Assembly (NCBI GenBank): GCA_000230955.3 | Contig: CP007060.1 | Span: 1,240,001 to 1,304,000 of the forward strand | Direction of reading: 5' to 3' | DNA length: 64,000 bases | Source of the DNA: Halobacterium sp. DL1 | GTDB taxonomy: Archaea > Halobacteriota > Halobacteria > Halobacteriales > Halobacteriaceae | In this document: positions 1 to 64,000 of the stretch, piece after piece | How the letters are laid out: each line of letters starts with the position of its first letter | How positions within the stretch are numbered: position 1 is the stretch's first letter | Notes under the pieces: model-generated | Told to the model about the DNA's origin: nothing | Databases searched by the model: none | Seen by the model: the letters and a program-made list of their open reading frames with translations, nothing else | Position numbers and translations under genes: made by a program

Positions 1-108
1 CGTTCCCGCTGTTGGCCGAACTGCCTTCGTTCCCGCTGTTGGCCGAACTGCCTTCGTTCCCACTGTTGGCCGGATTGTCCTCGCTCTCGCTGTTGGCCGG
101 ATTATCCT
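1..108. repeat. 27-bp tandem repeats encoding a NSGNEGSSA-type linker
   Basis: Two identical 27-bp units (1-27 and 28-54) are followed by two degenerate ones. In the minus-strand protein frame each encodes nine residues: NSGNEGSSA in the exact units, NSGNEDNPA and NSESEDNPA in the degenerate ones. The array may continue beyond the left edge. It forms the flexible linker between the beta-helix part and a presumed C-terminal anchor. Confidence 0.85.
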
Positions 109-1468
109 CCGTCCCGTTCTCGGTGGATCGATTCACCGTCGACTGCGCCACCAGCACCCGGCCGTCTCCGCTGACGGTCCCGGTGATGGTGCTCGCCGAC
201 CTATCGACGCTCACGTCGGTGACGACCTCCCAGTCCGAGCCGTCCTGTCGCCAGAGCCTCGCTTGTGCGCCCTCTCCCTCGTACTCGAACGTGAGCGTCA
301 CCTCGTCCGCGACGTTCGAGAGTTCGACCCCGCTGTCGGCCGGCCGCGAGTTCGGGGGCGTCGTCGCGAGGTCCGCGGTGTCGAACGGCTCCAGAACGAT
401 GGCCTCGTCCCGGAAGGACAGCGAGGCGACCTGGCCGATTCGCAGGCCGTCGGCGTTCAGGCCGCCGCCGACGATCTCGACCTCCGGTCCGCCGTTGTCC
501 CTGACGGTCACGTTCTGGAGGGACTCGCCGCTCGCGCGGGCACCGAAGAGCCCGCGGTTTGCGTTGGACTCGACGACCACGTCGCGCAGCACGTTCCGGA
601 AGCTGTCGGAGAACCGAATGCCCGGCCCGTCGTTGTTCGCCACGTAGGCGTCCACGATGCGGTTGTCCACCACGTCTGTCGAGAGGTAGATGCCGGCCGA
701 AGCGTATCCTGCCGGGCCGTTCCCGGTCGCGGTCACGTTCCTGAACGTGTTGTCCTCGACGTTCTGGTAGAGCCCGAAGCCGAGCTGGTCGTTGTCGCTG
801 GCGGTGACGTTCCGGACGGTCGTGTCGCTGACCTCCCAGAACGTGAGTCCGTTCCGATTCTCCGTTGCGGTGACGTTCAGGAGGCTGCCGCGTTCGGCCT
901 CCGTCAGCCTGACGCCGGCGCGGGTGTTGTTGGTCGCGACCACGTCCTCGAGGCGCGCCTCCGTGTCGGTGCCCGCGATGTCGCCGACGGCGACGCCGTC
1001 ACCCCAGTCGGTGACGCGGAGGTCCCGGACCGTGACCGAGGAGAGCGTCTCGTTCAGGGCTACGGAGGACCCGGGCGTCCCACGGTAGACGAGGACGCCG
1101 ACGCTGTCGTTCGTCCGGTTCCCGGCTATCGTGTGGTTGTTCCCGTCGAGGACGACGTCGCTCGCCCGGACGTGGATGCAGGCGTCCGTCATCTCGCTGC
1201 GGACGTCGCTGGTCAACTCGTAGCGCCCGGGTTCCGTGATGACAGTACAGGAGTCGATCTCCTGGGTCGCCTGCCGGGCCTCCGTCTCGCCGTTCGGTGT
1301 TGCTGGCAGGACTGGTGTGGAGCGGTCTACTGTCCCCACCCGGCTCGCCCCCGTCGTCGGCGTCGCTACGGCGGCCGTCACGGGCGACGTGACGACGAGC
1401 GCCGTGACGAGCACGACGAGAAATCCGAGCAGCAGTCCCCGCACTCCGTCCGGCCGTTCGTTCGACAT
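1..1468 (-). CDS. Partial secreted parallel beta-helix (NosD/CASH-like) surface protein, C-terminus missing
   Basis: The reading frame is open from ATG at 1468 to the window edge, giving about 489 residues without a stop. Residues 9-33 form a hydrophobic signal segment (LLLGFLVVLVTALVV). The middle holds many short repeats of the type 'VRDLRVTDWGDGVAVGD' and 'NVTATENRNGLTFWE', typical of right-handed beta-helix NosD/CASH proteins that sit on the haloarchaeal surface and often bind polysaccharide. There are many N-x-S/T sequons. A beta-sandwich-like stretch follows, then a Ser/Asn/Gly/Glu linker made of 9-residue repeats that reaches the edge. Haloarchaeal proteins of this kind often end in a PGF-CTERM anchor, which would lie outside the window. 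The substrate is unknown. Fold fairly sure, function not. Confidence 0.8.
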   Translation of the reverse strand, partial: MSNERPDGVRGLLLGFLVVLVTALVVTSPVTAAVATPTTGASRVGTVDRSTPVLPATPNGETEARQATQEIDSCTVITEPGRYELTSDVRSEMTDACIHVRASDVVLDGNNHTIAGNRTNDSVGVLVYRGTPGSSVALNETLSSVTVRDLRVTDWGDGVAVGDIAGTDTEARLEDVVATNNTRAGVRLTEAERGSLLNVTATENRNGLTFWEVSDTTVRNVTASDNDQLGFGLYQNVEDNTFRNVTATGNGPAGYASAGIYLSTDVVDNRIVDAYVANNDGPGIRFSDSFRNVLRDVVVESNANRGLFGARASGESLQNVTVRDNGGPEVEIVGGGLNADGLRIGQVASLSFRDEAIVLEPFDTADLATTPPNSRPADSGVELSNVADEVTLTFEYEGEGAQARLWRQDGSDWEVVTDVSVDRSASTITGTVSGDGRVLVAQSTVNRSTENGTEDNPANSESEDNPANSGNEGSSANSGNEGSSANSGN

Positions 1469-1643
1469 ACGACAGGTATTTCCCTGCACGTAAGTCGCAA
1501 TTGTGGCCGGGTCCTGCCACGACGCAGGCAAGAACCCGAGCGTTGCCGTCACGTTGGGTGCACGCTGGGTGCAAGTTTGCAACCACCAGAGAATCCCGGG
1601 GAGGGGCCGGAACGTTCTACTACCCCCGCCGCCTCCGTCGATT

Positions 1644-2129
1644 GTGCACCGGAGTGGTCACTACGGCGTCGCGCTGCTCTCCTACGCCCCTGTACTCTAC
1701 GTACTCGCCTCCCAGGGTCGCTTCGCGGCCGGCGTGGCGGGCGCCGGCCTCGTGGTGGCACTGACGCTGCTGCCGGACGTCGACCTCTCGATTCCGCTGC
1801 TGGCCCACCGCGGCGTGACGCACACGCTCGCGTTCGCCGCGTTCGTCGGCGCGGCCGCCTGGGCCGCCGTCTGGTTCGCCCCGGTGGAGTTGGCCTCACG
1901 CGAACTGCTGGCGCCCGGCGTGGGCGGCCTGGCGGCGTTCGCCATCCTCGCGCACCTGTTCGCCGACGCGCTCACGCCGCGGGGCGTTCCACTGCTCTGG
2001 CCGCTGACCGACAGCAGGTTCTCGCTGGACGCGGGGCCGGCCGACAGCGTGCTCTGGAACGTGGGCCTGCTCGTCCTCGGCGCGTTCGCGAGCGTCGCCG
2101 CGGTGGCGACCGCCGCGGGTGTCTACTGA
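1644..2129 (+). CDS. Metal-dependent hydrolase-like membrane protein (YdjM/DUF457)
   Basis: A 161-residue membrane protein. The GTG at 1644 is chosen because it gives the family's usual N-terminus (MHRSGHYGVALL) directly before the first membrane segment; the open frame further upstream has no family character. Histidine-containing motifs typical of YdjM/DUF457 proteins are present: 'LLPDVD', 'HRGVTHTL' near residue 53, and 'HLFADALTPRGV' near residue 104. Four to five hydrophobic segments are visible. Bacterial members are LexA-regulated membrane proteins annotated as metal-dependent hydrolases, but no reaction is firmly known. Family assignment is good; the activity is unknown. Confidence 0.8.
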   Translation: MHRSGHYGVALLSYAPVLYVLASQGRFAAGVAGAGLVVALTLLPDVDLSIPLLAHRGVTHTLAFAAFVGAAAWAAVWFAPVELASRELLAPGVGGLAAFAILAHLFADALTPRGVPLLWPLTDSRFSLDAGPADSVLWNVGLLVLGAFASVAAVATAAGVY

Positions 2130-2132
2130 CTA

Positions 2133-2163
2133 ACAAAAATTCGTTTGTGGGAACGCTTATCGG
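2133..2163 (+). promoter_or_regulatory. Promoter with inverted repeat ACAAA-N6-TTTGT
   Basis: ACAAA (2133-2137) and TTTGT (2144-2148) form a 5-N6-5 inverted repeat. Eight bases further on is CTTATCGG (2156-2163), placed about 25-30 bases before the ATG at 2186, as expected for a leaderless archaeal promoter. The same layout occurs before the gene at 3242. Inference: an operator, perhaps for the regulator encoded immediately downstream. Confidence 0.4.
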
Positions 2164-2185
2164 TCAGTTCGTTGTAGCGTCGCGT

Positions 2186-3130
2186 ATGAGCGGCTCCGAC
2201 ACACCCATCGACGGCGCCGGCCTCGACGGCGAGAGCGGCTGTCTGCAGGACGGCCTTCCGCCGGCCGAGGCGTTCGCACTGCTCGGCAACGAGACGCGCA
2301 TCCAAATACTCCAGGAGCTGTGGCTCGCGCCCGACCAGCCGGTGGCATTCTCCGACCTCCGGAAGCGTGTCGGAATGCGGGACAGCGCCCAGTTCAACTA
2401 CCACCTCTCGAAGCTCACCGACCACTTCGTCCGGCAGGTCGAAGGCGGCTACGAGTTCCAGTACGCCGGCGAGAAGGTGGTCCGGGCCATCCTCGCGGGG
2501 ACGTTCACCGACCGCGTCTCCCTGGAGTTCCCCGTCACCGGCGAGTGCTTCGACTGCGGCGGCAGTCTGGAGGGTCGCTACGCTGACGAACGGCTCGCCA
2601 TCCGCTGCACGGACTGCGAGGCGACGTACGGCCGCTACGGCTTCCCGCCGGGCGGCCTCCGGAACCGGACGACCACCGAACTCGAAGCCGCCTTCGACCA
2701 GCGCGTCCGCCACCTCCACTGCCTCGCGGCGGACGGCGTCTGCCCCGAGTGCGGCGGGCGGATGGACACCACCGTGGCGCCCGACGTCGAGGAGAAACTC
2801 GGCGGCGACGTCCGCGTCGACCACACCTGCGCGCAGTGCCAGCACACCATCTCCTCGCCCGTCGGCCTCTCGCTGCTGGACGACTCGAAGGTGGTCGCCT
2901 ATCACGCCGACCACGGCGTCGAACTGAACACCCGCAAGCACTGGACGCTGCGCTGGTGTGTCACCGACGAGACGACGACGTTCGAGGACGACCCGGTGCG
3001 CGTCTCGGTGACAATCCCGCTCGACGAGGAGGAGCTGACGGTCTCACTCGACGGCGACCTGCAGGTCCTCGACACCGAGCGCCGCTGCGCCGAGGCGGGC
3101 GGCGACGGCGCGCGGACGACCGCGGACTGA
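2186..3130 (+). CDS. Winged-helix transcriptional regulator with zinc-ribbon domains
   Basis: A 314-residue protein. The start is the ATG at 2186, directly behind a promoter-like element; the open frame extends far upstream but only as a shadow of other genes. Residues about 28-100 are an ArsR-like winged helix (LLGNETRIQILQELW, then FSDLRKRVG and FNYHLSKLTDHF). Two CxxC pairs follow in the middle (ECFDCGG and RCTDCEA), then CPECGG and CAQCQH, consistent with two zinc-binding modules. The C-terminal 80 residues are acidic and predicted beta-rich. This architecture is common in haloarchaea but no ligand is known. An inverted repeat lies directly upstream, so autoregulation is possible. Confidence 0.8.
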   Translation: MSGSDTPIDGAGLDGESGCLQDGLPPAEAFALLGNETRIQILQELWLAPDQPVAFSDLRKRVGMRDSAQFNYHLSKLTDHFVRQVEGGYEFQYAGEKVVRAILAGTFTDRVSLEFPVTGECFDCGGSLEGRYADERLAIRCTDCEATYGRYGFPPGGLRNRTTTELEAAFDQRVRHLHCLAADGVCPECGGRMDTTVAPDVEEKLGGDVRVDHTCAQCQHTISSPVGLSLLDDSKVVAYHADHGVELNTRKHWTLRWCVTDETTTFEDDPVRVSVTIPLDEEELTVSLDGDLQVLDTERRCAEAGGDGARTTAD

Positions 3131-3177
3131 CGACCTCCCAGACCGCGGACAGAACTGGATTTCAGTTTCGCGCCGGA

Positions 3178-3207
3178 CAGAAGTTTAATTCTGCAGACAC
3201 TTATCGG
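3178..3207 (+). promoter_or_regulatory. Promoter with inverted repeat CAGAA-N6-TTCTG
   Basis: CAGAA (3178-3182) and TTCTG (3189-3193) flank GTTTAA, and CTTATCGG follows at 3200-3207. The arrangement (5-N6-5 inverted repeat, 6-7 base gap, CTTATCGG) matches the element before the regulator gene at 2186, although the arm sequences differ. It probably drives the small membrane protein gene at 3242. Confidence 0.35.
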
Positions 3208-3241
3208 GGTGGCGGCCCTCCCTACAGACGAGGAGAGACTG

Positions 3242-3484
3242 ATGACAACGACCACTCACTCCCCCGGACGCCACCCGGTATCGCCCGCGCTCCGCGCCCT
3301 GCGCGTGCTGCTCGTCGGCCTGCTCGCAGTGGCCGCCGTCTCCGCGTCGCTCGCCCCGCTTGCCGTCGCCCTCACCCACCCGTTCGCGCTGGCCCTGTTG
3401 GGGTTCCCCGTCGTCGTGACTGCCGGCCTCGCCGGGCTGTTCGGCGTCGGTCGCCTCGGCGCCGTGGTCGCCTGGCGCGTTTAG
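3242..3484 (+). CDS. Small two-helix membrane protein
   Basis: An 80-residue protein starting at ATG 3242; a GTG at 3209 in the same frame would add 11 residues. After a Thr/Ser/His-rich N-terminus there are two hydrophobic helices, about residues 20-44 (VLLVGLLAVAAVSASLAPL) and 49-75. I recognise no family. Its promoter resembles that of the regulator just upstream, so it may be a target of that regulator. Its TAG stop shares bases with the TAA stop of the convergent lhgO gene (3481-3484). Confidence 0.6.
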   Translation: MTTTTHSPGRHPVSPALRALRVLLVGLLAVAAVSASLAPLAVALTHPFALALLGFPVVVTAGLAGLFGVGRLGAVVAWRV

Positions 3485-4677
3485 GCCAGCGTCTCCACGC
3501 GCTTCGCGAGGTGTTCGCCGAACGGTAGCGAACAGGTCAGGCCCGGCGACACCGCGTTGAGAACGTGCACCGCGTTCGCTTCTTCGACGAACAGCGGCTG
3601 CTTGACCAGGTCGCCGTCCCGCGAGACGACCTGCGCCCGCACCCCGGCGTAACTCGACACGAGATCCTCGTCTTCGAGCGCCGGGAGCAGTTGCCGCGCG
3701 GCGGCCGCGAACCGCGGCTTCGAGAACGACTTGCCCAGTTCGGCCGCCGCGACGCGCACCATCTTGGGTGACGCGAACAGTCGCCAGAACCCCTCGTAGC
3801 CGAGTGCGTCCCGGAGGTCCCGGAGGTTCACGTCCGTGTTCTCGTACGCTTCGCGGCCGAACGCCAGCACCGCGTTCGGACCGACGATGACCGACCCGTC
3901 CGCGCGCCGCGTGAAGTGGACGCCGAGGAATGGCAACTCGGGGTCGGGCGTCGGGTAGATCATCGAGTTCACCAGGCCGCGGCGGTCCGGTGTCACCTCG
4001 TAGTACTCGCCGCGGAACGGCACGACTCGGTAGTCCTCGCCGACTCCGACCGAGTGCGCGATGCGGTCGGCCTGCAGTCCGGCAGCGTTCACCACCACGC
4101 CGGCGTCGAACGGGCCGGCGTCCGTCGCCACACGGTAGCCGCTCGCAGTGCGTTCGAGTCCGGTCACGCGCGTGTCGAGGTGGACGGTGACGCCCGCCTC
4201 GCGGGCCTCCCGGGCGAGCGCGTAGACGTACTGCTGGGCGTCGACGGACGCGGCGGCGGGACAGTGCAGCGCCGCCCGGCCCGCGGCCTCCGGTTCGAGT
4301 TCCCGGAGGTGTTCCTGGCCGACCACGGTCGCCTCGACGCCGTTTGCGTCCGCCTGCGCGGCGAGTTCGTCGAGGCGGCGCTCCTCGGCCTGCGTCCGGG
4401 CGGCGACGACCACGCCGACTTCCTCGCAGGGGACGTCGTGCTCAGCGCAGAACGCCTTCATGCGGCGCGTGCCTTCGACGGCGAACTCGGCCTTCTGGGT
4501 GCCCGGTTCGTAGTTGAACCCCGGGTGGAGGACTCCCGAGTTCCGGCCGCTCTGGTGGGCGGCGAGGTGGTGTTCCTTCTCCACCACACCCACGTCCAGG
4601 TCCGCCCGCGTCGCCAGGTGGTAGGCCGTGGAGATGCCGACACAGCCACCCCCGACGATGCAGACGTCGTGTTCCAT
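3481..4677 (-). CDS. lhgO: L-2-hydroxyglutarate oxidase/dehydrogenase (FAD-dependent)
   Basis: A 398-residue flavoprotein. The start at 4677 puts the Rossmann motif VCIVGGGCVGIS at residues 5-16, as usual for this DAO-type oxidoreductase family. 'HLAAHQSGRNSGVLHPG' is the LhgO signature around the flavin, and 'LNAVSPGLTCSLPFGEHLA' closes the FAD-binding fold near the C-terminus. The length is close to bacterial LhgO (about 400-420). The enzyme oxidises L-2-hydroxyglutarate to 2-oxoglutarate and passes electrons to the membrane quinone pool. Minus-strand TATA-like sequence (GTTTACA) lies near 4740. It is monocistronic, with a stop codon overlapping the convergent small gene. Confidence 0.88.
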   Translation of the reverse strand: MEHDVCIVGGGCVGISTAYHLATRADLDVGVVEKEHHLAAHQSGRNSGVLHPGFNYEPGTQKAEFAVEGTRRMKAFCAEHDVPCEEVGVVVAARTQAEERRLDELAAQADANGVEATVVGQEHLRELEPEAAGRAALHCPAAASVDAQQYVYALAREAREAGVTVHLDTRVTGLERTASGYRVATDAGPFDAGVVVNAAGLQADRIAHSVGVGEDYRVVPFRGEYYEVTPDRRGLVNSMIYPTPDPELPFLGVHFTRRADGSVIVGPNAVLAFGREAYENTDVNLRDLRDALGYEGFWRLFASPKMVRVAAAELGKSFSKPRFAAAARQLLPALEDEDLVSSYAGVRAQVVSRDGDLVKQPLFVEEANAVHVLNAVSPGLTCSLPFGEHLAKRVETLA

Positions 4678-4880
4678 GGGCCCGGATTGACGGCCAGGGG
4701 TGAAGTGGTTTCGGACCACTCGGTGGTTCGCCCGTGGTGTAAACGTGGCAACGGGTGCCCACGAGCGCTCACTTATGCCGCTACTCCGCGAACGGCAATT
4801 GCCGGCTTTCAGAGGCACGGCCACCCGGAACGCCAGCCGAGACGGATGCGCTTTTCCCCGCTCGCTGGCAACGTCGACCC

Positions 4881-5489
4881 ATGGAGACCACGACGGAGAG
4901 CAGATTCAGAGTTCTCGGGCCGGCGCCCGACCACCCCGGGGACCTGCTGTTGCTCGACCGCGCGGACCACGAGCCAGTCCGGGTCGCCGCTGACTGCGAG
5001 GGGTCGCTCGCGGAGACGGTCGAGGCGCTCCGTCCGGGCTACCTCGTCGCGGCGACGCTCGCCTGGGACGACGGCGAGGCGCGCTTCGTCGACTGCGAAA
5101 TCGAGGAGCGGACGCTGTTCACGTTCAAGAACGGCGTCAGCGGGCTCTTCGAGGCCGCACTCGAGACGATGGAGGAGGCCCACCAGGAGGGGGTGGGCGT
5201 TACCGGCCGCCCCACGTTCAGCACGGACGGGGAGCCCAACGGCGCGGTGTACGCGTTCGCCGAGCAGGCCGGCGAGCGGGACGTCTTCGAGGAGATTCGG
5301 ACCGGCGCGCTCCCGCTCGAACCGCTGCTCGACCGCCTCGACGAAGCCGAGGACTGCGACCACGAGGTGTTCGTCTTCCGTCCGCTCGAACACGACTTCG
5401 TGGTCGTCTACCTCGTCCTCCACAGGGACTCCGTGCTGGCGGATACCGTCCGCGACACCTACGACTGCCCCCGGCCCTCCGAGGCCTGA
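4881..5489 (+). CDS. Uncharacterised haloarchaeal protein
   Basis: A 202-residue soluble, acidic protein starting at ATG 4881; the upstream extension of the frame has no coding character. No membrane segment and no recognised catalytic motif. The N-terminal half looks like a small beta-barrel (FRVLGPAPDHPGDLLLLD, GYLVAATLAWDDGEARFVDCEIE). A middle helix (VSGLFEAALETMEEAHQEG) and a C-terminal alpha/beta part (DVFEEIRTGALPLEPLLDRL, VFVFRPLEHDFVVVYLVLH) follow. It lies between lhgO and a DedA gene with ordinary intergenic spacing, so context gives no function. Confidence 0.65.
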   Translation: METTTESRFRVLGPAPDHPGDLLLLDRADHEPVRVAADCEGSLAETVEALRPGYLVAATLAWDDGEARFVDCEIEERTLFTFKNGVSGLFEAALETMEEAHQEGVGVTGRPTFSTDGEPNGAVYAFAEQAGERDVFEEIRTGALPLEPLLDRLDEAEDCDHEVFVFRPLEHDFVVVYLVLHRDSVLADTVRDTYDCPRPSEA

Positions 5490-5539
5490 CGAGCGGGAGC
5501 GCCACAGCCCTGTTACGCGAGGGTGGCGTACGCCCAGTC

Positions 5540-6166
5540 ATGGTGGACATCGAGTCGGTCACCCTCGGGCTCCTGCGCCTCTACGGCCCACTGGCGTTGC
5601 TCCTGTTCACGTTCCTCGAGTCGTCGATGCTGTTCCCGTTCCTCCCGAGCGAGATCGTCGTGCCGGCGGCCGCCGCGGTGCTCATCACCGACCCCGCTTC
5701 CTTCCTCGTGTTCGTGACCGCAGCGGGCGCCGGCGGGACCGTCGGAGCGTTCGTCCCGTTCTCCGTGTTCCACGACACGCGCGTCGGCAGAGCAGCCTGG
5801 CTCAGGGACCACCTCCGGATATCGGACGAGCGCGTCGAACGCGGGCAGCAGTGGTTCCAGAAGTGGGGGCAGTCGTCGGTGCTCTGGGGGCGGTTCCTCC
5901 CCGTGCTGCGGTCGGTGATCTCCATCCCGGCCGGCGTCGCCAACATGGACTGGCGGCGATTCGGCGTCCTCACGGCGGTCGGGACGGTCGCGTTCTACGC
6001 GGCCGCGGGTGCAGTCGTCTACTACGGCCGCCGGGAGTCGCTGTTCACCGCGGTGGCCGCCGCCGCAACCAACCGGCCTGCGCTGGCCGTCGTCGCGGTG
6101 CTCGCACTCGTCGGTCTCGGTCTCGTCGGCAGAACCTGGGTTCAGCGCCGGAACTCGCCGGAGTGA
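5540..6166 (+). CDS. DedA family (VTT/SNARE-associated) membrane protein
   Basis: A 208-residue integral membrane protein. The DedA signature is clear: an early re-entrant helix (LLLFTFLESSMLFPFLPSEIVV), then 'RISDERVERGQQWFQKWGQSSVLWGRFLPVLRSVISIPAGVANM', which holds the conserved Gly/Arg/Phe/Pro pattern of the second re-entrant segment. Two C-terminal membrane helices follow and the tail is basic. DedA proteins are scramblase- or antiporter-like; some bacterial members flip lipid carriers and some support membrane potential. The substrate here cannot be told. It stands alone, 50 bases after the preceding gene. Confidence 0.88.
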   Translation: MVDIESVTLGLLRLYGPLALLLFTFLESSMLFPFLPSEIVVPAAAAVLITDPASFLVFVTAAGAGGTVGAFVPFSVFHDTRVGRAAWLRDHLRISDERVERGQQWFQKWGQSSVLWGRFLPVLRSVISIPAGVANMDWRRFGVLTAVGTVAFYAAAGAVVYYGRRESLFTAVAAAATNRPALAVVAVLALVGLGLVGRTWVQRRNSPE

Positions 6167-6212
6167 ACGCGTGAAGTCGGCGTATTCGCCGCACTCCGGA
6201 CAGTGGCGCGTC

Positions 6213-7133
6213 TCAGTCCTCGTCGGACCTACTCTCTGCGAGTCGCACGAGGTCAGTGAGCGTCTCGTTCACTGGTGCGTCCACGCCGTGCTCGTCCGCC
6301 CGCCGCACGAGTTCGCCGTTCAGCGCTTCGATTTCGGTGTGCGCCCCGCTCTCGACGTCCTGGCGCATCGACGAGCGGTTCGTCGCCGTCCGCTCCGCGA
6401 CCGCCCGGGCGCGCTCAACGGCGTTCTCCGGGACGTCCACGCCCTCTGCCCGCGCGACGGAAACCCCCTCCTCGACCGCGCGGCGGAGCAGTCGCTCGCC
6501 GGGTGCGTCCTCGACGAGCGCACCGTTCGGCACCCGCGCGAGCGCCGTCGCGGCGTTGACGCCGGCGTTGACCAGCAGCTTCGTCCACACGGCCGTCTCC
6601 GGGTCCTCTGTAGGGGTAGTGTCGACGCCCGCGTCAGTGAGCAGCTCGCCCACCGCCAGGACGGTGTCGTCGTTCGGTGCGAAGCGGCGTCCGATAGTCG
6701 TCTCGCCCCCGCCGGCGTGCCGCACGTGCCCGGGGCCTTCGACCGTGGCGCCCTGGGCGGTCGTCCCGTCGATGACGCGCTCCCGGGGGACGTACTCCGC
6801 GATGGTCTCGGCGTTTCCGAGACCGTTCTGGACCGTGAGCACGTCGGCGTCGTTGAGGTGCGGAGCGACCCCCCGCATCGCCTCGTCCGTGTCGTAGCTC
6901 TTCACGCAGACGACCAGCAGGTCGGCGTCGCTCGCCGCCGCAGGATCGGTCGCCGTCTCGACGCGGACCGTCTCCGTGCGACCGTCGGGATGCGAGAGTC
7001 TGAGGCCGTCGGCGGCCACGCTGTCGATGTGGTCGCCGTCCCGGCCGAGCAGCGTCACGTCGGCGCCGGCGGTCGCGAGCAGGCCGCCGAACAGCGACCC
7101 CAGCGACCCCGCGCCCAGCAGTACGACGCGCAT
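6213..7133 (-). CDS. panE: 2-dehydropantoate 2-reductase (ketopantoate reductase)
   Basis: A 306-residue NADPH-dependent reductase of the ApbA/PanE family. The start at 7133 places the nucleotide motif VVLLGAGSLGSLFGG at residues 3-17. Later motifs match the family: 'LLVVCVKSYDTDEAM', 'LTVQNGLGNAETI', and 'WTKLLVNAGVNAATAL' with the catalytic-region lysine. It also has 'RSSMRQDVESGAHTEIEALNG', the C-terminal substrate-binding segment. It reduces 2-dehydropantoate to pantoate in coenzyme A synthesis. Archaea use pantoate kinase and phosphopantothenate synthetase downstream, neither of which is in this window. No partner gene adjoins it. Confidence 0.9.
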   Translation of the reverse strand: MRVVLLGAGSLGSLFGGLLATAGADVTLLGRDGDHIDSVAADGLRLSHPDGRTETVRVETATDPAAASDADLLVVCVKSYDTDEAMRGVAPHLNDADVLTVQNGLGNAETIAEYVPRERVIDGTTAQGATVEGPGHVRHAGGGETTIGRRFAPNDDTVLAVGELLTDAGVDTTPTEDPETAVWTKLLVNAGVNAATALARVPNGALVEDAPGERLLRRAVEEGVSVARAEGVDVPENAVERARAVAERTATNRSSMRQDVESGAHTEIEALNGELVRRADEHGVDAPVNETLTDLVRLAESRSDED

Positions 7134-7270
7134 GACCGGTCGTTGGCGCGGTGTCGGTAAAGCGTCCGGGGTTCGCCGCCGGTGGTGCGTTGCTGGACGT
7201 CTGCGCCGAGCCGGCAGCACCCCCCGGGTGCGGCAACCCTTTTGTGCCCCGCCCGCAACGGGGCGAACAG

Positions 7271-8206
7271 ATGAACTCCCGGGACCGGCGCGGCCAGTTG
7301 CTCCTCGTCGCGGGACTCGGTCTCGCCGTAGCGTTCGTCGCGCTGGCGCTCGTGCTCAACGCGGTGGTGTTCACGGAGAACCTCGCCACCCGCAACCACG
7401 GCACGGCGGACGACGCCGTCGGCTTCGAGAACGCCGTCGAGCGCGGCGTCGGGGGCCTGCTCTCGGAGGTGAACCGCCACGACAATGCGGACTACGCGAC
7501 CCTCAGGGACTCGTTCGCGGCGGGCGTCGAGACGTGGGACGGGAACGCCTCGCGGCTTACGGCGGCGGGTGGGAGCGTCACCAGCACCTCGCTCGTATCG
7601 GTGACCAACGGCACCCGCGTCCACCAGTTCGAGCAGCGGAACTTCTCGGACGCGAACGGCACACCGGACTGGACGATGGCGACAGACGTGGCCGACGCGC
7701 GGCGGTTCCACGTCGAGGCGAACCCGACCAGTGACACTGTACCGTTCAAGCTGAATGTGACCGACGGAACCGCGTCGTGGAGCGTCGAGGCGGTCGGCAA
7801 CGGGAGCGGCGGAACGGACGTGGCGGTGTCGCGGAACGGGAGCGTCGTCTGGAGCGACACCGACTTCGGCGCGAACGTCACGATGGACGTGACGGAGGGC
7901 ACCGTCGAGAGTCAGGCCGTCTCGAACTGGACGTTCGCGGAGAACGTCAGCGCGCCGTACCGCATCGAGGTGACTAACGGCGACGACGCGCTGGGGCGCT
8001 ACCAGGTGGTCCTGGACAACCAGTCGGCGCTCCCCGCGAGCGCGTACGCCGACGCCGACTCGGGTGACTACCCGACGTTCACACCCGCCATCTACAGCGC
8101 CACCGTGGACGTGACCTACCAGCACTCGACGCTCATCTACGAGACCCGGGTTGTGCTCGCACCGGGGTCGGCGCCGGCCGACGATACGGACGCCGTCGCG
8201 GCCTGA
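7271..8206 (+). CDS. Surface-anchored haloarchaeal protein with pilin-like N-terminal helix
   Basis: A 311-residue protein. ATG 7271 is chosen because it starts just before the N-terminal region 'NSRDRRGQLLLVAGLGLAVAFVALALVLN', a single hydrophobic helix preceded by Arg residues. The rest is predicted beta-rich, extracellular, and has many N-x-S/T glycosylation sequons (NGT, NGS, NVT). This layout is shared by haloarchaeal pilin-like pseudo-pseudopilins often found with archaellum or pilus genes, but no such genes are near here. A prepilin peptidase site is not obvious. Family function is unknown; a surface location is inferred. Confidence 0.65.
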   Translation: MNSRDRRGQLLLVAGLGLAVAFVALALVLNAVVFTENLATRNHGTADDAVGFENAVERGVGGLLSEVNRHDNADYATLRDSFAAGVETWDGNASRLTAAGGSVTSTSLVSVTNGTRVHQFEQRNFSDANGTPDWTMATDVADARRFHVEANPTSDTVPFKLNVTDGTASWSVEAVGNGSGGTDVAVSRNGSVVWSDTDFGANVTMDVTEGTVESQAVSNWTFAENVSAPYRIEVTNGDDALGRYQVVLDNQSALPASAYADADSGDYPTFTPAIYSATVDVTYQHSTLIYETRVVLAPGSAPADDTDAVAA

Positions 8207-8258
8207 TTCCTCCGGGGTACACCGGGTCGTTTTTGCGCGACCGCACGGAACTGCGAGT

Positions 8259-9398
8259 ATGCCCAGGGACGCGAGTGCCCACGAACACCGCCTCCGCTCG
8301 CACGCCGACCGCGGCCCCGACGAGTTCGTCTTCTCGGCCGCCACCGGCGCCGCCTCGCCGGACGCCTTCCGTGCAGCCGACCTCCTTCTACTGGAACACG
8401 TCGACCCCGTCGCTGACGCCGACTTGCTCGTCCCCGCGGCGAACTACGGCGTCGTCGGTACTGTCCTCGGCGCGCTCTCGCCATCGGGCCGGACGCTCCT
8501 CGCGGAGACGAGCGCTCGGGCGGCCCGGCTCTGCGAGCGTAACCTCGCCGCCAACGACGTGGCGGGAGACGTCGCGCTCGCGTCCACGCTCAGTGAGGCG
8601 ACCGGTGACAGTCGATTCGACGTGGTCGCCTACGCGCCCCGTGACTACGACCCAGTGGACGCCGTGAACCAGCACCTCGCGGACGCGCTCGCCGCGCTGC
8701 GACCGGGGGCCGAACTCTACCTCGCCGCCCACCCCAAGGAAGGCGGGAAGCGGTACCGGACGACGCTCGCGGACCTCGCGGGGGACGTCGACCGGGTCGA
8801 CAAGCGCGAGGGCGTTCGCCTGTTCCGCGCGGAGCGGCCCGCGGAACTGCCGGCCGTCGAGTACGCCGCCTTCGACGAGTTCAGCGACTCGGTCGCTGGC
8901 GGCGAGTTCACCTTCGCAACGTACCCGGGCGTGTTCTCAGGCGGCCACGTCGACCACGGGACGCGACTGCTCGCCGAGACGATGGCTCCCGACCCCGCGG
9001 ACGCCGTGCTCGACCTCTGCTGTGGCTACGGACCGCTCGGCGTGGTCGCCGCGGACAGGGGATGCGAGACGTGGTTCACCGACGACAGCGCGGTAGCGAC
9101 GGCCTGCACGCGGCGCACACTCGACGCGAACGCCCTCGACGGCCGCGTGGAGACGGCCGACTGCGGCGCCGGTCTGCCGGCCGACACGTTCGACCTCGTG
9201 GTGTCGAACCCGCCGACACACGTCGGGACGAGCGTCCTCCACGACCTGTTCGACCGGGCGAGCGACGTCCTCCGTCCGAGCGGGAAGTTTCTCGCCGTCC
9301 ACCACGAGGCCCTCGAACTCCCCCTGGACCGGGCGTTCTCCCGGGTCGAGACGGTAGCCACGGGCGAGGAGCACGTCGTCGTCAGGGCGCAGCACTGA
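8259..9398 (+). CDS. RsmC-like class I methyltransferase
   Basis: A 379-residue protein starting at ATG 8259. As in RsmC there are two tandem methyltransferase-like folds. The N-terminal one is degenerate (residues about 45-190, 'LVPAANYGVVGTVLGALS'). The C-terminal one is intact, with the SAM motif 'LDLCCGYGPLGVVAA' and the base-methylating motif 'VVSNPPTH'. Between them is 'FATYPGVFSGGHVDHGTRLL', the characteristic RsmC/RlmG linker. RsmC methylates N2 of a guanine in small-subunit rRNA in bacteria; the target in haloarchaea is not established. Good family assignment, uncertain substrate. Confidence 0.85.
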   Translation: MPRDASAHEHRLRSHADRGPDEFVFSAATGAASPDAFRAADLLLLEHVDPVADADLLVPAANYGVVGTVLGALSPSGRTLLAETSARAARLCERNLAANDVAGDVALASTLSEATGDSRFDVVAYAPRDYDPVDAVNQHLADALAALRPGAELYLAAHPKEGGKRYRTTLADLAGDVDRVDKREGVRLFRAERPAELPAVEYAAFDEFSDSVAGGEFTFATYPGVFSGGHVDHGTRLLAETMAPDPADAVLDLCCGYGPLGVVAADRGCETWFTDDSAVATACTRRTLDANALDGRVETADCGAGLPADTFDLVVSNPPTHVGTSVLHDLFDRASDVLRPSGKFLAVHHEALELPLDRAFSRVETVATGEEHVVVRAQH

Positions 9399-9444
9399 CT
9401 CGTTTCGGGACGCTTAACCGCGTCACGCGACTCCCACCTAGTCA

Positions 9445-10401
9445 ATGCCACCGGCGATACGCACCGACGACCTCGTCAAGGAGTACGGGGACGTCCGGGC
9501 GCTCGACGGCCTCTCGCTGACCGTCCCCGAGGGCTCGTTCTTCGGACTGCTCGGCCCGAATGGCGCTGGGAAGACGACGTTCATCGAGACACTCGTCGGC
9601 CTCGTGCGCAAGACCAGCGGGACCGCCGAGGTGTTCGGCCACGACGTCGAGGACGACTACCGGGCGGCGCGGGACGCCATCGGCCTCGCTCCACAGGAGT
9701 TCAACGTCGACCGCTTCTTCCCCATCCGGGAGGTCCTGATGCACAAGGCGGGCTACCACGGTGTCTCCGAGGAGGCGGCCGAGCAGCGCGCGCTCGCGGC
9801 ACTCGAGACCGTCGGCCTGGAGGCCAAGGAGGACACGCGCTTCGACTGGCTCTCCGGCGGGATGAAGCGCCGATTCATGCTCGCGCGCGCGATGGTCACC
9901 GACCCCGACCTGCTCATCCTCGACGAACCCACCGCGGGCGTCGACGTGGAACTGCGCCGCGACCTCTGGAGCGTCATCCGCCAGCTGAACGACGACGGCA
10001 CCACTATCCTCCTCACCACCCACTACATCGAGGAGGCCGAGCGCCTCTGTGACCAGGTCGCCATCGTCGACTCCGGACGGAAGGTCACCGTCGCCACGCC
10101 CGACGAACTCACCGAGCGCGGCACCGACACGGTGACGCTCACGCTCGCAGCGCCCGCCACGGCCATCCCGGACATCACGGGCGACCCCATCGACAGCGTC
10201 GAACTCGACGGCGACACCGTCACGATGCGCGCGACCAGCGGGAGCGAGGCGGTGCCGGCCGCCATCCGCCGACTGGAGGCCGACGGGCACCGCGTCGTCG
10301 ACGTCGACATCGCCCGCACGAGCCTCGAAGAGGTGTTCGTGGATATGACCCGGACCGGCGACGAAACCGGGGAATCCGAGGACGCCGAGGTGGTCGCGTG
10401 A
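9445..10401 (+). CDS. ABC transporter ATP-binding protein (DrrA/NodI type)
   Basis: A 318-residue ATPase subunit. It has Walker A GPNGAGKTT at residues 37-45, the Q-loop 'LAPQEFNV', signature 'LSGGMKRR', Walker B 'LLILDEP' and the switch His in 'LLTTHYIEEAERL'. After the roughly 220-residue core there is a C-terminal extension of the DrrA type. It ends 26 bases before the ABC-2 permease gene and surely works with it. Such pairs export lipids, drugs or polysaccharide; the substrate is not visible. Both genes form one operon. Confidence 0.92.
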   Translation: MPPAIRTDDLVKEYGDVRALDGLSLTVPEGSFFGLLGPNGAGKTTFIETLVGLVRKTSGTAEVFGHDVEDDYRAARDAIGLAPQEFNVDRFFPIREVLMHKAGYHGVSEEAAEQRALAALETVGLEAKEDTRFDWLSGGMKRRFMLARAMVTDPDLLILDEPTAGVDVELRRDLWSVIRQLNDDGTTILLTTHYIEEAERLCDQVAIVDSGRKVTVATPDELTERGTDTVTLTLAAPATAIPDITGDPIDSVELDGDTVTMRATSGSEAVPAAIRRLEADGHRVVDVDIARTSLEEVFVDMTRTGDETGESEDAEVVA

Positions 10402-10426
10402 GCGGTCGCTCTCACGGGTGGTCGGC

Positions 10427-11191
10427 GTGAAACAGCGCACCCAGCTGAAGAGCCTGATCCGGCGCGAGATACTTCGGTTCGTCAGGCGCCCCTACAACAC
10501 GTTCCTCCCCCCCATAATCACCAACACCCTCTACTTCTCCGTGTTCGGTGTCATCCTGGGGAGTCGCATCGGGAGCATCGCTGGCGTGAGCTACATCCAG
10601 TTCGTGCTCCCGGGGCTGGTCGTCCTCGGCGCCATCTCCGACGCCTTCGAGAACGCGTCGTTCTCCATCTTCCACGGGCGCTGGAACGAGTACATCGACG
10701 AGGTCATCACCTCGCCGATGTCCCACGGGAGCATCGTCGCCTCGTACGTGACCGCGAGTGCCGTGCGTGGCGTCGTCACCGCGCTGCTCATCGTCGCGGT
10801 CGGACTGCTGTTCACCACTCCCCAGGTCGCCAACCCGTTCTACCTGCTCGGCTTCCTCCTGATAATCACCGTCCTGTTCGGTGGTCTCGGTGTCATCGGC
10901 GGGCTCTCGGCCGACGACTTCGACCACCTCACCGTGATGAACCAGTTCATCCTCCGTCCGCTGGTGTTCTTCGGCGCGGTGTTCTACTCGCTGGATGTCC
11001 TCCCGCCGCTCTGGCGCACGGTCTCGCTGTTCAACCCGATGGTGTACATGGTCAACGGCGTGCGCTACGGGATGATCGGCGTCACCGAGATCGACCCGAA
11101 CACGTCGCTGGCGGTGCTCTCCGCCGCGACGGTCGCCGTGCTCTCCATCAATCTACTGCTGTTCAAGCGCGGCTACGGCATCTCCGAGTGA
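10427..11191 (+). CDS. ABC-2 type transporter permease
   Basis: A 254-residue integral membrane protein with about six helices. It starts at GTG 10427 (MKQRTQLKSLIRRE); GTG 10418 would add three residues. The ABC-2 family motif is seen in the C-terminal half, 'LRPLVFFGAVFYSLDVLPPLWRTVSLFNPMVYMVNGVRY'. Near the N-terminus, 'RREILRFVRRPYNTFLPPIITNTLYF' is the usual amphipathic entry into helix 1. It is the membrane partner of the upstream ATPase and the pair probably forms a homodimeric exporter. A hairpin follows the stop codon. Confidence 0.9.
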   Translation: MKQRTQLKSLIRREILRFVRRPYNTFLPPIITNTLYFSVFGVILGSRIGSIAGVSYIQFVLPGLVVLGAISDAFENASFSIFHGRWNEYIDEVITSPMSHGSIVASYVTASAVRGVVTALLIVAVGLLFTTPQVANPFYLLGFLLIITVLFGGLGVIGGLSADDFDHLTVMNQFILRPLVFFGAVFYSLDVLPPLWRTVSLFNPMVYMVNGVRYGMIGVTEIDPNTSLAVLSAATVAVLSINLLLFKRGYGISE

Positions 11192-11201
11192 GCCAACTGC
11201 C

Positions 11202-11233
11202 CTCCGGAAGGGGGCATCCTACTGCTTCCGGGG
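11202..11233 (+). terminator. Hairpin after the ABC-2 permease gene
   Basis: CCGGAAG (11204-11210) and CTTCCGG (11225-11231) pair perfectly around a 14-base loop, and two further outer pairs (one T-G wobble) extend the stem. It begins 11 bases after the permease stop. No long T-run follows, so it may be an mRNA 3' end structure rather than a complete terminator. Confidence 0.4.
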
Positions 11234-11316
11234 TCACTCTCTCACGACGGTTTAGCCCAACTTTGCTGCTCAGACCGGCGCCTGGATTTTAGTCGGTACG
11301 GTCGAGAGAGGCGGTC

Positions 11317-11793
11317 ATGGCATTTACCAGTTCCCGGACGTTCGCGGCGACGACGGCGGCAGTGGGCCTCGTCGCCCTCGCTCACGCGTTCCTGACGTGG
11401 CCGCTCGACGCCACCGTCGCGCTGTTCGGCGGCGGCGCCGTGGTCGCGTTCGCCGCGGAGGCAGTCGTCATCAACCTGGGACTGCTCGAACACCACGTCG
11501 GCCCGAAACTCCTGGGCGTTCCGCTCTACGTCCTGCTTGGCTGGACAGGCGCCGTCTACGTCGCCTTCCGGGTCGCGCTGCTCGCCACCGACGGCTGGGC
11601 GGCCGTCGCGCTCGGCGCCGTTCTCGCCACCACCTACGACGTGCTCGTCGACCACCAGGGCGTCGAGAAGGGGTACTGGACGTACACCGACGACCTGCCC
11701 GGTCCACGACGGCGCGGGGTCCCGTGGTGGAACTTCGCGGGGTGGCTGGTCATCAGCGCCACCACCGCCGGCTTCGCGGTCCCGTTCCTCTGA
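11317..11793 (+). CDS. Short DUF422/CruF-like carotenoid-biosynthesis membrane protein
   Basis: A 158-residue membrane protein with about five helices. The C-terminal half carries the DUF422 pattern seen in bisanhydrobacterioruberin hydratase (CruF): 'TTYDVLVDHQGVEKGYWTY', then 'GVPWWNFAGWLV'. Full-length CruF is nearly twice as long, so this is a short paralogue or one half of the fold, and enzyme activity should not be assumed. A TATA-like ATTTTA at 11286-11291 lies 26 bases before the ATG, which suggests a leaderless mRNA. A Nudix gene follows after 39 bases and may be co-transcribed. Confidence 0.7.
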   Translation: MAFTSSRTFAATTAAVGLVALAHAFLTWPLDATVALFGGGAVVAFAAEAVVINLGLLEHHVGPKLLGVPLYVLLGWTGAVYVAFRVALLATDGWAAVALGAVLATTYDVLVDHQGVEKGYWTYTDDLPGPRRRGVPWWNFAGWLVISATTAGFAVPFL

Positions 11794-11832
11794 ACCGAAA
11801 CCGATACGGAGTGCCTGCCGAATCCCCGGACG

Positions 11833-12276
11833 ATGCCCTCCCCACTCAGCGAAGGCCAGGACGTGCGCGTCGGCGTCGTCGCCGCCGTGGAGCGCGACGG
11901 TCGCGTGCTGTTTGAGCGTCGTACCGCCGAAGATGAGGACGGCCGCCTCTGGGGGTTACTCGCCGGCGGGAAGACGGCCGGGGAGACCACCGTCGAGGCC
12001 GCGAGACGCGAGGTGCGTGAGGAGACCGGTCTCGACTTCCACCCCGAGCGCGTCGTCGCACTCTTCGACCACGACAGTCACTACGGCAGCGGGACGTCGT
12101 GGACGGTCGTCGGCGTCGCCGGCCCCGCGGACGGCGAACCAGACCTGGGCCGCGAACCGGAGAAACGAGACCGACTGGACTGGTTCTCTCTGGACGCCCC
12201 GCCGGAGCCGCTCCACCCGACGACGGAGCTGTTCCTCGAGGCCCACGGGAGCGACCGACTCCACCCGGAACTCTGA
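11833..12276 (+). CDS. Nudix hydrolase
   Basis: A 147-residue protein with a complete Nudix box at residues 45-67 (G-x5-E-x7-REVREETGL). Before it are 'RVLFERRTAEDEDGRLWGLL', the usual first strands of the fold. The family hydrolyses nucleoside diphosphates linked to another moiety, using Mg2+ bound by the REVREE helix. The substrate cannot be read from the sequence. It lies 39 bases after the DUF422 gene and is convergent with rtcA, with one base between the stop codons. Confidence 0.88.
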   Translation: MPSPLSEGQDVRVGVVAAVERDGRVLFERRTAEDEDGRLWGLLAGGKTAGETTVEAARREVREETGLDFHPERVVALFDHDSHYGSGTSWTVVGVAGPADGEPDLGREPEKRDRLDWFSLDAPPEPLHPTTELFLEAHGSDRLHPEL

Positions 12277-12277
12277 G

Positions 12278-13288
12278 CTACGCCGAGAGGAGCACGGAGT
12301 CGCCGTCCTGCTCGACGGTCAGCTCGTAGCCGAACTCCGCGAGCAGGTCGATGCACGTCTCGACGTGGGAGGTGACCTCGGGGACGCGGATTTCGCCACC
12401 CGCCAGTGCGAGGAACGGTAGCAGCTGGTCCGCCATGTGTGCGTCCACCGCGGCGTCGCCGTCTTCGAACGCCTCGAACCGCTCGGTCGCCTTCTCGCCG
12501 ACCGTCTCCGCCTCGACGCCCATCTCGCCGAGTTCGCCGAAGCCCGCCCGGGAGTGCTCGTACTCCGCGGCGAGCACGAGCGCCGAGCCGGAGCAGTCGG
12601 CCTCGCCGTAGTCGGCCTGCTGCTCTGCGTCCTCGGGAACGCCCTGTAGCTGCCGTTCCGCGACCTCTGCGTCCGTGGAGTCGTCGTCGGCGACGGAGTA
12701 CGCGGTGAGGGACTGGCGGTCGCCGCGTTCGGTGACGTCGAGCGCGTCGAGCGTCGACGGTCGGATGGTCAGTGTCGCCTTCCCGCCGCCGCGGGGGTAG
12801 TAGCCGCGCCGGTCGAGGGTGGTCTCGGCGTCGAGGCCGTGTTCGGCCAGCAGCGGCAGTTTCACGTGTCGGAAGTAGTCGAACGGCGGCGCCCACTTGG
12901 CGTCCGTGCCGCCCTCCAGTCGCGCCGTGAACTCCTCGTCGAGGGCGACGGCGACCGGCAGGAGCGCGTCGAAGACGAGCGGGACGCTCCCCGCGGTGCC
13001 GACCTCGACGGACGTGCTCCCGCCGAAGACGAGTTCCTCGTCGTCCTCCGCCTCGATGGCGTCGGGCTCGAACGTGAACGATTCGGAGCCGACCTCCACG
13101 CCATCGGTTTCGGCGTTGCAGACCGCCGCGACCGTCTCGATGGCCGCGCAGTGCTGGGCCTGGAGACCGGGGTTCGCGCGAGCGCGCCGGACGTGACGCA
13201 TGCGGAACGGTTCACCCGTGACTGCCGACAGCGAGAGGGCGGTCCGGACCAGCTGACCGCCGCCCGAGCTTCCCTCTAGAAGGTTCAT
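12278..13288 (-). CDS. rtcA: RNA 3'-terminal phosphate cyclase
   Basis: A 336-residue enzyme, close to the usual 330-345. The N-terminus '[21 protein letters not shown]' is the family signature (EGGGQ-type loop). '[14 protein letters not shown]', '[10 protein letters not shown]' and '[17 protein letters not shown]' follow; His284 in the last motif aligns with the nucleotidylated histidine. RtcA converts RNA 3'-phosphate to a 2',3'-cyclic phosphate with ATP. No rtcB ligase or archease gene is nearby, so the link to RNA repair or tRNA splicing is by family only. Confidence 0.93.
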
Positions 13289-13375
13289 ACGCCTACCAGA
13301 AGGGGAGAGGGGAAAAGGTATTCGTCACCCAGTGGAGCCGTCAACGTTACCACACAGAACTTCGAATCCGTACGC

Positions 13376-13921
13376 ATGAGCGCCGAGAACTTCGACGAGG
13401 GGGCGTGGCGGGACCGGATCCGCCGCCACCGTGACGAGAAAGACGACTTCTTCGGGGACCACGACCAGTCCCCCATCCCGCCCGACGACCGCGACTCGTT
13501 CTCGGGGCTGGACTACTTCGACCCCGACCTCGACTACCGCGTGGTCGCCAAATTCAGTCGCGCGGGCACCCCGGAGACGGTGGAACTGGAGACGACACGC
13601 GGCCCGCCGGCGGAGTACGACCGCGTCGCCGTCTTCGGCTTCGACCTCCACGGGGACCACCACACGCTCGAGGCGTTCCGCGTCGAGGGCGAGGAGACGC
13701 TGTTCGTGCCGTTCGCCGACGAGACGAACGGTGAGGAGTCGTACGGCCGCGGCCGCTACCTCGACGTGGCCGTCGGCGACGCGGAGACCCGCGACGACGT
13801 CGTCCTCGATTTCAACCTCGCGTACAATCCTTTCTGTGCGTACAGCGACAACTTCGCCTGTGCGCTCCCGCCCCAGGACAACCGCCTGCCAGCACCGGTG
13901 CGTGCGGGCGAAACGGTCTGA
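13376..13921 (+). CDS. DUF1684 family protein
   Basis: A 181-residue soluble acidic protein. The C-terminal signature of DUF1684 is clear: '[16 protein letters not shown]' and then '[18 protein letters not shown]'. The N-terminus starts with an amphipathic helix ([16 protein letters not shown]), followed by a beta-rich core. The family is widespread, with no established biochemical role; the invariant Asn, Cys and Arg residues suggest a binding or catalytic site. It stands between rtcA (divergent) and tfb (convergent). Confidence 0.85.
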
Positions 13922-13983
13922 GCGGAGCGGTCGCTACGCGGTGGAACGGTCTGGAAAAACACCGAACGGGAGTAGAACGTGTT

Positions 13984-14961
13984 CTACGCGGCGACTTCGG
14001 TCGCTTCCAGGAGCTCCTGGTAGCGGTTCCGGATGGTGACCTCGCTCACGTCCGTGACGTCGCTGACCTGACTCTGGGTCACCTTGTGGTTGGTGAGCAG
14101 GCTGGCGGCGTAGATGGCCGCGGCGGCGAGACCGACGGGGCTCTTCCCGCTGGTGACGCCGTCCTTCTGGGCGTTGTCGAGCAGTTCACGGGCGCGGCGC
14201 TCGACCTCGTCGGGGAGGTCGAGTTCGGAGGCGAACCGCGGCACGTAGCTCGCGGGGTCCGCGGGCGCGACCTCAAGGCCGAGTTCGCGGACGATGTAGC
14301 GGTACGTCCGCTTGAACTCCATCGCGTCGATGCGGCTCACGTTGGCCACCTCGTCGATGGACCGCGGCGTCTGCATCTGTCGCGCGGCGGCGTAGAGCGC
14401 GCTGGTGGCGACGCCTTCGATGGAGCGCCCGGGCAGCAGGTCCTCGCTCAGTGCGCGTCGGTAGATGACCGACGCCGTCTCGCGGACCTCCTTCGGGAGG
14501 CCGAGCGCCGAGGACATCCGTTCGATCTCGCCGAGGGCCTGCTTGAGGTTGCGCTCCTTGCTGTTGCGGGTGCGGAAGCGCTCGTTCCACTTGCGGAGGC
14601 GCTGCATCTTCTGGCGCTGATTGGAGGACAGCGAGTTGCCGTAGGCGTCCTTGTTCTGCCAGCCGATGTTCGTCGAGAGCCCCTTGTCGTGCATCATGTT
14701 CGTCGTCGGGGCGCCGACGCGGCTCTTGCTGTCCTTCTCGTTGGAGTTGAACGCGCGCCACTCCGGCCCCCGGTCGATGCTGTCCTCCTCGACGACCAGT
14801 CCACACTCGGTGCAGACGGACTCGCCGTGCTCCTCGTCGTTGACGACCCGCCCGCTACACTCGGGGCAGGTGAACGACTCGTGGTTCTCGTTCTCTACTG
14901 TGGACTCCTCTTCGGTCTGTCGCTGGTCACTGGAGTACGTTCGGATTTTGGTGTCACTCAT
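13984..14961 (-). CDS. tfb: Transcription initiation factor TFB
   Basis: A 325-residue TFIIB homologue. The start is ATG 14961 (MSDTKIRTYSS); the in-frame upstream extension is unlikely. A zinc ribbon lies at about residues 32-60 (CPEC..CTEC). The B-reader/linker includes 'RGPEWRAFNSNEKDSKSRVGAP', and two cyclin repeats follow at about 120-215 and 225-315, ending in a DNA-recognition helix 'SEVTIRNRYQELL'. TFB binds TBP and the BRE and recruits RNA polymerase. Haloarchaea carry several tfb paralogues that set different regulons; which one this is cannot be told. Its promoter region holds a palindrome and a leader of about 60 bases. Confidence 0.96.
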   Translation of the reverse strand: MSDTKIRTYSSDQRQTEEESTVENENHESFTCPECSGRVVNDEEHGESVCTECGLVVEEDSIDRGPEWRAFNSNEKDSKSRVGAPTTNMMHDKGLSTNIGWQNKDAYGNSLSSNQRQKMQRLRKWNERFRTRNSKERNLKQALGEIERMSSALGLPKEVRETASVIYRRALSEDLLPGRSIEGVATSALYAAARQMQTPRSIDEVANVSRIDAMEFKRTYRYIVRELGLEVAPADPASYVPRFASELDLPDEVERRARELLDNAQKDGVTSGKSPVGLAAAAIYAASLLTNHKVTQSQVSDVTDVSEVTIRNRYQELLEATEVAA

Positions 14962-15021
14962 TATGGGTTGAATCGCCGAGCGGGTTGTGGATCGACGGAA
15001 CGTTACCGCTCGTGTTGACGT

Positions 15022-15059
15022 ACTACTGGGTAGTGCCGACACATACTTAAACCTTTCGC
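15022..15059 (-). promoter_or_regulatory. tfb promoter: BRE/TATA plus ACTAC-N3-GTAGT palindrome
   Basis: On the minus strand, purine-rich CGAAAG (15054-15059) precedes GGTTTAAGTA (15044-15053), a good BRE/TATA pair. The expected start is near 15020, leaving an untranslated leader of about 60 bases, long for a haloarchaeon. The perfect palindrome ACTAC-TGG-GTAGT (15022-15034) sits between the TATA box and the expected start, a classical place for a repressor site. Confidence 0.5.
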
Positions 15060-15105
15060 GGTTTTGTGGATGGTTAACACACTCAAAACGGGGGCGAGAA
15101 TCGCT

Positions 15106-15120
15106 ATATTCTGGAAATAT
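15106..15120. promoter_or_regulatory. Inverted repeat ATATT-N5-AATAT in the tfb/HalX intergenic region
   Basis: ATATT (15106-15110) and AATAT (15116-15120) flank CTGGA within the 327-base spacer between tfb and the response regulator gene. The spacer is far more AT-rich than its surroundings. It also contains TATA-like CCTATAACC near 15178. A regulator site or a further promoter is possible; nothing coding is evident in the spacer. Confidence 0.3.
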
Positions 15121-15239
15121 CGGACTTTTTGGCTCCCCAAACGATTCGAGGAAGATAACCTCAGGACAGGGAAAGGCCTATAACCGTTTTGCACGCCGAT
15201 TCGGCCCCGTCGCCACCAGATTCGCGCCTCACAGGAGAA

Positions 15240-15265
15240 ACATTTAACATGTCTGGTTAGCCAGA
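15240..15265 (+). promoter_or_regulatory. Promoter of the HalX/histidine kinase operon with TCTGG-N4-CCAGA palindrome
   Basis: ACATTTAACA (15240-15249) is a good TATA box about 40-49 bases before the ATG at 15289. Directly behind it, TCTGG-TTAG-CCAGA (15252-15265) is a perfect palindrome covering the region just upstream of the expected transcription start. This placement fits an operator, perhaps for autoregulation. Confidence 0.45.
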
Positions 15266-15288
15266 TACTCGAGACGCAGCGAATTCAC

Positions 15289-15873
15289 ATGACCGACGAA
15301 GGGGAACGTGTTCTCGTCGTGGACGACGACGAGGCGCTCACGGACGTGTACGCCGCGTGGCTCTCCGGCCAGTACGAGGTCGATACGGCCACCACCGGTG
15401 AGGTCGCACTCGATAGGCTGGACGAAGGAGTCGACGTAGTGCTGCTCGACCGCCGGATGCCAGGGCTCTCGGGCGAGGAGGTGCTCGACCGCATCCGGAC
15501 CGCCGAGTACAACTGCCGCGTGGCGATGGTCACCGGCGTCCGCCCGAACACCGACGTGGTCGAACTCGGATTCGACGAGTACCTCATCAAACCGATCGAC
15601 CAGGACGACCTCCACGACGTGGTCGACACGCTCGTCGACCGGTCTACGTACGGCGACCACCTCCAGGAGCTCTACTCACTGATGTCGAAGCGTGCGCTCC
15701 TCGAGTCGGAGGCCCAGGACGGCGACGTGGAACTCGACGAGTCCTACGAGCAGCTCGTCGACCGCATCGGCCAACTGCGCGACCGAATCGACGACACGGT
15801 GACGGAGTTCGGCGCCGATGACTTCCGGGTCGCGTTCCGTGACATCCCGAACAGCAGCACTGGAAGCGATTGA
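15289..15873 (+). CDS. Two-component response regulator, receiver plus HalX domain
   Basis: A 194-residue protein. The receiver domain (residues about 6-120) has the acidic pair 'VVDDDEA', phospho-acceptor Asp54 in 'VVLLDRRMPG', and the conserved Lys in 'DEYLIKPID'. The C-terminal 70 residues form the HalX domain (LYSLMSKRALLESE, then ESYEQLVDRIGQLRDRIDDT), a helical output module known almost only from haloarchaea, with no classical DNA-binding motif. Its stop abuts the ATG of the histidine kinase gene with no spacing, so the two are a cognate pair. The palindrome in its promoter suggests local control. Confidence 0.9.
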   Translation: MTDEGERVLVVDDDEALTDVYAAWLSGQYEVDTATTGEVALDRLDEGVDVVLLDRRMPGLSGEEVLDRIRTAEYNCRVAMVTGVRPNTDVVELGFDEYLIKPIDQDDLHDVVDTLVDRSTYGDHLQELYSLMSKRALLESEAQDGDVELDESYEQLVDRIGQLRDRIDDTVTEFGADDFRVAFRDIPNSSTGSD

Positions 15874-17751
15874 ATGGCCCAGCAACGGACCCTGCTCCGT
15901 CCGGTGACGCAGGCGATTCACCAGGCTGAGCATCTGAGCGACCTGCGTGAGCGCGTCTGTGAGGCGGCCGTCTCTGCGGGCTACGAGGCCGCGTGCTACT
16001 TCGAAGACGAAGCGCTACGCGCCGCGGCGGGTCCGAACGGGGCCCACCCTCCGGTCGACGACCTGTCACCGGAGTTCACGACTGTCGACGCCGACGGCTG
16101 GCAGTGGGCGCTCGTTCCTGTCGCGTACGGTGAAACCCAGTACGGCACGCTCGCGCTCGCTACTGTCGACCCAGTCGAGGACGAGACGCGCCGCGAACGT
16201 CTCGTGGGGGTAGGGGAGACAGTCGGGCACGGCATCGCGAACACTGAGGAGATGCAGGCCCGCCAGCGCATCGCGGGGGAACTCGAGACCGAACGCCGGC
16301 AGTTCGAGAAACTCCACAGCGTCGCGGCCCAGATGGTCGGCTGCGAGGACGTGGAGAGCATCTACCACCTCGCCATCGACGCCGCGGAGAACATCCTCGA
16401 CTTCGACATCTGTGGCATCGACGTCGTCGAGGGGGAGTACCTCGTGCCGAAGGCGCTTTCGACGGACATGGAGTCCTCGGACTCCCAGCGCATCCCCAAG
16501 GACGAGGGCGTCGCCGGGGAGACGTTCCAGGAGAGCAAACGAATCATCGTGGCGGACGTCGGCGACTACGCCGACGCCGACCCTGCGAACCCCGACTACC
16601 GGTCTATCCTGAGCGTCCCCATCGAGGGCGTCGGCGTGTTCCAGGCGGCCTCCGAACGCCGGGACGCGTTCTCGGAGCGGGACGCGGAACTCGCAGAACT
16701 GCTGATGGCCCACGTCGCCGAGACCCTCAAGCGCGTCCGCTCGGAGGAGGCGCTCCGGGAGAGCGAGGGGAAGTACCGGACGCTCGTCGAACAGAGCCAC
16801 GACGCGGTCGTCATCTTCCGCGACGGCAGCTACGAGTTCGTCAACAACCGCGCGACCGAACTGTTCGGCCGCGACGAGGCGGCGCTCACGAACGCAGACG
16901 GGTGGGTGCTCGTCCACCCCGACGACCGTGCCGACCTGCGGGCCATCAACGAGGAACTCGTCGCCGAGGTCGGCCGCCAGCGCACGTTCGAGGCGCGCAT
17001 CCGGCGACCGAGCGGCGACGTCAGGTACTGCGAGTTCAGCGTCACGAGCATCGACTACGACGGCGACGTGGCGTCGCTGGCCTCGATCCGCGACATCACC
17101 GAGCGAAAGGAGCACGAGCGGGAACTGGAGCGCCAGAACGAGCGCCTCGACGAGTTCGCGAGCGTCGTCAGCCACGACCTCCGGAGCCCGATCAACGTCG
17201 CGAAGGGGAGCGTCGACCTCACCCAGCAGACCGGCGACTCCGAACACCTCGACCGGGCGGCGGACGCGCTCGACCGGATGGAGGCGCTCGTCGAGGACAT
17301 CCTCGACCTGGCGCGACAGGGCCAGCTCGTCGACGAGACGGAGCCAGTGGACCTGGCGGACTTGGGCGCGGAGGCCTGGGAGTCCGTCGACGCGCCCGAG
17401 GCGGCGCTTGTGACAGAAGTGGACGCGACCGTCGCGGCGGACGCCGGCCGCCTCAGGGAACTGTTCGAGAACCTCTTCCGGAACGCTGTCGAACACGGCG
17501 GCGCGGACGTGACAGTCACGCTGACCGACTGTGAGGGTGGGTTCGCGGTCTCAGACGACGGTCCGGGGATTCCCGACGGCGCCCACGACGCGGTGTTCGA
17601 GCGGGGGTACACGTCCATCGAGGACGGGACGGGGTTCGGACTCGCCATCGTGCAGAACATCGCGGAGGCCCACGACTGGACCATCGAGGCGGTGCCGCCC
17701 GACGGGCCGGGAGCGCGCTTCGAGGTCACCGGCGTCACGTACGTCGAGTGA
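15874..17751 (+). CDS. Sensor histidine kinase with GAF, PAS, HisKA and HATPase domains
   Basis: A 625-residue soluble kinase without membrane segments. Domains in order: a degenerate N-terminal sensor region (1-130), a GAF domain (about 145-290, 'GVAGETFQESKRIIVADV'), and a PAS domain with PAC (about 300-412, 'SIRDITERKEHE'). HisKA follows with phospho-acceptor His434 in 'ASVVSHDLRSPIN', then HATPase with N-box 'NLFRNAVEHGG' (Asn533/Asn537), G1 'DDGPGIP' and G2 'GTGFGLAIV'. It senses a cytoplasmic signal and should phosphorylate the HalX regulator encoded directly upstream. The signal is unknown. Confidence 0.92.
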   Translation: MAQQRTLLRPVTQAIHQAEHLSDLRERVCEAAVSAGYEAACYFEDEALRAAAGPNGAHPPVDDLSPEFTTVDADGWQWALVPVAYGETQYGTLALATVDPVEDETRRERLVGVGETVGHGIANTEEMQARQRIAGELETERRQFEKLHSVAAQMVGCEDVESIYHLAIDAAENILDFDICGIDVVEGEYLVPKALSTDMESSDSQRIPKDEGVAGETFQESKRIIVADVGDYADADPANPDYRSILSVPIEGVGVFQAASERRDAFSERDAELAELLMAHVAETLKRVRSEEALRESEGKYRTLVEQSHDAVVIFRDGSYEFVNNRATELFGRDEAALTNADGWVLVHPDDRADLRAINEELVAEVGRQRTFEARIRRPSGDVRYCEFSVTSIDYDGDVASLASIRDITERKEHERELERQNERLDEFASVVSHDLRSPINVAKGSVDLTQQTGDSEHLDRAADALDRMEALVEDILDLARQGQLVDETEPVDLADLGAEAWESVDAPEAALVTEVDATVAADAGRLRELFENLFRNAVEHGGADVTVTLTDCEGGFAVSDDGPGIPDGAHDAVFERGYTSIEDGTGFGLAIVQNIAEAHDWTIEAVPPDGPGARFEVTGVTYVE

Positions 17752-17760
17752 CGGACCTGG

Positions 17761-18195
17761 CTACGATTCGTCGAGGGACTTTGCGATGTCCGCGAGCCCC
17801 TCGTTCGGCGGTTCGAACGCGTCGTAGGTGGCGGACTCGCCGGGCGCCCGGACGCCGTACTTGAATCCCGCTTCGACGACGTCGACGTGGACCGACCGCC
17901 CTGCTTCGAGGTGCTTCGCTTCGACCCACGCCGTGAGGTGGTTCTCCGCGCTCCCCGGGTCGCGTGCGAGCGACGGCGTGTCGTACGCGCCGCGGACCGC
18001 CGGTTCGCCACCCGGGTGACGCGCTAGCTGCGTGCGATACTCGGTGCCGTCGAGAACGAGTCGGACGACGTCGCCCGCAGGGAAGTCCTCGGCCGCGCTC
18101 GCGGGCAACTGGATCTCGTTGCGTCGCGTGCCGCCGGCGCGGGCGAGCGTGCCAGCGACTGTCGGCAGGCTGTCGTCGGTGACGCGGTCGGCCAT
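17761..18195 (-). CDS. Uncharacterised haloarchaeal protein
   Basis: A 144-residue soluble protein with a predicted beta-barrel-like core ('RNEIQLPASAAEDFPAGDVVRLVLDGTEYRTQLA', 'SVHVDVVEAGFKYGVRAPGE'), acidic overall. No catalytic motif or membrane segment. The pattern of short strands with a 'VxLxLDG' core resembles small nucleic-acid- or ligand-binding barrels, but this is only an impression. It is convergent with the kinase gene (9 bases between stops) and lies 39 bases downstream of a small membrane protein gene on the same strand, with which it may form an operon. Confidence 0.65.
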   Translation of the reverse strand: MADRVTDDSLPTVAGTLARAGGTRRNEIQLPASAAEDFPAGDVVRLVLDGTEYRTQLARHPGGEPAVRGAYDTPSLARDPGSAENHLTAWVEAKHLEAGRSVHVDVVEAGFKYGVRAPGESATYDAFEPPNEGLADIAKSLDES

Positions 18196-18233
18196 ACTCG
18201 GCCCGTCGCTGTCCGCGCGTAAAACCGGGTCGA

Positions 18234-18530
18234 TTAGCTGTACCCGTTGCGGTTCCGCTTGATCGCCTCGAACCCCTTGATGGCGCCGCCCATGATGGTG
18301 GTGAAGGCAGCGAAGATGATCGTGAACCAGAGGCCGATGGCGACGATTGACCTCGCGCTCGACCCCGAGACGAGCTGGAACGCCACCAGACCGGCGACGA
18401 ACGCGACGGTGTAGAACCCGGCAATCTTCAGCGCCAGTGGGTGTCGCTCGACGATGCGTTCGGCCCCGTCCGCCGCCTCACCGAAGTCCGAGTCCGAGAC
18501 GCTCTCGTACTCCGAGTTGTACCGGCTCAT
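18234..18530 (-). CDS. Small two-helix membrane protein
   Basis: A 98-residue protein. After a 30-residue acidic N-terminal segment (SEYESVSDSDFGEAADGAE) come two hydrophobic helices, about residues 33-56 (ALKIAGFYTVAFVAGLVAFQL) and 63-88, and a basic end (KRNRNGYS), suggesting a hairpin with both termini inside. No family recognised. It may be first in a two-gene unit with the uncharacterised protein gene at 17761. Confidence 0.65.
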   Translation of the reverse strand: MSRYNSEYESVSDSDFGEAADGAERIVERHPLALKIAGFYTVAFVAGLVAFQLVSGSSARSIVAIGLWFTIIFAAFTTIMGGAIKGFEAIKRNRNGYS

Positions 18531-18876
18531 GCCGTATCTGGACGTGTGGGGCGGACGACGGAAGGGGGTTGGGCCGAGTTTCGTGCGGGAACATCATTAC
18601 AAACTACAGACGAATCGGCTGCTGAAACGAGAGTAGAGAGACCGCCACGCTGAGGATGCGCTACGCGACGGTTTTCCGGAGCTCACAGCGCCGGAGTCTG
18701 GGCCGCGGCTAACTTTCTCGACACGCGTTCTCGTATCGTCATCGTTCACCGCTCGCTCCGTTCGGCCGCACGGATCACGCATCGCTTCGCTCCGCGCTTG
18801 CTCGTTCTGTGGTCTCACTCTGTTCGACCACACTCCTAGCGATTCGCTTTTCCCGGTCCCCCGCTAACCCCCGGAC
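18531..18876. other. Intergenic region with a hairpin; no gene seen
   Basis: 346 bases separate two divergent small membrane protein genes. No credible coding frame is seen. TGTGGTC (18808-18814) and GACCACA (18826-18832) form a perfect 7-bp stem with an 11-base loop, 44 bases before the ATG at 18877. Around 18750-18805 the sequence has the CTCGCT/CTCCGTTCG style of tract also found in the long hairpin element at 55.5 kb. Function unknown. Confidence 0.5.
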
Positions 18877-19110
18877 ATGGACGTCCCGACACCGGAGGAC
18901 CCCACTAACGGGAATCGCAAACAGGCGGCGCTCGCCATCCTCCCGTTCCTGCTGCTCGGGCTGGCGGACGTCGTCTTGCTCCTCTACTGGGGGCTGAATC
19001 CGCTGTGGGGGTTCGTCATCCTCCCGCCCATCCTCTTCATCAGCGTGCTCGGCTGGATCGCGTTCAAGTCCGGGTTCGTCCGCCACGAGGGCGTCACCGA
19101 CGTCGAGTGA
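18877..19110 (+). CDS. Small two-helix membrane protein
   Basis: A 77-residue protein with two strong hydrophobic helices, about residues 18-39 (LAILPFLLLGLADVVLLLYW) and 43-66 (PLWGFVILPPILFISVLGW), and a short polar C-terminus. No family recognised. It is convergent with the cyclase gene, with three bases between the stop codons. Confidence 0.65.
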   Translation: MDVPTPEDPTNGNRKQAALAILPFLLLGLADVVLLLYWGLNPLWGFVILPPILFISVLGWIAFKSGFVRHEGVTDVE

Positions 19111-19113
19111 CGG

Positions 19114-19749
19114 TCAGTCTGTGACGGCGACCGCCCGCAGTGGTGAGCCGTCCGCGTCGACTGGCAGCGGGTAGGCGTGGACCGTGACGCGCTCGGGGAG
19201 GGACGCCAGGTTCGCCAGATTCTCCAGAATCAGCTTGTCGTCGCCGAGCAGCACGTGGTGGGCCGGAAAGCCCGCTGGTTCGTCGCTGGCTGCGTTCTCG
19301 CTCGGCGTCGGGTCGACGCTGGGCGCGTCGACACCCACGTGACAGTGCTGGTCGGCGCACTGCTCGGCCGCTGCGGCCGTCAGGTAGGGGTGGTCGAAGT
19401 AGCGCTCGTCGCCCCACCGGTCCGCGAACCCGGTGTTAAAGACGAGCAGGTCGGCGTCCGCCTCGGGCACTCTGTCCGGGGTAATCGCTTCTCTCGCCCC
19501 GTATTCCGTGCAGTCCACGACCCGCGCGTCGAAGCGGAACGTCTCGACATCGTACTCCCCCATGGTCGCTCCGTCGTCCAGGAGGTGGGCCGGCGCGTCG
19601 ACGTGGGTCCCCGAGTGCGTGGTGCACGCGATCTCGGCCACCCGGTAGCCGTCCGCGGCCATGGTCGCGTGGGGAGTCACCGACACCTCGGGGTCGCCCG
19701 GGTACGGTAGCCCCGAACCGAGTTCGTGGGAGAGGTCGTGGAGTGGCAT
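19114..19749 (-). CDS. Cyclase family protein (kynurenine formamidase-like hydrolase)
   Basis: A 211-residue protein starting at ATG 19749 (MPLHDLSHELGSGLP); an earlier in-frame start is possible but adds only Arg-rich sequence. The metal-binding signature H-S-G-T-H-V-D-A-P-A-H is at about residues 46-56, typical of the cyclase/KynB family, with the following 'LLDDGATMGEY'. Members bind divalent metal ions and hydrolyse N-formylkynurenine or related amides, or isatin. No tryptophan-degradation genes adjoin it, so the substrate remains open. Confidence 0.88.
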   Translation of the reverse strand: MPLHDLSHELGSGLPYPGDPEVSVTPHATMAADGYRVAEIACTTHSGTHVDAPAHLLDDGATMGEYDVETFRFDARVVDCTEYGAREAITPDRVPEADADLLVFNTGFADRWGDERYFDHPYLTAAAAEQCADQHCHVGVDAPSVDPTPSENAASDEPAGFPAHHVLLGDDKLILENLANLASLPERVTVHAYPLPVDADGSPLRAVAVTD

Positions 19750-19849
19750 CAGCCTCAGTCGTCGCCGGCTACCACGCGGACCCGGGTAAAGCTTCCCGCG
19801 GACGGTAGGTAGTAGCAAGGATTAAGCACGACCTCTCGGTGTACGGGAC

Positions 19850-20152
19850 ATGGGAATCGTCGCCGCGGCGGCCTACGGTACGCTTGGCGCCGCGCTGCTC
19901 GCGGCGGGTCGCTCGCTGTACGTTGCCGAGTCGATGGACGCAGTGCCGCTGTACGACCCGGAGACGGCGACAGACCCTCGCGCGCTCGCTCGCGTCCTCG
20001 GCCTCGCGCTGGTGGCGTTCGCCATCGCCACCCTGGCGTTCGCCGGGTTCGAGGCTATCGACCGAACGACCGTCGTCGTGGCTGCAGGCTACGCCGTGGT
20101 TGTCCTCTCTATCGCGTTGCTCACCGCGTGGCGGACCCGGAAGTACGAGTAG
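19850..20152 (+). CDS. Small three-helix membrane protein
   Basis: A 100-residue membrane protein with three hydrophobic helices (about 2-20, 46-65 and 72-91) and a short loop 'AESMDAVPLYDPETATDPRA' between helices 1 and 2. The C-terminus is basic (WRTRKYE). The pattern is seen in several haloarchaeal proteins without known function. The stop codon directly abuts the stop of the convergent amidohydrolase gene. Confidence 0.65.
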   Translation: MGIVAAAAYGTLGAALLAAGRSLYVAESMDAVPLYDPETATDPRALARVLGLALVAFAIATLAFAGFEAIDRTTVVVAAGYAVVVLSIALLTAWRTRKYE

Positions 20153-21373
20153 TCATACGGGGACGCGCCGCCCGTCGACGTACGTCCGGTGGACGTCGCG
20201 CACGGCGGCGATGTCCATCAGCGGGTCGCCGTCGAGCACCGCGAAGTCCGCGCGGTTGCCCGCCGCCAGCGTGCCGACGTCCTCGCGCGGGAGCGTCCGA
20301 GCTGCGACCCGCGTGCCGGCCTGCAGCGCCTCCATCTCGCTCATCCCGACTTTCTCCACGAGCAGTTCCATCTCCAGGGCGTTATCGCCGTGAGGGACCA
20401 GTTCAGGCCCCATGAAATCCGTCCCCGTCGCGATGGGGACGCCCGCGTCGTAGGCGCGCTGGACCGACTCGAGGTGTGCCTCGCGGGCCTCCCGCGACTT
20501 GCGCAGTCCCCACTCCGGGACGCCGAACTCCTCGCCGTTCTCCGTGATGCGGTGCATGATGGAGAGCGTCGGAACGAACGTGGCGTCCCGCGCTTCGAGC
20601 AGTTCGACGCAGTCCTCGTCGAGGTAGAAGCCGTGCTCGATGGTCGAGACGCCGTTCTCGAGGGCCGCGAGGATGCCATCCGTGCCCTGCGCGTGAGCCG
20701 CCACGTCGATGCCGACCCGGTCGGCCTCCCGGGTCATCGCGCGAATCTCCTCGTCCGTGAACTGCCTGACGTCCGGCGTGTCGCGCTCGCTCAGGACGCC
20801 GCCGGTGGTCATGACCTTCAGGCAGTCGACGCCGTCCCGGATGCGCTTGCGCGCCTCGAGGCGGCAGTCGTCGGCCCCGTCCGCGAGCGTCGACAGCGGT
20901 GTGCCGTCCTCTACCCGCTCGTATGCCGCGCCGTGGACGTCCCCGTGGCCGCCGGTCTGGGAGATGGCCTGACCGCTCGTGAACACGCGCGGCCCCGGTA
21001 CCTCGCCCGCGGCGACGGCCGCCCGAAGACCGAGGCCGACGGAACTCCCCAGGTCGCGGACGCTCGTGTAGCCGGCGCCGGCCAGCGCCCGAAGGTCCGC
21101 CGTCGCGCGCGCCGCCGACAGGGACCCTGGGACGGCCATCCACTGCTCGATGTCCATCGAGCGGGCGCCCTGCAGGTGAACGTGCGCGTCGACGAATCCC
21201 GGGACGATGGTGCGCCCGGGGAACTCCACGTGCTCCGCGTCGTCGGGTACGTTCACGTCCTCCTGGTCGCCGACGGTCTCGATGGCGCCGTCGTCGTCCA
21301 CGACCAGGCGCCCGTCCGCGATGCTGTCCTCACGCCTGCCGTCGACGAGTCGTGCCGCGTCGAACACTCGCAT
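20153..21373 (-). CDS. Amidohydrolase family metallo-enzyme (prolidase/imidazolonepropionase-like)
   Basis: A 406-residue enzyme with the full amidohydrolase pattern: metal ligands 'VDAHVHL', candidate bridging Lys in 'DCLKVMTTGGV', His in 'VAAHAQG', His in 'STIEHGFYL', and catalytic Asp in 'ATGTDFMGP'. N- and C-terminal strands form the composite beta-sandwich ('LAAGNRADFAVLDGDPL'). This subgroup includes Xaa-Pro dipeptidases and aryldialkyl-type hydrolases. The substrate is uncertain; peptidase-like activity on proline dipeptides is a reasonable guess. 37 bases separate it from the DICT gene downstream on the other side, both on the minus strand. Confidence 0.87.
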   Translation of the reverse strand: MRVFDAARLVDGRREDSIADGRLVVDDDGAIETVGDQEDVNVPDDAEHVEFPGRTIVPGFVDAHVHLQGARSMDIEQWMAVPGSLSAARATADLRALAGAGYTSVRDLGSSVGLGLRAAVAAGEVPGPRVFTSGQAISQTGGHGDVHGAAYERVEDGTPLSTLADGADDCRLEARKRIRDGVDCLKVMTTGGVLSERDTPDVRQFTDEEIRAMTREADRVGIDVAAHAQGTDGILAALENGVSTIEHGFYLDEDCVELLEARDATFVPTLSIMHRITENGEEFGVPEWGLRKSREAREAHLESVQRAYDAGVPIATGTDFMGPELVPHGDNALEMELLVEKVGMSEMEALQAGTRVAARTLPREDVGTLAAGNRADFAVLDGDPLMDIAAVRDVHRTYVDGRRVPV

Positions 21374-21410
21374 GCCTCGGCGTTCGCGCGCCGCGAGGAA
21401 AGCGTTGCCC

Positions 21411-22118
21411 TCAGGCCGACTGCTGGAGCGCGTCGAGAGCCTGGATGGTTTCCTCGACCAGCCCGGGGTCGTACGTCCAGATACCGTAGTAGCCGCCCTC
21501 GTGGCGCTCCTCGGCGAGCAGCGCGGAAGACTGCTGCTCGTCGCTGCCGCCGTCGAACACCACGAACCACGTGGTCGCTATCTCCAGGCTCTCCTCAGGG
21601 TGGACGGTGACGCCGGAGGGCACCGCCACCTCGACGTCTGGCGTGCCGTAGACGTGGACGTCGGTGTTCCCCTTCGCCAGGTCCGCGTACGTCTCTCGCT
21701 GCGGCTGGAACTTCGAGAGCCGCTGGAACCCCGCGTAGAGGCGTCCCTCGCTGGCGCGCCACGCGCGGTCCTCTATCTCGCGGGACGCCTGCACCATCTG
21801 GTGGTGGCTGTACGACGTGAACGTCGTGCGGTCGAGGTGCTCCAGCAGCGGACTGTAGGAGACGTCCTCGCCCACGGTCCGAACGCTCCCGTCGGTGAGT
21901 TCGCGGAGCGCCTCGATGCTGACGGCGGTGAGATACTCCTCGCCCTCCGAGAGCACCGCGTACTCCGGCCGCTCGGCCGCGTCCGCCTCCTCCACGACGA
22001 CGTTCTGGGACGCGAAGTACACCCGGAGGTCCGGGACGATGGCCGTCTCGGGGTCCGTGTAGACGGTGAGCGTCTTCTCGCGCTCCCGGACCTGGTCGAT
22101 GACGCCGCGGAGGCTCAT
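21411..22118 (-). CDS. DICT sensory domain protein
   Basis: A 235-residue soluble protein starting at ATG 22118 (MSLRGVIDQVREREKTLTVY). The beginning and the 'ASREIEDRAWRASEGRLYAGFQRLS' stretch in the middle match the DICT domain, a sensor module first defined in diguanylate cyclases and two-component proteins and frequent as a stand-alone protein in haloarchaea. The ligand is unknown. It ends 37 bases before the start of the amidohydrolase gene, so the two could be co-transcribed. Confidence 0.8.
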   Translation of the reverse strand: MSLRGVIDQVREREKTLTVYTDPETAIVPDLRVYFASQNVVVEEADAAERPEYAVLSEGEEYLTAVSIEALRELTDGSVRTVGEDVSYSPLLEHLDRTTFTSYSHHQMVQASREIEDRAWRASEGRLYAGFQRLSKFQPQRETYADLAKGNTDVHVYGTPDVEVAVPSGVTVHPEESLEIATTWFVVFDGGSDEQQSSALLAEERHEGGYYGIWTYDPGLVEETIQALDALQQSA

Positions 22119-22226
22119 TGTCGGGCCTTTCCCTGCAGGGTACAAATGCGTTGTTGCCGCCGCGAGAGCCTCCGCGTTCGCCGCGCTCCCCCGACATTTA
22201 TGGTCGGGGACTGAGCGCCGTGGGAC

Positions 22227-22673
22227 ATGGACCGAGCGATTGCAGTGGTCGAAGCCAGCGACTCCGCGAAAGCCCTCGTCCGCGAAGCCGGCGAACTCGC
22301 GGCGGGCGTGGACGCTGAGCTCGTCCTCCTCCACGTCACCACCGACGACGAGTACTCCGAGCGCCGCGAAGCGATGGCGAGCATCCCCGACCTGGACGTC
22401 AACTACACACTCGACGAGGCCGTCGACGGCGCCCAGAAGTTCGCGCGGGACGTCGGACGAGACGTGCTTGCGGACGTCGACATCGACGCCGAGTCCGTCG
22501 GCCGCATCGGCGAGAAGGGCGACGAGGTGCTGGCCCTCGCCGACGAGCGCGACGCCGACCACATTTTCGTCGCGGGCCGGAAGCGCTCGCCCACCGGGAA
22601 GGCGATCTTCGGCGACGTGACCCAGCGCATCATCCTCGAGTTCGACGGCGCCGTCACCGTCGTCACGACGTAG
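22227..22673 (+). CDS. Universal stress protein (UspA family)
   Basis: A 148-residue alpha/beta protein of the Usp fold: N-terminal strand 'RAIAVVEASDSAKALV', a second strand 'ELVLLHVTTDDEYSE', 'ADHIFVAGRKRSPTGKAIFGDVTQRIILEFDGAVTVV' at the C-terminus. The ATP-binding G-x2-G-x9-G-S/T pattern is only partly kept (GRKRSPTGKAIFGDV). Usp proteins bind nucleotides and respond to stress. It is convergent with the SpoVR operon and has its own promoter. Confidence 0.88.
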   Translation: MDRAIAVVEASDSAKALVREAGELAAGVDAELVLLHVTTDDEYSERREAMASIPDLDVNYTLDEAVDGAQKFARDVGRDVLADVDIDAESVGRIGEKGDEVLALADERDADHIFVAGRKRSPTGKAIFGDVTQRIILEFDGAVTVVTT

Positions 22674-22701
22674 CGCTCCGGCCCCGGAGCCGCCCCCGCT
22701 T

Positions 22702-24678
22702 TTACAGCCAGTCGTCGGGCTTCGTGTCGTAGTCGAGTTCGTCGGCCGCGAGGTGTTCGACCTCGGCCCACGACAGTTCGTTGACGGCGAGTTCCTCGCC
22801 GTCGTAGCGGAGTTCGACCCCGACCTCCTCCGGTTCGGGTTCGCGGTCGTTGCGCCGGGCGCGCTTGCGCTCGTTCTCCGGGATGCGCTTGGTGATGGTG
22901 TGGAGGACGACCGGCCGCCCCCACAGTTCGAAGACGCGTTCGAGCGTCGCCTCGGCGTTCTTCCGGTCGAGCATCACGCCGTTGTACTCGTGGCAGAGCA
23001 GCAGTTCGCCGCGGTTCTCGTGGTTCGCGTCGTAGACGCCGATGGTCGGCTTCCCGAGGTTCGTGAACCGCAACAGCAGCTTCTTCTTGACGTCCTCGGC
23101 GTCCGTGCTGCTGGCGCGGTAGTCGCCGCGGGTCTGGCTGTACTCGTAGGCGAAGTAGTCGTTCGCGTCGACGAACTCCTGGGTGAGGAACTCGTCGATG
23201 AACGTCACGTCGTTGTTGCTCTCGCGGACCTCGAGCAGCTTCCGCCAGCCGACTGTGAAGTCGACGCCGTCGAGTGCGTCCTCGACGGACGCGTAGCGCT
23301 CGTCCTCGAAGAGGTAGCGGCTGGTGGACTCCAGTTCGCTCCGGGTCACGCGCCGCAGGAACCCGCGGAACTGGGGTTTCGTCAGCGAGTAGTGCCGGTG
23401 CGCCAGCCCCTCGAAGGTGAACAGCTTCCAGGGGTAGCGGTCGACGTCGATGTCGCCCTCGCGCGCCGCGGCGAGCGCCTCGCTGTCGACGTACTCCGCG
23501 GGGAGGTCCGCGACGTCGTCGAGTGTCTCGCTGGTCACCGAGTCGAGGGCCTCCGGGGGCGCGAGTCGCTCGGCGACCCGCTCGAAGTCCACGGCGTCGT
23601 GGAAGTTCCGCCACGTGATGCCGTCCACGCGGAGCAGTCGTTCGAGCACCTCCCGCCGGTTCGCGCGGTTCTCGACGTACTCCCAGAGCTCCTTGCCCAG
23701 CTTGTACGGGTTGAATCCGGGGCTGTTCAGCACCCGGGCCTGGTGGTCCGCGTAGTCGAGGAACTCCTCCGTGCCCGCGAACGCCTCCTCGCCCATCATC
23801 AGCGACTCCCAGTAGGCCGCCCACCCCTCGTTCATCACCTTCGTCGTGCGCTGGGGCGCGAAGTAGTAGGCCTCCCGGCGGAGCATCTCGATGACCTCCC
23901 GCTGCCAGTCCTCGAACTCCACGGCCTTCTCGGCGTCCTCGTCGTAGGCCTCACCGTGTTCGCGGAGGAACGCGAGCAGGTCGTACTCGGGTTCCGGCGG
24001 GAACTGCACGTCGTCGACGTCGGCGTCGAGGCCCTCCAGCCACTCGTCGTCGAACACCTCGGCGCGCACCTCGTCGCTGACGCCCAGCGCCTCCAGCGTC
24101 TCGTCGACGGCCTCCGGGTCGCCGTCGGCGCTCTTCCGGTCGAACGCCCGCCGGTACTCGATGTTGTCCTCCAGCGTGAGCACCGTGTCGATGAACCGCT
24201 CGACGGCCTCCCGGTCGACCTCCGGGTCCGACAGCACCTCCTCGATGCGCTTGGCGTGGCGTTCGAGCATCGCCGCGGCGTTCGGCCCCTCGTCGCTCCC
24301 GAACAGGCCGAACCACCGGTTGTTCGCGAAGAAGTCCGCGTGGGCCTCGACGTGCGTGATGACCGCCTTCTGGTCGGCCATCGAGTTCGACTGCTGGAGG
24401 AACGCGTTCGACGGGTTGTCGTTGTTCACGATCTCGAAGGCCTTCCCGCCGAGGAACTGGCGCTGCTTGCGCTGCTTCTCGTACTTCATCCCCCACCGCC
24501 AGTGCGGGTACCGCGTCTGGAACCCGTCGTAGGCGATGAGTTCGTTCATCTCGTCGTGGTCGACAATCCAGTAGTGGACGTCGTACGGTTCCAGGCCGAG
24601 TTTCTCGGCGAGCGCGGTCGCCTCCCGCGTCGGTTCTGTCAGTTCCTCGGCCGTCTGTCGTTTCTCTCTGTCAATCAT
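22702..24678 (-). CDS. spoVR: SpoVR family protein
   Basis: A 658-residue soluble protein, longer than bacterial SpoVR/YcgB (about 470-510). It shows the family's long alpha-rich N-terminal part with '[35 protein letters not shown]', '[18 protein letters not shown]', '[17 protein letters not shown]', and C-terminal '[17 protein letters not shown]'. SpoVR is needed for spore cortex formation in Bacillus and is stress-induced in enterobacteria; the molecular role is unknown. It is the last gene of the PrkA operon and overlaps the DUF444 gene by 8 bases. Acidic insertions around residues 150-220 account for part of the extra length. Confidence 0.92.
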
Positions 24679-25963
24679 CGTTCTCGGTGCTGAGGATGGT
24701 CTCGATGGCGTCGAGGACGTCCGACTCGTCGCGCACGGTGGTGACCGCGACGCCGTCCTCCTCGTCGAACGCCTCGCGGAGGTCGGCGGCGTGGGTCCCC
24801 GTCCGCACGCCGTCGTTCGGTTGCGTCTCGACGTACGCGTGGAGGTTCGCGTCGATGCTCCGCATCAGCGGCACGACCTTCTCCGTGGTGTCGTTGCCGC
24901 TGTTCTCGCCGTCGCCCGCCGCGAACACGTAGCGGTTCCACTCGTGGAACGGGTAGTCCTCCAGCACGTCCTCTGCGAGTTCGTACGCGCTGGAGATACG
25001 GGTGCCGCCGCCCGACCGGATGCCGAAGAAGTCGGTCCGCTCGACGACCCAGGCGTCGGCGTCGTGGGCGATGTAGACGAACTCCGCGCGGTCGTACTTC
25101 CCCGTGAGATACCAGTCGAGGGGCGTGAACGTGCGCTCGACGAGTTCTCGCTTGGCGTTGCGCATCGACCCGGAGACGTCCCGGATGTTCACCACGACGA
25201 CGTTGCGCTCGCGCTCCTCGACGATTTCGGGGTGGCGGAAGCGCTCGTCCTCGCGGCGCAGCGGCACCTTCCCGACGCCCTCTCGCTTGAGGCGCGTGTG
25301 GGTCTGCTCTCGCTCGACCTCGCTGGTCATCTCCTCGATGGAGGTCCAGCGCTCGCGCTCGTCGAGGTCGCGGTCGCGCTCGTCGAGCCACGCCTTCGAG
25401 ACCGGGATGTTCTGCTCTCTCGCCCACTCGAAGACCTCGCCTGGCCCCCAGCCCTCGACGCGCAGCGCCTCGCCGAGGTAGTTCTCGTCGAAGTCCATCG
25501 CGACCTTCCGCTTGAGGCCCTGCTTGTAGAGGTGGGCGAAATCCAGGGTGCCTCTCGGGCCGCGCCGCGCGGTGTCGTTGAACGCGCCCTCGGTCTCCGC
25601 GACGACGCGCTTGCCCTTCGGTTCGAGGTCGAGGCCGAGTCGCTCGTCGAGTTCCGCGGCGAACTCCTCGGGGTCCATCTCGTAGTACTCGTGGTCCGCC
25701 GAGTCCTCGCCAGCCTCGCCGTCCTCGCCCTCGCCTTCCTGGGGTTTCCCGACCTGGTCGCCGGGTTCCGCGTCGCCCTGCCCGACGCCGCCCATGTCCA
25801 GCTGGTCGTACTGGAACTCCGGGAGGTCGACGAGCTTGATGGGCACCCGCACCGAGTCGGAGTCACTCCCCGTGAGGTCGCCGTACTGGATGAATTCGGC
25901 GAGGTCCTGGCGGCGCTGTTCGCCGACCTCGCGGAACCGCTCGCGGTCGTCTCTCAGGCCCAT
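24671..25963 (-). CDS. YeaH/YhbH family protein (DUF444) with von Willebrand A-like domain
   Basis: A 430-residue protein starting at ATG 25963 ([18 protein letters not shown]), which is the family's normal beginning. An acidic, Gly/Glu-rich linker (about residues 65-95) leads to a middle region with '[21 protein letters not shown]'. A vWA-like domain follows with the MIDAS motif D-V-S-G-S in '[14 protein letters not shown]', and '[18 protein letters not shown]'. In Escherichia coli yeaH lies beside the PrkA-type kinase gene yeaG and acts with it in stress responses. Here it overlaps both neighbours, so it is part of the same complex or pathway. Confidence 0.92.
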
Positions 25964-28221
25964 CGGTGGGTCACCTCCGAGAGCACGTCCCGGCTGGCGA
26001 GCTCGGCGCTCGCCGGCGAGTAGCCCCGTTCCTCGACCAGGAACGCGATGGCGTCCTCCTTCAGTTCGGCCGTTGCGGTGCCCTCCGGCGGGTCGTCCCA
26101 CTGTTCGGGGTCGAAGTCGGGGTGGACCCGCTCGACGTCGCTCCAGTCGTTGCCCGCGAGCACGTCGCGGAGCACGGGCACCGTCGTGAGGTCGACGTCC
26201 CGGGCGCGGAACTCCTCGTCGCGGTGTTCCCAAGCGTGGCGCGTCACTGCCGTCATCACGGTGTCCTCGCGGAACGAGCGGACGGCTTCACGTGGCTGGT
26301 TGCCCCGGTAGTCGGCGTCGTCGAACTTGCCGAGGGTCTCCGTCTCGAACAGCTTCATCGCCAGCGCGTCCGGCTGTTCGTCCTCGCCGCGGTCGTTCGT
26401 GACGGTGTCGTCGGTCGCCCACGCGTGAACGTGGTCGACGTAGCGCTCCACGTCCGCCGGGTCGGCGCCCTCCTCGGAGAGCAGCGCGTCGAGGACGTCG
26501 TCCTCCTGCTGGTCGTGGACGTAGTCCTTGACGGCGACGAGGCGGTCCTCGAACTCCGAGCGCTCGGCGTCGGAGAAGACGGGCGCGGCGTCCAGCCCCT
26601 CGACCATCCCGTCGAGGACGTCCCGGGGCGTGACCACGTGCTCGACCGGGAGGTCGGGGTGCGAGCGGTCGGCGTCGGCGTGAAGCCGGTCGGCGAGCAC
26701 GTCCCTCGTGTACGTCACGGGAATGCCGTTGCCGCCGTCCGCGTCGCCGTCGAAGTCGAACTCGTCGGCGTCACGGCGGTCCTCTCCGGAGCCGACGTAG
26801 CCCCGGTCGTACAGCTGTGCCTTCTCGACGAGGTCGAGGCTCTCGGGGAGACTGTTCGCGTCGAGGCGGGTCACGACGCTGTACAGCGCCGCGGCCTCGA
26901 TAGCGTGGGGCGCTAGTTCGCGCTGCTGGATGCCCTCGCGGTCCCGGATGGAGATGGTGATGGGTTCGCGCACGCGCTCGGCGACGACGTCGTGGTCCGT
27001 CTCCGTCCACACCGCCGTCTCGCTGGTGAGCTCCCGGCGCAGCAGCTGGGCCTCGAGGCTCACACTCGTGAGGTAGCCGAACTCGTGTTTCGACAGCCGG
27101 CGCTTGAGCGCCTTCAGCGGGTCGAACCCCTGTCGGTCGTCGTGCTTGTTCAACTGGGCCTCGAGGTCCAGGTTCGAGATGACGACGAGCTGCGTGTCGA
27201 GGTCCATCCCGATTCCCTTGTCGAGTTTCACGCGGCGCTCGTCGGGGACGTTCAGCAGCTTCTGGAGCAGGTCGGCGTGCTGGCTGGCGTCCTCGACGAC
27301 CGTCAGACAGCCGTTGCCCTGGGAGAGCACGCCGTCGTAGCTGAACGCCTGCGGGTTCTTCCGCCCCTTCGAGTCCATTTGGGCGAGCAGGGGCGCCATC
27401 CAGGAGCCCGCCAGTCGCTCCTTCGGGCTGCCTGCGTCCTCGGAGTGGAGCACGCCGATGCCCTTCCCGCGGTCGACGACGTAGTTCTTCACGCGCAGGT
27501 GTTTCGGGTCGGTCACCGCCTCGAAGAGGTCGGTGCGGCCCTCGCGCCGGTAGGCCTCCTCGAGGAACTCGTAGGCCTCCCGGCAGAACGGATCGAGGTC
27601 GGCGTCCGCGCGGAGTTTGTCGGTGTCGTCGCGGCCGCGGTTCAGTTCCGCGAGCAGTTCCTTGCGGACGTCGGGCGGGAACACCGAGAGGGGGCCGGAC
27701 TGCACCGGGCTCTCGTACCAGTCGTCCTCGCGGTCCAGTCGCTCGTCGCCGTAGGTCAGCCCCGGCGACTCCTCGGCGCCCGCGATGTTCCACTCGACGG
27801 TGTAGCGCCGGCCCTCGGGGGTCTTCGAGAACTCCCGGAGGCCGTTGACGAGACAGCGCTTCAGCTCGGACTTGCCGGTCGCGGTCGGCCCCGCGAACCA
27901 GAGGATGGTCTCGGCCTTCCCTCGGCCCGCGGCCACCGCTCGCAGGTCGTCGACGAACGCGTTCAGCGTCGCCGTGTTCCCCAGGACGGCGTGTTCGCCG
28001 TCGTTGTGCGGGTCGTCGAAGAAGCGGTAGCGCTGCCGCTGTTCGCCGCCCTCGACGACGGGACGGGCGCCCTCGGACTCGATGGCGGCGAGCACGTAGC
28101 GGCTGGCGTGGGCCGCGGCGAGCGGGTGCTCGAAGACGTGGTCGACGTACTCCTCGAGGGACATCGGGTCGTCGTAGGTGTCCCTGAGCGCCCGGTTCGC
28201 CCGGTCGACGTAGTCGGTCAC
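25954..28221 (-). CDS. Second PrkA-like AAA+ protein kinase
   Basis: A 755-residue protein beginning at GTG 28221, whose bases overlap the TGA of the upstream prkA (GTGA). Walker A is GPTATGKS at residues 111-118. Sensor-type motifs follow ('[18 protein letters not shown]', '[17 protein letters not shown]'). The C-terminal half matches the PrkA kinase-like region poorly and is long and acidic. Compared with canonical PrkA the N-terminal PrkA-AAA part is divergent, so this may be a partner that forms hetero-oligomers with the first PrkA. It overlaps the DUF444 gene by 10 bases. Paired prkA genes are known from other haloarchaea; what each contributes is not settled. Confidence 0.88.
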
Positions 28222-30275
28222 GACTCTAGTTCCGCCTTGGCGACCTCGGCGCCCGCGAACTCCAGCACCTCACGCGCTCCGGCCTCCGAGTAGCCGCGGT
28301 CGACGAGCGCGGCCACCCAGTCGTTGCCGTCGCCGTCGTCGTCGAACTCCGCGTTCGAGACGAGCGCCGAGAAGTTGATGTTGTGCTTCTTGTCCTCCCA
28401 GAGCTTGCGCTCGAGCGCGCGGCGCAGGCGGTCGTTGTCCTGGGGGTCGAACGGCTCGCCCTCACGGGCGCGGCGGCTGACCCAGTTCGAGACCTCCTGG
28501 CGGAAGTCGTCCTTGCGGTCCTCGGGCACGCCGAGTTGCTCCTCGACGGCGCGCAGGAACGTCTCGTCGGGCTCCTGCTCGCGGCCCGTGAGTTCGTCCG
28601 CGACGGTGTCGTCGTCGATGTACGCCATCACGTGGTCCATGTACTTCTCGCCCTGGCTCTGGATCTCGTCCAGGTCGTAGGCGAGGGCGTGGCGCACGTC
28701 CTCGATGGCGCGCTCCCGGTACTCCTCGCGGACGAGTTCGAGGAGGCGCTGGTAGCCCTCGACCTTGTCCTCCGGGATGGAGCCGTGCTGGCCGACGTTG
28801 TCCTCCAGCCGGTTGAACACCGTGAGCGGCGAGAGGAACCCGCGCTCGCGGTCCATCGACTGCATGATGGCGGCCGCTATCTCGTCGCCGACGAACCGCG
28901 GGCTGACGCCGCTCATGCCCTCGCGTTCGCCGGAGCTGGCGGCCTCCTCACGGAGCTTCTCGGGGTCGACGTCGTCGACCTCGTCGAGTTCGCCGTTGTA
29001 CGCCTTCGCCTTCTCGAGGAGGCCGACCCGGTCGTTGTCGGGCTCCTTGACGCGGGTGAGCACGCCGAACAGCCCCGCCATGTCGAGGGTGTGGGGTTCG
29101 ACGTGGATGTCGGGCACGTCGGCGTTCGACAGCAGCTTGTCGTAGATGAGGGCCTCCTCCTCGTACTCGAGGACGTACGGGAAGTCGACGCGCTTCGTGC
29201 GGTCGTTGAACGCCTCCATCTTCTCGTCGGCGCGCTTGTCCCGGTACTCGGGCATGTTCGTGCGGCCGACGATGACCTGGTCGATGTCGATCCGGGGGTT
29301 GTTCTTCGGCTTGATGGTCTGCTCCTGGGTGGCGTGCAGGAAGTCGTAGAGGAACTCCCGCTGGAGTTTGAGCAGCTCCTCCCCGGAGAAGATGCCCCGG
29401 TTGGCGTTGCAGAACGCGCCCGCGTAGTCGAAGGCCCGCGGGTCGCTCTCGCCGTACACCGCGAGCTTCGAGTAGTTCACGTCTCCGGTCAGCTCGGTCT
29501 CGTCCTGGTTCTTCTTGTCCTTGGGCTCGAAGGTCTCGATGCAGTCCCTGCGGTTCTCGCTGGCGACGAGGCGGACGACCTCGACGTGGTTGTCGAGGAC
29601 GGCCTCCAGGTCGTCGTCGTAGTGGGCCAGGAGTTCGTCCATGTAGAACTCGCTGGCCGGGTCGAGGGCCTGCTCGTTGCGCAGCGAGTAGGGGGCGTCG
29701 AGGCGCTCGTTGAGGTCCTCGATGATCTGCTGGCGCTGCTCGTTCGGGAGCAACACCAGCGGGTCCTGGTGCATCGGGGAGGTGACGGTGTCGTCGTTGG
29801 GGTCCTGGTCGTCGATGACCGAACAGAGGTTCGTCCACCGGAACGTGTACAGCCGCCCCTCCTCCTTGGAGGTGTAGTCCTCGTAGTAGCGTCGCACCTG
29901 CCGGTCGACGTCGGACTTGCCGGAGCCGACGGGACCGAGCAGGAGGATGATGCGCTTCTCCGGTCCGAGGCCACGAGCGCCGCTCTTGACCTTGTTCACG
30001 AACTCGTGGATGGACTCGTGGACTTCGCGCCCGAAGAACGTGTTCGCACCCTCGCCAAGTGGGTCCTCGGATGCCAGTTTGTACTCGACGACCCCGTCCT
30101 CCGTGTTCGACCCGTAGTAGTCGAACATGTCCGCAAGCCGCTGGTGGGCGTTCCGGGCGATGGAGGGGTCGTCGTACAGGGTTTCCAGATACCAGTCGTA
30201 GCTCCGAGCGTCGCGGAGGTCTGACGGGACTGATGCCTTGTACTGTTCGCTGAGGCGTTCGAGGGTTTCCGTCAT
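28218..30275 (-). CDS. prkA: PrkA family serine protein kinase (AAA+)
   Basis: A 685-residue protein, near the usual 630-690. Walker A is LLGPVGSGKSD (Gly114 to Lys120), followed by 'YDWYLETLYDDPSIARNAHQRL' style PrkA N-terminal segments before it. The family signature 'NANRGIFSGEELLK' is present with 'FLHATQEQTIKP' and 'VIVGRTNMPEYRDK'. A C-terminal kinase-like region lies beyond about residue 400. PrkA/YeaG proteins are cytosolic, linked to stress and to sporulation in Bacillus, and have been described as kinases or as AAA+ proteases. It is the first gene of a four-gene overlapping operon. Its 5' region carries palindromes (30360-30430). Confidence 0.93.
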   Translation of the reverse strand: MTETLERLSEQYKASVPSDLRDARSYDWYLETLYDDPSIARNAHQRLADMFDYYGSNTEDGVVEYKLASEDPLGEGANTFFGREVHESIHEFVNKVKSGARGLGPEKRIILLLGPVGSGKSDVDRQVRRYYEDYTSKEEGRLYTFRWTNLCSVIDDQDPNDDTVTSPMHQDPLVLLPNEQRQQIIEDLNERLDAPYSLRNEQALDPASEFYMDELLAHYDDDLEAVLDNHVEVVRLVASENRRDCIETFEPKDKKNQDETELTGDVNYSKLAVYGESDPRAFDYAGAFCNANRGIFSGEELLKLQREFLYDFLHATQEQTIKPKNNPRIDIDQVIVGRTNMPEYRDKRADEKMEAFNDRTKRVDFPYVLEYEEEALIYDKLLSNADVPDIHVEPHTLDMAGLFGVLTRVKEPDNDRVGLLEKAKAYNGELDEVDDVDPEKLREEAASSGEREGMSGVSPRFVGDEIAAAIMQSMDRERGFLSPLTVFNRLEDNVGQHGSIPEDKVEGYQRLLELVREEYRERAIEDVRHALAYDLDEIQSQGEKYMDHVMAYIDDDTVADELTGREQEPDETFLRAVEEQLGVPEDRKDDFRQEVSNWVSRRAREGEPFDPQDNDRLRRALERKLWEDKKHNINFSALVSNAEFDDDGDGNDWVAALVDRGYSEAGAREVLEFAGAEVAKAELES

Positions 30276-30359
30276 GTTGGGTGTGGGTGTGACCTGGTGT
30301 CGTTACCCGGGGGTGCTACCAAGTCGTCTCTCACGGGGCGACAGGACGGGCGACCGCCG

Positions 30360-30430
30360 GGTGTAACACCGGCACTACTATTGTATTGGGGTGTGCTAAC
30401 GTATAGGTTTGTCGCGGGGTGTCACACCCC
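30360..30430 (-). promoter_or_regulatory. Operator-like palindromes upstream of the PrkA operon
   Basis: Two odd-length palindromes share a core: GGTGT-A-ACACC (30360-30370) and GGGGTGT-C-ACACCCC (30416-30430). Their centres are 58 bases apart. A half site GGGGTGT lies between them at 30388-30394, and GGTGTG-type sequences recur closer to the start codon. TATA-like ACCTATACG (minus strand, about 30402-30410) and AATACAATA (about 30379-30387) lie between the palindromes. Inference: sites for a dimeric regulator of the prkA operon. Confidence 0.55.
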
Positions 30431-30557
30431 TGTTCACATCACCAGATGGCGCGCAGTCGGGATACGCTGGAGAACGCACTCACGAGCTCCCGCTTCGCAG
30501 TTCTGTGTCGGCCTACCACTGCCGCGCCAACTGTAATTCAGGTAAACCAGACCGGCA

Positions 30558-30833
30558 CTATATAGTGTCGTCGGGGTCGTAGTTCTCGGCCGTCTCCGTC
30601 GCCGCGCTCGCGTACCGCTTGATATCGTCCGGTTCAGTGACGTCACCGAGCTTTCCCGGTTCGACGTCGATGGCCGCTCTGGTGGGCCTGTCGTCGTCGA
30701 AACTCGTGAGCGCGCGCTCCTTCCGGAGGTACCGCTCGCCGTCCGTGGTTGCGTACTCGAGGATGATGAGGTTCTGCTCGTCGTCCGAGTACGTCCGTTC
30801 GGCCAGCCAGACCCGCACCGTCGAGTCGGTCAT
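30558..30833 (-). CDS. Small uncharacterised haloarchaeal protein
   Basis: A 91-residue soluble acidic protein starting at ATG 30833 (MTDSTVRVWLAERTY); a start seven codons upstream is possible. The core 'DEQNLIILEYATTDGERYLRKERAL' looks like two or three antiparallel strands, followed by an acidic tail. No family recognised. It is separated from prkA by about 280 bases that contain the PrkA promoter, so it is probably transcribed separately. Confidence 0.6.
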   Translation of the reverse strand: MTDSTVRVWLAERTYSDDEQNLIILEYATTDGERYLRKERALTSFDDDRPTRAAIDVEPGKLGDVTEPDDIKRYASAATETAENYDPDDTI

Positions 30834-30916
30834 ACCCACCCGTTCGTCCTCCACGTGGAAATATCCGCCCGCGCACCGACAGAACCCTTTTCCCGGCCTG
30901 CAGTCTAGGGCCGGCG

Positions 30917-31300
30917 ATGGCAGACTCGCTGGCCGCCCAGCTCGAAGGGGACCTCGCCTGCGAGAACCTCCTCGGCTGCCTCCACGGCCTCTCGGACCTC
31001 GACCGCGAGTGCTTCCAGGCGCTCGTCGAGAGCGACGACCCGCTGACCGTCGACGAACTCACCGAGCGCGTCGACCGCGAGCGCTCGACGGCCTACCGCT
31101 CGGTCCACCGCCTCGTGGACGCCGGCGTCGTGCGCAAGCGCCAGCGCAACTCGGACCAGGGCGGCTACTACCACGTCTACCGCCCCGCGGACCCGGACAT
31201 CGTGGCCGACGACATGCAGCGCCGCCTGAACGACTGGTACGCGAAGATGAGCGGACTCATCGCGGAGTTCCGCACTGAGTACGGCGACGAGGACGCGTAG
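30917..31300 (+). CDS. TrmB-like winged-helix transcriptional regulator
   Basis: A 127-residue protein. The helix-turn-helix is 'LTVDELTERVDRERSTAYRSVHRLVDAGVVRKRQ' at residues about 38-72, followed by a wing 'GGYYHVYRP' and a C-terminal amphipathic helix (DDMQRRLNDWYAKMSGLIAEF) suited to dimerisation. Haloarchaeal proteins of this size and shape are usually annotated as TrmB-type or helix-turn-helix regulators. The ligand domain of full TrmB is absent. Target unknown; it heads a run of small regulators. Confidence 0.8.
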   Translation: MADSLAAQLEGDLACENLLGCLHGLSDLDRECFQALVESDDPLTVDELTERVDRERSTAYRSVHRLVDAGVVRKRQRNSDQGGYYHVYRPADPDIVADDMQRRLNDWYAKMSGLIAEFRTEYGDEDA

Positions 31301-31328
31301 GTTTCTCGGGTAGGGTCGTCCGAATTGG

Positions 31329-31340
31329 CTGTCTGGACAG
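31329..31340 (+). promoter_or_regulatory. Palindrome CTGTC-N2-GACAG before a small repressor-like gene
   Basis: CTGTCTGGACAG (31329-31340) is a near-perfect 12-base palindrome, 36 bases before the ATG at 31376. A TATA-like TGTTATG follows at 31344-31350. The position upstream of or at the BRE fits an operator for the winged-helix protein encoded directly behind it. Confidence 0.35.
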
Positions 31341-31375
31341 TACTGTTATGTGGTAGCGTGACGCACACTACTGGC

Positions 31376-31630
31376 ATGAACGGTGCGTCGTCCCGCCAGC
31401 CAACCTGGAGCCGTCCTGCCGACCGCGACATCATCGAGTTCCTCGACGAACGCGGCGCGGAGTATCCCGCCATCGTCGCCAACCGCATCGGGATGCACGC
31501 ACCCTACGTCGAGACCCGCTGCGCGGAACTGGCAGAACGCGGACTCCTCGAAGCGGTCTCCGGCGAGGTGGTCTACCGGCTCACCGACGCCGGCGAGCGG
31601 GCCTGCGAGAGCGGCGTCCTGTCCGAGTGA
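31376..31630 (+). CDS. Small winged-helix protein, phage PhiH1 repressor-like
   Basis: An 84-residue protein starting at ATG 31376. The whole chain is a winged helix: 'PADRDIIEFLDERGAEYPAIVANRIGMHAPYVETRCAELAERGLLEAVSGEVVYRLTDAGE'. This pattern matches the small haloarchaeal regulators named after the PhiH1 virus repressor. Such proteins are common on chromosomes and need not mean a provirus; no other viral gene is seen here. Its upstream palindrome suggests autoregulation. Confidence 0.75.
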   Translation: MNGASSRQPTWSRPADRDIIEFLDERGAEYPAIVANRIGMHAPYVETRCAELAERGLLEAVSGEVVYRLTDAGERACESGVLSE

Positions 31631-31665
31631 ACGACGCTTTACGTTTTCGACCCAAACACCGACCC

Positions 31666-32382
31666 ATGAACCACGAGTCCTACCTCCGGGCCGTGGGGTT
31701 GCCGGAGTTCGCCGACGTCCCCTCGGACTCGCCCAAGCGCGGCGCGTCGCTCGTCGCCCGGCCCCCGCACGCCACGGTCACGGCCGACACCGTCGAAGAG
31801 CGCTACGTCTACCCAGTCCCCGAACTCGGTCCCGACGGAGCCTGCGGCGTCGGCCTCGCCGACGACCCGTACAACCTCGCACCCATCTGCGGACTGGAGT
31901 ACGACCCCGAGCGGCTACGCGACCACCCGAACACCGCGCGCCTGGTCGCCCTCCAGGAGACCGTCGACCACCTCGCCGAGGAGACGGACGCCGACTGGCT
32001 CGGCGTCTACCGGCGCGCCACGAACGCCGACGGGGAGGGGGTGCTCGTCAAGGAAGCATACGTCGGTGAGCCGTCCCGCGCGGAGTTCCCGCTCACTGAG
32101 TCGTTCGCCGAGCGCTCGAACAACTCGTCGGTCGGTCTGAGCGGCGAGGCGGTGCTCGTCGAGGACGTCGCGGAGCACGACGGCCCGTACTACGAGTGCG
32201 ACGACAGCGTGCGCAGCGAGTTCTGCTGTCCCATCCTGGCCGGCGATTCTGTCGTCGGCATCATCGACGCGGAGGCCCACGAACCCGATTTCTTCACCGA
32301 GCAGCGCGTGCTCACCATCGCGGGCACCTGCGCAGCGCTCGCCGATTCGGACCTCCTCACGCCACCGCGCGTCGAGGCCTGA
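31666..32382 (+). CDS. GAF domain protein
   Basis: A 238-residue protein starting at ATG 31666. Residues about 75-235 form a GAF domain: 'DADWLGVYRRATNADGEGVLVKEAYVGEPSRAEFPL', then 'SEFCCPILAGDSVVGIIDAEAHEPDFFTEQRVLTIAGTCAAL'. The last segment is like that of small YebR-type GAF proteins, whose fRMsr activity depends on conserved cysteines. Here only the CC in 'EFCCPI' is seen, so enzyme function is uncertain. It follows the PhiH1-like gene by 35 bases. A cytosolic sensor is the safer reading. Confidence 0.75.
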   Translation: MNHESYLRAVGLPEFADVPSDSPKRGASLVARPPHATVTADTVEERYVYPVPELGPDGACGVGLADDPYNLAPICGLEYDPERLRDHPNTARLVALQETVDHLAEETDADWLGVYRRATNADGEGVLVKEAYVGEPSRAEFPLTESFAERSNNSSVGLSGEAVLVEDVAEHDGPYYECDDSVRSEFCCPILAGDSVVGIIDAEAHEPDFFTEQRVLTIAGTCAALADSDLLTPPRVEA

Positions 32383-32517
32383 GGAACCCGGCACACCTCC
32401 GAGAGTAGCGTCAGAGACTGGCGCTCGAACCCATTCTACTGTGGCGTTGCTGAGAAACTGACGACGGAGCGCAATTAGCGCACTCACTCCGCCCACGAGC
32501 GCTAAAGCTGCCACAAG

Positions 32518-32525
32518 ATTTAATA
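32518..32525 (+). promoter_or_regulatory. TATA box of the PadR-type regulator gene
   Basis: ATTTAATA lies 30 bases before the ATG at 32555, giving a leaderless or nearly leaderless transcript. Upstream, GCGC-AATTA-GCGC (32469-32472 and 32478-32481) is a short inverted repeat that may be a control site. Confidence 0.5.
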
Positions 32526-32554
32526 CAGGTGCCTTCGTCCGTGAAAAACGAACC

Positions 32555-32860
32555 ATGGACGACCTCACCGGCTTCCAGCGCGACCTCCTCGTCGTCGCCG
32601 CTGGGCTCGAGGAACCGAACGGCCTCGACATCAAGAGCGAACTGGAGCAGTACTACACCTCGGAGATCAACCACGGGCGCCTCTACCCGAACCTCAACAC
32701 GGTCGTCGAGAAGGGCCTCGTCGAGAAGGGCCAGAAGGACGAGCGCACGAACCAGTACGTCGTCACCGACCGCGGGGAACGGGAACTCGACGCCCGTCGC
32801 GACTGGGAGGACGACTACGTCGAGGCCGCCGACGACGAACAGACGGTCGCCGCGGACTGA
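32555..32860 (+). CDS. PadR family transcriptional regulator
   Basis: A 101-residue winged-helix protein with the PadR pattern: 'FQRDLLVVAAGLEEPNGLDIKSELEQYY', 'INHGRLYPNLNTVVEKGLVEKGQKDERTNQYVVTDRGEREL'. It is the short PadR form without a large C-terminal domain, which is the usual haloarchaeal type. PadR proteins usually repress stress or multidrug genes and themselves. No transporter gene adjoins it. Confidence 0.88.
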   Translation: MDDLTGFQRDLLVVAAGLEEPNGLDIKSELEQYYTSEINHGRLYPNLNTVVEKGLVEKGQKDERTNQYVVTDRGERELDARRDWEDDYVEAADDEQTVAAD

Positions 32861-32921
32861 GGCGGTTCCCTTCGCCGACAACGACGGAAGATTAACCACG
32901 CCCCTCCGCTAACGAGGAGGT

Positions 32922-33353
32922 ATGCACGCCGACTCGCTCGCCCGCCACATTCGTTCGCTCGACGTCGGCACGCTCCGCGCCATCATCCGCTACGATGGTG
33001 ACGAGTACGACATCGACTACAAGGCAGACCCCCTCGAGGAGCAGTTCACCGAGACCGAGTTCGAGGAAGTCGCGAAACACCTCGTGCTCAAGGGGTTCGA
33101 CGACGGCGTCGAACAGCCGGAGTTCGCGCGGTTCGGTCACCTCGACGCGACTGTGCGGTGGTTCCAGCAGGTCGTCGTCTGTCAGGTCCCCTTCGACGAC
33201 TGGTCGGGCATCCTCGTCAGCTTCGAACGCGAGAGCATAACCGACACCGGCCGCCTCATCGACGAGATTCTCGACTTCGTCGACGAGGAGGTCCATGAGG
33301 ACCTCGAGTCCGAGGACCTCGCCGACGACCTCGCCGACGAGTTCACTAAGTAG
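32922..33353 (+). CDS. Uncharacterised haloarchaeal protein
   Basis: A 143-residue soluble protein, very acidic toward the C-terminus (ESEDLADDLADEF). The N-terminal 115 residues look alpha/beta ('TLRAIIRYDGDEYDIDYKAD', 'ATVRWFQQVVVCQVPFDDWSGILVSFER'). I know proteins of this form only as conserved haloarchaeal hypotheticals. It lies next to, and is convergent with, a KaiC-like ATPase gene, 10 bases apart at the stops, and such neighbours recur in haloarchaeal signalling clusters. Function unknown. Confidence 0.65.
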   Translation: MHADSLARHIRSLDVGTLRAIIRYDGDEYDIDYKADPLEEQFTETEFEEVAKHLVLKGFDDGVEQPEFARFGHLDATVRWFQQVVVCQVPFDDWSGILVSFERESITDTGRLIDEILDFVDEEVHEDLESEDLADDLADEFTK

Positions 33354-33363
33354 CGAACGGCAC

Positions 33364-34005
33364 TCAGTAGGGCACCCACTCGGTGCGGCCGTGCCCGAGA
33401 CCGACGACGCGGAGTTCGTTCCCGTCGTCGGTCGTCCGCGTCTGAATCATCCCGTCGTACAGCGGGGCGAGCACGTCGAAGGCCTCCTTGCTGCTCGTGT
33501 CCAGCACACCGAGTCCGAGCCAGCCGAGGCGCTCGACGTGTCCCGCGAACACGTGGAGGAACCGGTAGACACGTCGCGTGTCCGCGTACATCAGCATCGT
33601 CGAGACGGTAGAGACGTTCATCCGGGCCTGCTCGCAGTTTCCCTCGAGGGACTGGAAGATGCCACCGAGGCGGATGCCGATGTCCGTGATGTCCCCGGGC
33701 GAACCCACGTACTTCACGAGGTCCTGGTCGCGGGTCGACTCGCCGCGCTGGCGGGTGACGCAGTCGACGATGCCGCCGCGGTTCTGCTTGACCGCCGTCC
33801 AGACGTTCGGCGCGCGCTGGCGAATCGTCTTCGTGCTGTCGCGGGTGCCGACCACGATGCCGCCCTCGCCGCGCTCGCAGCCCTCGTCGACGAGGGAGAG
33901 CGCGAACTCGCGTTTGCCCGTCAGCGGTGGCCCCGCCACGAGCAGGTTCGTCCCCGCGTCGATATTGTCGACGGGGAGTCGGTCGGAGACGTCGAAACTC
34001 GCCAT
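33364..34005 (-). CDS. KaiC/RecA-like ATPase-fold protein
   Basis: A 213-residue protein with a P-loop variant 'VAGPPLTGKREFAL' (Gly25 to Lys31), then 'VVGTRDSTKTIRQRAP' and 'RVYRFLHVFAGHVERLGWLGLGVLD', a half KaiC-like fold. The Walker B acidic residue is not clear. Haloarchaeal proteins of this family (often called HTR-like) accompany signal transducers and regulators. It probably binds nucleotide; no catalysis is established. Start ATG 34005, with the gene transcribed toward its convergent neighbour. Confidence 0.75.
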   Translation of the reverse strand: MASFDVSDRLPVDNIDAGTNLLVAGPPLTGKREFALSLVDEGCERGEGGIVVGTRDSTKTIRQRAPNVWTAVKQNRGGIVDCVTRQRGESTRDQDLVKYVGSPGDITDIGIRLGGIFQSLEGNCEQARMNVSTVSTMLMYADTRRVYRFLHVFAGHVERLGWLGLGVLDTSSKEAFDVLAPLYDGMIQTRTTDDGNELRVVGLGHGRTEWVPY

Positions 34006-34058
34006 TTACTATCCAAAGTACTCCGCGGACCGCGTAAAGTGTTTGTTGCTCCCGACTG

Positions 34059-35000
34059 TCAGTCGTGTTCCGCGCGCAGTTCCTCGATCAGCCCGCGGGC
34101 GGCCGTCCGAACGGACTCGTCGGAGGACAGCGACGGCTCCCAGCCCAGCGCCGAGAGCTTCTCGATGGAGAGGCGCATCTTCGGCACGTCGCCGGTCCAG
34201 CCCCGGTCGCCACCCGTGTACTCGTAGTCGGGGTCGAGGTCCATCTCCTCGGCGACGATGTCCGCGATGGCGTTGACGGACGTCGTCGTGCGCGTGCCAA
34301 GGTTGTAGGTGTTCAGGTCGTCGTCAGCGTGCTCGACGACGTGGATCATGGCGTCCACGCACTCCTCGACGTGGAGGTAGGACTTCTCCTGGCGACCGTT
34401 CCCGAGGATGGTGAGCGTCTCCGGGTTCTCGAGCAGTTTCTCGATGAAGTCCGGGACGACGTTGCCGCGCTGTTTCGGCCCGACGATGTTCGCGAACCGG
34501 TACATCCACGACTGGATGCCGTAGGAGTGGGCGTACGTCGAGACGAGGCCCTCGTCGGCGAGTTTGCTCGCGCCGTAGATGGAGATGGGTTCGAGGGGCG
34601 CGTAATCCTCCGGGGTCGGCATCGGCGCCTCGCCGTACACCGTCGAGGAGGACGTGAACGCCAGTTTGTCGACGCCCACCTCGTCCATGCGCTCGAGGAC
34701 GTTGTACGTCATCTCGCCGTTCTCCTCGAACAGCACGCGGGGTTCCCCGTAGTTCGTGTCCGTGTACGCCGCGAAGTGGAAGACGATGTCCACGTCCTCG
34801 GTTATGACCTCGGCCACGTCCTCGGGGTCACACATGTCTGCCTCGACGAACTCGACGCCGTCGGGCACGCGCTCCCGGGTCCCCTTCGAGAGATTGTCGA
34901 CCGCGAGCACGTCGTTGTCCGGCGCGAGTTCGGCGGCGAGGTGGGAGCCGACGAGGCCCGCAGCGCCGGTGACGACGACGCGCTGCTCGGAGAGTTGCAT
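34059..35000 (-). CDS. NAD-dependent epimerase/dehydratase (UDP-glucose 4-epimerase-like)
   Basis: A 313-residue extended SDR. It has nucleotide motif 'VVVTGAAGLVGSHLA' at residues 8-22, 'DIVFHFAAYTDTNYGEPR', catalytic Ser/Thr in 'FTSSSTVYGE', and the YxxxK pair Tyr142/Lys146 in 'IYGASK'. 'RFANIVGPKQRGNVVPDFI' and 'SYLHVEECVDAM' are typical of GalE-like sugar-nucleotide enzymes in archaea. Likely substrate: a UDP-sugar used for surface glycans. No glycosyltransferase adjoins it, so the exact sugar is open. Confidence 0.9.
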   Translation of the reverse strand: MQLSEQRVVVTGAAGLVGSHLAAELAPDNDVLAVDNLSKGTRERVPDGVEFVEADMCDPEDVAEVITEDVDIVFHFAAYTDTNYGEPRVLFEENGEMTYNVLERMDEVGVDKLAFTSSSTVYGEAPMPTPEDYAPLEPISIYGASKLADEGLVSTYAHSYGIQSWMYRFANIVGPKQRGNVVPDFIEKLLENPETLTILGNGRQEKSYLHVEECVDAMIHVVEHADDDLNTYNLGTRTTTSVNAIADIVAEEMDLDPDYEYTGGDRGWTGDVPKMRLSIEKLSALGWEPSLSSDESVRTAARGLIEELRAEHD

Positions 35001-35048
35001 ACAGAGTCGTCCACTGCGCTCGCAAAGTGCTTTCCGATGCCCGCTGTG

Positions 35049-35936
35049 TCAGAGACCCACGCGCTCCGCGCTCCACGCCCAGAGTCGCTCGGCGAGCGGG
35101 TCGTCGGTTGCCGCGGGGGACGGCTCGACGGGCGAACAGTCCCGGAAGTACGCCCCGTTCTCACCGGATTCGCGTTCGGTAGCCGCGAGGTACGTCGGCG
35201 TCACCGCGGCCGACGACGGCGTGTCGACGCGCCCGAGTGTCACCAACCGCGGGACGGCCGAGAGGACCCACATCAGCGCCCGCACCGGTAGCGAGGCGTT
35301 CCGCCAGATGCCAGTCGCCGGGACGAACCCCGGGTGACAGGAGACGGACGTGAGGCCGACAGAGCGCCGGGCGAGTTCCCGGGCGAACAGCACGTTCGCG
35401 AGTTTCGAGCGGCCGTAGGCGTCGAGCCCGTCGTAGTCCTCGACAGCAGTCACGTCGTCGAAGTCGAGGGTGGCGCGCCGGTGGACTTCCGAGGCGACCG
35501 TGACGACGCGCCCGCCCGGGGGGATGGCGTCGCGCAGGCGGTTCGTCAGCAGGAACGGCGAGAGGTGGTTGGCGTGGAACGTCCGCTCGACGCCCAGTCG
35601 AGTCAGTCGCCCGTCGTCGAAGTGCGCGCCCGCGTTGTTCACGAGCACGTCGAGTTCGTCGACGCGGCCGTGGACGCGCTCGGCGAGGCGCTCCACCTCG
35701 TCGACGTCCGTGTACTCCGCCTGGAAGAACGAGGTATCGGAACCGAGCTCGCGGAGTTCGTTTGCCACGCGCTCGCCGCGGTCGCGGTCTCGCCCGTGGA
35801 CGAGGACGTCCGCGCCGAGGCGTCCGAGCGCTAGCGCCACCTCCCGGCCCACGCCGCCGGTCGCGCCAGTCACGAGCGCCGTCGTCCCCGTCAGGTCGCG
35901 GCGCTGCACGCTCGCGCCGACTTCCGGTCGCACCAT
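35049..35936 (-). CDS. Short-chain dehydrogenase/reductase (retinol dehydrogenase-like)
   Basis: A 295-residue classical SDR starting at ATG 35936. Cofactor motif TGATGGVG ends at residue 30, 'DVLVNNAGA' at about 96-104, and the catalytic pair is Tyr174/Lys178 in 'YGRSK' with Ser149 in 'VVTVASE'. The C-terminal half ('CHPGFVPATGI', 'SSAAVTPTYLAATERESGENGAYF') matches the retinol dehydrogenase/WW-oxidoreductase-like group. It uses NAD(P)H to reduce or oxidise an unknown alcohol. An independent gene, separated by 48 bases from the epimerase gene. Confidence 0.88.
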   Translation of the reverse strand: MVRPEVGASVQRRDLTGTTALVTGATGGVGREVALALGRLGADVLVHGRDRDRGERVANELRELGSDTSFFQAEYTDVDEVERLAERVHGRVDELDVLVNNAGAHFDDGRLTRLGVERTFHANHLSPFLLTNRLRDAIPPGGRVVTVASEVHRRATLDFDDVTAVEDYDGLDAYGRSKLANVLFARELARRSVGLTSVSCHPGFVPATGIWRNASLPVRALMWVLSAVPRLVTLGRVDTPSSAAVTPTYLAATERESGENGAYFRDCSPVEPSPAATDDPLAERLWAWSAERVGL

Positions 35937-35977
35937 GTGACAGGCTTCGACCGCCACCGGCAAAAAGGCCGTTCCGC

Positions 35978-37155
35978 TCAGAACCCGAAGATGGGGACGA
36001 AGCGGAACGTCAGGAAGGCGCCGACGGTCGCCACGAGCGGGACGAGGTTCTGCATCAGGATGACCCGCGCCGTCGTCCCCGGGTCGAAGAGGTCCCCGGC
36101 GCTCGGGATGTCCTCTGGCTCCTCCTCGCCGATGGCGGGCACTTCGTCGTGTTCCTCGTCCGCCGCGAGTCCGCCGACGGAGACGGGGACGTCCTCGTCA
36201 CCGCGAACGACCTCGGACACCGTGGCCGGCCGGGTCGCCCGCCCCAGCCGAGGCCCACGATGCTCATCGTCGCGATGACGACGAAGCTCGCGGGAATGCC
36301 GATGGCCGAGAGGAAGATGACCAGCGTGGCGCTCACGGTGGCGACCACGATGGCCGCCGTCAGCGGGAGCTCCGTGATGTCGCTGCCCATCGTCTCCAGC
36401 GTCCGCCTGGCGATGGTGAACGCGCCGATGCCGACCGCCAGACAGCCCAGCAGGATGGCCGGGTTCATCTCGATGACGTCGCTGCCGACGAGCGGCGCGA
36501 TGGCGTTGGCGATGTTGCTCGTCCCGGAGCTGAACGCCATCAGACAGCCGATGGCGATGACCGTCGCCACGCCGAACAGCTCCTTGCGGTTCGTCGTCTC
36601 CTCGGTGGTCGGCACCGGCACCGCGCCCGAGCGGTCGACCTCCATCAGCGGGCCCTCGCTGCGCTCCATCGCTATCACGCGGTGGAGGCGGGCGTAGAAG
36701 TAGCGGCCGATGATGAGCGACACCCAGAACCCGATGACTGGGGCGACGATCCACCACGTCGCAATCTCGCCCATCACGGCCCAGTCGAGTTCGCCGCGCG
36801 CGACGCCGAGGCCGGCGATAGCGCCGACCGCCGTCATCGACGTCGAGGCGGGGACGCCGAAGACATTGCCGACGAACAGCGCGAGACCGATGAAGAACAG
36901 GACGCCGATGCTCGCCACCAGCGTGAAGATGGCCGGGTCGAAGACGAGTTCGGTCCCGAGCGTGTCCACCACGCGCCGCCCGAGCGTCCACGCCCCGACA
37001 AAGAAGAAGGCGGTCATCAGCGCCGCCGCCGTCGACTTCGAGATGGCGTCGGCGCCGACCGCCGGCCCGAACGCTGGCCCGGTCGTCGACCCGCCGACGT
37101 TGAACCCGACGAACATCGCGACCAGGATGCCGACGAGCAGCAGGGCGCTGATCAC
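35978..37155 (-). pseudogene. Frameshifted PiT-type inorganic phosphate permease
   Basis: The first frame (37155 downward) encodes helices with both PiT signatures, 'GFNVGGSTTGPAFGPAVGA' and 'FSSGTSNIANAIAPLVGS', up to 'SIVGLGWGG'. After that it turns into Arg-rich nonsense. The C-terminal part continues in a second frame: '..RATRPATVSEVVRGDEDVPVSVGG', a Glu/Asp-rich cytoplasmic segment, and a last helix ending 'FRFVPIFGF' at 35978. The switch is at about 36237-36250, where one missing base (GGGC-GGGCG instead of GGGCCGGGCG on the coding strand) would explain it. The repaired protein would be about 392 residues. Sequencing error, true inactivation or frameshifting are all possible. It overlaps the repeat-protein gene upstream by ATGA. 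Confidence 0.8.
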
Positions 37156-38033
37156 GAAGACGCCTCGTCCTCGCCGTCCTCTTTCGTCGCCCCCTCCTGT
37201 TTCGCCAGCTCCTCCTCGACTGTCTCGCCGACCTTCTCCTCGACTGTCTCGCCGACCTTCTCCTCGACTGTCTTGTCCACGGTCTCTTCGACAGTCTCGC
37301 TGACCGTCTCCTCGACGGTTTCCTCGACCGTCTCGCCGACCGTCTCCTCCACGGTCTGTTCGACCGTCTCGCTGACAGTCTTCTCGACGGTGTCGCCTAC
37401 CGTCTCTTCGACGGTCTCCTCGACAGTTTCGCCGACCTTCTCCTCGACGGTCTCACCGACCTTCTCCTCGACTGTCTTGTCGACCGTCTCCTCGACGGTT
37501 TCGCTGACCGTTTCCTCGACCGTCTCACCGACCTTCTCCTCGACCGTTTCGCCAACCTTCTCCTCGACGGTTTCGCTGACCGTTTCTTCGACCGTCTTCT
37601 CCACGGTTTCGCCGACCGTCTCCTCGACGGTTTCGCCGACTGTCTCTTCGACCGTCTCGCCGACCGTCTTCTCCACGGTTTCGCCGACCGTCTCCTCGAC
37701 GGTTTCGCCGACTGTCTCTTCGACCGTCTCGCCGACCGTCTTCTCCACGGTTTCGCCGACCGTCTCCTCCACCGTCTCCTCGACGGTGTCGCCGACCTTC
37801 TCGTCGACTGTTTCCTCGACGGTCTCTTCGACAGTGTCGCCCACGACCTCGGTCATCCACTGCGGGTCGAAGCGCGCCATCTTCCAGCCGATGTGGAGGA
37901 TGTACGACGCCAGCACGCCGAAGCCGAACGCGAGCCCGGTCTCCGTGCCGACGACGAGTATCAGTCCGACCGAGACGAAGATGAGGATGCCGTACGCGAG
38001 GTCGGTGAGGCTGTCGACGCGTCGCGGGTTCAC
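37152..38033 (-). CDS. Membrane-anchored tetrapeptide-repeat protein coupled to the phosphate permease gene
   Basis: A 293-residue protein from GTG 38033. Residues about 10-29 (TDLAYGILIFVSVGLILVVG) and 31-50 form a membrane hairpin, which should leave both ends in the cytosol. From Val64 on there are 53 consecutive tetrads with consensus V-[E/G]-[E/K/D]-[T/K], without one break in register, up to residue 275. A polar tail 'LAKQEGATKEDGEDEASS' ends the protein. Its stop overlaps the PiT start (ATGA at 37152-37155), so translation is coupled. I know no homologue with so many repeats; short anchored helpers of PiT are known in haloarchaea. Likely a long helix or disordered rod that modulates or spaces the permease; this is inference. 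Confidence 0.8.
   Translation of the reverse strand: MNPRRVDSLTDLAYGILIFVSVGLILVVGTETGLAFGFGVLASYILHIGWKMARFDPQWMTEVVGDTVEETVEETVDEKVGDTVEETVEETVGETVEKTVGETVEETVGETVEETVGETVEKTVGETVEETVGETVEETVGETVEKTVEETVSETVEEKVGETVEEKVGETVEETVSETVEETVDKTVEEKVGETVEEKVGETVEETVEETVGDTVEKTVSETVEQTVEETVGETVEETVEETVSETVEETVDKTVEEKVGETVEEKVGETVEEELAKQEGATKEDGEDEASS
37209..37844. repeat. 12-bp periodic coding repeat with a perfect 72-bp tandem duplication
   Basis: The 636-bp stretch has a 12-bp period (one tetrapeptide). Within it 37597-37668 and 37669-37740 are identical over all 72 bases, and the first 29 bases of the unit occur a third time from 37741. A shorter similar block with several CTTCTCCTCGAC steps occurs near 37211-37276 and again near 37440-37570. 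The repeat is prone to slippage, so its length should vary between strains. Confidence 0.9.
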
Positions 38034-38221
38034 GGGTGGTTCCTCCGTTCTACTGGCCTGGCCGCCGGATTGCTCTCTCTGGCGGTGGGAGTGCTCGCAA
38101 GCAAGATACCAGTAGTGTGCACCGAGACGGTGATAGCGGTTCCGGTGTCGGTGTCAGACGCTCGGCCGCGCCACGCTCCGTATCCGAAACGCGTACCCCG
38201 GCGGGGTGACTCCGTGGCGGT

Positions 38222-38758
38222 ATGCAGGGCGAACCCGAGGTCGTGGTGCTCCGGTACGGTCACCGGCCGGGCCGCGACGATCGCATGACCACTCACGTCG
38301 GTCTCACGGCACGCGCGCTCGGCGCCGACCGCGTCCTCCTCCCGGACAACGCGGGGCAGTCCGATGAGACGGTCGCCGACATCACCGACCGGTTCGGCGG
38401 CCCCTTCGGCGTCGAACTGACCGACGAACTCGACGCCACAATCCGCGACTGGGAGGGGTCGGTCGTCCACCTCACGATGTACGGCGAACCGGTCCAGGAC
38501 GTCGAGGCCGACATCCGAGAGCACCACCAGACCGACGCGCTGCTCGTGGTCGTCGGCGGCGAGAAGGTCCCCTTCAGCGTCTACGAGCACGCCGACTGGA
38601 ACGTCGGCGTCACGAACCAGCCACACTCCGAGGTGGCCGGTCTCGCGGTGTTCCTCGACCGCCTGTTCGACGGCCGCGAACTCGAACAGTCCTTCGAGGA
38701 CGCCGACCGTCGAGTCGTTCCGCAGGCCTGCGGGAAGCGCGTCGAGGACCTGGAGTAG
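38222..38758 (+). CDS. trm56: tRNA (cytidine(56)-2'-O)-methyltransferase (aTrm56)
   Basis: A 178-residue SPOUT methyltransferase. The N-terminus 'VVLRYGHRPGRDDRMTTHVGLTARALGADRVLL' is diagnostic for aTrm56. 'VHLTMYGEPVQDVEADIR' and the knot region 'ALLVVVGGEKVPFSVYEHADWNVGVTNQPHSEVAGLAVFLDRLF' follow. The enzyme 2'-O-methylates C56 in the T-loop of archaeal tRNAs; it is an archaeal marker. Single gene starting at ATG 38222, convergent with a methyltransferase gene. Confidence 0.94.
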   Translation: MQGEPEVVVLRYGHRPGRDDRMTTHVGLTARALGADRVLLPDNAGQSDETVADITDRFGGPFGVELTDELDATIRDWEGSVVHLTMYGEPVQDVEADIREHHQTDALLVVVGGEKVPFSVYEHADWNVGVTNQPHSEVAGLAVFLDRLFDGRELEQSFEDADRRVVPQACGKRVEDLE

Positions 38759-38768
38759 CGATTCCGAT

Positions 38769-39812
38769 TCAGGCCTTCTCCGCGAGCAGGAGCGTCGAGC
38801 CGGCGGTCCGGAACTCGTGGGCGTCGACGCTCTCGAACCCCGAGTCGCTGAGCCACGAGCGGACCGCCTCCTCGTCGTGGACGCGCCCGCCGAGGGTCGC
38901 CAGGTAGACGTAGTCGACGACCCGCGTCGCGGTGCGCGCCAGCGGGAGGGGGCCACCCGAGTCGAACTGGTCGAGGACGGCGACCCGACCGCCGGGTGCG
39001 AGCGCGTCGTGGACGCGGTCGAGGAACTCCCGGCACGCTCGTTCGTTGTGGGCGTGCAGGATGTTGCAAGCGAGCGCGACGTCGTAGCCGTCTCCCAGGT
39101 CGTCCTCGAAGTAGTCGCCGCCGACGAGCGAAACGCGGTCACCGAGGCCCGCGCGCTCGACGTTCTCGACGGCGGCATCGAACGCCGCCGGGTCGTCGAC
39201 GACCGTCGCCGTCACGCCGGGTGCGGCCAGGCAGCACTCGATGCTGAACCGCGCGTGGCCCCCGCCCAGGTCGAGCACTCGCTCGTCCGGCTGTGGGTCG
39301 ACGGCGGCCACGAAGTCGTCGCTCACGGAGCGCGTCGCGGCCTCGAACGCGCGCTGGGCCAGCGGCCACTTCTCGGGGTTGTCGTCGAGCCACTCGTACA
39401 TCGTCTCGGGTGGCGCGCCCTCCAGCACCGCCGTCGTCGCGTGTTCGTGGCAGAACGGCAGGACGACCTCGCGCCAGAACCGGAAGAACGGCCCGAGGCT
39501 GTCGGTGCTCTCGGACGCGACCCAGCGGCGCGAGAGGCTCGTCAGACGGTATTCTTCGCCGTCCGCGGTGACGTAGTCAGCAGAATCGAGGAGCGCGAGG
39601 AGACGCGCGAGGCCGTCCGCGTCGGCGTCCAGTCTCTCCGCGAGGACCGACACGGTCGCGGGTTCCTCGTAGAGCGCGTCGATGGCACCAATCTCGATTG
39701 CGACACCCAGCGCGTCGAACGCGCCCGAGGCGAACATGTCGAGGGTCGCGCCGGGCGAGCGGTTCAGTCGGAGCACGTAGAGTCGTTCGAGCGCGTTCGG
39801 AACGATCGGCAT
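38769..39812 (-). CDS. Class I SAM-dependent O-methyltransferase (plant-type/acetylserotonin-like)
   Basis: A 347-residue enzyme. An N-terminal winged-helix dimerisation part (residues about 20-100, 'AIDALYEEPATVSVLAERLDADADGLARLLALLDSADYV') is followed by a Rossmann fold with 'VLDLGGGHARFSIECCL', 'SLVGGDYFEDDLGDGYDVALACNILHAH' and 'GGRVAVLDQF'. This two-part layout is the O-methyltransferase type that modifies small aromatic or quinone-like molecules. The catalytic His of the family is likely in 'NILHAHNE'. The substrate is unknown. Confidence 0.85.
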   Translation of the reverse strand: MPIVPNALERLYVLRLNRSPGATLDMFASGAFDALGVAIEIGAIDALYEEPATVSVLAERLDADADGLARLLALLDSADYVTADGEEYRLTSLSRRWVASESTDSLGPFFRFWREVVLPFCHEHATTAVLEGAPPETMYEWLDDNPEKWPLAQRAFEAATRSVSDDFVAAVDPQPDERVLDLGGGHARFSIECCLAAPGVTATVVDDPAAFDAAVENVERAGLGDRVSLVGGDYFEDDLGDGYDVALACNILHAHNERACREFLDRVHDALAPGGRVAVLDQFDSGGPLPLARTATRVVDYVYLATLGGRVHDEEAVRSWLSDSGFESVDAHEFRTAGSTLLLAEKA

Positions 39813-39935
39813 ACCGGTACCAGATGGGGCCCAGAGTTTAGTTCCTGTGTGAAATCCTGAGTGCGCTGGTCCCGCGGTCCCCGGGTCCGGGGTTCTGTGG
39901 GCGGCACGGCGTTCGTGGGCGACCGAGTGACAAGA

Positions 39936-39941
39936 CTTAAT
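39936..39941 (+). promoter_or_regulatory. TATA box of the tfe operon
   Basis: CTTAAT, within CAAGACTTAATGG, lies about 26-31 bases before the ATG at 39967. This implies a leaderless mRNA for tfe and the overlapping genes behind it. Confidence 0.5.
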
Positions 39942-39966
39942 GGCCGCGCGGACCCCGTTTTATGCA

Positions 39967-40485
39967 ATGGCTTTTGAGGACCTGCTGGACGAGCCCGTGG
40001 TGCAGAAGTACCTCCACGAGCTGGTCGGCCCGAAGGGGATGCCGGTGGCCGCGGCGCCGCCGGACGGCGAAGTGACCGACGAGGAGTTGGCCGAGCGGCT
40101 CGGCCTGGAACTGAACGACGTGCGGCGCGCGCTGTTCATCCTCTACGAGTACGACCTGGCGACCTACCGCCGGGTCCGGGACGAGGACTCGGGCTGGCTC
40201 ACGTACCTCTGGACGTTCGAGTACGAGAACATCCCGGAGAACCTCCGCGAGGAGATGGACCGCCTCCTGGGCGCGCTCGCAGAGCGCCGCGAGTACGAAC
40301 TACAGAACGAGTTCTACCTCTGTGAGGTCTGTTCCATCCGCTTCGAGTTCGGCGAGGCGATGGACCTCGGCTTCGAGTGCCCCGAGTGCGGGTCGCCGGT
40401 CGAGGCGATGGAGAACACGCACCTCGTGGACGCGATGGACGAACGCATCGAGAACCTCCGCTCGGAACTCGGCGTGAAGGCCTGA
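39967..40485 (+). CDS. tfe: Transcription factor E alpha subunit
   Basis: A 172-residue TFIIE-alpha homologue; the start is ATG 39967 (MAFEDLLDEPVVQ). N-terminal winged helix (residues about 3-95) contains 'VTDEELAERLGLELNDVRRALFILYEYDLATYRR' and the wing 'YLWTFEYENIPE'. A C-terminal zinc ribbon has 'YLCEVCSIRFEF' and 'ECPECGSPVEA'. TFE stabilises the open complex with RNA polymerase, TBP and TFB. Its TGA overlaps the ATG of the DUF2110 gene (TGATG at 40483-40487), so the next gene is translated together with it. Confidence 0.96.
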   Translation: MAFEDLLDEPVVQKYLHELVGPKGMPVAAAPPDGEVTDEELAERLGLELNDVRRALFILYEYDLATYRRVRDEDSGWLTYLWTFEYENIPENLREEMDRLLGALAERREYELQNEFYLCEVCSIRFEFGEAMDLGFECPECGSPVEAMENTHLVDAMDERIENLRSELGVKA

Positions 40486-41150
40486 TGGTCGTCCTGGCAA
40501 CGAAGCTGTACGTGGAGGGCGACGCCCGGGAGCGGGCGCTCGACGGCCTCCGTTCGCTGGTCCAGAACGACGTCGGCGACCTCGACGTGGACGTCGACAT
40601 CGGTGTGCGCCACGACGACTTCCCGACGGTGACACTCGACGGCCCCGACGAGGTGGCCGCCCGCAACGTCCTCGTCGAGACGTGGGGCGAGATCACCGAC
40701 GAGTTCGAGGCCGGCGAGACGTACGTCGGCACGCTCGAATCGTGGAGCGAGGACGGCTTCGTCCTCGACGCCGGACAGGATATCCATATCCCCACGGAGG
40801 AGATTGGCCTCGGTCCGGGGGCGCCCGCACAGATCCGCGAACGCTTCGGTCTGGTTCAGCACGTCCCGCTCCGGTTCACGTACGGCGACCCGTCGTCGCT
40901 CGCGGAGGAAGAACACGACCGCCTCTTCGAGTGGACCCGGGGAACCGGCCGGCTGAACGTCAACAGCGCGACCCGCGGCGAGGTGCGCGCGACGGTCAAC
41001 CGCGCCGGCCACGCCCGCGACATCGTTACCGTCGAACGACTCGGTCTGCTCGAACAGAGCGTCGTCTGTCGGGAGGGAACGGACCCGCCGGGGCTGCTCG
41101 CCGCGGTCGGCGAACACCTTCGCTCGGAACTGCTCTGCGTCGTTCCATGA
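40485..41150 (+). CDS. DUF2110 family protein
   Basis: A 221-residue soluble protein, start ATG 40485. It contains 'MVVLATKLYVEGDARERALDGL' at the N-terminus, 'TYVGTLESWSEDGFVLDAGQDIHIPTEEIGLGPG' (an S1/OB-like stretch), and a C-terminal helix-hairpin-like segment ('NSATRGEVRATVNRAGHARDIVTVERLGLLEQSVVC'). The family is archaeal and often sits behind tfe. An RNA- or DNA-binding role in transcription is an inference from this linkage and the OB-like segment. It overlaps tfe and the following lipoprotein gene. Confidence 0.85.
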   Translation: MVVLATKLYVEGDARERALDGLRSLVQNDVGDLDVDVDIGVRHDDFPTVTLDGPDEVAARNVLVETWGEITDEFEAGETYVGTLESWSEDGFVLDAGQDIHIPTEEIGLGPGAPAQIRERFGLVQHVPLRFTYGDPSSLAEEEHDRLFEWTRGTGRLNVNSATRGEVRATVNRAGHARDIVTVERLGLLEQSVVCREGTDPPGLLAAVGEHLRSELLCVVP

Positions 41151-41854
41151 GGCGACTGCTGGCGGCCGTCGGACTCGTCGTCCTCGTCGTCAGCGCGGGT
41201 TGCCTCGGCGGCCCACCGGCGCCCAGTGACGAGGACCTCTCGAAGGAGGTGGCCTACGACTGGGACCGGGACGCCGACGTCACCATCACCACCGACGGCG
41301 GACAGTACCGCGTCGTCGCGGACATCAACGAGAGTAGCGTCCGACTCTCCCAGCAGAGCGGCTTCGGGGGCCGCAACCCGGTGTACGTCTCCGCTGTCAA
41401 GTTCCAGTACGCGAACGGTACCGTGGTCGGCGCCGACGCCATCGACGTCTCCACCCGGAACTCCCGGACCGTCGTCGAGTTCCCCGCGGAGAACGGGACG
41501 TTCGCGTACACGGGCAACGCCGGCGGCCGCTCGGTGAACGTGCCGGTCATCGCGGAGGGCTCCCACGAACTCGTTCTGCCGCGCGGGATGCGGGTGTCCT
41601 TCCCGGTCTTCGGCGTGGTCGAGCCGCCGGGCTACCAGAAGACCATCGATGACGGCCGCGTCCACGTCCGCTGGGAGTCGCTGTCCGGCGGCACCGTCGA
41701 CGCGAAGTACTACCTCCAGCAGGACCTCCTGCTGTTCGGCGGCATCGTCGGCGTGCTGGCCGCTGTCGCCGTCGCGGGCGTCGTCTACTACCGCATCCGC
41801 ATCCGCCGCCTCGAGGACGAGCGCGAGCAGAGCGGCCTCGACCTAGACGAGTAG
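41147..41854 (+). CDS. DUF5803 lipoprotein with C-terminal membrane anchor
   Basis: A 235-residue protein beginning at ATG 41147 inside the end of the DUF2110 gene (ATGA). The N-terminal signal 'RRLLAAVGLVVLVVSAGC' ends in a lipobox (Cys20). A beta-rich extracellular domain with N-x-T/S sequons follows, then a membrane helix (LFGGIVGVLAAVAVAGVVYY) and a charged tail 'RIRIRRLEDEREQSGLDLDE'. It is thus anchored at both ends. The family is haloarchaeal and always seems to be found near transcription genes; a direct role is not shown. Confidence 0.85.
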   Translation: MRRLLAAVGLVVLVVSAGCLGGPPAPSDEDLSKEVAYDWDRDADVTITTDGGQYRVVADINESSVRLSQQSGFGGRNPVYVSAVKFQYANGTVVGADAIDVSTRNSRTVVEFPAENGTFAYTGNAGGRSVNVPVIAEGSHELVLPRGMRVSFPVFGVVEPPGYQKTIDDGRVHVRWESLSGGTVDAKYYLQQDLLLFGGIVGVLAAVAVAGVVYYRIRIRRLEDEREQSGLDLDE

Positions 41855-41891
41855 AGTCGGCTTTTTCCGCGGGGGGTGCGTACGCGGACCC

Positions 41892-42575
41892 ATGCAGGTG
41901 GCGCTGATCACCGTCGGCGACGAACTCCTCGCGGGCGACACGGAGAACACGAACGCGACGTGGCTCGCGACGCGACTGACGGAGCGCGGGACGCGGGTCG
42001 AGCGCGTTGTCGTCGTCCCCGACGAAACCGACGCGATCAGTGCGGAGGTGGCGCGACTCTCTGCGGCGTACGACGCCGTGCTCGCCACCGGTGGAATCGG
42101 CCCGACCCACGACGACGTTACGATGGACGGCGTGGCGGACGCGTTCGGCCGCGAACTCGCCGAACACCCGGACGCTGTCGAGTACTTCGAGGCCCACGGC
42201 AGGTACGAGTTCGCGGACCTCACCGAGGGAACGACGCACCTGCCGGCAGGCGCGCGACTGCTGGAGAACACGGAAGGCGTCGCGCCGGGGGCCGTCGTCG
42301 AGAACGTCTACGTCCTCCCGGGCGTCCCCGTGGAGATGCAGGCGATGTTCGACTCCATCGCAGACGAGTTCAGCGGGCCGGGAACGCACGTCGAGTTCGT
42401 CACCGTCGATGCGCCGGAGAGTTCGCTGCTGTCGGCCGTCCAGGAGCTACGCGACCGCTACGACGTCACCGTCGGGAGCTACCCGGGCGACGATGTGCGC
42501 GTGAAGATACAGCACGAGGATCCCGACGTCGCCCGTGAGGCGGCGGCGTGGTTCGAGGAGCGCGTTCAGCGGTAG
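41892..42575 (+). CDS. CinA-like competence/damage-inducible protein A (MoCF-binding fold)
   Basis: A 227-residue protein corresponding to the N-terminal MoaB/Mog-like domain of CinA: 'VALITVGDELLAGDTENTNATWLATRL', 'AVLATGGIGPTHDDVTMDGVADAFG', 'NVYVLPGVPVEMQAMF'. The second CinA domain (nicotinamide-nucleotide amidase) is absent, as usual in archaea. Proposed activities are molybdopterin binding or ADP-ribose pyrophosphatase, neither demonstrated for this form. It follows the DUF5803 gene by 37 bases and its 3' end overlaps a small antisense gene at 42566. Confidence 0.88.
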   Translation: MQVALITVGDELLAGDTENTNATWLATRLTERGTRVERVVVVPDETDAISAEVARLSAAYDAVLATGGIGPTHDDVTMDGVADAFGRELAEHPDAVEYFEAHGRYEFADLTEGTTHLPAGARLLENTEGVAPGAVVENVYVLPGVPVEMQAMFDSIADEFSGPGTHVEFVTVDAPESSLLSAVQELRDRYDVTVGSYPGDDVRVKIQHEDPDVAREAAAWFEERVQR

Positions 42576-42685
42576 ATGTAGGCCGTCCAGGCGACCGCGA
42601 GCAGCAGGCCGACGATGGTGATCGCCCAGCCGACCTCGTTCATCGGTAACACCGCGTCCTCCGCAGCACTCAGCAGCGTGTCCAT
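42566..42685 (-). CDS. 39-residue single-helix membrane protein
   Basis: The open frame from ATG 42685 gives 39 residues: a polar start (MDTLLSAAEDAVLPMNEVGW) and one membrane helix (AITIVGLLLAVAWTAYIYR). The last 10 bases overlap the end of the convergent cinA-like gene. Nearly every wobble base is G or C. Small single-helix proteins of about 40 residues with this pattern occur in many haloarchaeal genomes. It would be missed by length-limited annotation. Function unknown. Confidence 0.6.
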   Translation of the reverse strand: MDTLLSAAEDAVLPMNEVGWAITIVGLLLAVAWTAYIYR

Positions 42686-42826
42686 ACCCGTGGATTCCCG
42701 TGGGCCCGCCCTTAACGTTTCGCTCGCGCCGCGTGCTCCGCCACTTCTGGTTCGTGCCCCTGTTCTGGCGTCGCGGGCTCCGAGACAACCGCGCGGCTTT
42801 TCGGGCGGGCGCCCCCAACGTCGGGT

Positions 42827-43897
42827 ATGCGAACCGTGGGCGTCGTCGTGAACCCCATCGCGGGGATGGGCGGTCGCGTCGGCCTGAAGGGGACCGATGG
42901 GAAAGTCGCAGAGGCTCGCGAACGCGGTGCTGAGCCCCGGGCCCCGGACCGCGCGCGGGAAGCGCTCTCCGCGCTCCACGACCGCGCGCCCGGCACGGAA
43001 CTGCTCGCCTACGGCGGCGAGATGGGCGAGGACGCGGCCCGCGACGCTGGGTTCGACCCCGTGGTCGTCGGCCAGCCCAACGGCGAGGAGACGACGGCCG
43101 CGGACACGCGTGCGGCCGTCCGGGAGTTCGTCGACCGTGGTGTCGACCTGCTGCTGTTCGTCGGTGGCGACGGCACCGCGACTGACGTCGCCGAGGCGCT
43201 TGCGGAACTCGACGCCGAGGACGTCCCCGTGCTCGGCGTGCCGGCGGGCGTGAAGGTGTACTCGTCGGTGTTCGCGGTGACCCCGGAGGCTGCTGGACGG
43301 GTCGCGGCGACGTTCGACTCGACGGAGCGCCGGGAGGTCAGTGACATCGACGAGGACGCCTACCGGGGCGGCGAGGTGCGCACGCAACTCACTGGCGTCG
43401 TCGACGTGCCGGTCGCCGACGACCTCCAGTCCGCCAAGCAGGTCCACGCCGGGAGCACGGCCGCGCTCGCGGAAGGCGCCGCGGCGGACGTCGAACCGGG
43501 CGTAACGTACGTCCTCGGGCCCGGTGGCACCGTCGGCACCATCGCCGACGAACTCGGTGTCGACGGCTCACCCCTCGGCGTGGACGTCTACCGCGACGGC
43601 AAACTCGTCGTCAGGGACGGCAGCGAACGCGAGATCCTGGACGCGCTCGGCGAAGAGAACGTGATATTCGTCTCACCCATCGGCGGCCAGGGGTTCGTCT
43701 TCGGCCGCGGCAACCACCAGATTTCGCCCGCGGTCATCCGGCGGAGCGAGGTGCGCGTCGTCGCGTCGCCCCGCAAACTCGACGAGACGGGAGTGCTCCG
43801 GGTCGACACCGGCGACGACGAGGTGGACGAGTCGCTGCGTGGCTGGTCGAAAGTCAGGACTGGTCGCTTCGAAGAGCGGATGGTGAAGGTCGTTTAG
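42827..43897 (+). CDS. ATP-NAD kinase family protein
   Basis: A 356-residue protein with the NAD/diacylglycerol kinase motif FVGGDGTATD (GGDGT at residues 113-117) and 'VVVNPIAGMGGRVGLKGTDG' at the start. 'PIGGQGFVFGRGNHQISPAVIRR' near the C-terminus is the subgroup signature seen in AcoX-like ATP-NAD kinases. The classical NAD kinase C-terminus differs, so this is the paralogue often annotated as acetoin catabolism protein AcoX; its substrate is uncertain. Convergent with a DUF5786 gene, sharing stop bases TTAG. Confidence 0.85.
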   Translation: MRTVGVVVNPIAGMGGRVGLKGTDGKVAEARERGAEPRAPDRAREALSALHDRAPGTELLAYGGEMGEDAARDAGFDPVVVGQPNGEETTAADTRAAVREFVDRGVDLLLFVGGDGTATDVAEALAELDAEDVPVLGVPAGVKVYSSVFAVTPEAAGRVAATFDSTERREVSDIDEDAYRGGEVRTQLTGVVDVPVADDLQSAKQVHAGSTAALAEGAAADVEPGVTYVLGPGGTVGTIADELGVDGSPLGVDVYRDGKLVVRDGSEREILDALGEENVIFVSPIGGQGFVFGRGNHQISPAVIRRSEVRVVASPRKLDETGVLRVDTGDDEVDESLRGWSKVRTGRFEERMVKVV

Positions 43898-44070
43898 TCG
43901 TCGTCTTCGTCTTTCATCGACTGGAGGCGGTCGATGAGTTCGTCGCTGTCGGCCCCCGAATCGAAGTTCACGTCGCCGTCGTGGTCGTTCTCGCGGGTAA
44001 CTGTGGCGTCTTCGTCAATGTCCGTATCCTGGCTCCCCTGCTCGGACTCGTCGTAGCTACCAAAACCCAT
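43894..44070 (-). CDS. DUF5786 family small acidic protein
   Basis: A 58-residue highly acidic protein; the start at 44070 gives the family's signature N-terminus MGFGSYDESEQ. The rest is disordered-looking, with a short amphipathic end (DELIDRLQSMKDEDDD). Such proteins are conserved in haloarchaea without known function. It overlaps the stop of the kinase-like gene (43894-43897). Confidence 0.75.
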   Translation of the reverse strand: MGFGSYDESEQGSQDTDIDEDATVTRENDHDGDVNFDSGADSDELIDRLQSMKDEDDD

Positions 44071-44135
44071 ACGTAGCATCCAAGGAACTCCGCACGAATA
44101 AGGGTCCCGGCGAAGCCACGGACAGCAACCCCCTA

Positions 44136-44154
44136 CCTTAAGGGCAATATAAGG
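44136..44154 (+). promoter_or_regulatory. Inverted repeat CCTTA-N9-TAAGG in the PhoU-type regulator promoter
   Basis: CCTTA (44136-44140) and TAAGG (44150-44154) pair across nine bases, and the right arm is part of the TATA-like CAATATAAGG. A further CTAAGG lies at about 44170-44175. The ATG is at 44198. Position over the TATA box suggests a repressor site, possibly phosphate-related; this is inference. Confidence 0.4.
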
Positions 44155-44197
44155 TTCAGGAGGTAAGACTAAGGTTGTTCCAGTCGTCGGTCCGGGT

Positions 44198-45226
44198 ATG
44201 GAGACCAGAAAAGTTCAGCGACTGGGGCCGTCGACGCTCGCGATGACGTTGCCCGCGGAGTGGGCGCGCAAGCAGAACGTCGAGAAGGGCGACGAGGTGA
44301 CCGTCCGCGAGAGCGGGAAGGGGTCGCTCACCGTCACGCCCGAGTCCGCCCAGGGGGAGGAGACGGAGGCCACCATCCACGCGGAGAACTTCGACGCGGA
44401 CGCCGTCGAGCGTGCCATCGTCGGGCAGTACGTGCTCGGCCGCCGCGTCATCCACGTCGAGAGCGAGGACGCACTCGAATCCGAACACATCAACGCCGTC
44501 TACAAGGCCGAGACCCAGCTGATGGGCCTCGGCGTCGTCGAGGAGACGCCCGACCGCATCACCATCCGGTGTTCGGTCGACCCGGAGGACTTCGACCTCG
44601 ACAACCTCCTCGAGCGCCTCGAGAACACCGGCTCGACGATGCGCGGCGAGGCCGTGAAGGCCCTCGCCCACGGCAGCCCCGACCTCGCCCAGCGCGCGCT
44701 CAACCGCGAGCGGCAGGCGAACAAGATATTCGTCCTCCTGCTCCGGCTCATCTTCACCGCCTACCACAACCCGAATCTCGCGCGCGCGGTCGGCCTCGAC
44801 GACGGCTTCCCGCTCATCGGCTACCGCTCGGTGGCGAAGAACCTCGAACTCGTCGCGGACAACGCCGAGGACATCGCGGAGACGGTCCTCGACACCGAGG
44901 GCAACACCCTCGACGTCGACCAGCAGACGATGCGGCGCATCCGCGAGTTCACCGACCAGGTCGACGAGATCACCGCCGAGGCCGTCGACGCCGTCGTCAC
45001 CCGCGACTACGACGCGACCGTCGAAGTGCGGAAGCTGTTCGCCGAGATCGGCGACCGCGAGGGCGACATCCTCGCGGACCTCCCGGAGATGGACAACGAG
45101 GACCTCCTCGAGGTGCGGGAGGTGCTGGTGAGCCTCCAGCAGTCCGCGCAGTACTCGATGCGGAACGCCGAAATCGCGGCGAACCTGGGGCTGAACGAGC
45201 AGTCCAGCCACACGACCATCAACTGA
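44198..45226 (+). CDS. phoU: Phosphate uptake regulator PhoU with N-terminal AbrB/SpoVT domain
   Basis: A 342-residue protein. Residues 1-50 form a SpoVT/AbrB-like DNA-binding swapped-hairpin domain (METRKVQRLGPSTLAMTLPAEWARKQNVEKGDEVTVRE). The rest has two PhoU three-helix repeats with the metal-binding 'ExxxD' pattern ('KNLELVADNAEDIAETV', 'IGDREGDILADLPEM'). This archaeal fusion is thought to repress phosphate transport genes. The only phosphate transporter gene in this window is the PiT permease at 36-37 kb. The operator-like repeat directly upstream is in keeping with autoregulation. Confidence 0.9.
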   Translation: METRKVQRLGPSTLAMTLPAEWARKQNVEKGDEVTVRESGKGSLTVTPESAQGEETEATIHAENFDADAVERAIVGQYVLGRRVIHVESEDALESEHINAVYKAETQLMGLGVVEETPDRITIRCSVDPEDFDLDNLLERLENTGSTMRGEAVKALAHGSPDLAQRALNRERQANKIFVLLLRLIFTAYHNPNLARAVGLDDGFPLIGYRSVAKNLELVADNAEDIAETVLDTEGNTLDVDQQTMRRIREFTDQVDEITAEAVDAVVTRDYDATVEVRKLFAEIGDREGDILADLPEMDNEDLLEVREVLVSLQQSAQYSMRNAEIAANLGLNEQSSHTTIN

Positions 45227-45238
45227 CTGCCGGACGGC

Positions 45239-45928
45239 TCAGCGCTGGGGCTGTTCGACCCGCTGCTCCCAGAACTGGTCGTCGAGGAACCGTTCCTCGA
45301 TGCCCCGGTAGCCGACGCGTTTCGCGACGCGGCCCACTGTCGCCCACAGGGCGCGCTGGACCGCGAATGGGGCGATACTGATGCGGGTCTCCTCGCGGAG
45401 TGATTCACTCAGGACGAGGGCTTGCAGGAGACCGGGTTCTCCGTACTCGCTGTCGCTACCGAACGCGCCCTCGTGGTCGAGCCCGAACACAGTGTACTGG
45501 GTCGCCGCCGTCTTCGCCCACGGGGGTTCCACCCGGAACGCGACGAACTCGTCCGTCTGGTTCCTGAAGTAGTGTTCCTCGCCCGGCTCTACTGTGTAGG
45601 CGTCGCCCGGTTCGAGTCGCTTGCTGTCGCCCTCGACGACGACGGTCAACTCGCCCGCTACCGCCTCGAAGGTCTCGTCTCGCGTGCGGTGAACGTGGGG
45701 CGGGAGTTCGGCGGCGTCGGGCGCCAGCCAGACGACCATCTCGGGACGCGGGTCGTCCCAGTCGTCTAGCAGGACGGCCCACGTCCTGGACCCCGGGCCG
45801 GACGCGAGTGCGTGCGGGGAGTCGTGGAACAGTTCGGCAGCGGGGCCGTCGGGGTCCAGTTCCAGGCCCAGGCCGTTTGTGGGGTCGCCGTGCTCGTCGA
45901 GCGGGCGACCGGTTATCGTGGAGGGCAC
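45239..45928 (-). CDS. Cupin domain protein
   Basis: A 229-residue protein. GTG 45928 (MPSTITGRPLDEHG) is preferred; a TTG two codons upstream is also in frame. The cupin core lies at about residues 62-130: 'LPPHVHRTRDETFEAVAGELTVVVEGDSKRLEPGDAYTVEPGEEHYFRNQTDEFVAFRV', with metal ligands His/His/Glu and a final His. The C-terminal 80 residues are helical and hydrophobic in part ('ALVLSESLREETRISIAPFAVQRALWATVGRVAK'). Metal-dependent enzyme or binding protein of unknown substrate; similar halophile proteins are called cupin domain-containing. Confidence 0.8.
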   Translation of the reverse strand: MPSTITGRPLDEHGDPTNGLGLELDPDGPAAELFHDSPHALASGPGSRTWAVLLDDWDDPRPEMVVWLAPDAAELPPHVHRTRDETFEAVAGELTVVVEGDSKRLEPGDAYTVEPGEEHYFRNQTDEFVAFRVEPPWAKTAATQYTVFGLDHEGAFGSDSEYGEPGLLQALVLSESLREETRISIAPFAVQRALWATVGRVAKRVGYRGIEERFLDDQFWEQRVEQPQR

Positions 45929-45976
45929 GTTCAAATTCCACGGGGGGAGCCGGAAAAGTGTTGGCGGGCCTCGACG

Positions 45977-46339
45977 TCACCCCGTCTTCTCGGCCTCCAG
46001 GGGGTTCCTCGACGCCAGCGTGCACGGGAACGACGAGTGCTCGGCGAAGTGCCGCACGAGCATATGTCGCCGGGACCCCGTGACGCCCGCGCTCGACAGC
46101 GCGTCGGCGTCGAAGGTGGGTGGTAGTCGTTCGAACAGTCGCCGGGCCTCCGCGAAACTGTCGAAGACCGTGGAGTTGCCCGTGGAGTCCGCTCCGCGGC
46201 GCTCGACGACGTACGTGCCGTCCTCGCGGTGCTCGCAGGCGGTGCGGAAGAACTCCTCGCGGCGGGTCAGTGCGTCACCGACGGCGTCGCGCAGTTCGGC
46301 GGCGTGCTCGCGGGAGAGCGCGAGTTCCTCGCCGTCCAC
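45977..46339 (-). CDS. Uncharacterised haloarchaeal protein, start uncertain
   Basis: From GTG 46339 the frame gives 120 residues ('DGEELALSREHAAELRDAVGDALTRREEFFRTACEHREDGTYVVERRGAD..' ). The same frame continues upstream for over 25 codons with protein-like sequence (EFSDSEQSIAAEPDGGDIRVTV) but contains no ATG, GTG or TTG before a TAG. An ATG in another frame lies near 46430. The true start may be non-canonical, or one base may have been lost. Domain unknown; two short helical regions with a central strand. Confidence 0.5.
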   Translation of the reverse strand: MDGEELALSREHAAELRDAVGDALTRREEFFRTACEHREDGTYVVERRGADSTGNSTVFDSFAEARRLFERLPPTFDADALSSAGVTGSRRHMLVRHFAEHSSFPCTLASRNPLEAEKTG

Positions 46340-46465
46340 GGTGACGCGGATGTCGCCGCCGTCTGGCTCGGCGGCGATGGACTGTTCACTATCCGAGAAC
46401 TCGACCAGGAGCCTGGCTACTCCGGTGCATGTTCGAGCGAAGCGACTCCGACCCTAAAAAGATGT

Positions 46466-47647
46466 CTACTGCGTGGTGGGCGCTGGCACGGCGCGCAGCG
46501 AGCCGACGACCGGGTCCAGAGCCAGGATGCCGTCGTCCTCAGTCGTGGTGGTGTTCTCCTCGGCGGTCGTAGTCGTCGTCTCCTCACTCGTCGTTGTTGT
46601 TGTCGTAGTCGTCGTTTGGTCGTCGCTGGTCGTGGTTGTGGTCGTCTCGCCGTCCGAGTCGTTCGAGTCGTCGGTCGCGTTACCCGACGCTCCTTTCGTC
46701 CCGAAGAAGTCCGTCTCGATGGTCTGGGTGTGGGTGAGGTCGTCGAGTTCCGCGCGGAACGTCTGGTCGGTGCCCGGCGGCTTGATCTCCGCGTAGAAGT
46801 CGATGCGGAGCTCCGTCGTCTGGTTGTTCTCGATGTGGCTCACCCACCACTCGTCGAGTTGCTCGTTGTCGATGACCGTCCGCGTCTCCACGACGCGGTA
46901 GGTCTTCCCGGGGATGGTTTCGGTCTCCTGTGTCTCGCCGGACCCCATCTGCACGTCGTTCATCGTGATGTCGTAGCCGACGTTCGAGATGGCGACGGGC
47001 GACGCCTTCGGGTTGTAGACGCCGAACTGGATCTGGATGGGCGTCTCGCCCTCGGTAACGGTCCCCCAGGAGGCGTTCGTCTGGCGGATGACCAGCACCG
47101 GGTCCTCGACCAGCGCCATGTTCGCGTTCACCGGCCGGTCCTCGCTTGAGTTGAACCCGCCGACGAGGTCCGTGTCGATGGACTTGCTGGCCGGCTGGAA
47201 CGTCGCGGACCGACCGAGGGTCCCCGACGTCACCGTCGCAGTGACGTCGAGGTCCGTGTGCTCGCCGTTCCGGATGTGGCTCACCCACCAGTCCGGGATG
47301 CGCTCGTTCTGGAGGTACGTCGTCAGGTTCAGCGTCGAGTTGCCGGTGCCGATGCCGACGCCCCGCTTGGTCCCCTGGGCCATCGCGACGTCGTTCATCG
47401 TCACCGTGTAGTTCACGTTCATGTTCCCGAGCCGTACGCCGACGGGGTTCGGGTTGTTCACCACGAGGTCGGTCTCGATGGCGGTGTCCGTCTCGTTGAC
47501 CGCCCCGAAGCGGTTGTCGATGCCCTCGACGCTCGGCACCCCGACGACACCCGCGAGGAACGCCCCACCGAGGGTCAGGCTGAGGCCGAACAACACGGTC
47601 ACGGCTATCCGTATCTTGCTGCCGAACAGCAACGCTCGCGCGTCCAT
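46466..47647 (-). CDS. Surface protein with two LEA14/WHy-like domains and a Thr-rich tail
   Basis: A 393-residue protein starting at ATG 47647. It has a signal/anchor helix at about 12-36 (IRIAVTVLFGLSLTLGGAFLAG). Two repeats of the water-stress/LEA14 type follow ('TDLVVNNPNPVGVRLGNMNVNYTVTMNDV' and 'IQFGVYNPKASPVAISNVGYDITMND'). Each has a W-W-V-S-H-I motif (WWVSHIRNGEH, WWVSHIENNQ). The tail contains long runs of Thr and Glu. WHy/LEA14 proteins are thought to protect against desiccation or osmotic stress; here they are on the cell surface. The Thr-rich linker is likely glycosylated and extends the domains from the S-layer. Confidence 0.85.
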   Translation of the reverse strand: MDARALLFGSKIRIAVTVLFGLSLTLGGAFLAGVVGVPSVEGIDNRFGAVNETDTAIETDLVVNNPNPVGVRLGNMNVNYTVTMNDVAMAQGTKRGVGIGTGNSTLNLTTYLQNERIPDWWVSHIRNGEHTDLDVTATVTSGTLGRSATFQPASKSIDTDLVGGFNSSEDRPVNANMALVEDPVLVIRQTNASWGTVTEGETPIQIQFGVYNPKASPVAISNVGYDITMNDVQMGSGETQETETIPGKTYRVVETRTVIDNEQLDEWWVSHIENNQTTELRIDFYAEIKPPGTDQTFRAELDDLTHTQTIETDFFGTKGASGNATDDSNDSDGETTTTTTSDDQTTTTTTTTTSEETTTTTAEENTTTTEDDGILALDPVVGSLRAVPAPTTQ

Positions 47648-47740
47648 GCTCAGTCCGGTGCACCGTGACGGTGAAAGCTTGTTGGCTGACGGCTGCCGCG
47701 AGTAGAACGAGTTAAGGGACGCCCGGGGCAATCACCGCCC

Positions 47741-47926
47741 ATGACGACTGGGTCCGCTCAGGAGACAGACATGGGCGTGGGTATCGGCCTCGTGTTCGGC
47801 CTGCTGGCCGCCGCTGCGGCCGTCTACACGTTCGTCGCGCCCGGACAGTTCGAATCGGCTCTCGGCTTCGGTGCCGCGGTGGCGCTCGCCTCGCTCTGCG
47901 TCGCCGCCATCCACGCCTGGGGGTAG
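47741..47926 (+). CDS. Small two-helix membrane protein
   Basis: A 61-residue protein with two hydrophobic helices (about residues 12-33, GVGIGLVFGLLAAAAAVYTFV, and 38-58) after a short polar N-terminus. Proteins of this size and form are conserved in haloarchaea without known function. Its stop is 46 bases before the start of the winged-helix gene behind it. Confidence 0.6.
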   Translation: MTTGSAQETDMGVGIGLVFGLLAAAAAVYTFVAPGQFESALGFGAAVALASLCVAAIHAWG

Positions 47927-47972
47927 CCGGAGCGGAAACCGTTAAACCCAATCAGCGCTAACCATTTCCACA

Positions 47973-48200
47973 ATGAGCGACGACTACTCCGACGAGGAAC
48001 GCCGCATCCTCGATTACCTCCGGGACAGCGTCGAGAAGGGTGAACGCTACTTCCGCTCGAAGAACATCGCGGACCACCTCGGTCTCTCCTCGAAACAGGT
48101 CGGTGTGCGGCTGTCGGAACTCGACGAGAAGTCCGAGGACGTCGACATCGAGAAGTGGAGTCGGTCCCGGTCGACGACGTGGCGCGTCGAACCGGCCTGA
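47973..48200 (+). CDS. Small winged-helix DNA-binding protein
   Basis: A 75-residue protein made almost entirely of a winged helix: 'ERRILDYLRDSVEKGERYFRSKNIADHLGLSSKQVGVRLSELDEKSEDVDIEKWSRSRSTTWRV'. The recognition helix is SSKQVGVRLSEL, with the wing at KWSRSRSTTWRV. Haloarchaea have many such short regulators. TATA-like GTTAAACC lies at about 47941-47948, 25-30 bases before the start. No target evident. Confidence 0.8.
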   Translation: MSDDYSDEERRILDYLRDSVEKGERYFRSKNIADHLGLSSKQVGVRLSELDEKSEDVDIEKWSRSRSTTWRVEPA

Positions 48201-48255
48201 GCGGCAGAACCCCCGTAATCGGCGGCTTTTTGCGGTCGGCGGTCGAACTGCCGGT

Positions 48256-48669
48256 ATGACAGTTCGGGTCGAACGGACGTTCGATTTGTCGGCGACTCCC
48301 GAGGACGTGTGGGCGTTCATCTCGGACCCGGAGAAACGCGCTAGCGTCATCAGCGTCGTCGACAGCTACGAACGGGAGGGAGATACGACGACGTGGCACG
48401 TCAGGCTCCCGATTCCCGTCGTCCGGAGCACGATTCCCGTCGAGACCCGCGACGTCGAGACCAGGGCCCCGAGCTACGTCCGTTTCGTCGGCAAGTCACG
48501 CATCTTCAACGTGACCGGCGAACACGAGATCGAGGACCGTGAGGGCGGTTCGCGGCTCGTCACCCGGTTCGTCGTGGACGGGAAGGTACCGGGGGTCGAA
48601 CCGTTCTTCAAGCGCAACCTCGACGACGAACTCGATGAGCTCCGGGACGCCCTGGAGGCGGAGGCCTGA
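48256..48669 (+). CDS. SRPBCC/CoxG-like protein
   Basis: A 137-residue protein starting at ATG 48256. The START/Bet v1-like SRPBCC fold shows 'VERTFDLSATPEDVWAFISDPEKRASVI' at the start and 'VTGEHEIEDREGGSRLVTRFVVDGKVPGVEPFFKRNLDDELDELRDALE' at the end. The group resembles CoxG, but no CO dehydrogenase genes are here. A hydrophobic-ligand binding role is likely. It ends one base before the ATG of the nitrilase-type gene, so the two are probably one operon. Confidence 0.85.
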   Translation: MTVRVERTFDLSATPEDVWAFISDPEKRASVISVVDSYEREGDTTTWHVRLPIPVVRSTIPVETRDVETRAPSYVRFVGKSRIFNVTGEHEIEDREGGSRLVTRFVVDGKVPGVEPFFKRNLDDELDELRDALEAEA

Positions 48670-48670
48670 G

Positions 48671-49468
48671 ATGCGACTCGCTCTCGCCCAGATCGGTGTC
48701 GAATCTGCGGCCGTCGACGCGAACGTCGAGCGCGCGGTCGACGCCGTCTACGAGGCGGCCGGCGAGGGCGCCGACATCGTCTGTCTGCCGGAGCTGTTCA
48801 ACGTCGGCTTCTTCGCGTTCGACAGCTACGGGCGCGAGTCCGAGGCGCTCGACGGCGAGACGCTGACGACCCTCCGTGACGCCGCCGTCGAGGCCGACAT
48901 CGCCGTCCTCGCGGGCACCATCGTGGAGGACCTCGCAGCCTCGCCGGGCGGGCCCGACGACGAGGGACTGGCGAACACCAGCGTGCTGTTCGACGCCGAC
49001 GGGGAGCGCCGCCTCGTCTACCGGAAACACCACCTGTTCGGCTACGGGTCCGCCGAGGCGGAACTGCTCACGCCAGGCCAGGAGCTCCAGACGGCGGAGC
49101 TCCTCGGGTTCACCGTCGGCGTGACGACCTGCTACGACCTCCGGTTCCCGGAGCTCTACCGCGAACTCGTCGACCAGGGCGTCGACCTCGTGCTGGTGCC
49201 GTCGGCGTGGCCCTACCCCCGCGTCGAGCACTGGCAGGTGCTCCCGAAGGCGCGCGCCGTCGAAAACCTGGCGTACGTCGCGGCGGTCAACGGGAGCGGC
49301 GAGTTCGAAGACGCCGGCCTGGTCGGCCGCTCGACGGTGTACGACCCCTGGGGGACGACGCTCGCGAGCACGGACGACGACCCCGACATCGTCTACGCGG
49401 AGGTCGACCCCGAGCGCCCCGCGTCCGTCCGCGAGGAGTTTCCGGCGCTCCGGGACCGCCGCTGCTGA
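48671..49468 (+). CDS. Carbon-nitrogen hydrolase (omega-amidase/nitrilase family)
   Basis: A 265-residue enzyme starting at ATG 48671. The catalytic triad is Glu41 (CLPELFNVG), Lys119 (RKHHLFG) and Cys154 (TTCYDLRFPE), all in canonical places. The closing segment 'DDDPDIVYAEVDPERPASVREEFPALRDRR' is common in the omega-amidase-like branch. Members hydrolyse amides such as 2-oxoglutaramate or deaminated glutathione. The SRPBCC gene is directly upstream. Confidence 0.9.
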   Translation: MRLALAQIGVESAAVDANVERAVDAVYEAAGEGADIVCLPELFNVGFFAFDSYGRESEALDGETLTTLRDAAVEADIAVLAGTIVEDLAASPGGPDDEGLANTSVLFDADGERRLVYRKHHLFGYGSAEAELLTPGQELQTAELLGFTVGVTTCYDLRFPELYRELVDQGVDLVLVPSAWPYPRVEHWQVLPKARAVENLAYVAAVNGSGEFEDAGLVGRSTVYDPWGTTLASTDDDPDIVYAEVDPERPASVREEFPALRDRRC

Positions 49469-49725
49469 CGAGGCGGGAAGTGGAGCCGGGATACGTGAAT
49501 TTAAGTACGGTCGCGACTTACCGACTGACGCCGGTTGACGACGCTTTTCTCGTCGCACCCGGCAAGAAGAAAACTCCGCGCTCGCGTCCACGTCCGCCAA
49601 CGGTGGCCGCGTTCCGGGACCCGCGGCCACACTCCGTCCACCTCTCGTTCCGACGCTCGTGCCCACAGCGACGCTATCCCCGAATTTACTCCGCGTCGCT
49701 CTCCGACCTCGTTCTCACCGGCCGG
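49469..49725. other. Intergenic region between convergent genes with TATA-like islands
   Basis: 257 bases lie between the 3' ends of the hydrolase and EamA genes. No ATG occurs on either strand. Two AT-rich islands stand out in the GC-rich surroundings: GAATTTAAGTACG at 49498-49510 and CGAATTTACTCC at 49681-49692. A short hairpin CGACG-N7-CGTCG lies at about 49540-49556. The first island looks like a real TATA box, so a small RNA is possible. Confidence 0.35.
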
Positions 49726-50598
49726 TCACGGCAGCGAGACGAGCGTGACGCCAGCGACGACGAGCGCCGCCGCGACCAGCCGCGTCCCGAACCGCGGTTC
49801 GTCCAGCAGCAGGCCCCCGAGCACGACCGCCACGACGGCCTGGGAGTTCACGAGCGGGGACGCGATGCTCGCCGAGAGCGTCTGGAAGGAGACCGCCGTC
49901 AGGTGCTGTGCGCTGGCGACGAGCACGCCCACGCCGAGCCACTTCGGTAGGTCGCCGCGTGGACCAGCCTCTGGCCAGGCCCGGAGCGCGAAAGGCGCCA
50001 TCGTGGCGGCGACCGTCGTCAGCAGCACCGGAACGAACACCTGCGGCGGCACCGCGAGTTCCTGCATCAGCAGTCGCTTGCTCACGTCCACGAACCCGAA
50101 GATGGCCGCGCTCGCGACAGCGAGCCTGGCCGCTGGCGTCGTGACGGCGCGCCGGAACGGGTCGAGGAACGCCCCCGGTTCGTAGTTGGCCACGTAGATG
50201 GCGACGGTGATGAGGACGACGCCGCCAACCTGCAACGCCGTGAGGTGCTCGTCCAGCAGCAGTATCTCCAGCGGGAGGACGAAGACGGGCACCACCTTGC
50301 TGATGGGCGCGACGTAGGAGACGTCGCCGAGTTTGAGCGCCCGGAAGAACGCGAGCAGCGCGAACCCCGTGGCGACCGACGACCCGACGAGGAGCGCGAG
50401 GGCCGCCGCGTCGAACTCCGCGAGCGGGGCCGGTGGGAGTGTCGCCCAGGCGACGGGAGCATAGATTGTCAGGCCCGCGATGTTCGCGAACAGGACGAAC
50501 GCCGGCGCGGAGTAGCGCTCGAAGTAGCGCTTCGCGACGAACAGGTAGACACCGAAGACGAGGGCTGCCGCAACGGCGACGGTCACACCAGTCTGCAC
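49726..50598 (-). CDS. EamA/DMT family transporter
   Basis: A 290-residue protein with ten hydrophobic helices in two five-helix EamA halves. GTG 50598 (MQTGVTVAVAAALVFGVYLFV) is preferred as start, because the 30 residues added by the upstream GTG at 50688 are unlike the family. Repeat signatures: 'SSVATGFALLAFFRALKLGDVSYVAPISKVVPVFVLPLEILLL' in half 1 and 'ASAQHLTAVSFQTLSASIASPLVNSQAVVAVVLGGLLLDEP' in half 2. It is a metabolite or drug exporter of unknown substrate. It lies near, but is not clearly in an operon with, the ROK kinase gene. Confidence 0.87.
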   Translation of the reverse strand: MQTGVTVAVAAALVFGVYLFVAKRYFERYSAPAFVLFANIAGLTIYAPVAWATLPPAPLAEFDAAALALLVGSSVATGFALLAFFRALKLGDVSYVAPISKVVPVFVLPLEILLLDEHLTALQVGGVVLITVAIYVANYEPGAFLDPFRRAVTTPAARLAVASAAIFGFVDVSKRLLMQELAVPPQVFVPVLLTTVAATMAPFALRAWPEAGPRGDLPKWLGVGVLVASAQHLTAVSFQTLSASIASPLVNSQAVVAVVLGGLLLDEPRFGTRLVAAALVVAGVTLVSLP

Positions 50599-50715
50599 AC
50601 CTCCCCGGTGTCCATCGGTCCACAAGAGTGAGTCGATGTCCGGCAGGGCCACCAGATTCCTCGAGACGGTGGCATCGGGCGAGTGCACCGCTCGCTTGGC
50701 AGCGTGAACGCTGAT

Positions 50716-51672
50716 TCAGTCGGCCTGCGACGCTTCGCGGATGGCCGCCAGAACAGCGCCGGTGACGACGACGTCGTCGCCGAACTCGGTCAGGTGGATT
50801 TCGGGGGCGTCGACCATCAGGTAGTCGCCGACGCACTCCCGAATCGGGTCGAGCACCGCCTCGGGGTTGTTGAGCGCGACGCCGCCACCGACCGCGACCC
50901 GGTCAGGCGCGAACGCGTGAACGAGGTTCGCGACGCCCAGCGCGTTCCAGCGGCCGACCCGGTCGACGACGGCCGTCGCCAGCGGGTCGTCCCCTGCTGC
51001 GTCGAAGATGGCTGAGGCAGTGAGCGCCTCGCGCGTCGTCGGTAGCGCCGTCTCGATGACCTCCTCCTCCCGGAGTTCGAGCGCGTACGCCGGGATATTC
51101 TCGCCGCTCGCGAACCCCTCCCAGTGCCCCGTCTTGCCACAGCCACACCGCCGGTCGCTGTCGGGGTCGAGCACGAAGTGTCCGACCTCCGCCGCGTTGC
51201 CGTCCCGGCCGTGGAGCACGGTATCGTCGACGACCACGCCGGCACCGATACCGCTCGACAGCGTGAGGTAGACCACGTTCGCGTCGTCACCGTCCCGGTG
51301 TTCGGCGACGGCGCCGGCGACGGCGTCGTTCAGCAGGACCACTGGCGTCTCGTCTGCGAAGTGAGCGGCGACCGTCTCGCGAAGCGGGACGTCCGCCAGG
51401 TCGGCGTCGAGGTTCGGCGTCTCCGCGATGATACCGCTGTCGGCGTCGAGTGGGCCGAAGGCCGCGATGCCGACGCCAGCAATCTCTCCGGGAGCGACGC
51501 CGCTCTCCGCGAGCGTCGCCTCGATGGCCGCGTCGATACCGGCGGTGAACGCGTCGACAGTCGGTCCCTGCGCCGTCGGTCGGGAGACTTCCGCGACGCT
51601 CTCCAGGTGCTCCGTGGTGACGAGACACCGGACGTTCGTCGCGCCGACGTCGATTCCGAAGTAATAGGGCAT
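50716..51672 (-). CDS. ROK family sugar kinase (glucokinase-like)
   Basis: A 318-residue protein with the ATP-binding motif 'YYFGIDVGATNVRCLV' at residues 3-18, 'GIGAGVVVDDTVLHG' and catalytic-region 'LNDAVAGAVAE'. The zinc motif reads CGCGKTGHWEGF: the last Cys of the usual C-x-C-G-x-x-G-C pattern is His. The ROK family phosphorylates glucose or N-acetylhexosamines with ATP or polyphosphate. No sugar operon is visible; the adjacent aldehyde dehydrogenase may be co-oriented by chance (48 bases between). Confidence 0.9.
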   Translation of the reverse strand: MPYYFGIDVGATNVRCLVTTEHLESVAEVSRPTAQGPTVDAFTAGIDAAIEATLAESGVAPGEIAGVGIAAFGPLDADSGIIAETPNLDADLADVPLRETVAAHFADETPVVLLNDAVAGAVAEHRDGDDANVVYLTLSSGIGAGVVVDDTVLHGRDGNAAEVGHFVLDPDSDRRCGCGKTGHWEGFASGENIPAYALELREEEVIETALPTTREALTASAIFDAAGDDPLATAVVDRVGRWNALGVANLVHAFAPDRVAVGGGVALNNPEAVLDPIRECVGDYLMVDAPEIHLTEFGDDVVVTGAVLAAIREASQAD

Positions 51673-51720
51673 CTGTTCGGTTGGTCGACCCGGGGCCGCC
51701 GGGTGGCCGGGATTACGCGG

Positions 51721-53235
51721 TCAGTCGTCCTGGAACTTGATGTCCGCCGAGAGGCCCTGGGCCATCTCGATGTCCTTGGAGTTGTTGAGCGTCCACGCGG
51801 TGCGCTCGGTGACGGCCTCGATGACCTCGCGGGCGCTCGGGTAGCCGTTGCCGGACTTCTTCACGCCGCCGAACGGCAGCTGGACCTCCGCGCCGATGCA
51901 CGGGAGGTTGCCGTACGCGAGCCCGATCTCCGCGTTGTCACGGAAGTGGTTGATCTGGCGGTAGTCCTCGCTGATGACCGCGCCGGCGAGGCCGTAGGGG
52001 GTGTCGTTGTGGATCTCGACGGCGCGCTCGATGTCGCCGGAGTACTCGATGAGCGCGACGTGCGGCCCGAAGACCTCCTCCTTGATGGAGCGCAGGTCCG
52101 GGGAGTAGTCGACCTCGTAGACGAACGGACCGACCCAGTTGCCCTCCTCGTGGCCGTCGGGAATCTCACTGTCGTCGAACTCCGTCCGGTCGACGAGCAC
52201 GTTCTTTGCCTCCTCGCGGGCGAGGTCGTTGTACTTCCGGATCTTCTCGACGTGCTCGGGCTCGATGGCGGGCCCCATGAACGTCCCGTCGTCGAGCGGG
52301 TCGCCGACCGCGACCTTCTCCGCGATCTCGACGTAGCGCTCCTTGAACTCGTCGTAGACGTCCTCGTGGACGATGAGGCGCTCGCTGGAGACGCAGCGCT
52401 GGCCGGTCGTCTTGAACGAACTCATCACGGCGGAGTGGACGGCGATGTCGAGGTCCGCGTTCTCCGTCACGACGATGCCGTTCTTCCCGCCCATCTCGCA
52501 GGCCGCGAGCTTGCCGGGCTGCTCGGCGACCTTCTGTGCGACCTCCTGACCGACCTCCGCGGAGCCCGTGAACAGCACGGTGTCCACGCGGTCGTCGTCG
52601 ACGATGGCCGCGCCGGCGTCGCCGAAGCCCTGCACCATGTTGAACACGCCGTCCGGGATGCCCGCGTCCTCGAACATCTCGGCGATGATCTGCCCGCACC
52701 ACGGCGTCTGCTCGGCGGGCTTCCAGACGACCGTGTTGCCCTCGACGAGCGCGACGGCCATGTGCCAGAACGGGATGGCGACCGGGAAGTTCCACGGCGT
52801 GATGCAGCCGACGACGCCGCGGGGCTTGCGCCGCATGTAGGCGTCCTTGTCCGGAATCTCCGAGGGTACCACGTCGCCAGACGGGTGGCGGGCGTCGCCC
52901 GCGGCCCACTCGACCATGTGCCACGCCTCGGCGACGTCTGCTTTCCCCTCGCTGATCTCCTTGCCACACTCCTTGGTCACTACTTCGCCGAGTTCCTGGT
53001 GTCGGTCTTTGAGCTCCTGGTAGATGTCCCAGAGATACTCGGCGCGGTTGATGCGGGAGAGCGACCCCCACTCTTCCTCGACGGCGTCTGCCGTCGCCGC
53101 TGCCTCCTCGACGTCCGCGGGAGTCCCGCGCCGGAACTCGCCGAGCGTCTCGCCGTTGGCTGGGTTGGTGCTCACGAAGGTCTCGTCTCCGTGACCGTCG
53201 ACCCACTCGCCGTCGATGTAGTGTTGGTACGTCAT
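51721..53235 (-). CDS. NAD(P)-dependent aldehyde dehydrogenase
   Basis: A 504-residue ALDH. Catalytic Cys281 is in 'TGQRCVSSERLIV', the general base Glu247 in 'CEMGGKN', and Asn149 and Lys172 in 'PWNF' and 'VWKPAEQTP'. The length and 'YIDGEWVDGHGDETFVSTNPANGE' resemble semialdehyde dehydrogenases of the alpha-ketoglutarate semialdehyde or aminoadipate semialdehyde type. The substrate cannot be fixed without a tree. The promoter region carries an inverted repeat GAAGGTG/CACCTTC. Confidence 0.9.
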   Translation of the reverse strand: MTYQHYIDGEWVDGHGDETFVSTNPANGETLGEFRRGTPADVEEAAATADAVEEEWGSLSRINRAEYLWDIYQELKDRHQELGEVVTKECGKEISEGKADVAEAWHMVEWAAGDARHPSGDVVPSEIPDKDAYMRRKPRGVVGCITPWNFPVAIPFWHMAVALVEGNTVVWKPAEQTPWCGQIIAEMFEDAGIPDGVFNMVQGFGDAGAAIVDDDRVDTVLFTGSAEVGQEVAQKVAEQPGKLAACEMGGKNGIVVTENADLDIAVHSAVMSSFKTTGQRCVSSERLIVHEDVYDEFKERYVEIAEKVAVGDPLDDGTFMGPAIEPEHVEKIRKYNDLAREEAKNVLVDRTEFDDSEIPDGHEEGNWVGPFVYEVDYSPDLRSIKEEVFGPHVALIEYSGDIERAVEIHNDTPYGLAGAVISEDYRQINHFRDNAEIGLAYGNLPCIGAEVQLPFGGVKKSGNGYPSAREVIEAVTERTAWTLNNSKDIEMAQGLSADIKFQDD

Positions 53236-53240
53236 CGAAT

Positions 53241-53277
53241 GAAGGTGGGGGTGGCACAGTGAAAAAGATACACCTTC
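53241..53277 (-). promoter_or_regulatory. Inverted repeat GAAGGTG-N23-CACCTTC around the ALDH promoter
   Basis: GAAGGTG (53241-53247) and CACCTTC (53271-53277) are exact complements separated by 23 bases that contain a minus-strand TATA-like GTATCTTTTT. The left arm begins six bases before the start codon at 53235. A repressor dimer bound to both arms would cover the promoter. Inference only. Confidence 0.35.
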
Positions 53278-53328
53278 TATGGGCGGTGTCCACGCCGCGG
53301 GTACTGGTTCTCGCAGGCTCGAGCCGTC

Positions 53329-54177
53329 TCAGCGAGTCGCGTCTTCCTCTGCGGATGCTGCCTTCTCGATCTCGCCGGTCAGCGCCTCCGAGTCGAAGGC
53401 GTGGTCGGGGCGGATCTGGACGAAGGAGAGGAAGTCCTGGGCCCGCAGCAGCGCGTCGGCGGCACTGTCGACGTCCTCGGCATCCTCGACGTTGTAGTTC
53501 TCGAGCGCCACGGTAACGACCGTTCGGGCGCCGAGTATCGGTTCCAGCGACGCGAGCGCGGAGGCGAGGTCGTACGCCCGGGCATTCGTGATGCCGTCCT
53601 CGGCGACGTTCGTCGCGTCGATGAAGTAGAGTTCGCCGTCGGAGACGAGGACGTTCTCGCCGCGCAGGTCGCCGTGGGCGACGTCGTTGTTGTGCATCAG
53701 CGCGAGTGCAGCGAAGAGGTCGGCAGCGTACCGCTCGACGTCCTCTGGCGGTAACTGATCGAGCGGCGTGAACTCGGGGATGTACTCCATGACAAGGACG
53801 CCAAGGCCGTCGACCTCGAACGCCTCGAGTGGTCTGGGGGCGTTCAACCCGAGGTCGCGGACCTTCTGGGTCGCCAGGAGTTCGTGTTCGGCCATCTCCA
53901 CGGGGCCGTCGAACGGTTCGAAGAACCCCTCCCGGCCGCTGGAGAACGCGCCAAGGTTCCGCGCGCCCGTGAACAGCGCGTGGACGAGCGCGTTCTGCCC
54001 GGAGACGACTTTCACGAACCACCGGTCGTTCATCACGCACGGCGTGGAGAGCCAGTTGTCAGCGTCGAGGAACGACACCCGGACCGTCTCCTCGTCGTAG
54101 CGGTCGGCCATCTCCCTGGCGACGGCCTCCAGGGAGTCCCACGGGACGGTACCTCGGACGAACCGGCGAATGCTCAC
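53329..54177 (-). CDS. RIO1/Bud32-like protein kinase
   Basis: A 282-residue protein from GTG 54177. Kinase motifs: ATP-binding Lys56 in 'WFVKVVSGQ', catalytic Asp170 and Asn175 in 'VAHGDLRGENVLV', metal-binding Asp187 in 'YFIDAT'. The glycine-rich loop is weak, as in RIO kinases, and 'VLVMEYIPEFTPLDQLPPEDVERY' is the hinge. Haloarchaeal chromosomes carry several such RIO-like proteins beside the two ribosome-linked RIO kinases; a target is not known. It is not co-transcribed with the aldehyde dehydrogenase (93 bases between). Confidence 0.83.
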   Translation of the reverse strand: MSIRRFVRGTVPWDSLEAVAREMADRYDEETVRVSFLDADNWLSTPCVMNDRWFVKVVSGQNALVHALFTGARNLGAFSSGREGFFEPFDGPVEMAEHELLATQKVRDLGLNAPRPLEAFEVDGLGVLVMEYIPEFTPLDQLPPEDVERYAADLFAALALMHNNDVAHGDLRGENVLVSDGELYFIDATNVAEDGITNARAYDLASALASLEPILGARTVVTVALENYNVEDAEDVDSAADALLRAQDFLSFVQIRPDHAFDSEALTGEIEKAASAEEDATR

Positions 54178-54290
54178 AGTGGAGAAACGCGCCGGTCAGA
54201 TAAATGTCCGGCGGCAGTCTGATTCTTCGGACGCCCGGTTTCGACTCCCAGTTCCGGTGTGTTTATGCGGTCGGTGGCAAATTTTGAGAC

Positions 54291-55433
54291 ATGAACTTCG
54301 ACCTTCCCGACGAACACCGGATGATCCGGGACACCGTCCGGGAGTTCTGCCAGGAGGAGATCGAGCCGATCGCGTGGGAGATCGAGGAGGAACACCGCTT
54401 CCCCGAGGAGGTGTTCGACGAACTCGCCGCCCTCGACATGATGGGCGTCCCCGTCGACGAGGAGTACGGCGGCCTCGGCGGCGACCAGCTGATGTACGCG
54501 CTGGTCACCGAGGAACTCGGTCGCGTCTCAGGTTCTATCGGCCTCTCGTACGCAGCACACATCTCGCTGGCCTCCAAGCCCATCGAGCTGTTCGGCACCG
54601 ACGAGCAGAAAGAGCGGTGGCTCCGCCCGCTCGCGGAGGGCGAGTATCTGGGCTCGTGGGCGCTCACCGAACCCAGTAGCGGGAGCGACGCCAGCGACAT
54701 GGACACCACCGCGGAGAAGGACGGCCACGAGTACGTCCTCAACGGCACCAAGCAGTTCATCACCAACGCGTCCGTCGCGGGCAGCGTGCTCGTGAAGGCC
54801 GTCACGGAACCCGGCGCGGGCTACGACGGCATCTCGACGTTCATCGTCGACCCCCGCAACGACGACGGCTTCGAGGTCACGACCGAGTGGGACAAGATGG
54901 GACTGAACGCCTCCCCGACCTGCGAGATTCAGCTTTCTGACTGCCGCCTCCCCGAGGACCGCCTGCTCGGCGAGGAGGGCGAGGGCTGGGACCAGACGAA
55001 GAAGACCCTCGACGGCGGCCGCATCTCCATCGCCGCGCTCTCCACGGGCCTCGCCCAGGGCGCGTTCACTGCCGCGAAGGAGTACGCCGTCGAACGCGAG
55101 CAGTTCGGCCAGCCCATCTCGAAGTTCGACGCCATCCGGAACAAGCTCGTCGACATGCACCGGAAGACCGAGCGCGCCCGCCTCCTCACCCACAAGGCCG
55201 CAACCCGCTACGACAACGGCCAGTCGGTCACCCAGGAGTCCGCGCTCGCGAAACTCGACGCCAGCGAGGCTGCCCGGGAGGTCGCCGAGGACGCCGTTCA
55301 GACCCTCGGCGGCTACGGCTACACCACGGACTTCGCGCCCCAGCGGTTCTTCCGCGACGCGAAACTGATGGAGATCGGCGAAGGCACCAGCGAGATTCAG
55401 CACCTCGTTCTCGGTCGCGAACTGGGTCTGTAG
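54291..55433 (+). CDS. Acyl-CoA dehydrogenase
   Basis: A 380-residue flavoenzyme with the complete short-chain type pattern: 'DEHRMIRDTVREFCQEEIEPIAWE', 'GVPVDEEYGGLGGD', 'GSWALTEPSSGSDASDM', 'YVLNGTKQFITNA' and C-terminal 'DAKLMEIGEGTSEIQHLVLGREL'. The Glu in IGEGTSE is at the place of the catalytic base of the butyryl/short-chain enzymes. It introduces the trans-2 double bond in acyl-CoA with FAD and passes electrons to ETF. No other beta-oxidation gene is in the window. Confidence 0.93.
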   Translation: MNFDLPDEHRMIRDTVREFCQEEIEPIAWEIEEEHRFPEEVFDELAALDMMGVPVDEEYGGLGGDQLMYALVTEELGRVSGSIGLSYAAHISLASKPIELFGTDEQKERWLRPLAEGEYLGSWALTEPSSGSDASDMDTTAEKDGHEYVLNGTKQFITNASVAGSVLVKAVTEPGAGYDGISTFIVDPRNDDGFEVTTEWDKMGLNASPTCEIQLSDCRLPEDRLLGEEGEGWDQTKKTLDGGRISIAALSTGLAQGAFTAAKEYAVEREQFGQPISKFDAIRNKLVDMHRKTERARLLTHKAATRYDNGQSVTQESALAKLDASEAAREVAEDAVQTLGGYGYTTDFAPQRFFRDAKLMEIGEGTSEIQHLVLGRELGL

Positions 55434-55487
55434 TCCTCGGACCCGGCCTCTCTTCTCCTGGGGCGAGTTCTGGAGTCAACACTACCC

Positions 55488-55762
55488 CGAAAGCCCCCGC
55501 TCGCTCGACTCGGGAGTCTCGCTGTGCTCCTCGCTCACTCCGTTCGCTGCGGTGCTTGCGTCGCCTGCCATCGTCGAGCGAGCGGCCCCTTTCAGTCCCA
55601 CCCACTGCCAGCTGGCCAACCGATGGACCGTGCTGCCTGACGAACTGGCGTGGGGAGACTGAAAGGGGCGGCCGGCTACGGGAAGCCCGGCGACATAAGC
55701 ACCGCAGGCCGCAGGCCGAGGAGCGCAGCGAGCCGCGCGAGCGGAGCCGGACGGGGCTTTCG
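55488..55762. repeat. 275-bp nested inverted-repeat element (long imperfect hairpin)
   Basis: The sequence folds back on itself over its whole length. Paired arms, outermost first: 55488-55497 with 55753-55762 (10 bp, CGAAAGCCCC/GGGGCTTTCG); 55497-55504 with 55737-55744 (8 bp); 55526-55533 with 55717-55724 (8 bp); 55547-55557 with 55697-55707 (11 bp, CTGCGGTGCTT/AAGCACCGCAG); 55560-55565 with 55689-55694 (6 bp); 55582-55597 with 55657-55672 (14 of 16). The remaining loop is 59 bases. The 383-base spacer holds no coding frame of its own and lies between convergent genes. Possible explanations are a structured RNA, a bidirectional terminator or a small mobile (MITE-like) element. Confidence 0.75.
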
Positions 55763-55816
55763 AAGTTTTGGCGGCGCTGCTCGGTTCAGCGCCTCGAACG
55801 GCACAAGCAGAAACTA

Positions 55817-56245
55817 CTAGCCGCGTTGTTCGAGAATCCGGTCGACGATGGTGCCCGTGGAGAGCAGCTCCTCCTCGTACTTCTGTTCGCGGGGGGAGGC
55901 GCGTTTCACTTCGCAGTCCACCCCGCGTTCGGCGAGTTCGGCCTTGATGGCGTCGGCGTCGTGGTGTTGGTCGTAGCCGAGCGCGATGACCGACGGCTCT
56001 ATCTCCTCGATGGGCGCGAAGATGTCCGAGGGGTGGCCGACGCGGGCGTGGTCGACTGGGTCGAGGGCGGCGACGACGTCGCGGCGCTGGCGGTTCGGGA
56101 GGATGGGCGGGTCCTTGTGGGTGACGTTCTCCCGGCGCGCGACGATGACGTGGAGTTCGTCGCCCATCCCGGCGGCGTCCTGCAAGTAGTGGACGTGGCC
56201 GGGGTGGATGAGGTCGAACGTTCCCTGCGCGACGACTCGTCTCAT
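55817..56245 (-). CDS. ribL: Archaeal FAD synthetase (FMN adenylyltransferase)
   Basis: A 142-residue nucleotidyltransferase of the cytidylyltransferase fold. The N-terminal motif is '[20 protein letters not shown]' with H-P-G-H, then '[32 protein letters not shown]' and C-terminal '[12 protein letters not shown]' (ST-S/G-TI-type signature). RibL adenylates FMN to FAD using ATP and is the archaeal replacement for bifunctional RibF. It overlaps the JAMM gene upstream by 4 bases (56242-56245), so the two are co-transcribed. Confidence 0.92.
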
Positions 56246-56724
56246 TCGAGTTCCTCGTCGATGTCTTCCTGGGTGAAGTCGAAAAACGATTCGGGTTCGG
56301 GGAGGTCGACGTCGAGGACGTCGAGGCTGCGGGGTTCGCCCTCGTGGTCGAACGCGCGCCAGCAGTTGCGGTCGTAGGGCGCGCCGAGGATGACGTGGAC
56401 CTCGCCCTTGCCGAACATCGCGCGGTCGGCGTCGGAGGGCGCGAGCACGCCGTTGGGGTGGGAGTGCACGCTCCCGACGGTGCGCATGTCGTTGGGAACT
56501 TGACTCGAGTTGAACGTCGCACTCACGGGGTTCGTCTTCGTCCCGGGAACCATCATCACGTCGGTGACGACGTATCCCTCGTCCGCGACGTCGAGGTCGC
56601 GGGCTGGCGTCGCGCGCAGCAGCCCGAGATACTCGTTGGGGTGGGAGTCCTCGGCGGCCTCCATCGCGAACTCCACGGTGTCCTCGGCGATGCCGAGCAC
56701 GGACGGTCGCCCACCGAACAACAT
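56242..56724 (-). CDS. JAMM/MPN-type metalloprotease (HvJAMM-like)
   Basis: A 160-residue protein starting at ATG 56724 ([15 protein letters not shown]). The JAMM metal site is complete: Glu31 (NEYLGLL), His87-x-His89 in 'SVHSHPNG', Ser97 and Asp100 in 'APSDAD'. In Haloferax, JAMM proteins remove ubiquitin-like SAMPs from targets, and one paralogue is coupled to ribL as here. It shares the divergent promoter region with the DHH protein gene. Family certain; desampylase activity is inferred. Confidence 0.9.
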
Positions 56725-56823
56725 TGTGCGACGGTGGGTGCCCGCGACTGTTGAGGCTTCCGGAACGCCGCCCGTGCGCACCTGTAAAGAGTTAAAAACG
56801 CAGACGCCGAACCTGCTGCCAAG

Positions 56824-58716
56824 ATGAACGACGTTACTCCGGACGACGGGGCCGACCGCCCGGTCGTCGTCCGTCTCCACTCTTCTTGTACCACGCAGGA
56901 GGTCTCAACTGGTGAATACTACCACGCGACCGTCAACGGCGTCGTCGACTACGGCATCTTCGTGGACATCTCCGAACACGTCTCTGGCCTCGTCCACGAG
57001 TCCACGTTCGATGGCGGCGAGTCCTTCGAGGTCGGCGACGAGATCGTCGTCCACCTCGCCGAGGTGCGCGACAACGGCGACCTGAGCTTCGAACTCGCCG
57101 ACCTCGACGAGTACGACACCGTCGAACGCGAGCACAGCTACGAGCGCAGCGCCGCAGCCACCGTCGGCGAACGCGTCGGCGACACCGTCCACATCGAGGG
57201 CGAGGTCGTCCAGATCAAGCAGACCGGCGGCCCGACCATCTTCCGGGTGCGCGACGACACGAGCGCGGTCCCCTGCACGGCCTTCGAGGAGGCCGGCGTC
57301 CGCGCCCACCCCGACGTCGAGGTCGGTGACATCGTCCACGTGACGGGTGCCGCCGAGGAGCGCGAGGGAACCTACCAGATAGAGGTCGACGAACTAGACG
57401 TGCTCGCAGACGAGGAGGCCACGGACGTCGCGCGCCGCCTCGACGCTGCACTCGCCGACCAGGCCGAACCCATCGACGTCGACCCGCTGGTCGACTGGCC
57501 GGCGCTCGAACAGATGATTCCGGGCCTCCGCGATGTCGCACGCACGCTCCGCCGCGCCGTCCTGGAGGGTCGCCCGATCCGGATGCGCCACCACGCCGAC
57601 GGCGACGGGATGTGCGCCAGCGTCCCGGTCCAGTACGCGCTCACGAAGTTCATCGATGACGCTCACCAGGACGACGACGCGCCCCGCCACCTCCTCAAGC
57701 GCCTCCCGTCGAAGGCGCCGTACTACGAGATGGAGGACGCGACCCGCGACCTCAACTTCGCGCTCGAGGACCGCGCGCGCCACGGCCAGAAGCTCCCGCT
57801 GCTCCTGATGCTGGACAACGGCAGCACGGCCGAGGACACGCCCGCGTACAAGACCCTCGACCACTACGACATTCCCATCGTCGTCGTCGACCACCACCAC
57901 CCCGACCCCGAGGCCGTCGACCCGCTCGTCGACGAGCACGTCAACCCCTACCTCCACGGCGAGGACTACCGCATCACGACGGGGATGCTCTGCGTCGAAC
58001 TCGCCCGAATGCTCTACCCGGGTCTCACCGACGAACTCGAACACGTCCCCGCGGTCGCCGGGCTCTCCGACCGCTCGAAGGCCCAGGCGATGACGGACTA
58101 CCTCGACCTCGCCCGGGAGGCGGGTTACGACGAGTCGTTCCTCCAGCAGATCAGCGAGGCGCTCGACTACGAGGCGTACATGCTCCGCTACGACCCCGGC
58201 ACGGACCTCATCAACGACGTGCTGAACGTGAATGGCGACGAGGAACGCCACCGCGAACTGGTGCCGTTTCTCGCCGAGCGTGCCGACGAAGACGTCGAGG
58301 AGCAACTCGACGCGGCGATGCCCCACGTCGAACACGAGCGCGTCGCCAACGGCGCGAACCTCTACCGCATCGACGTCGAGAACTACGCCCACCGGTTCAC
58401 CTACCCCGCGCCGGGGAAGACGACGGGCGAAATCCACGACCGGAAGGTCGAGGAGACCGGCGAACCCGTCATCACCATCGGCTACGGGCCTGACTTTGCA
58501 GTCCTGCGCTCGGACGGCGTGCGCCTCGACATCCCGGTGATGGTCGAGGAACTGAACGACGAACTCCCGGGCGCCGGCGTCTCCGGCGGCGGGCACCTCG
58601 TCGTCGGCTCCATCAGGTTCGTCCCCGGAATGCGCGAGGAAGTCCTCGACGCCCTCATCGAGAAGATGGCGGAAGCGGAACTCGACGAGGAACTCCGCAG
58701 CGCCCCGACGCGGTAA
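56824..58716 (+). CDS. DHH family phosphoesterase (RecJ-like) with S1 and OB domains
   Basis: A 630-residue protein. Domains in order: S1 RNA-binding (about 30-95, 'YYHATVNGVVDYGIFVDISEHVSGLVHES'), OB-fold of the tRNA_anti type (about 118-190), DHH catalytic domain with 'MRHHADGDGMC' (Asp259, Asp261) and DHH motif Asp356-His357-His358. The C-terminal DHHA1-like part ends with 'GAGVSGGGHLVVGSIRFVPG'. It is a probable Mn2+-dependent 5'-3' exonuclease on RNA or DNA in the archaeal RecJ group. The JAMM and RibL genes are divergent from it. Confidence 0.9.
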   Translation: MNDVTPDDGADRPVVVRLHSSCTTQEVSTGEYYHATVNGVVDYGIFVDISEHVSGLVHESTFDGGESFEVGDEIVVHLAEVRDNGDLSFELADLDEYDTVEREHSYERSAAATVGERVGDTVHIEGEVVQIKQTGGPTIFRVRDDTSAVPCTAFEEAGVRAHPDVEVGDIVHVTGAAEEREGTYQIEVDELDVLADEEATDVARRLDAALADQAEPIDVDPLVDWPALEQMIPGLRDVARTLRRAVLEGRPIRMRHHADGDGMCASVPVQYALTKFIDDAHQDDDAPRHLLKRLPSKAPYYEMEDATRDLNFALEDRARHGQKLPLLLMLDNGSTAEDTPAYKTLDHYDIPIVVVDHHHPDPEAVDPLVDEHVNPYLHGEDYRITTGMLCVELARMLYPGLTDELEHVPAVAGLSDRSKAQAMTDYLDLAREAGYDESFLQQISEALDYEAYMLRYDPGTDLINDVLNVNGDEERHRELVPFLAERADEDVEEQLDAAMPHVEHERVANGANLYRIDVENYAHRFTYPAPGKTTGEIHDRKVEETGEPVITIGYGPDFAVLRSDGVRLDIPVMVEELNDELPGAGVSGGGHLVVGSIRFVPGMREEVLDALIEKMAEAELDEELRSAPTR

Positions 58717-60261
58717 CTACCCGCTCGTTCCCTCGAAGCTGATTCTCCGGGCGAAGCAACCGGCGACCAGCGTCGCCGCAGCGACGACAGCCCCGACCCC
58801 AACCGGGAGTCGCCAGGCGCCGCCGCGCCAGTCGGCACGGAACGCCCGCTCGTATCGTCGGGCGACGCGCTCGTCGCGGACGACGACGTTCACCTCGCGG
58901 TTCTCCGTGACGGCGTGCTGGTTCCAGTTCAGGCTCCCCACGAGCACGCGTTCGCCGTCGACGATGGCTCCCTTGGCGTGGATCTTCTCGAAGCGCGAGC
59001 GTGGTTCGACGAGCCGGGCGCTGAGATCGAGGTTCTCGCTGTCGGCGAGCCGTTCGAGCTTCCGGGTGACGTTGCGGTTCTCCTCGCGGTTGTACCAGGC
59101 GCCGGAGAGCAGCACTCGGACACGGACGCCTCTTCGTGCGGCGGCAATCGTCCAGTCGAGGAACTCGCTATCGGGGTCGACGCTCACCTGCTCGACGAGC
59201 AGCGACTCTTCGGCCGAACCAATCAGGTCTCGAACGCCCCGGCGGGCGTTGTCCGGAGCGACGAGGACGCGGACACTGTCGGCCCGCGTCCGTATCTCGT
59301 CGAAGCGGGTCGGGTAGGACGCCGTCGCCGGGTCGCCCTCGACGAGCGTGACGTTCGGACGTACCTCGTGCCAGGGCTTCGCGTCCGCCCAGCCGGCGTC
59401 AGCGCGGAACACGCTGGCGAGGTGATTCGACAGGCGGCTGTCCCGGAGCGCCACACCCCACCCGCGACTGCCGTGGCCCCCGGTCCCGGCGGGCTTCCAG
59501 TTCTCCGAGAGGACGACCGCGCGGTCGTCGGCGACCGCGTACTTCGGGTGGTGGAAGCTGTAGCGTGCGCGTTCGCCGTCGAGGACGCGGACGTCGACGC
59601 CTGCTCCGGCGAGTGTGTCGAGGCGCGGTGCCTGCGCTGCGGGCATCCCGCCGACCGGCCCGCCCTCGACGAGCACGCGGACTTGGACGCCCCGCTGGGC
59701 TGCGTCGACGAGTGCGGCGGTCACGCGTTCGGACGTGAGCGTGTAGCCGGCCAGGAAGAGCCGTTCGTCCGCACTCTCGACGACAGACAGCGGTGGTCCG
59801 GGCGCGTCCGGCAGCACGAACCCAGTGACCGCGACGTTCTGGCTCGCGAACGGTGGGAAGTCGGTCGCCCCCAGCGGCGTCCACTCGCCCGCTGACCACC
59901 GTTCGGCCTCGGGTGCGGCGGGATAGGTCACCGCATCGACAGTCTGATTCCCCGCTCTGAGTGCGACGCGCTCGCCGCCGTTCGACAGCGAGAGCGACCC
60001 GTTCAGCCCGACGACTGGGAGGTCGGTGCGGTTCCTCGCAGTTGCGGGGTCGGTGGAGAGTGCGACAGTTCCTGAGAGCGTTCGATTCGGCAGTGGAGCC
60101 GTCGTCTCGCCGTCGTCGAGGGCCCAGTCGGTAGTGTTCGTCTCCTCGGGAATGCGCACTGCGACGAACTCGCCGGCGTCGCCGCTCGTGGCGGGGTTGG
60201 GAGCGACGGCCGTGATGGTGGCCGAGGCGAGCAGGACGGCGACTGCGAGGCGGACGAGCAC
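58717..60261 (-). CDS. Secreted phospholipase D-like protein with lamin-tail-like N-domain
   Basis: A 514-residue protein from GTG 60261 with a signal helix (LAVAVLLASATITAV). A lamin-tail-like domain ('GDAGEFVAVRIPEETNTTDWALDDGE') precedes two PLD halves. The first HxK site is 'HHPKYAVADDRAVVLSENW'. The second is 'KIHAKGAIVDGERVLVGSLNWNQHA', the canonical HxKx4D. A C-terminal membrane helix and Arg-rich end anchor it. It probably acts as a phosphodiesterase on nucleic acid or lipid at the cell surface. Its stop abuts that of the DHH gene. Confidence 0.87.
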   Translation of the reverse strand: MLVRLAVAVLLASATITAVAPNPATSGDAGEFVAVRIPEETNTTDWALDDGETTAPLPNRTLSGTVALSTDPATARNRTDLPVVGLNGSLSLSNGGERVALRAGNQTVDAVTYPAAPEAERWSAGEWTPLGATDFPPFASQNVAVTGFVLPDAPGPPLSVVESADERLFLAGYTLTSERVTAALVDAAQRGVQVRVLVEGGPVGGMPAAQAPRLDTLAGAGVDVRVLDGERARYSFHHPKYAVADDRAVVLSENWKPAGTGGHGSRGWGVALRDSRLSNHLASVFRADAGWADAKPWHEVRPNVTLVEGDPATASYPTRFDEIRTRADSVRVLVAPDNARRGVRDLIGSAEESLLVEQVSVDPDSEFLDWTIAAARRGVRVRVLLSGAWYNREENRNVTRKLERLADSENLDLSARLVEPRSRFEKIHAKGAIVDGERVLVGSLNWNQHAVTENREVNVVVRDERVARRYERAFRADWRGGAWRLPVGVGAVVAAATLVAGCFARRISFEGTSG

Positions 60262-60336
60262 GGGGCTGGGTGGTCCCGGCTTCGCACTTGAACGTTCGCG
60301 TCGCGAAAATCGAGGACGGGGTCGACGGTACGGGAG

Positions 60337-61647
60337 TTACGCGGTGGGCGCCGCGCCGGCGTCGATGGCGTCGTCGGCCTTCTGGGCCTCCTGCTGGACG
60401 ATGTACGAGCGGTCGTCGGTGTACTCGGCGGCGGCCTTGAGGGCGTCCTCGGTGCCGACCTGAACGAGCGCCCAGGCGGCCGACGTGCGGACCGTGTCTG
60501 AGTCGTCGTCTGCGAGCACGTCCGTGAGCGGGTCGATGGCGCGCGTGTCGCCGATGAGGCCGAGCGAGCGGGCGGCCTGACTACGGACGCCCTCGTCGTC
60601 GGCGACGAGCTGGTCGGCGACGTCCTGGGTCGCCTCCTCGCTGCCGATCTCGCCGAGCGCCTTGATCGCGGTCGTCTGGAGCTTCCGGTTGCTGTCCGAG
60701 TCCACGTAGTCGATGACGTGTTCGACGCCGTCCCCGCTGCCGATCTTGCCGATGACCTCGATGGCACGCAGGTCGCGTCGCGCGGCGAGTTCACCGGCCT
60801 TTTCGAGGGCGTCCTCGCTGCCGATGTGGAGGAGCGCGTCCATGCAGTACTCCTCCATGAAGTCGGTGTCGCCCAGGTGGTCGAGGGCGAGCAGGATCAT
60901 CTCGACGTTGCCGCGCTTCTTCCACTCCTTGAGGGCGCTCAGTTCCGGGGGGAAGTCCTTGTGCTTCTGGTTGATGACGTCGTAGTAGCCCTCGAACTGG
61001 AGCTTCTGCCGGACGGAGAGGTCGTCCCACTCCTGGGCGTCCTCGACGCCCTCGACGAGTCCGTCGGTTGCCTCGACCAGTTCCGTGATGGTCTCCTCGT
61101 CGGTGTCCGGGTGGAGCGCGGCGGCCTCGATGGCGGTGACGACCTGGTCGAGGTCGTCCGCGAGCACGTCCGGGTCGGCGGTGTCGCCGCCGGTGAACGT
61201 CTCGCCGAGCACGTCTGCCGCATCGTCGAGGAACGCGTTCACGGTGGCCTGCAGGTCCTGCTCGCCCTGCTCGGTCCAGCGCGTGTCGCGCATCGTGGAC
61301 TGGGACTCCTCGACGTCGGCGACGGCGTCTTCGGCGTACGGCCCCCGCTGTGCTTCGAGGTCGTCCCGGAGTGCCGAGACCCTCGTTTCGAGGGACTCCT
61401 GGGGGTCTTCCTCCTCGTCCTCGTCGTCCGGTTCCGGGAGGTCAGCGGCCTCGATGTCGCTCTCCACGTCGTCGAGTTGCGCCTCGACGTCGTCGAGTTC
61501 GGCCTCGGTCTCGGCCGCGTCGAGTTCGGTCTCGGCCTCGTCGAGGCGGACATCCAGCGTCTCGACGCTGAGTTCCGTGGCCTCCTCGTCGGCCGTCTCC
61601 TCCGGCGTCTCGGCCGTCTCGTCGGGTTCCTCGTCCCCGTCGCTCAT
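60337..61647 (-). CDS. HEAT-repeat protein with long acidic N-terminus
   Basis: A 436-residue protein starting at ATG 61647. Residues 1-120 are extremely acidic and helical ('LDVRLDEAETELDAAETEAELDDVEAQLDDVESD'), a probable coiled coil. The C-terminal 200 residues contain PBS-lyase type HEAT repeats ('LRAIEVIGKIGSGDGVEHVIDYV', 'KLQTTAIKALGEIGSEEATQDVADQLVADDEGVRSQAARSLGLIGD', 'RTSAAWALVQVGTEDALKAAAEY'). HEAT proteins act as scaffolds or in phycobilin lyase-type reactions elsewhere; in haloarchaea they are scaffold-like with unknown partners. Confidence 0.85.
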   Translation of the reverse strand: MSDGDEEPDETAETPEETADEEATELSVETLDVRLDEAETELDAAETEAELDDVEAQLDDVESDIEAADLPEPDDEDEEEDPQESLETRVSALRDDLEAQRGPYAEDAVADVEESQSTMRDTRWTEQGEQDLQATVNAFLDDAADVLGETFTGGDTADPDVLADDLDQVVTAIEAAALHPDTDEETITELVEATDGLVEGVEDAQEWDDLSVRQKLQFEGYYDVINQKHKDFPPELSALKEWKKRGNVEMILLALDHLGDTDFMEEYCMDALLHIGSEDALEKAGELAARRDLRAIEVIGKIGSGDGVEHVIDYVDSDSNRKLQTTAIKALGEIGSEEATQDVADQLVADDEGVRSQAARSLGLIGDTRAIDPLTDVLADDDSDTVRTSAAWALVQVGTEDALKAAAEYTDDRSYIVQQEAQKADDAIDAGAAPTA

Positions 61648-61670
61648 ACTAACGGGTTCCGCCAGCGCGC

Positions 61671-62360
61671 CTATGAGCGTTTCCCTTCGGGCCGCCAGTA
61701 GAACCGCGGTGCGAGGAGGAGGTAGGCCACCGCCCACGCCAGCAGCACGCGGGGCAACGCCCGTGAGAACGCAAGCGGCGCGAGGAGTGCGGCCGCCTGG
61801 ACGAACCCCATCGACAGCGCGTCGCGGGGGTAGAGGTCCGGGTACTGTATCGTCGTTACCATCAGGACGGCGAGGACGCCCGTGGCGGCGACGACGACCA
61901 GCGGGTCCGAGACGCCGGCGAGGACGCCCGCCGCGAGCAACGTTGCGGCCAGGGTGGTCGGTACGCCCTCGGTGTGGGCGTTCCCGGTGTCGAAGGCTGT
62001 GTACAGACCGAGCCGGACCACGCCAGCGGCGACGAACAGCGCACAGACGCCGACCGCGAGCAGCGCCCGGGGTTCTCCGAATCCCCAGTTGTCGCCCACG
62101 TGGGCCACTACGAGGAACGCGGGCGCGACGCCGAACGACGCCACGTCGGCGAGCGAGTCGAGATGTTCCCCGGCAGGCGTCGAGCCGTACCGCCGCGCGA
62201 GAAGGCCGTCGAGGCCGTCCGCGATGGCCGCGAGCAGCACCAGTCGCGCCGCGAGTTCTACGTCGACGGTCGCCGCGACGACCGCCACGAAGCCGAGCGC
62301 CGCGTTCGCCGACGTGACGGCGTCCGCGACGCCCAACCGGCCGACGAACCGGGGGTGCAT
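61671..62360 (-). CDS. pssA: Archaetidylserine synthase PssA (CDP-alcohol phosphatidyltransferase)
   Basis: A 229-residue membrane enzyme with about seven helices. The CDP-alcohol phosphotransferase motif is complete: 'DGLDGLLARRYGST' then 'GEHLDSLADVASFGVAP' (D-G-x2-A-R-x8-G-x3-D-x3-D with small spacing changes). It transfers serine to CDP-archaeol. In haloarchaea this enzyme is needed for the lipid attachment of PGF-CTERM proteins by archaeosortase, which relates to the surface proteins seen elsewhere in the window. Monocistronic. Confidence 0.9.
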   Translation of the reverse strand: MHPRFVGRLGVADAVTSANAALGFVAVVAATVDVELAARLVLLAAIADGLDGLLARRYGSTPAGEHLDSLADVASFGVAPAFLVVAHVGDNWGFGEPRALLAVGVCALFVAAGVVRLGLYTAFDTGNAHTEGVPTTLAATLLAAGVLAGVSDPLVVVAATGVLAVLMVTTIQYPDLYPRDALSMGFVQAAALLAPLAFSRALPRVLLAWAVAYLLLAPRFYWRPEGKRS

Positions 62361-62454
62361 GGTTCGCTCATGACGACAGGCGTGCTTACGTGTTTACATC
62401 CGTGGTCCGCCCCGTCCGTGGCCGCCGCCCGCGCAGTCGACGCGGACCGCGGCG

Positions 62455-62464
62455 CCTATATGGG
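62455..62464 (+). promoter_or_regulatory. TATA box of the halocyanin gene
   Basis: CCTATATGGG lies about 21-30 bases before the ATG at 62485, so the transcript should start at or very near the ATG (leaderless). Confidence 0.5.
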
Positions 62465-62484
62465 TCACGTGCCGACTGTCGACT

Positions 62485-62934
62485 ATGCAACGCCGGGCGT
62501 TCCTCGCCGCCGGCACGGGCCTCGCGACGACTGCTCTCGCCGGCTGTATCGGCCCCTCTCTCGGCTCGACGGACTACGACATCGGGATGCAGTCCAACGC
62601 GTTCGTCCCCGAACCCCGCGTCGAGGGCGAGGACCCGCCGACGTTCGCGGCCTCGGTCGGTGAGACGGTCGTCTGGGCGAACAGCGGCTCCCGCAACCAC
62701 ACGGTGACCGCCTACGACGACGGCGTTCCCGAGAGCGCGGACTACTTCGCCTCCGGCGGCTTCGAGAACGAGACGGCCGCTCGCGAGGCGTGGGCGAAGA
62801 GCGTCGACGGCGGCGGAATCGTCCGTCCCGGCCAGACGTACGAACACTCCTTCGAGTTGCCTGGCGACTACTACTACGTCTGTATCCCCCACGAGGCTGC
62901 GGGGATGATCGGAAAAGTCGTCGTCAGCGAGTAG
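62485..62934 (+). CDS. Halocyanin/plastocyanin-like type 1 copper protein
   Basis: A 149-residue lipoprotein. The N-terminus has a twin-arginine motif (RRAFLAAGTG) and lipobox 'LAGC', so it is Tat-exported and lipid-anchored outside the membrane. Copper ligands are His in 'SRNHTVTAY', and Cys/His/Met in 'YYYVCIPHEAAGMIG'. Halocyanins carry electrons between membrane complexes such as the cytochrome bc complex and terminal oxidase. The gene is alone and has a good TATA box before it. Confidence 0.93.
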   Translation: MQRRAFLAAGTGLATTALAGCIGPSLGSTDYDIGMQSNAFVPEPRVEGEDPPTFAASVGETVVWANSGSRNHTVTAYDDGVPESADYFASGGFENETAAREAWAKSVDGGGIVRPGQTYEHSFELPGDYYYVCIPHEAAGMIGKVVVSE

Positions 62935-62955
62935 TACGCGTCGGTCGAAGACCGG

Positions 62956-63588
62956 TCAGGCCTCGACTTCGTCTTCGTCGACGTCGACCGCGGTCTCCTC
63001 CTCCTCGTACACTTCTTCGGGGTGGGCTTCCAGCGTGGCCTTCTGGACCTCGACCCGGCGGAGTGGGTAGATGGTGTTGGCCTCGCCGTAGATTGCCGAT
63101 GAGAGACGACCCTCGATGACGGAGTCGATGAGCGCCTCGAAGGTGCGCTCCTCGCCAGCTTCCTCCACGAGGTCGATCATCGTGCGGCGGATGGCCTTCT
63201 GCTGGCTCTGGTCGGCCTGCTTGGTCGTGTAGGCGACCGGCTGGACCTTCACGCGGTAGTCGTCGGTCGTGAGGACCGTGATGGTCGCCTCGATCTTCGA
63301 CGAGCCGCGGCGCACGAGACTGCGCTTGTAGTCCCGCGTGAGTTCGTGCTTGACGAACTGCGTCGACGCGGTGTCGCTGCCGACGTCGCTCACCTGGAAG
63401 GTGAGTTTGACGTTGTTCTCGCCGCCGTCGGCGAGTTCGCTCATCGTCGTCTCGATGGTTCGGTCGTAGACCTGTTCTGGCTCCTCTGCGGGGGTCTCGC
63501 CGAGCTCCTGCCGGTCGAACTCCTCTGGCGCGAGCACGGTGTACCACCGCTTCTCCTGGTTCTGCTTGGATACGGAACGTTCGCTCAT
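62956..63588 (-). CDS. rps1e: 30S ribosomal protein S3Ae (eS1)
   Basis: A 210-residue ribosomal protein starting at ATG 63588 (MSERSVSKQNQEKRWYTVLAPEEFD). The archaeal S3Ae pattern 'TTDDYRVKVQPVAYTTKQADQSQQKAIRRTM' and 'YPLRRVEVQKATLEAHPEEVYEE' is clear, followed by an acidic tail of halophilic type. It overlaps the Pcc1 gene by four bases (63585-63588). In haloarchaea the order DHH/RecJ-like, pcc1, rps3ae is conserved. Confidence 0.95.
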   Translation of the reverse strand: MSERSVSKQNQEKRWYTVLAPEEFDRQELGETPAEEPEQVYDRTIETTMSELADGGENNVKLTFQVSDVGSDTASTQFVKHELTRDYKRSLVRRGSSKIEATITVLTTDDYRVKVQPVAYTTKQADQSQQKAIRRTMIDLVEEAGEERTFEALIDSVIEGRLSSAIYGEANTIYPLRRVEVQKATLEAHPEEVYEEEETAVDVDEDEVEA

Positions 63589-63851
63589 GATTGGTGTGTT
63601 GTGTGTCGTTCGGCGTGCTCTGCAACTTCGGTCGCCACCGTGACGTTGACGACGTAGTCGTCGAGGGTCGACGCGAGGCCGGCGGTGTCGTCGCGCTCGA
63701 TGCGCGTGACGACGGTGCCGCTCTCGCCCGACGAACTGGCTTCGTCGCGCTCTACGCGCGTCTCCATCTCGGTGGTGTTGTCCGGGCGAACCGAGCGCGC
63801 GACGATCTCGGGGTCCGCAACGTCGGTGCGGACGGTCGCCGTGCGCGTCAT
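63585..63851 (-). CDS. pcc1: KEOPS complex subunit Pcc1
   Basis: An 88-residue protein with the small alpha/beta Pcc1 fold: 'RTATVRTDVADPEIVARSVRPDNTTEMETRVERD', then 'TVVTRIERDDTAGLASTLDDYVVNVTVATEVAEHA'. Pcc1 is the dimerisation subunit of KEOPS, which makes the t6A modification at position 37 of ANN-decoding tRNAs. It overlaps both neighbours by four bases, so translation of the cluster is coupled with ribosomal protein S3Ae. Confidence 0.9.
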   Translation of the reverse strand: MTRTATVRTDVADPEIVARSVRPDNTTEMETRVERDEASSSGESGTVVTRIERDDTAGLASTLDDYVVNVTVATEVAEHAERHTTHQS

Positions 63852-64000
63852 AGTTCACCCCGGACGGTCTCTACGAGGGACGCTTCGTCCTCGACGCGCG
63901 CGATGGCGACGGACGGCGAACCGACGCCGTTCGGCAGCACGTCGCGCGCGTCTTCGTCGGTCGTCGCGAGCGCAGCGGTGCCGTCACCGACGACGAGCGC
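63848..64000 (-). CDS. C-terminal fragment of an acidic protein, probable DHH/RecJ-like gene
   Basis: The frame enters at the right edge and runs 50 codons to TGA, whose bases overlap the pcc1 start (ATGA). Residues include 'ALVVGDGTAALATTDED', 'VGSPSVAIARVEDEASLVETV', a strand-rich end with acidic surface. Gene order elsewhere in haloarchaea (S15, RecJ-like DHH protein, Pcc1, S3Ae) suggests the DHH-family protein, but no DHH motif is inside the window, so the identity is inferred. Confidence 0.5.
   Translation of the reverse strand, partial: ALVVGDGTAALATTDEDARDVLPNGVGSPSVAIARVEDEASLVETVRGEL

Follow-up and report, generated by a model that had tools for sequence, protein, structure and literature searches.

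The hairpin element at 55488..55762 of the window (by which we mean the whole stretch of 64,000 nucleotides from Halobacterium sp. DL1 analysed here) is best explained as an old and probably immobile two-module copy, now decayed, of an IS6-associated MITE-like element that occurs throughout the class Halobacteria, a reading to which we give a probability of about 0.75. Intact copies of this family in other genomes have IS6-type ends, many of them with 8-bp target duplications, and no transposase. For the window copy, the classification as an IS6-type MITE is carried over from these other copies. No IS6-type terminal repeat was detectable around it within reach, and it is therefore classed as a decayed relative rather than as an intact IS6-type MITE. 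The features of the locus are the following, where G000 denotes the genome of the window, other G numbers denote relatives or carriers, and L numbers denote loci.

55488..55762, no strand: two-module hairpin element (conserved body), based on inverted-repeat pairing, folding and the covariance model
54291..55433, plus strand: left neighbour, convergent acyl-CoA dehydrogenase gene (PF00441, PF02770, PF02771)
55817..56245, minus strand: right neighbour, convergent cytidylyltransferase-like (RibL-type) gene (PF01467)
55486..55606, minus strand: module A, a 121-position covariance-model match of 128.8 bits, with its GACTGAAAGGGG end towards the centre
55648..55764, plus strand: module B, a covariance-model match of 87.4 bits
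55607..55647, no strand: central linker, with the model ends 41 bp apart, holding a CTGGCCAACCG core known from other pairs
55488-55497, minus strand: outer box of module A, CGAAAGCCCC, equal to the conserved module 3' end GGGGCTTTC
55753-55762, plus strand: outer box of module B, GGGGCTTTCG, pairing with CGAAAGCCCC of module A
55547-55557/55697-55707: 11-bp arm pair CTGCGGTGCTT/AAGCACCGCAG
55551..55563, minus strand: conserved box within module A, read as CGACGCAAGCACC on this strand
55691..55703, plus strand: conserved box within module B, CGACATAAGCACC
55585-55597, minus strand: inner box of module A, GCCCCTTTCAGTC, pairing with GACTGAAAGGGGC
55657-55669, plus strand: inner box of module B, GACTGAAAGGGGC

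The initial annotation had described six nested complementary arms at this location, in an order beyond chance, and both points hold. The arms are present, and the 275 nt fold as RNA into one long hairpin of -170.9 kcal/mol (z -8.45); folded as DNA, they give an energy of -94.1 (z -7.31), and none of 200 shuffles equals either value. The two halves of the element are the same module of ~112 bp, arranged head to head, and each module is itself an inverted repeat. Therefore, the nested order of the arms results from two inverted copies of one repeated module.

Each module runs from GGGACTGAAAGGGGC to GGGGCTTTC, with a variable stem of ~12 bp and internal boxes near CGACGCAAGCACC and GAGGAGCGCAGCGAG in between. 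With a covariance model built from 26 modules, we found 41 modules in G000, including 10 head-to-head pairs; the opposite arrangement was absent among the paired modules of this genome. The model ends are spaced by 13-18 bp in eight of the pairs, by 41 bp in the window pair and by 76 bp in one other. The model also matched 28 of the 40 genomes in the search of relatives and, in the Halobacteria search, 245 of 292 genomes and 65 of 77 genera. An exact two-box pattern, searched in one genome per species (84,980 species), recovered at least 80 loci, and the matches listed were all from Halobacteria. The search for further copies proposed in the initial annotation is thus answered positively, both in this genome and in other haloarchaea, and the GACTGAAAGGGG-containing stretches that it mentioned in other haloarchaea proved to be real in the covariance-model and exact-pattern searches. 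The exact pattern had no match in viral contigs, and phage records had no match to the element. Some haloarchaeal plasmids do match; part of these matches come from a distinct small insert that the query also contained.

Several modules carry such inserts. A double-hairpin insert of ~57 bp (GTTCGAAAGACGG...CTCTCTCGAAC) lies inside modules at L009 (unit at 1947), L016 (unit at 2156), L011, L133, L166 and L190, and dispersed copies of it also occur at other sites in relatives and on plasmids of haloarchaea; it is possibly an IS200/IS605-derived remnant. Further small double-hairpin inserts are located at the CAGTC box or within modules at L018 (between units), L092 (G011), L176, L181, L190 and the G252 copies L156-L159. 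As a separate observation, read by eye, the interior of the second module at L116 2198-2316 (G010) is inverted relative to its end boxes when compared with L015.

The association with IS6 comes from copies whose limits can be drawn. Four near-identical copies in G252 remain identical for ~38-40 bp past the boxes on each side, and their ends, GGTACTGTTTAGATTAGC and AGTAGTGTTTAGATAAGC, both recur at other loci. At L199, an ORF with an IS240/IS6 transposase domain (PF13610, E 1.3e-6) adjoins the same kind of terminal repeat. In a systematic scan, 39 copies from other genomes contained modules and had IS6-type terminal inverted repeats at both ends; 12 of them have target duplications matching at 8/8 positions and six at 7/8, compared with 2 and 28, respectively, in 3000 random trials. 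These bounded copies are ~202-228 bp long when they contain one module and mostly ~320-378 bp when they contain two, with a few longer; they carry no transposase gene, and their bodies consist of hairpin modules. One of them, a one-module copy of 228 bp with the duplication CTCGGAGC, is found in G009, from the genus of the window. Across the 80 named loci, an IS6 core is located on the expected side of 15 of 83 modules, where 1.0 would be expected. The modules of G010 show this excess (z 3.30), and those of G000, taken as a set, do not (z 0.73). Because the ends of the window copy are undefined, the 8-bp duplication is known from other copies alone.

Transposases of the family are present in many carrier genomes (PF13610), whereas the search of G000 and G010 for this domain gave no match, making present-day movement there by a resident IS6 transposase unlikely. 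In addition, ~15 of the 20 element-free Halobacteria genomes listed do have IS6 transposases, and the presence of the element is therefore not tied to IS6. Two further structures were observed among the carriers. At L183 ~1501 (G252), a tiny deletion derivative retains a single terminal arm, fused to the terminal repeat of the other end, with TGTGACAG on both flanks, and the near-identical L172 and L173 of G188 have ~340 bp in common, with one module and no clear IS6-type ends. Two equal-scoring places in G279 were considered as recent copies of each other and were rejected on comparison.

Comparisons with relatives provide one insertion event in the genome of the window. The copy at L016 corresponds to a 428-bp insertion that is absent in all six relatives searched, where the flanks are contiguous with 8 bp between them, although the insertion shows no recognisable target duplication or terminal repeat. 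L121 offered no clean empty site in comparison with G000. At the locus of the window copy, G000 has the element, G009, G011 and G003 have variant hairpins, and G010 and several other relatives lack the element. Since G010 has unrelated DNA here, this locus does not offer a clean empty site. The loci orthologous to window 55434-55816 in G003 (L090), G011 (L092) and G009 (L095) have similar outer boxes and a different hairpin interior (GTTCACGTGGTCGTCTCGCCA...). Among the options that had been left open by the initial annotation, a non-autonomous mobile element is thus supported by the dispersed copies, by the IS6-type ends and 8-bp duplications in other genomes, and by the empty-site comparison of L016.

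How the hairpin body evolves bears on other readings of the module at the DNA level. Fourteen loci of G000 are common to the sister species G010. At these common sites, the boxes are 89-100% identical, a value inflated by the fact that they were located by pattern, compared with 54-58% for the stem arms and 58% for the outer flanks, and the stems have been replaced by new, still complementary sequences. The outer flanks of orthologous loci (0.639 identity against a background of 0.587) are near saturation, and therefore the vertical descent of the modules at common sites is not readable from them. Within G000, L013 and L021 are 88% identical, whereas each is 75-79% identical to its own common-site module in G010; this implies that at least one locus underwent replacement, unless rates differ strongly. 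Mobility alone does not explain the conservation of the boxes at old sites. It is possible, although we regard it as doubtful, that the module is a domesticated hairpin, now held by selection as a DNA-level site (for protein binding, topology or recombination) whatever its carrier, which can be compatible with a mobile origin. The identity of the boxes relative to stems and flanks, the 14 common sites and the retention of the body after the loss of the terminal repeats are in line with such selection. Nevertheless, the identity of the boxes is overestimated as noted above, and exchange between copies could keep them without selection, as 16 of 19 modules have their best match at another locus. 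To our knowledge, neither a binding protein nor a phenotype has been described for the module. A further reading, which we consider unlikely, sees the ~112-bp module itself as the unit that is maintained and exchanged across Halobacteria, a DNA cassette whose boxes at both ends bound swaps between fixed intergenic sites or in-place inversion, with IS6 ends as only one of several vehicles.

The initial annotation had also proposed compensatory changes in the stems as a check for a structured RNA. Covariation is indeed very strong: 96.4% of cells are paired, compared with 33-41% when slid, and 949 cells show double changes, compared with 270 when shuffled. However, it is not decisive for RNA, because DNA arms copied from each other would show the same. 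We consider it less likely, though possible, that the module is read from GACTGAAAGGGG to GGGGCTTTC at its many loci, as a structured non-coding RNA or as a regulatory element at the RNA level, and on balance this appears rather improbable. On that strand, G-U pairs outnumber A-C pairs (69 vs 31), but the asymmetry is weak and concentrated in few columns: a single column pair contributes 29 G-U cells, and without it the counts are 40 vs 31; the corresponding counts in haloarchaeal tRNA stems at the same loci are 9 vs 0 (a small sample). Wobble steps are rare even though the stems swap CG, GC and UA freely, module B folded alone is not better than its shuffles (z 0.87), and no Rfam family was matched at the gathering score. 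Relative to the neighbouring genes, the modules show no preferred strand, and they frequently lie between divergent genes, so that their orientation and gene context give no support for a co-transcribed RNA. The same context makes a bidirectional transcription terminator between convergent genes very improbable: the window copy is a strong hairpin between two such genes, but only 7 of the 69 places scored are convergent, with 21 divergent and 41 tandem, the genes having been called by a simple composition score. Of the two remaining proposals of the initial annotation, the terminator is thus unsupported as a general function, and the structured RNA retains a low probability.

Returning to a decayed IS6-associated MITE-like element as the preferred explanation, an IS6-family (DDE_Tnp_IS240) transposase would act in trans, recognising the terminal repeats and inserting the element into intergenic DNA. 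The window copy may have had both modules when it entered between the acyl-CoA dehydrogenase and RibL-type genes, and the decay of its outer terminal repeats would have come later. After insertion, the body would be subject to stem-copying between arms and to exchange with other loci, two processes that could keep the boxes and the complementarity while the sequences of the stems turn over.

The element shares features with several known repeats. Bacterial REPs are 20-40 bp long and linked to RAYT (Y1) transposases, whereas the modules described here, at ~112 bp and with IS6-type ends, fall outside this size. Nevertheless, the resemblance to REP/BIME and REPIN lies in a palindromic module that occurs between genes, both singly and as inverted pairs separated by a short linker (PMC3116915, PMC3733652). 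In haloarchaea, the MITEs, PATEs and SMRs of Haloquadratum walsbyi are likewise non-coding dispersed repeats with palindromic parts (PMC3119063); compared by description only, PATEs differ in being derived from IS605-type elements and in having no terminal inverted repeats (PMC3119063). The closest descriptions are those of IS6-family MITEs, of which two, of 227 and 336 bp, appear in the portions of the literature available, one of them being MITEHarch3 (PMC7986276, PMC6807381). According to the same portions, MITEHarch3 and MITEBth2 (ISfinder) resemble the hairpin elements in their IS6-type terminal repeats, in lacking a transposase gene and in the 8-bp target duplication of the family, and their lengths, compared here by description, are near our one- and two-module size classes (PMC7986276, PMC6807381). 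In contrast, a class-wide conserved body that outlasts lost ends is absent from the descriptions in these portions. The haloarchaeal IS6 group of ISH14, ISH15 and ISH29, as far as it is covered there, also has IS6-type ends and target duplications of ~8 bp (PMC6807381). Unlike the hairpin elements, its members carry a transposase. Among the papers listed on REPIN/RAYT in haloarchaea and on haloarchaeal intergenic inverted repeats, we did not find a description of the element, and searching the literature for its literal motifs gave no relevant result.

These results define a searchable repeat family, by a covariance model and by an exact box pattern, which most of the tested haloarchaeal genomes contain, in many cases in dozens of intergenic places, and whose intact copies are tied to IS6-type transposition. 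They also call for caution, as repeated hairpins can covary strongly without being RNA. Finally, they raise the question of what conserves the hairpin body, with stems that turn over and yet stay complementary, once the transposon ends are gone.
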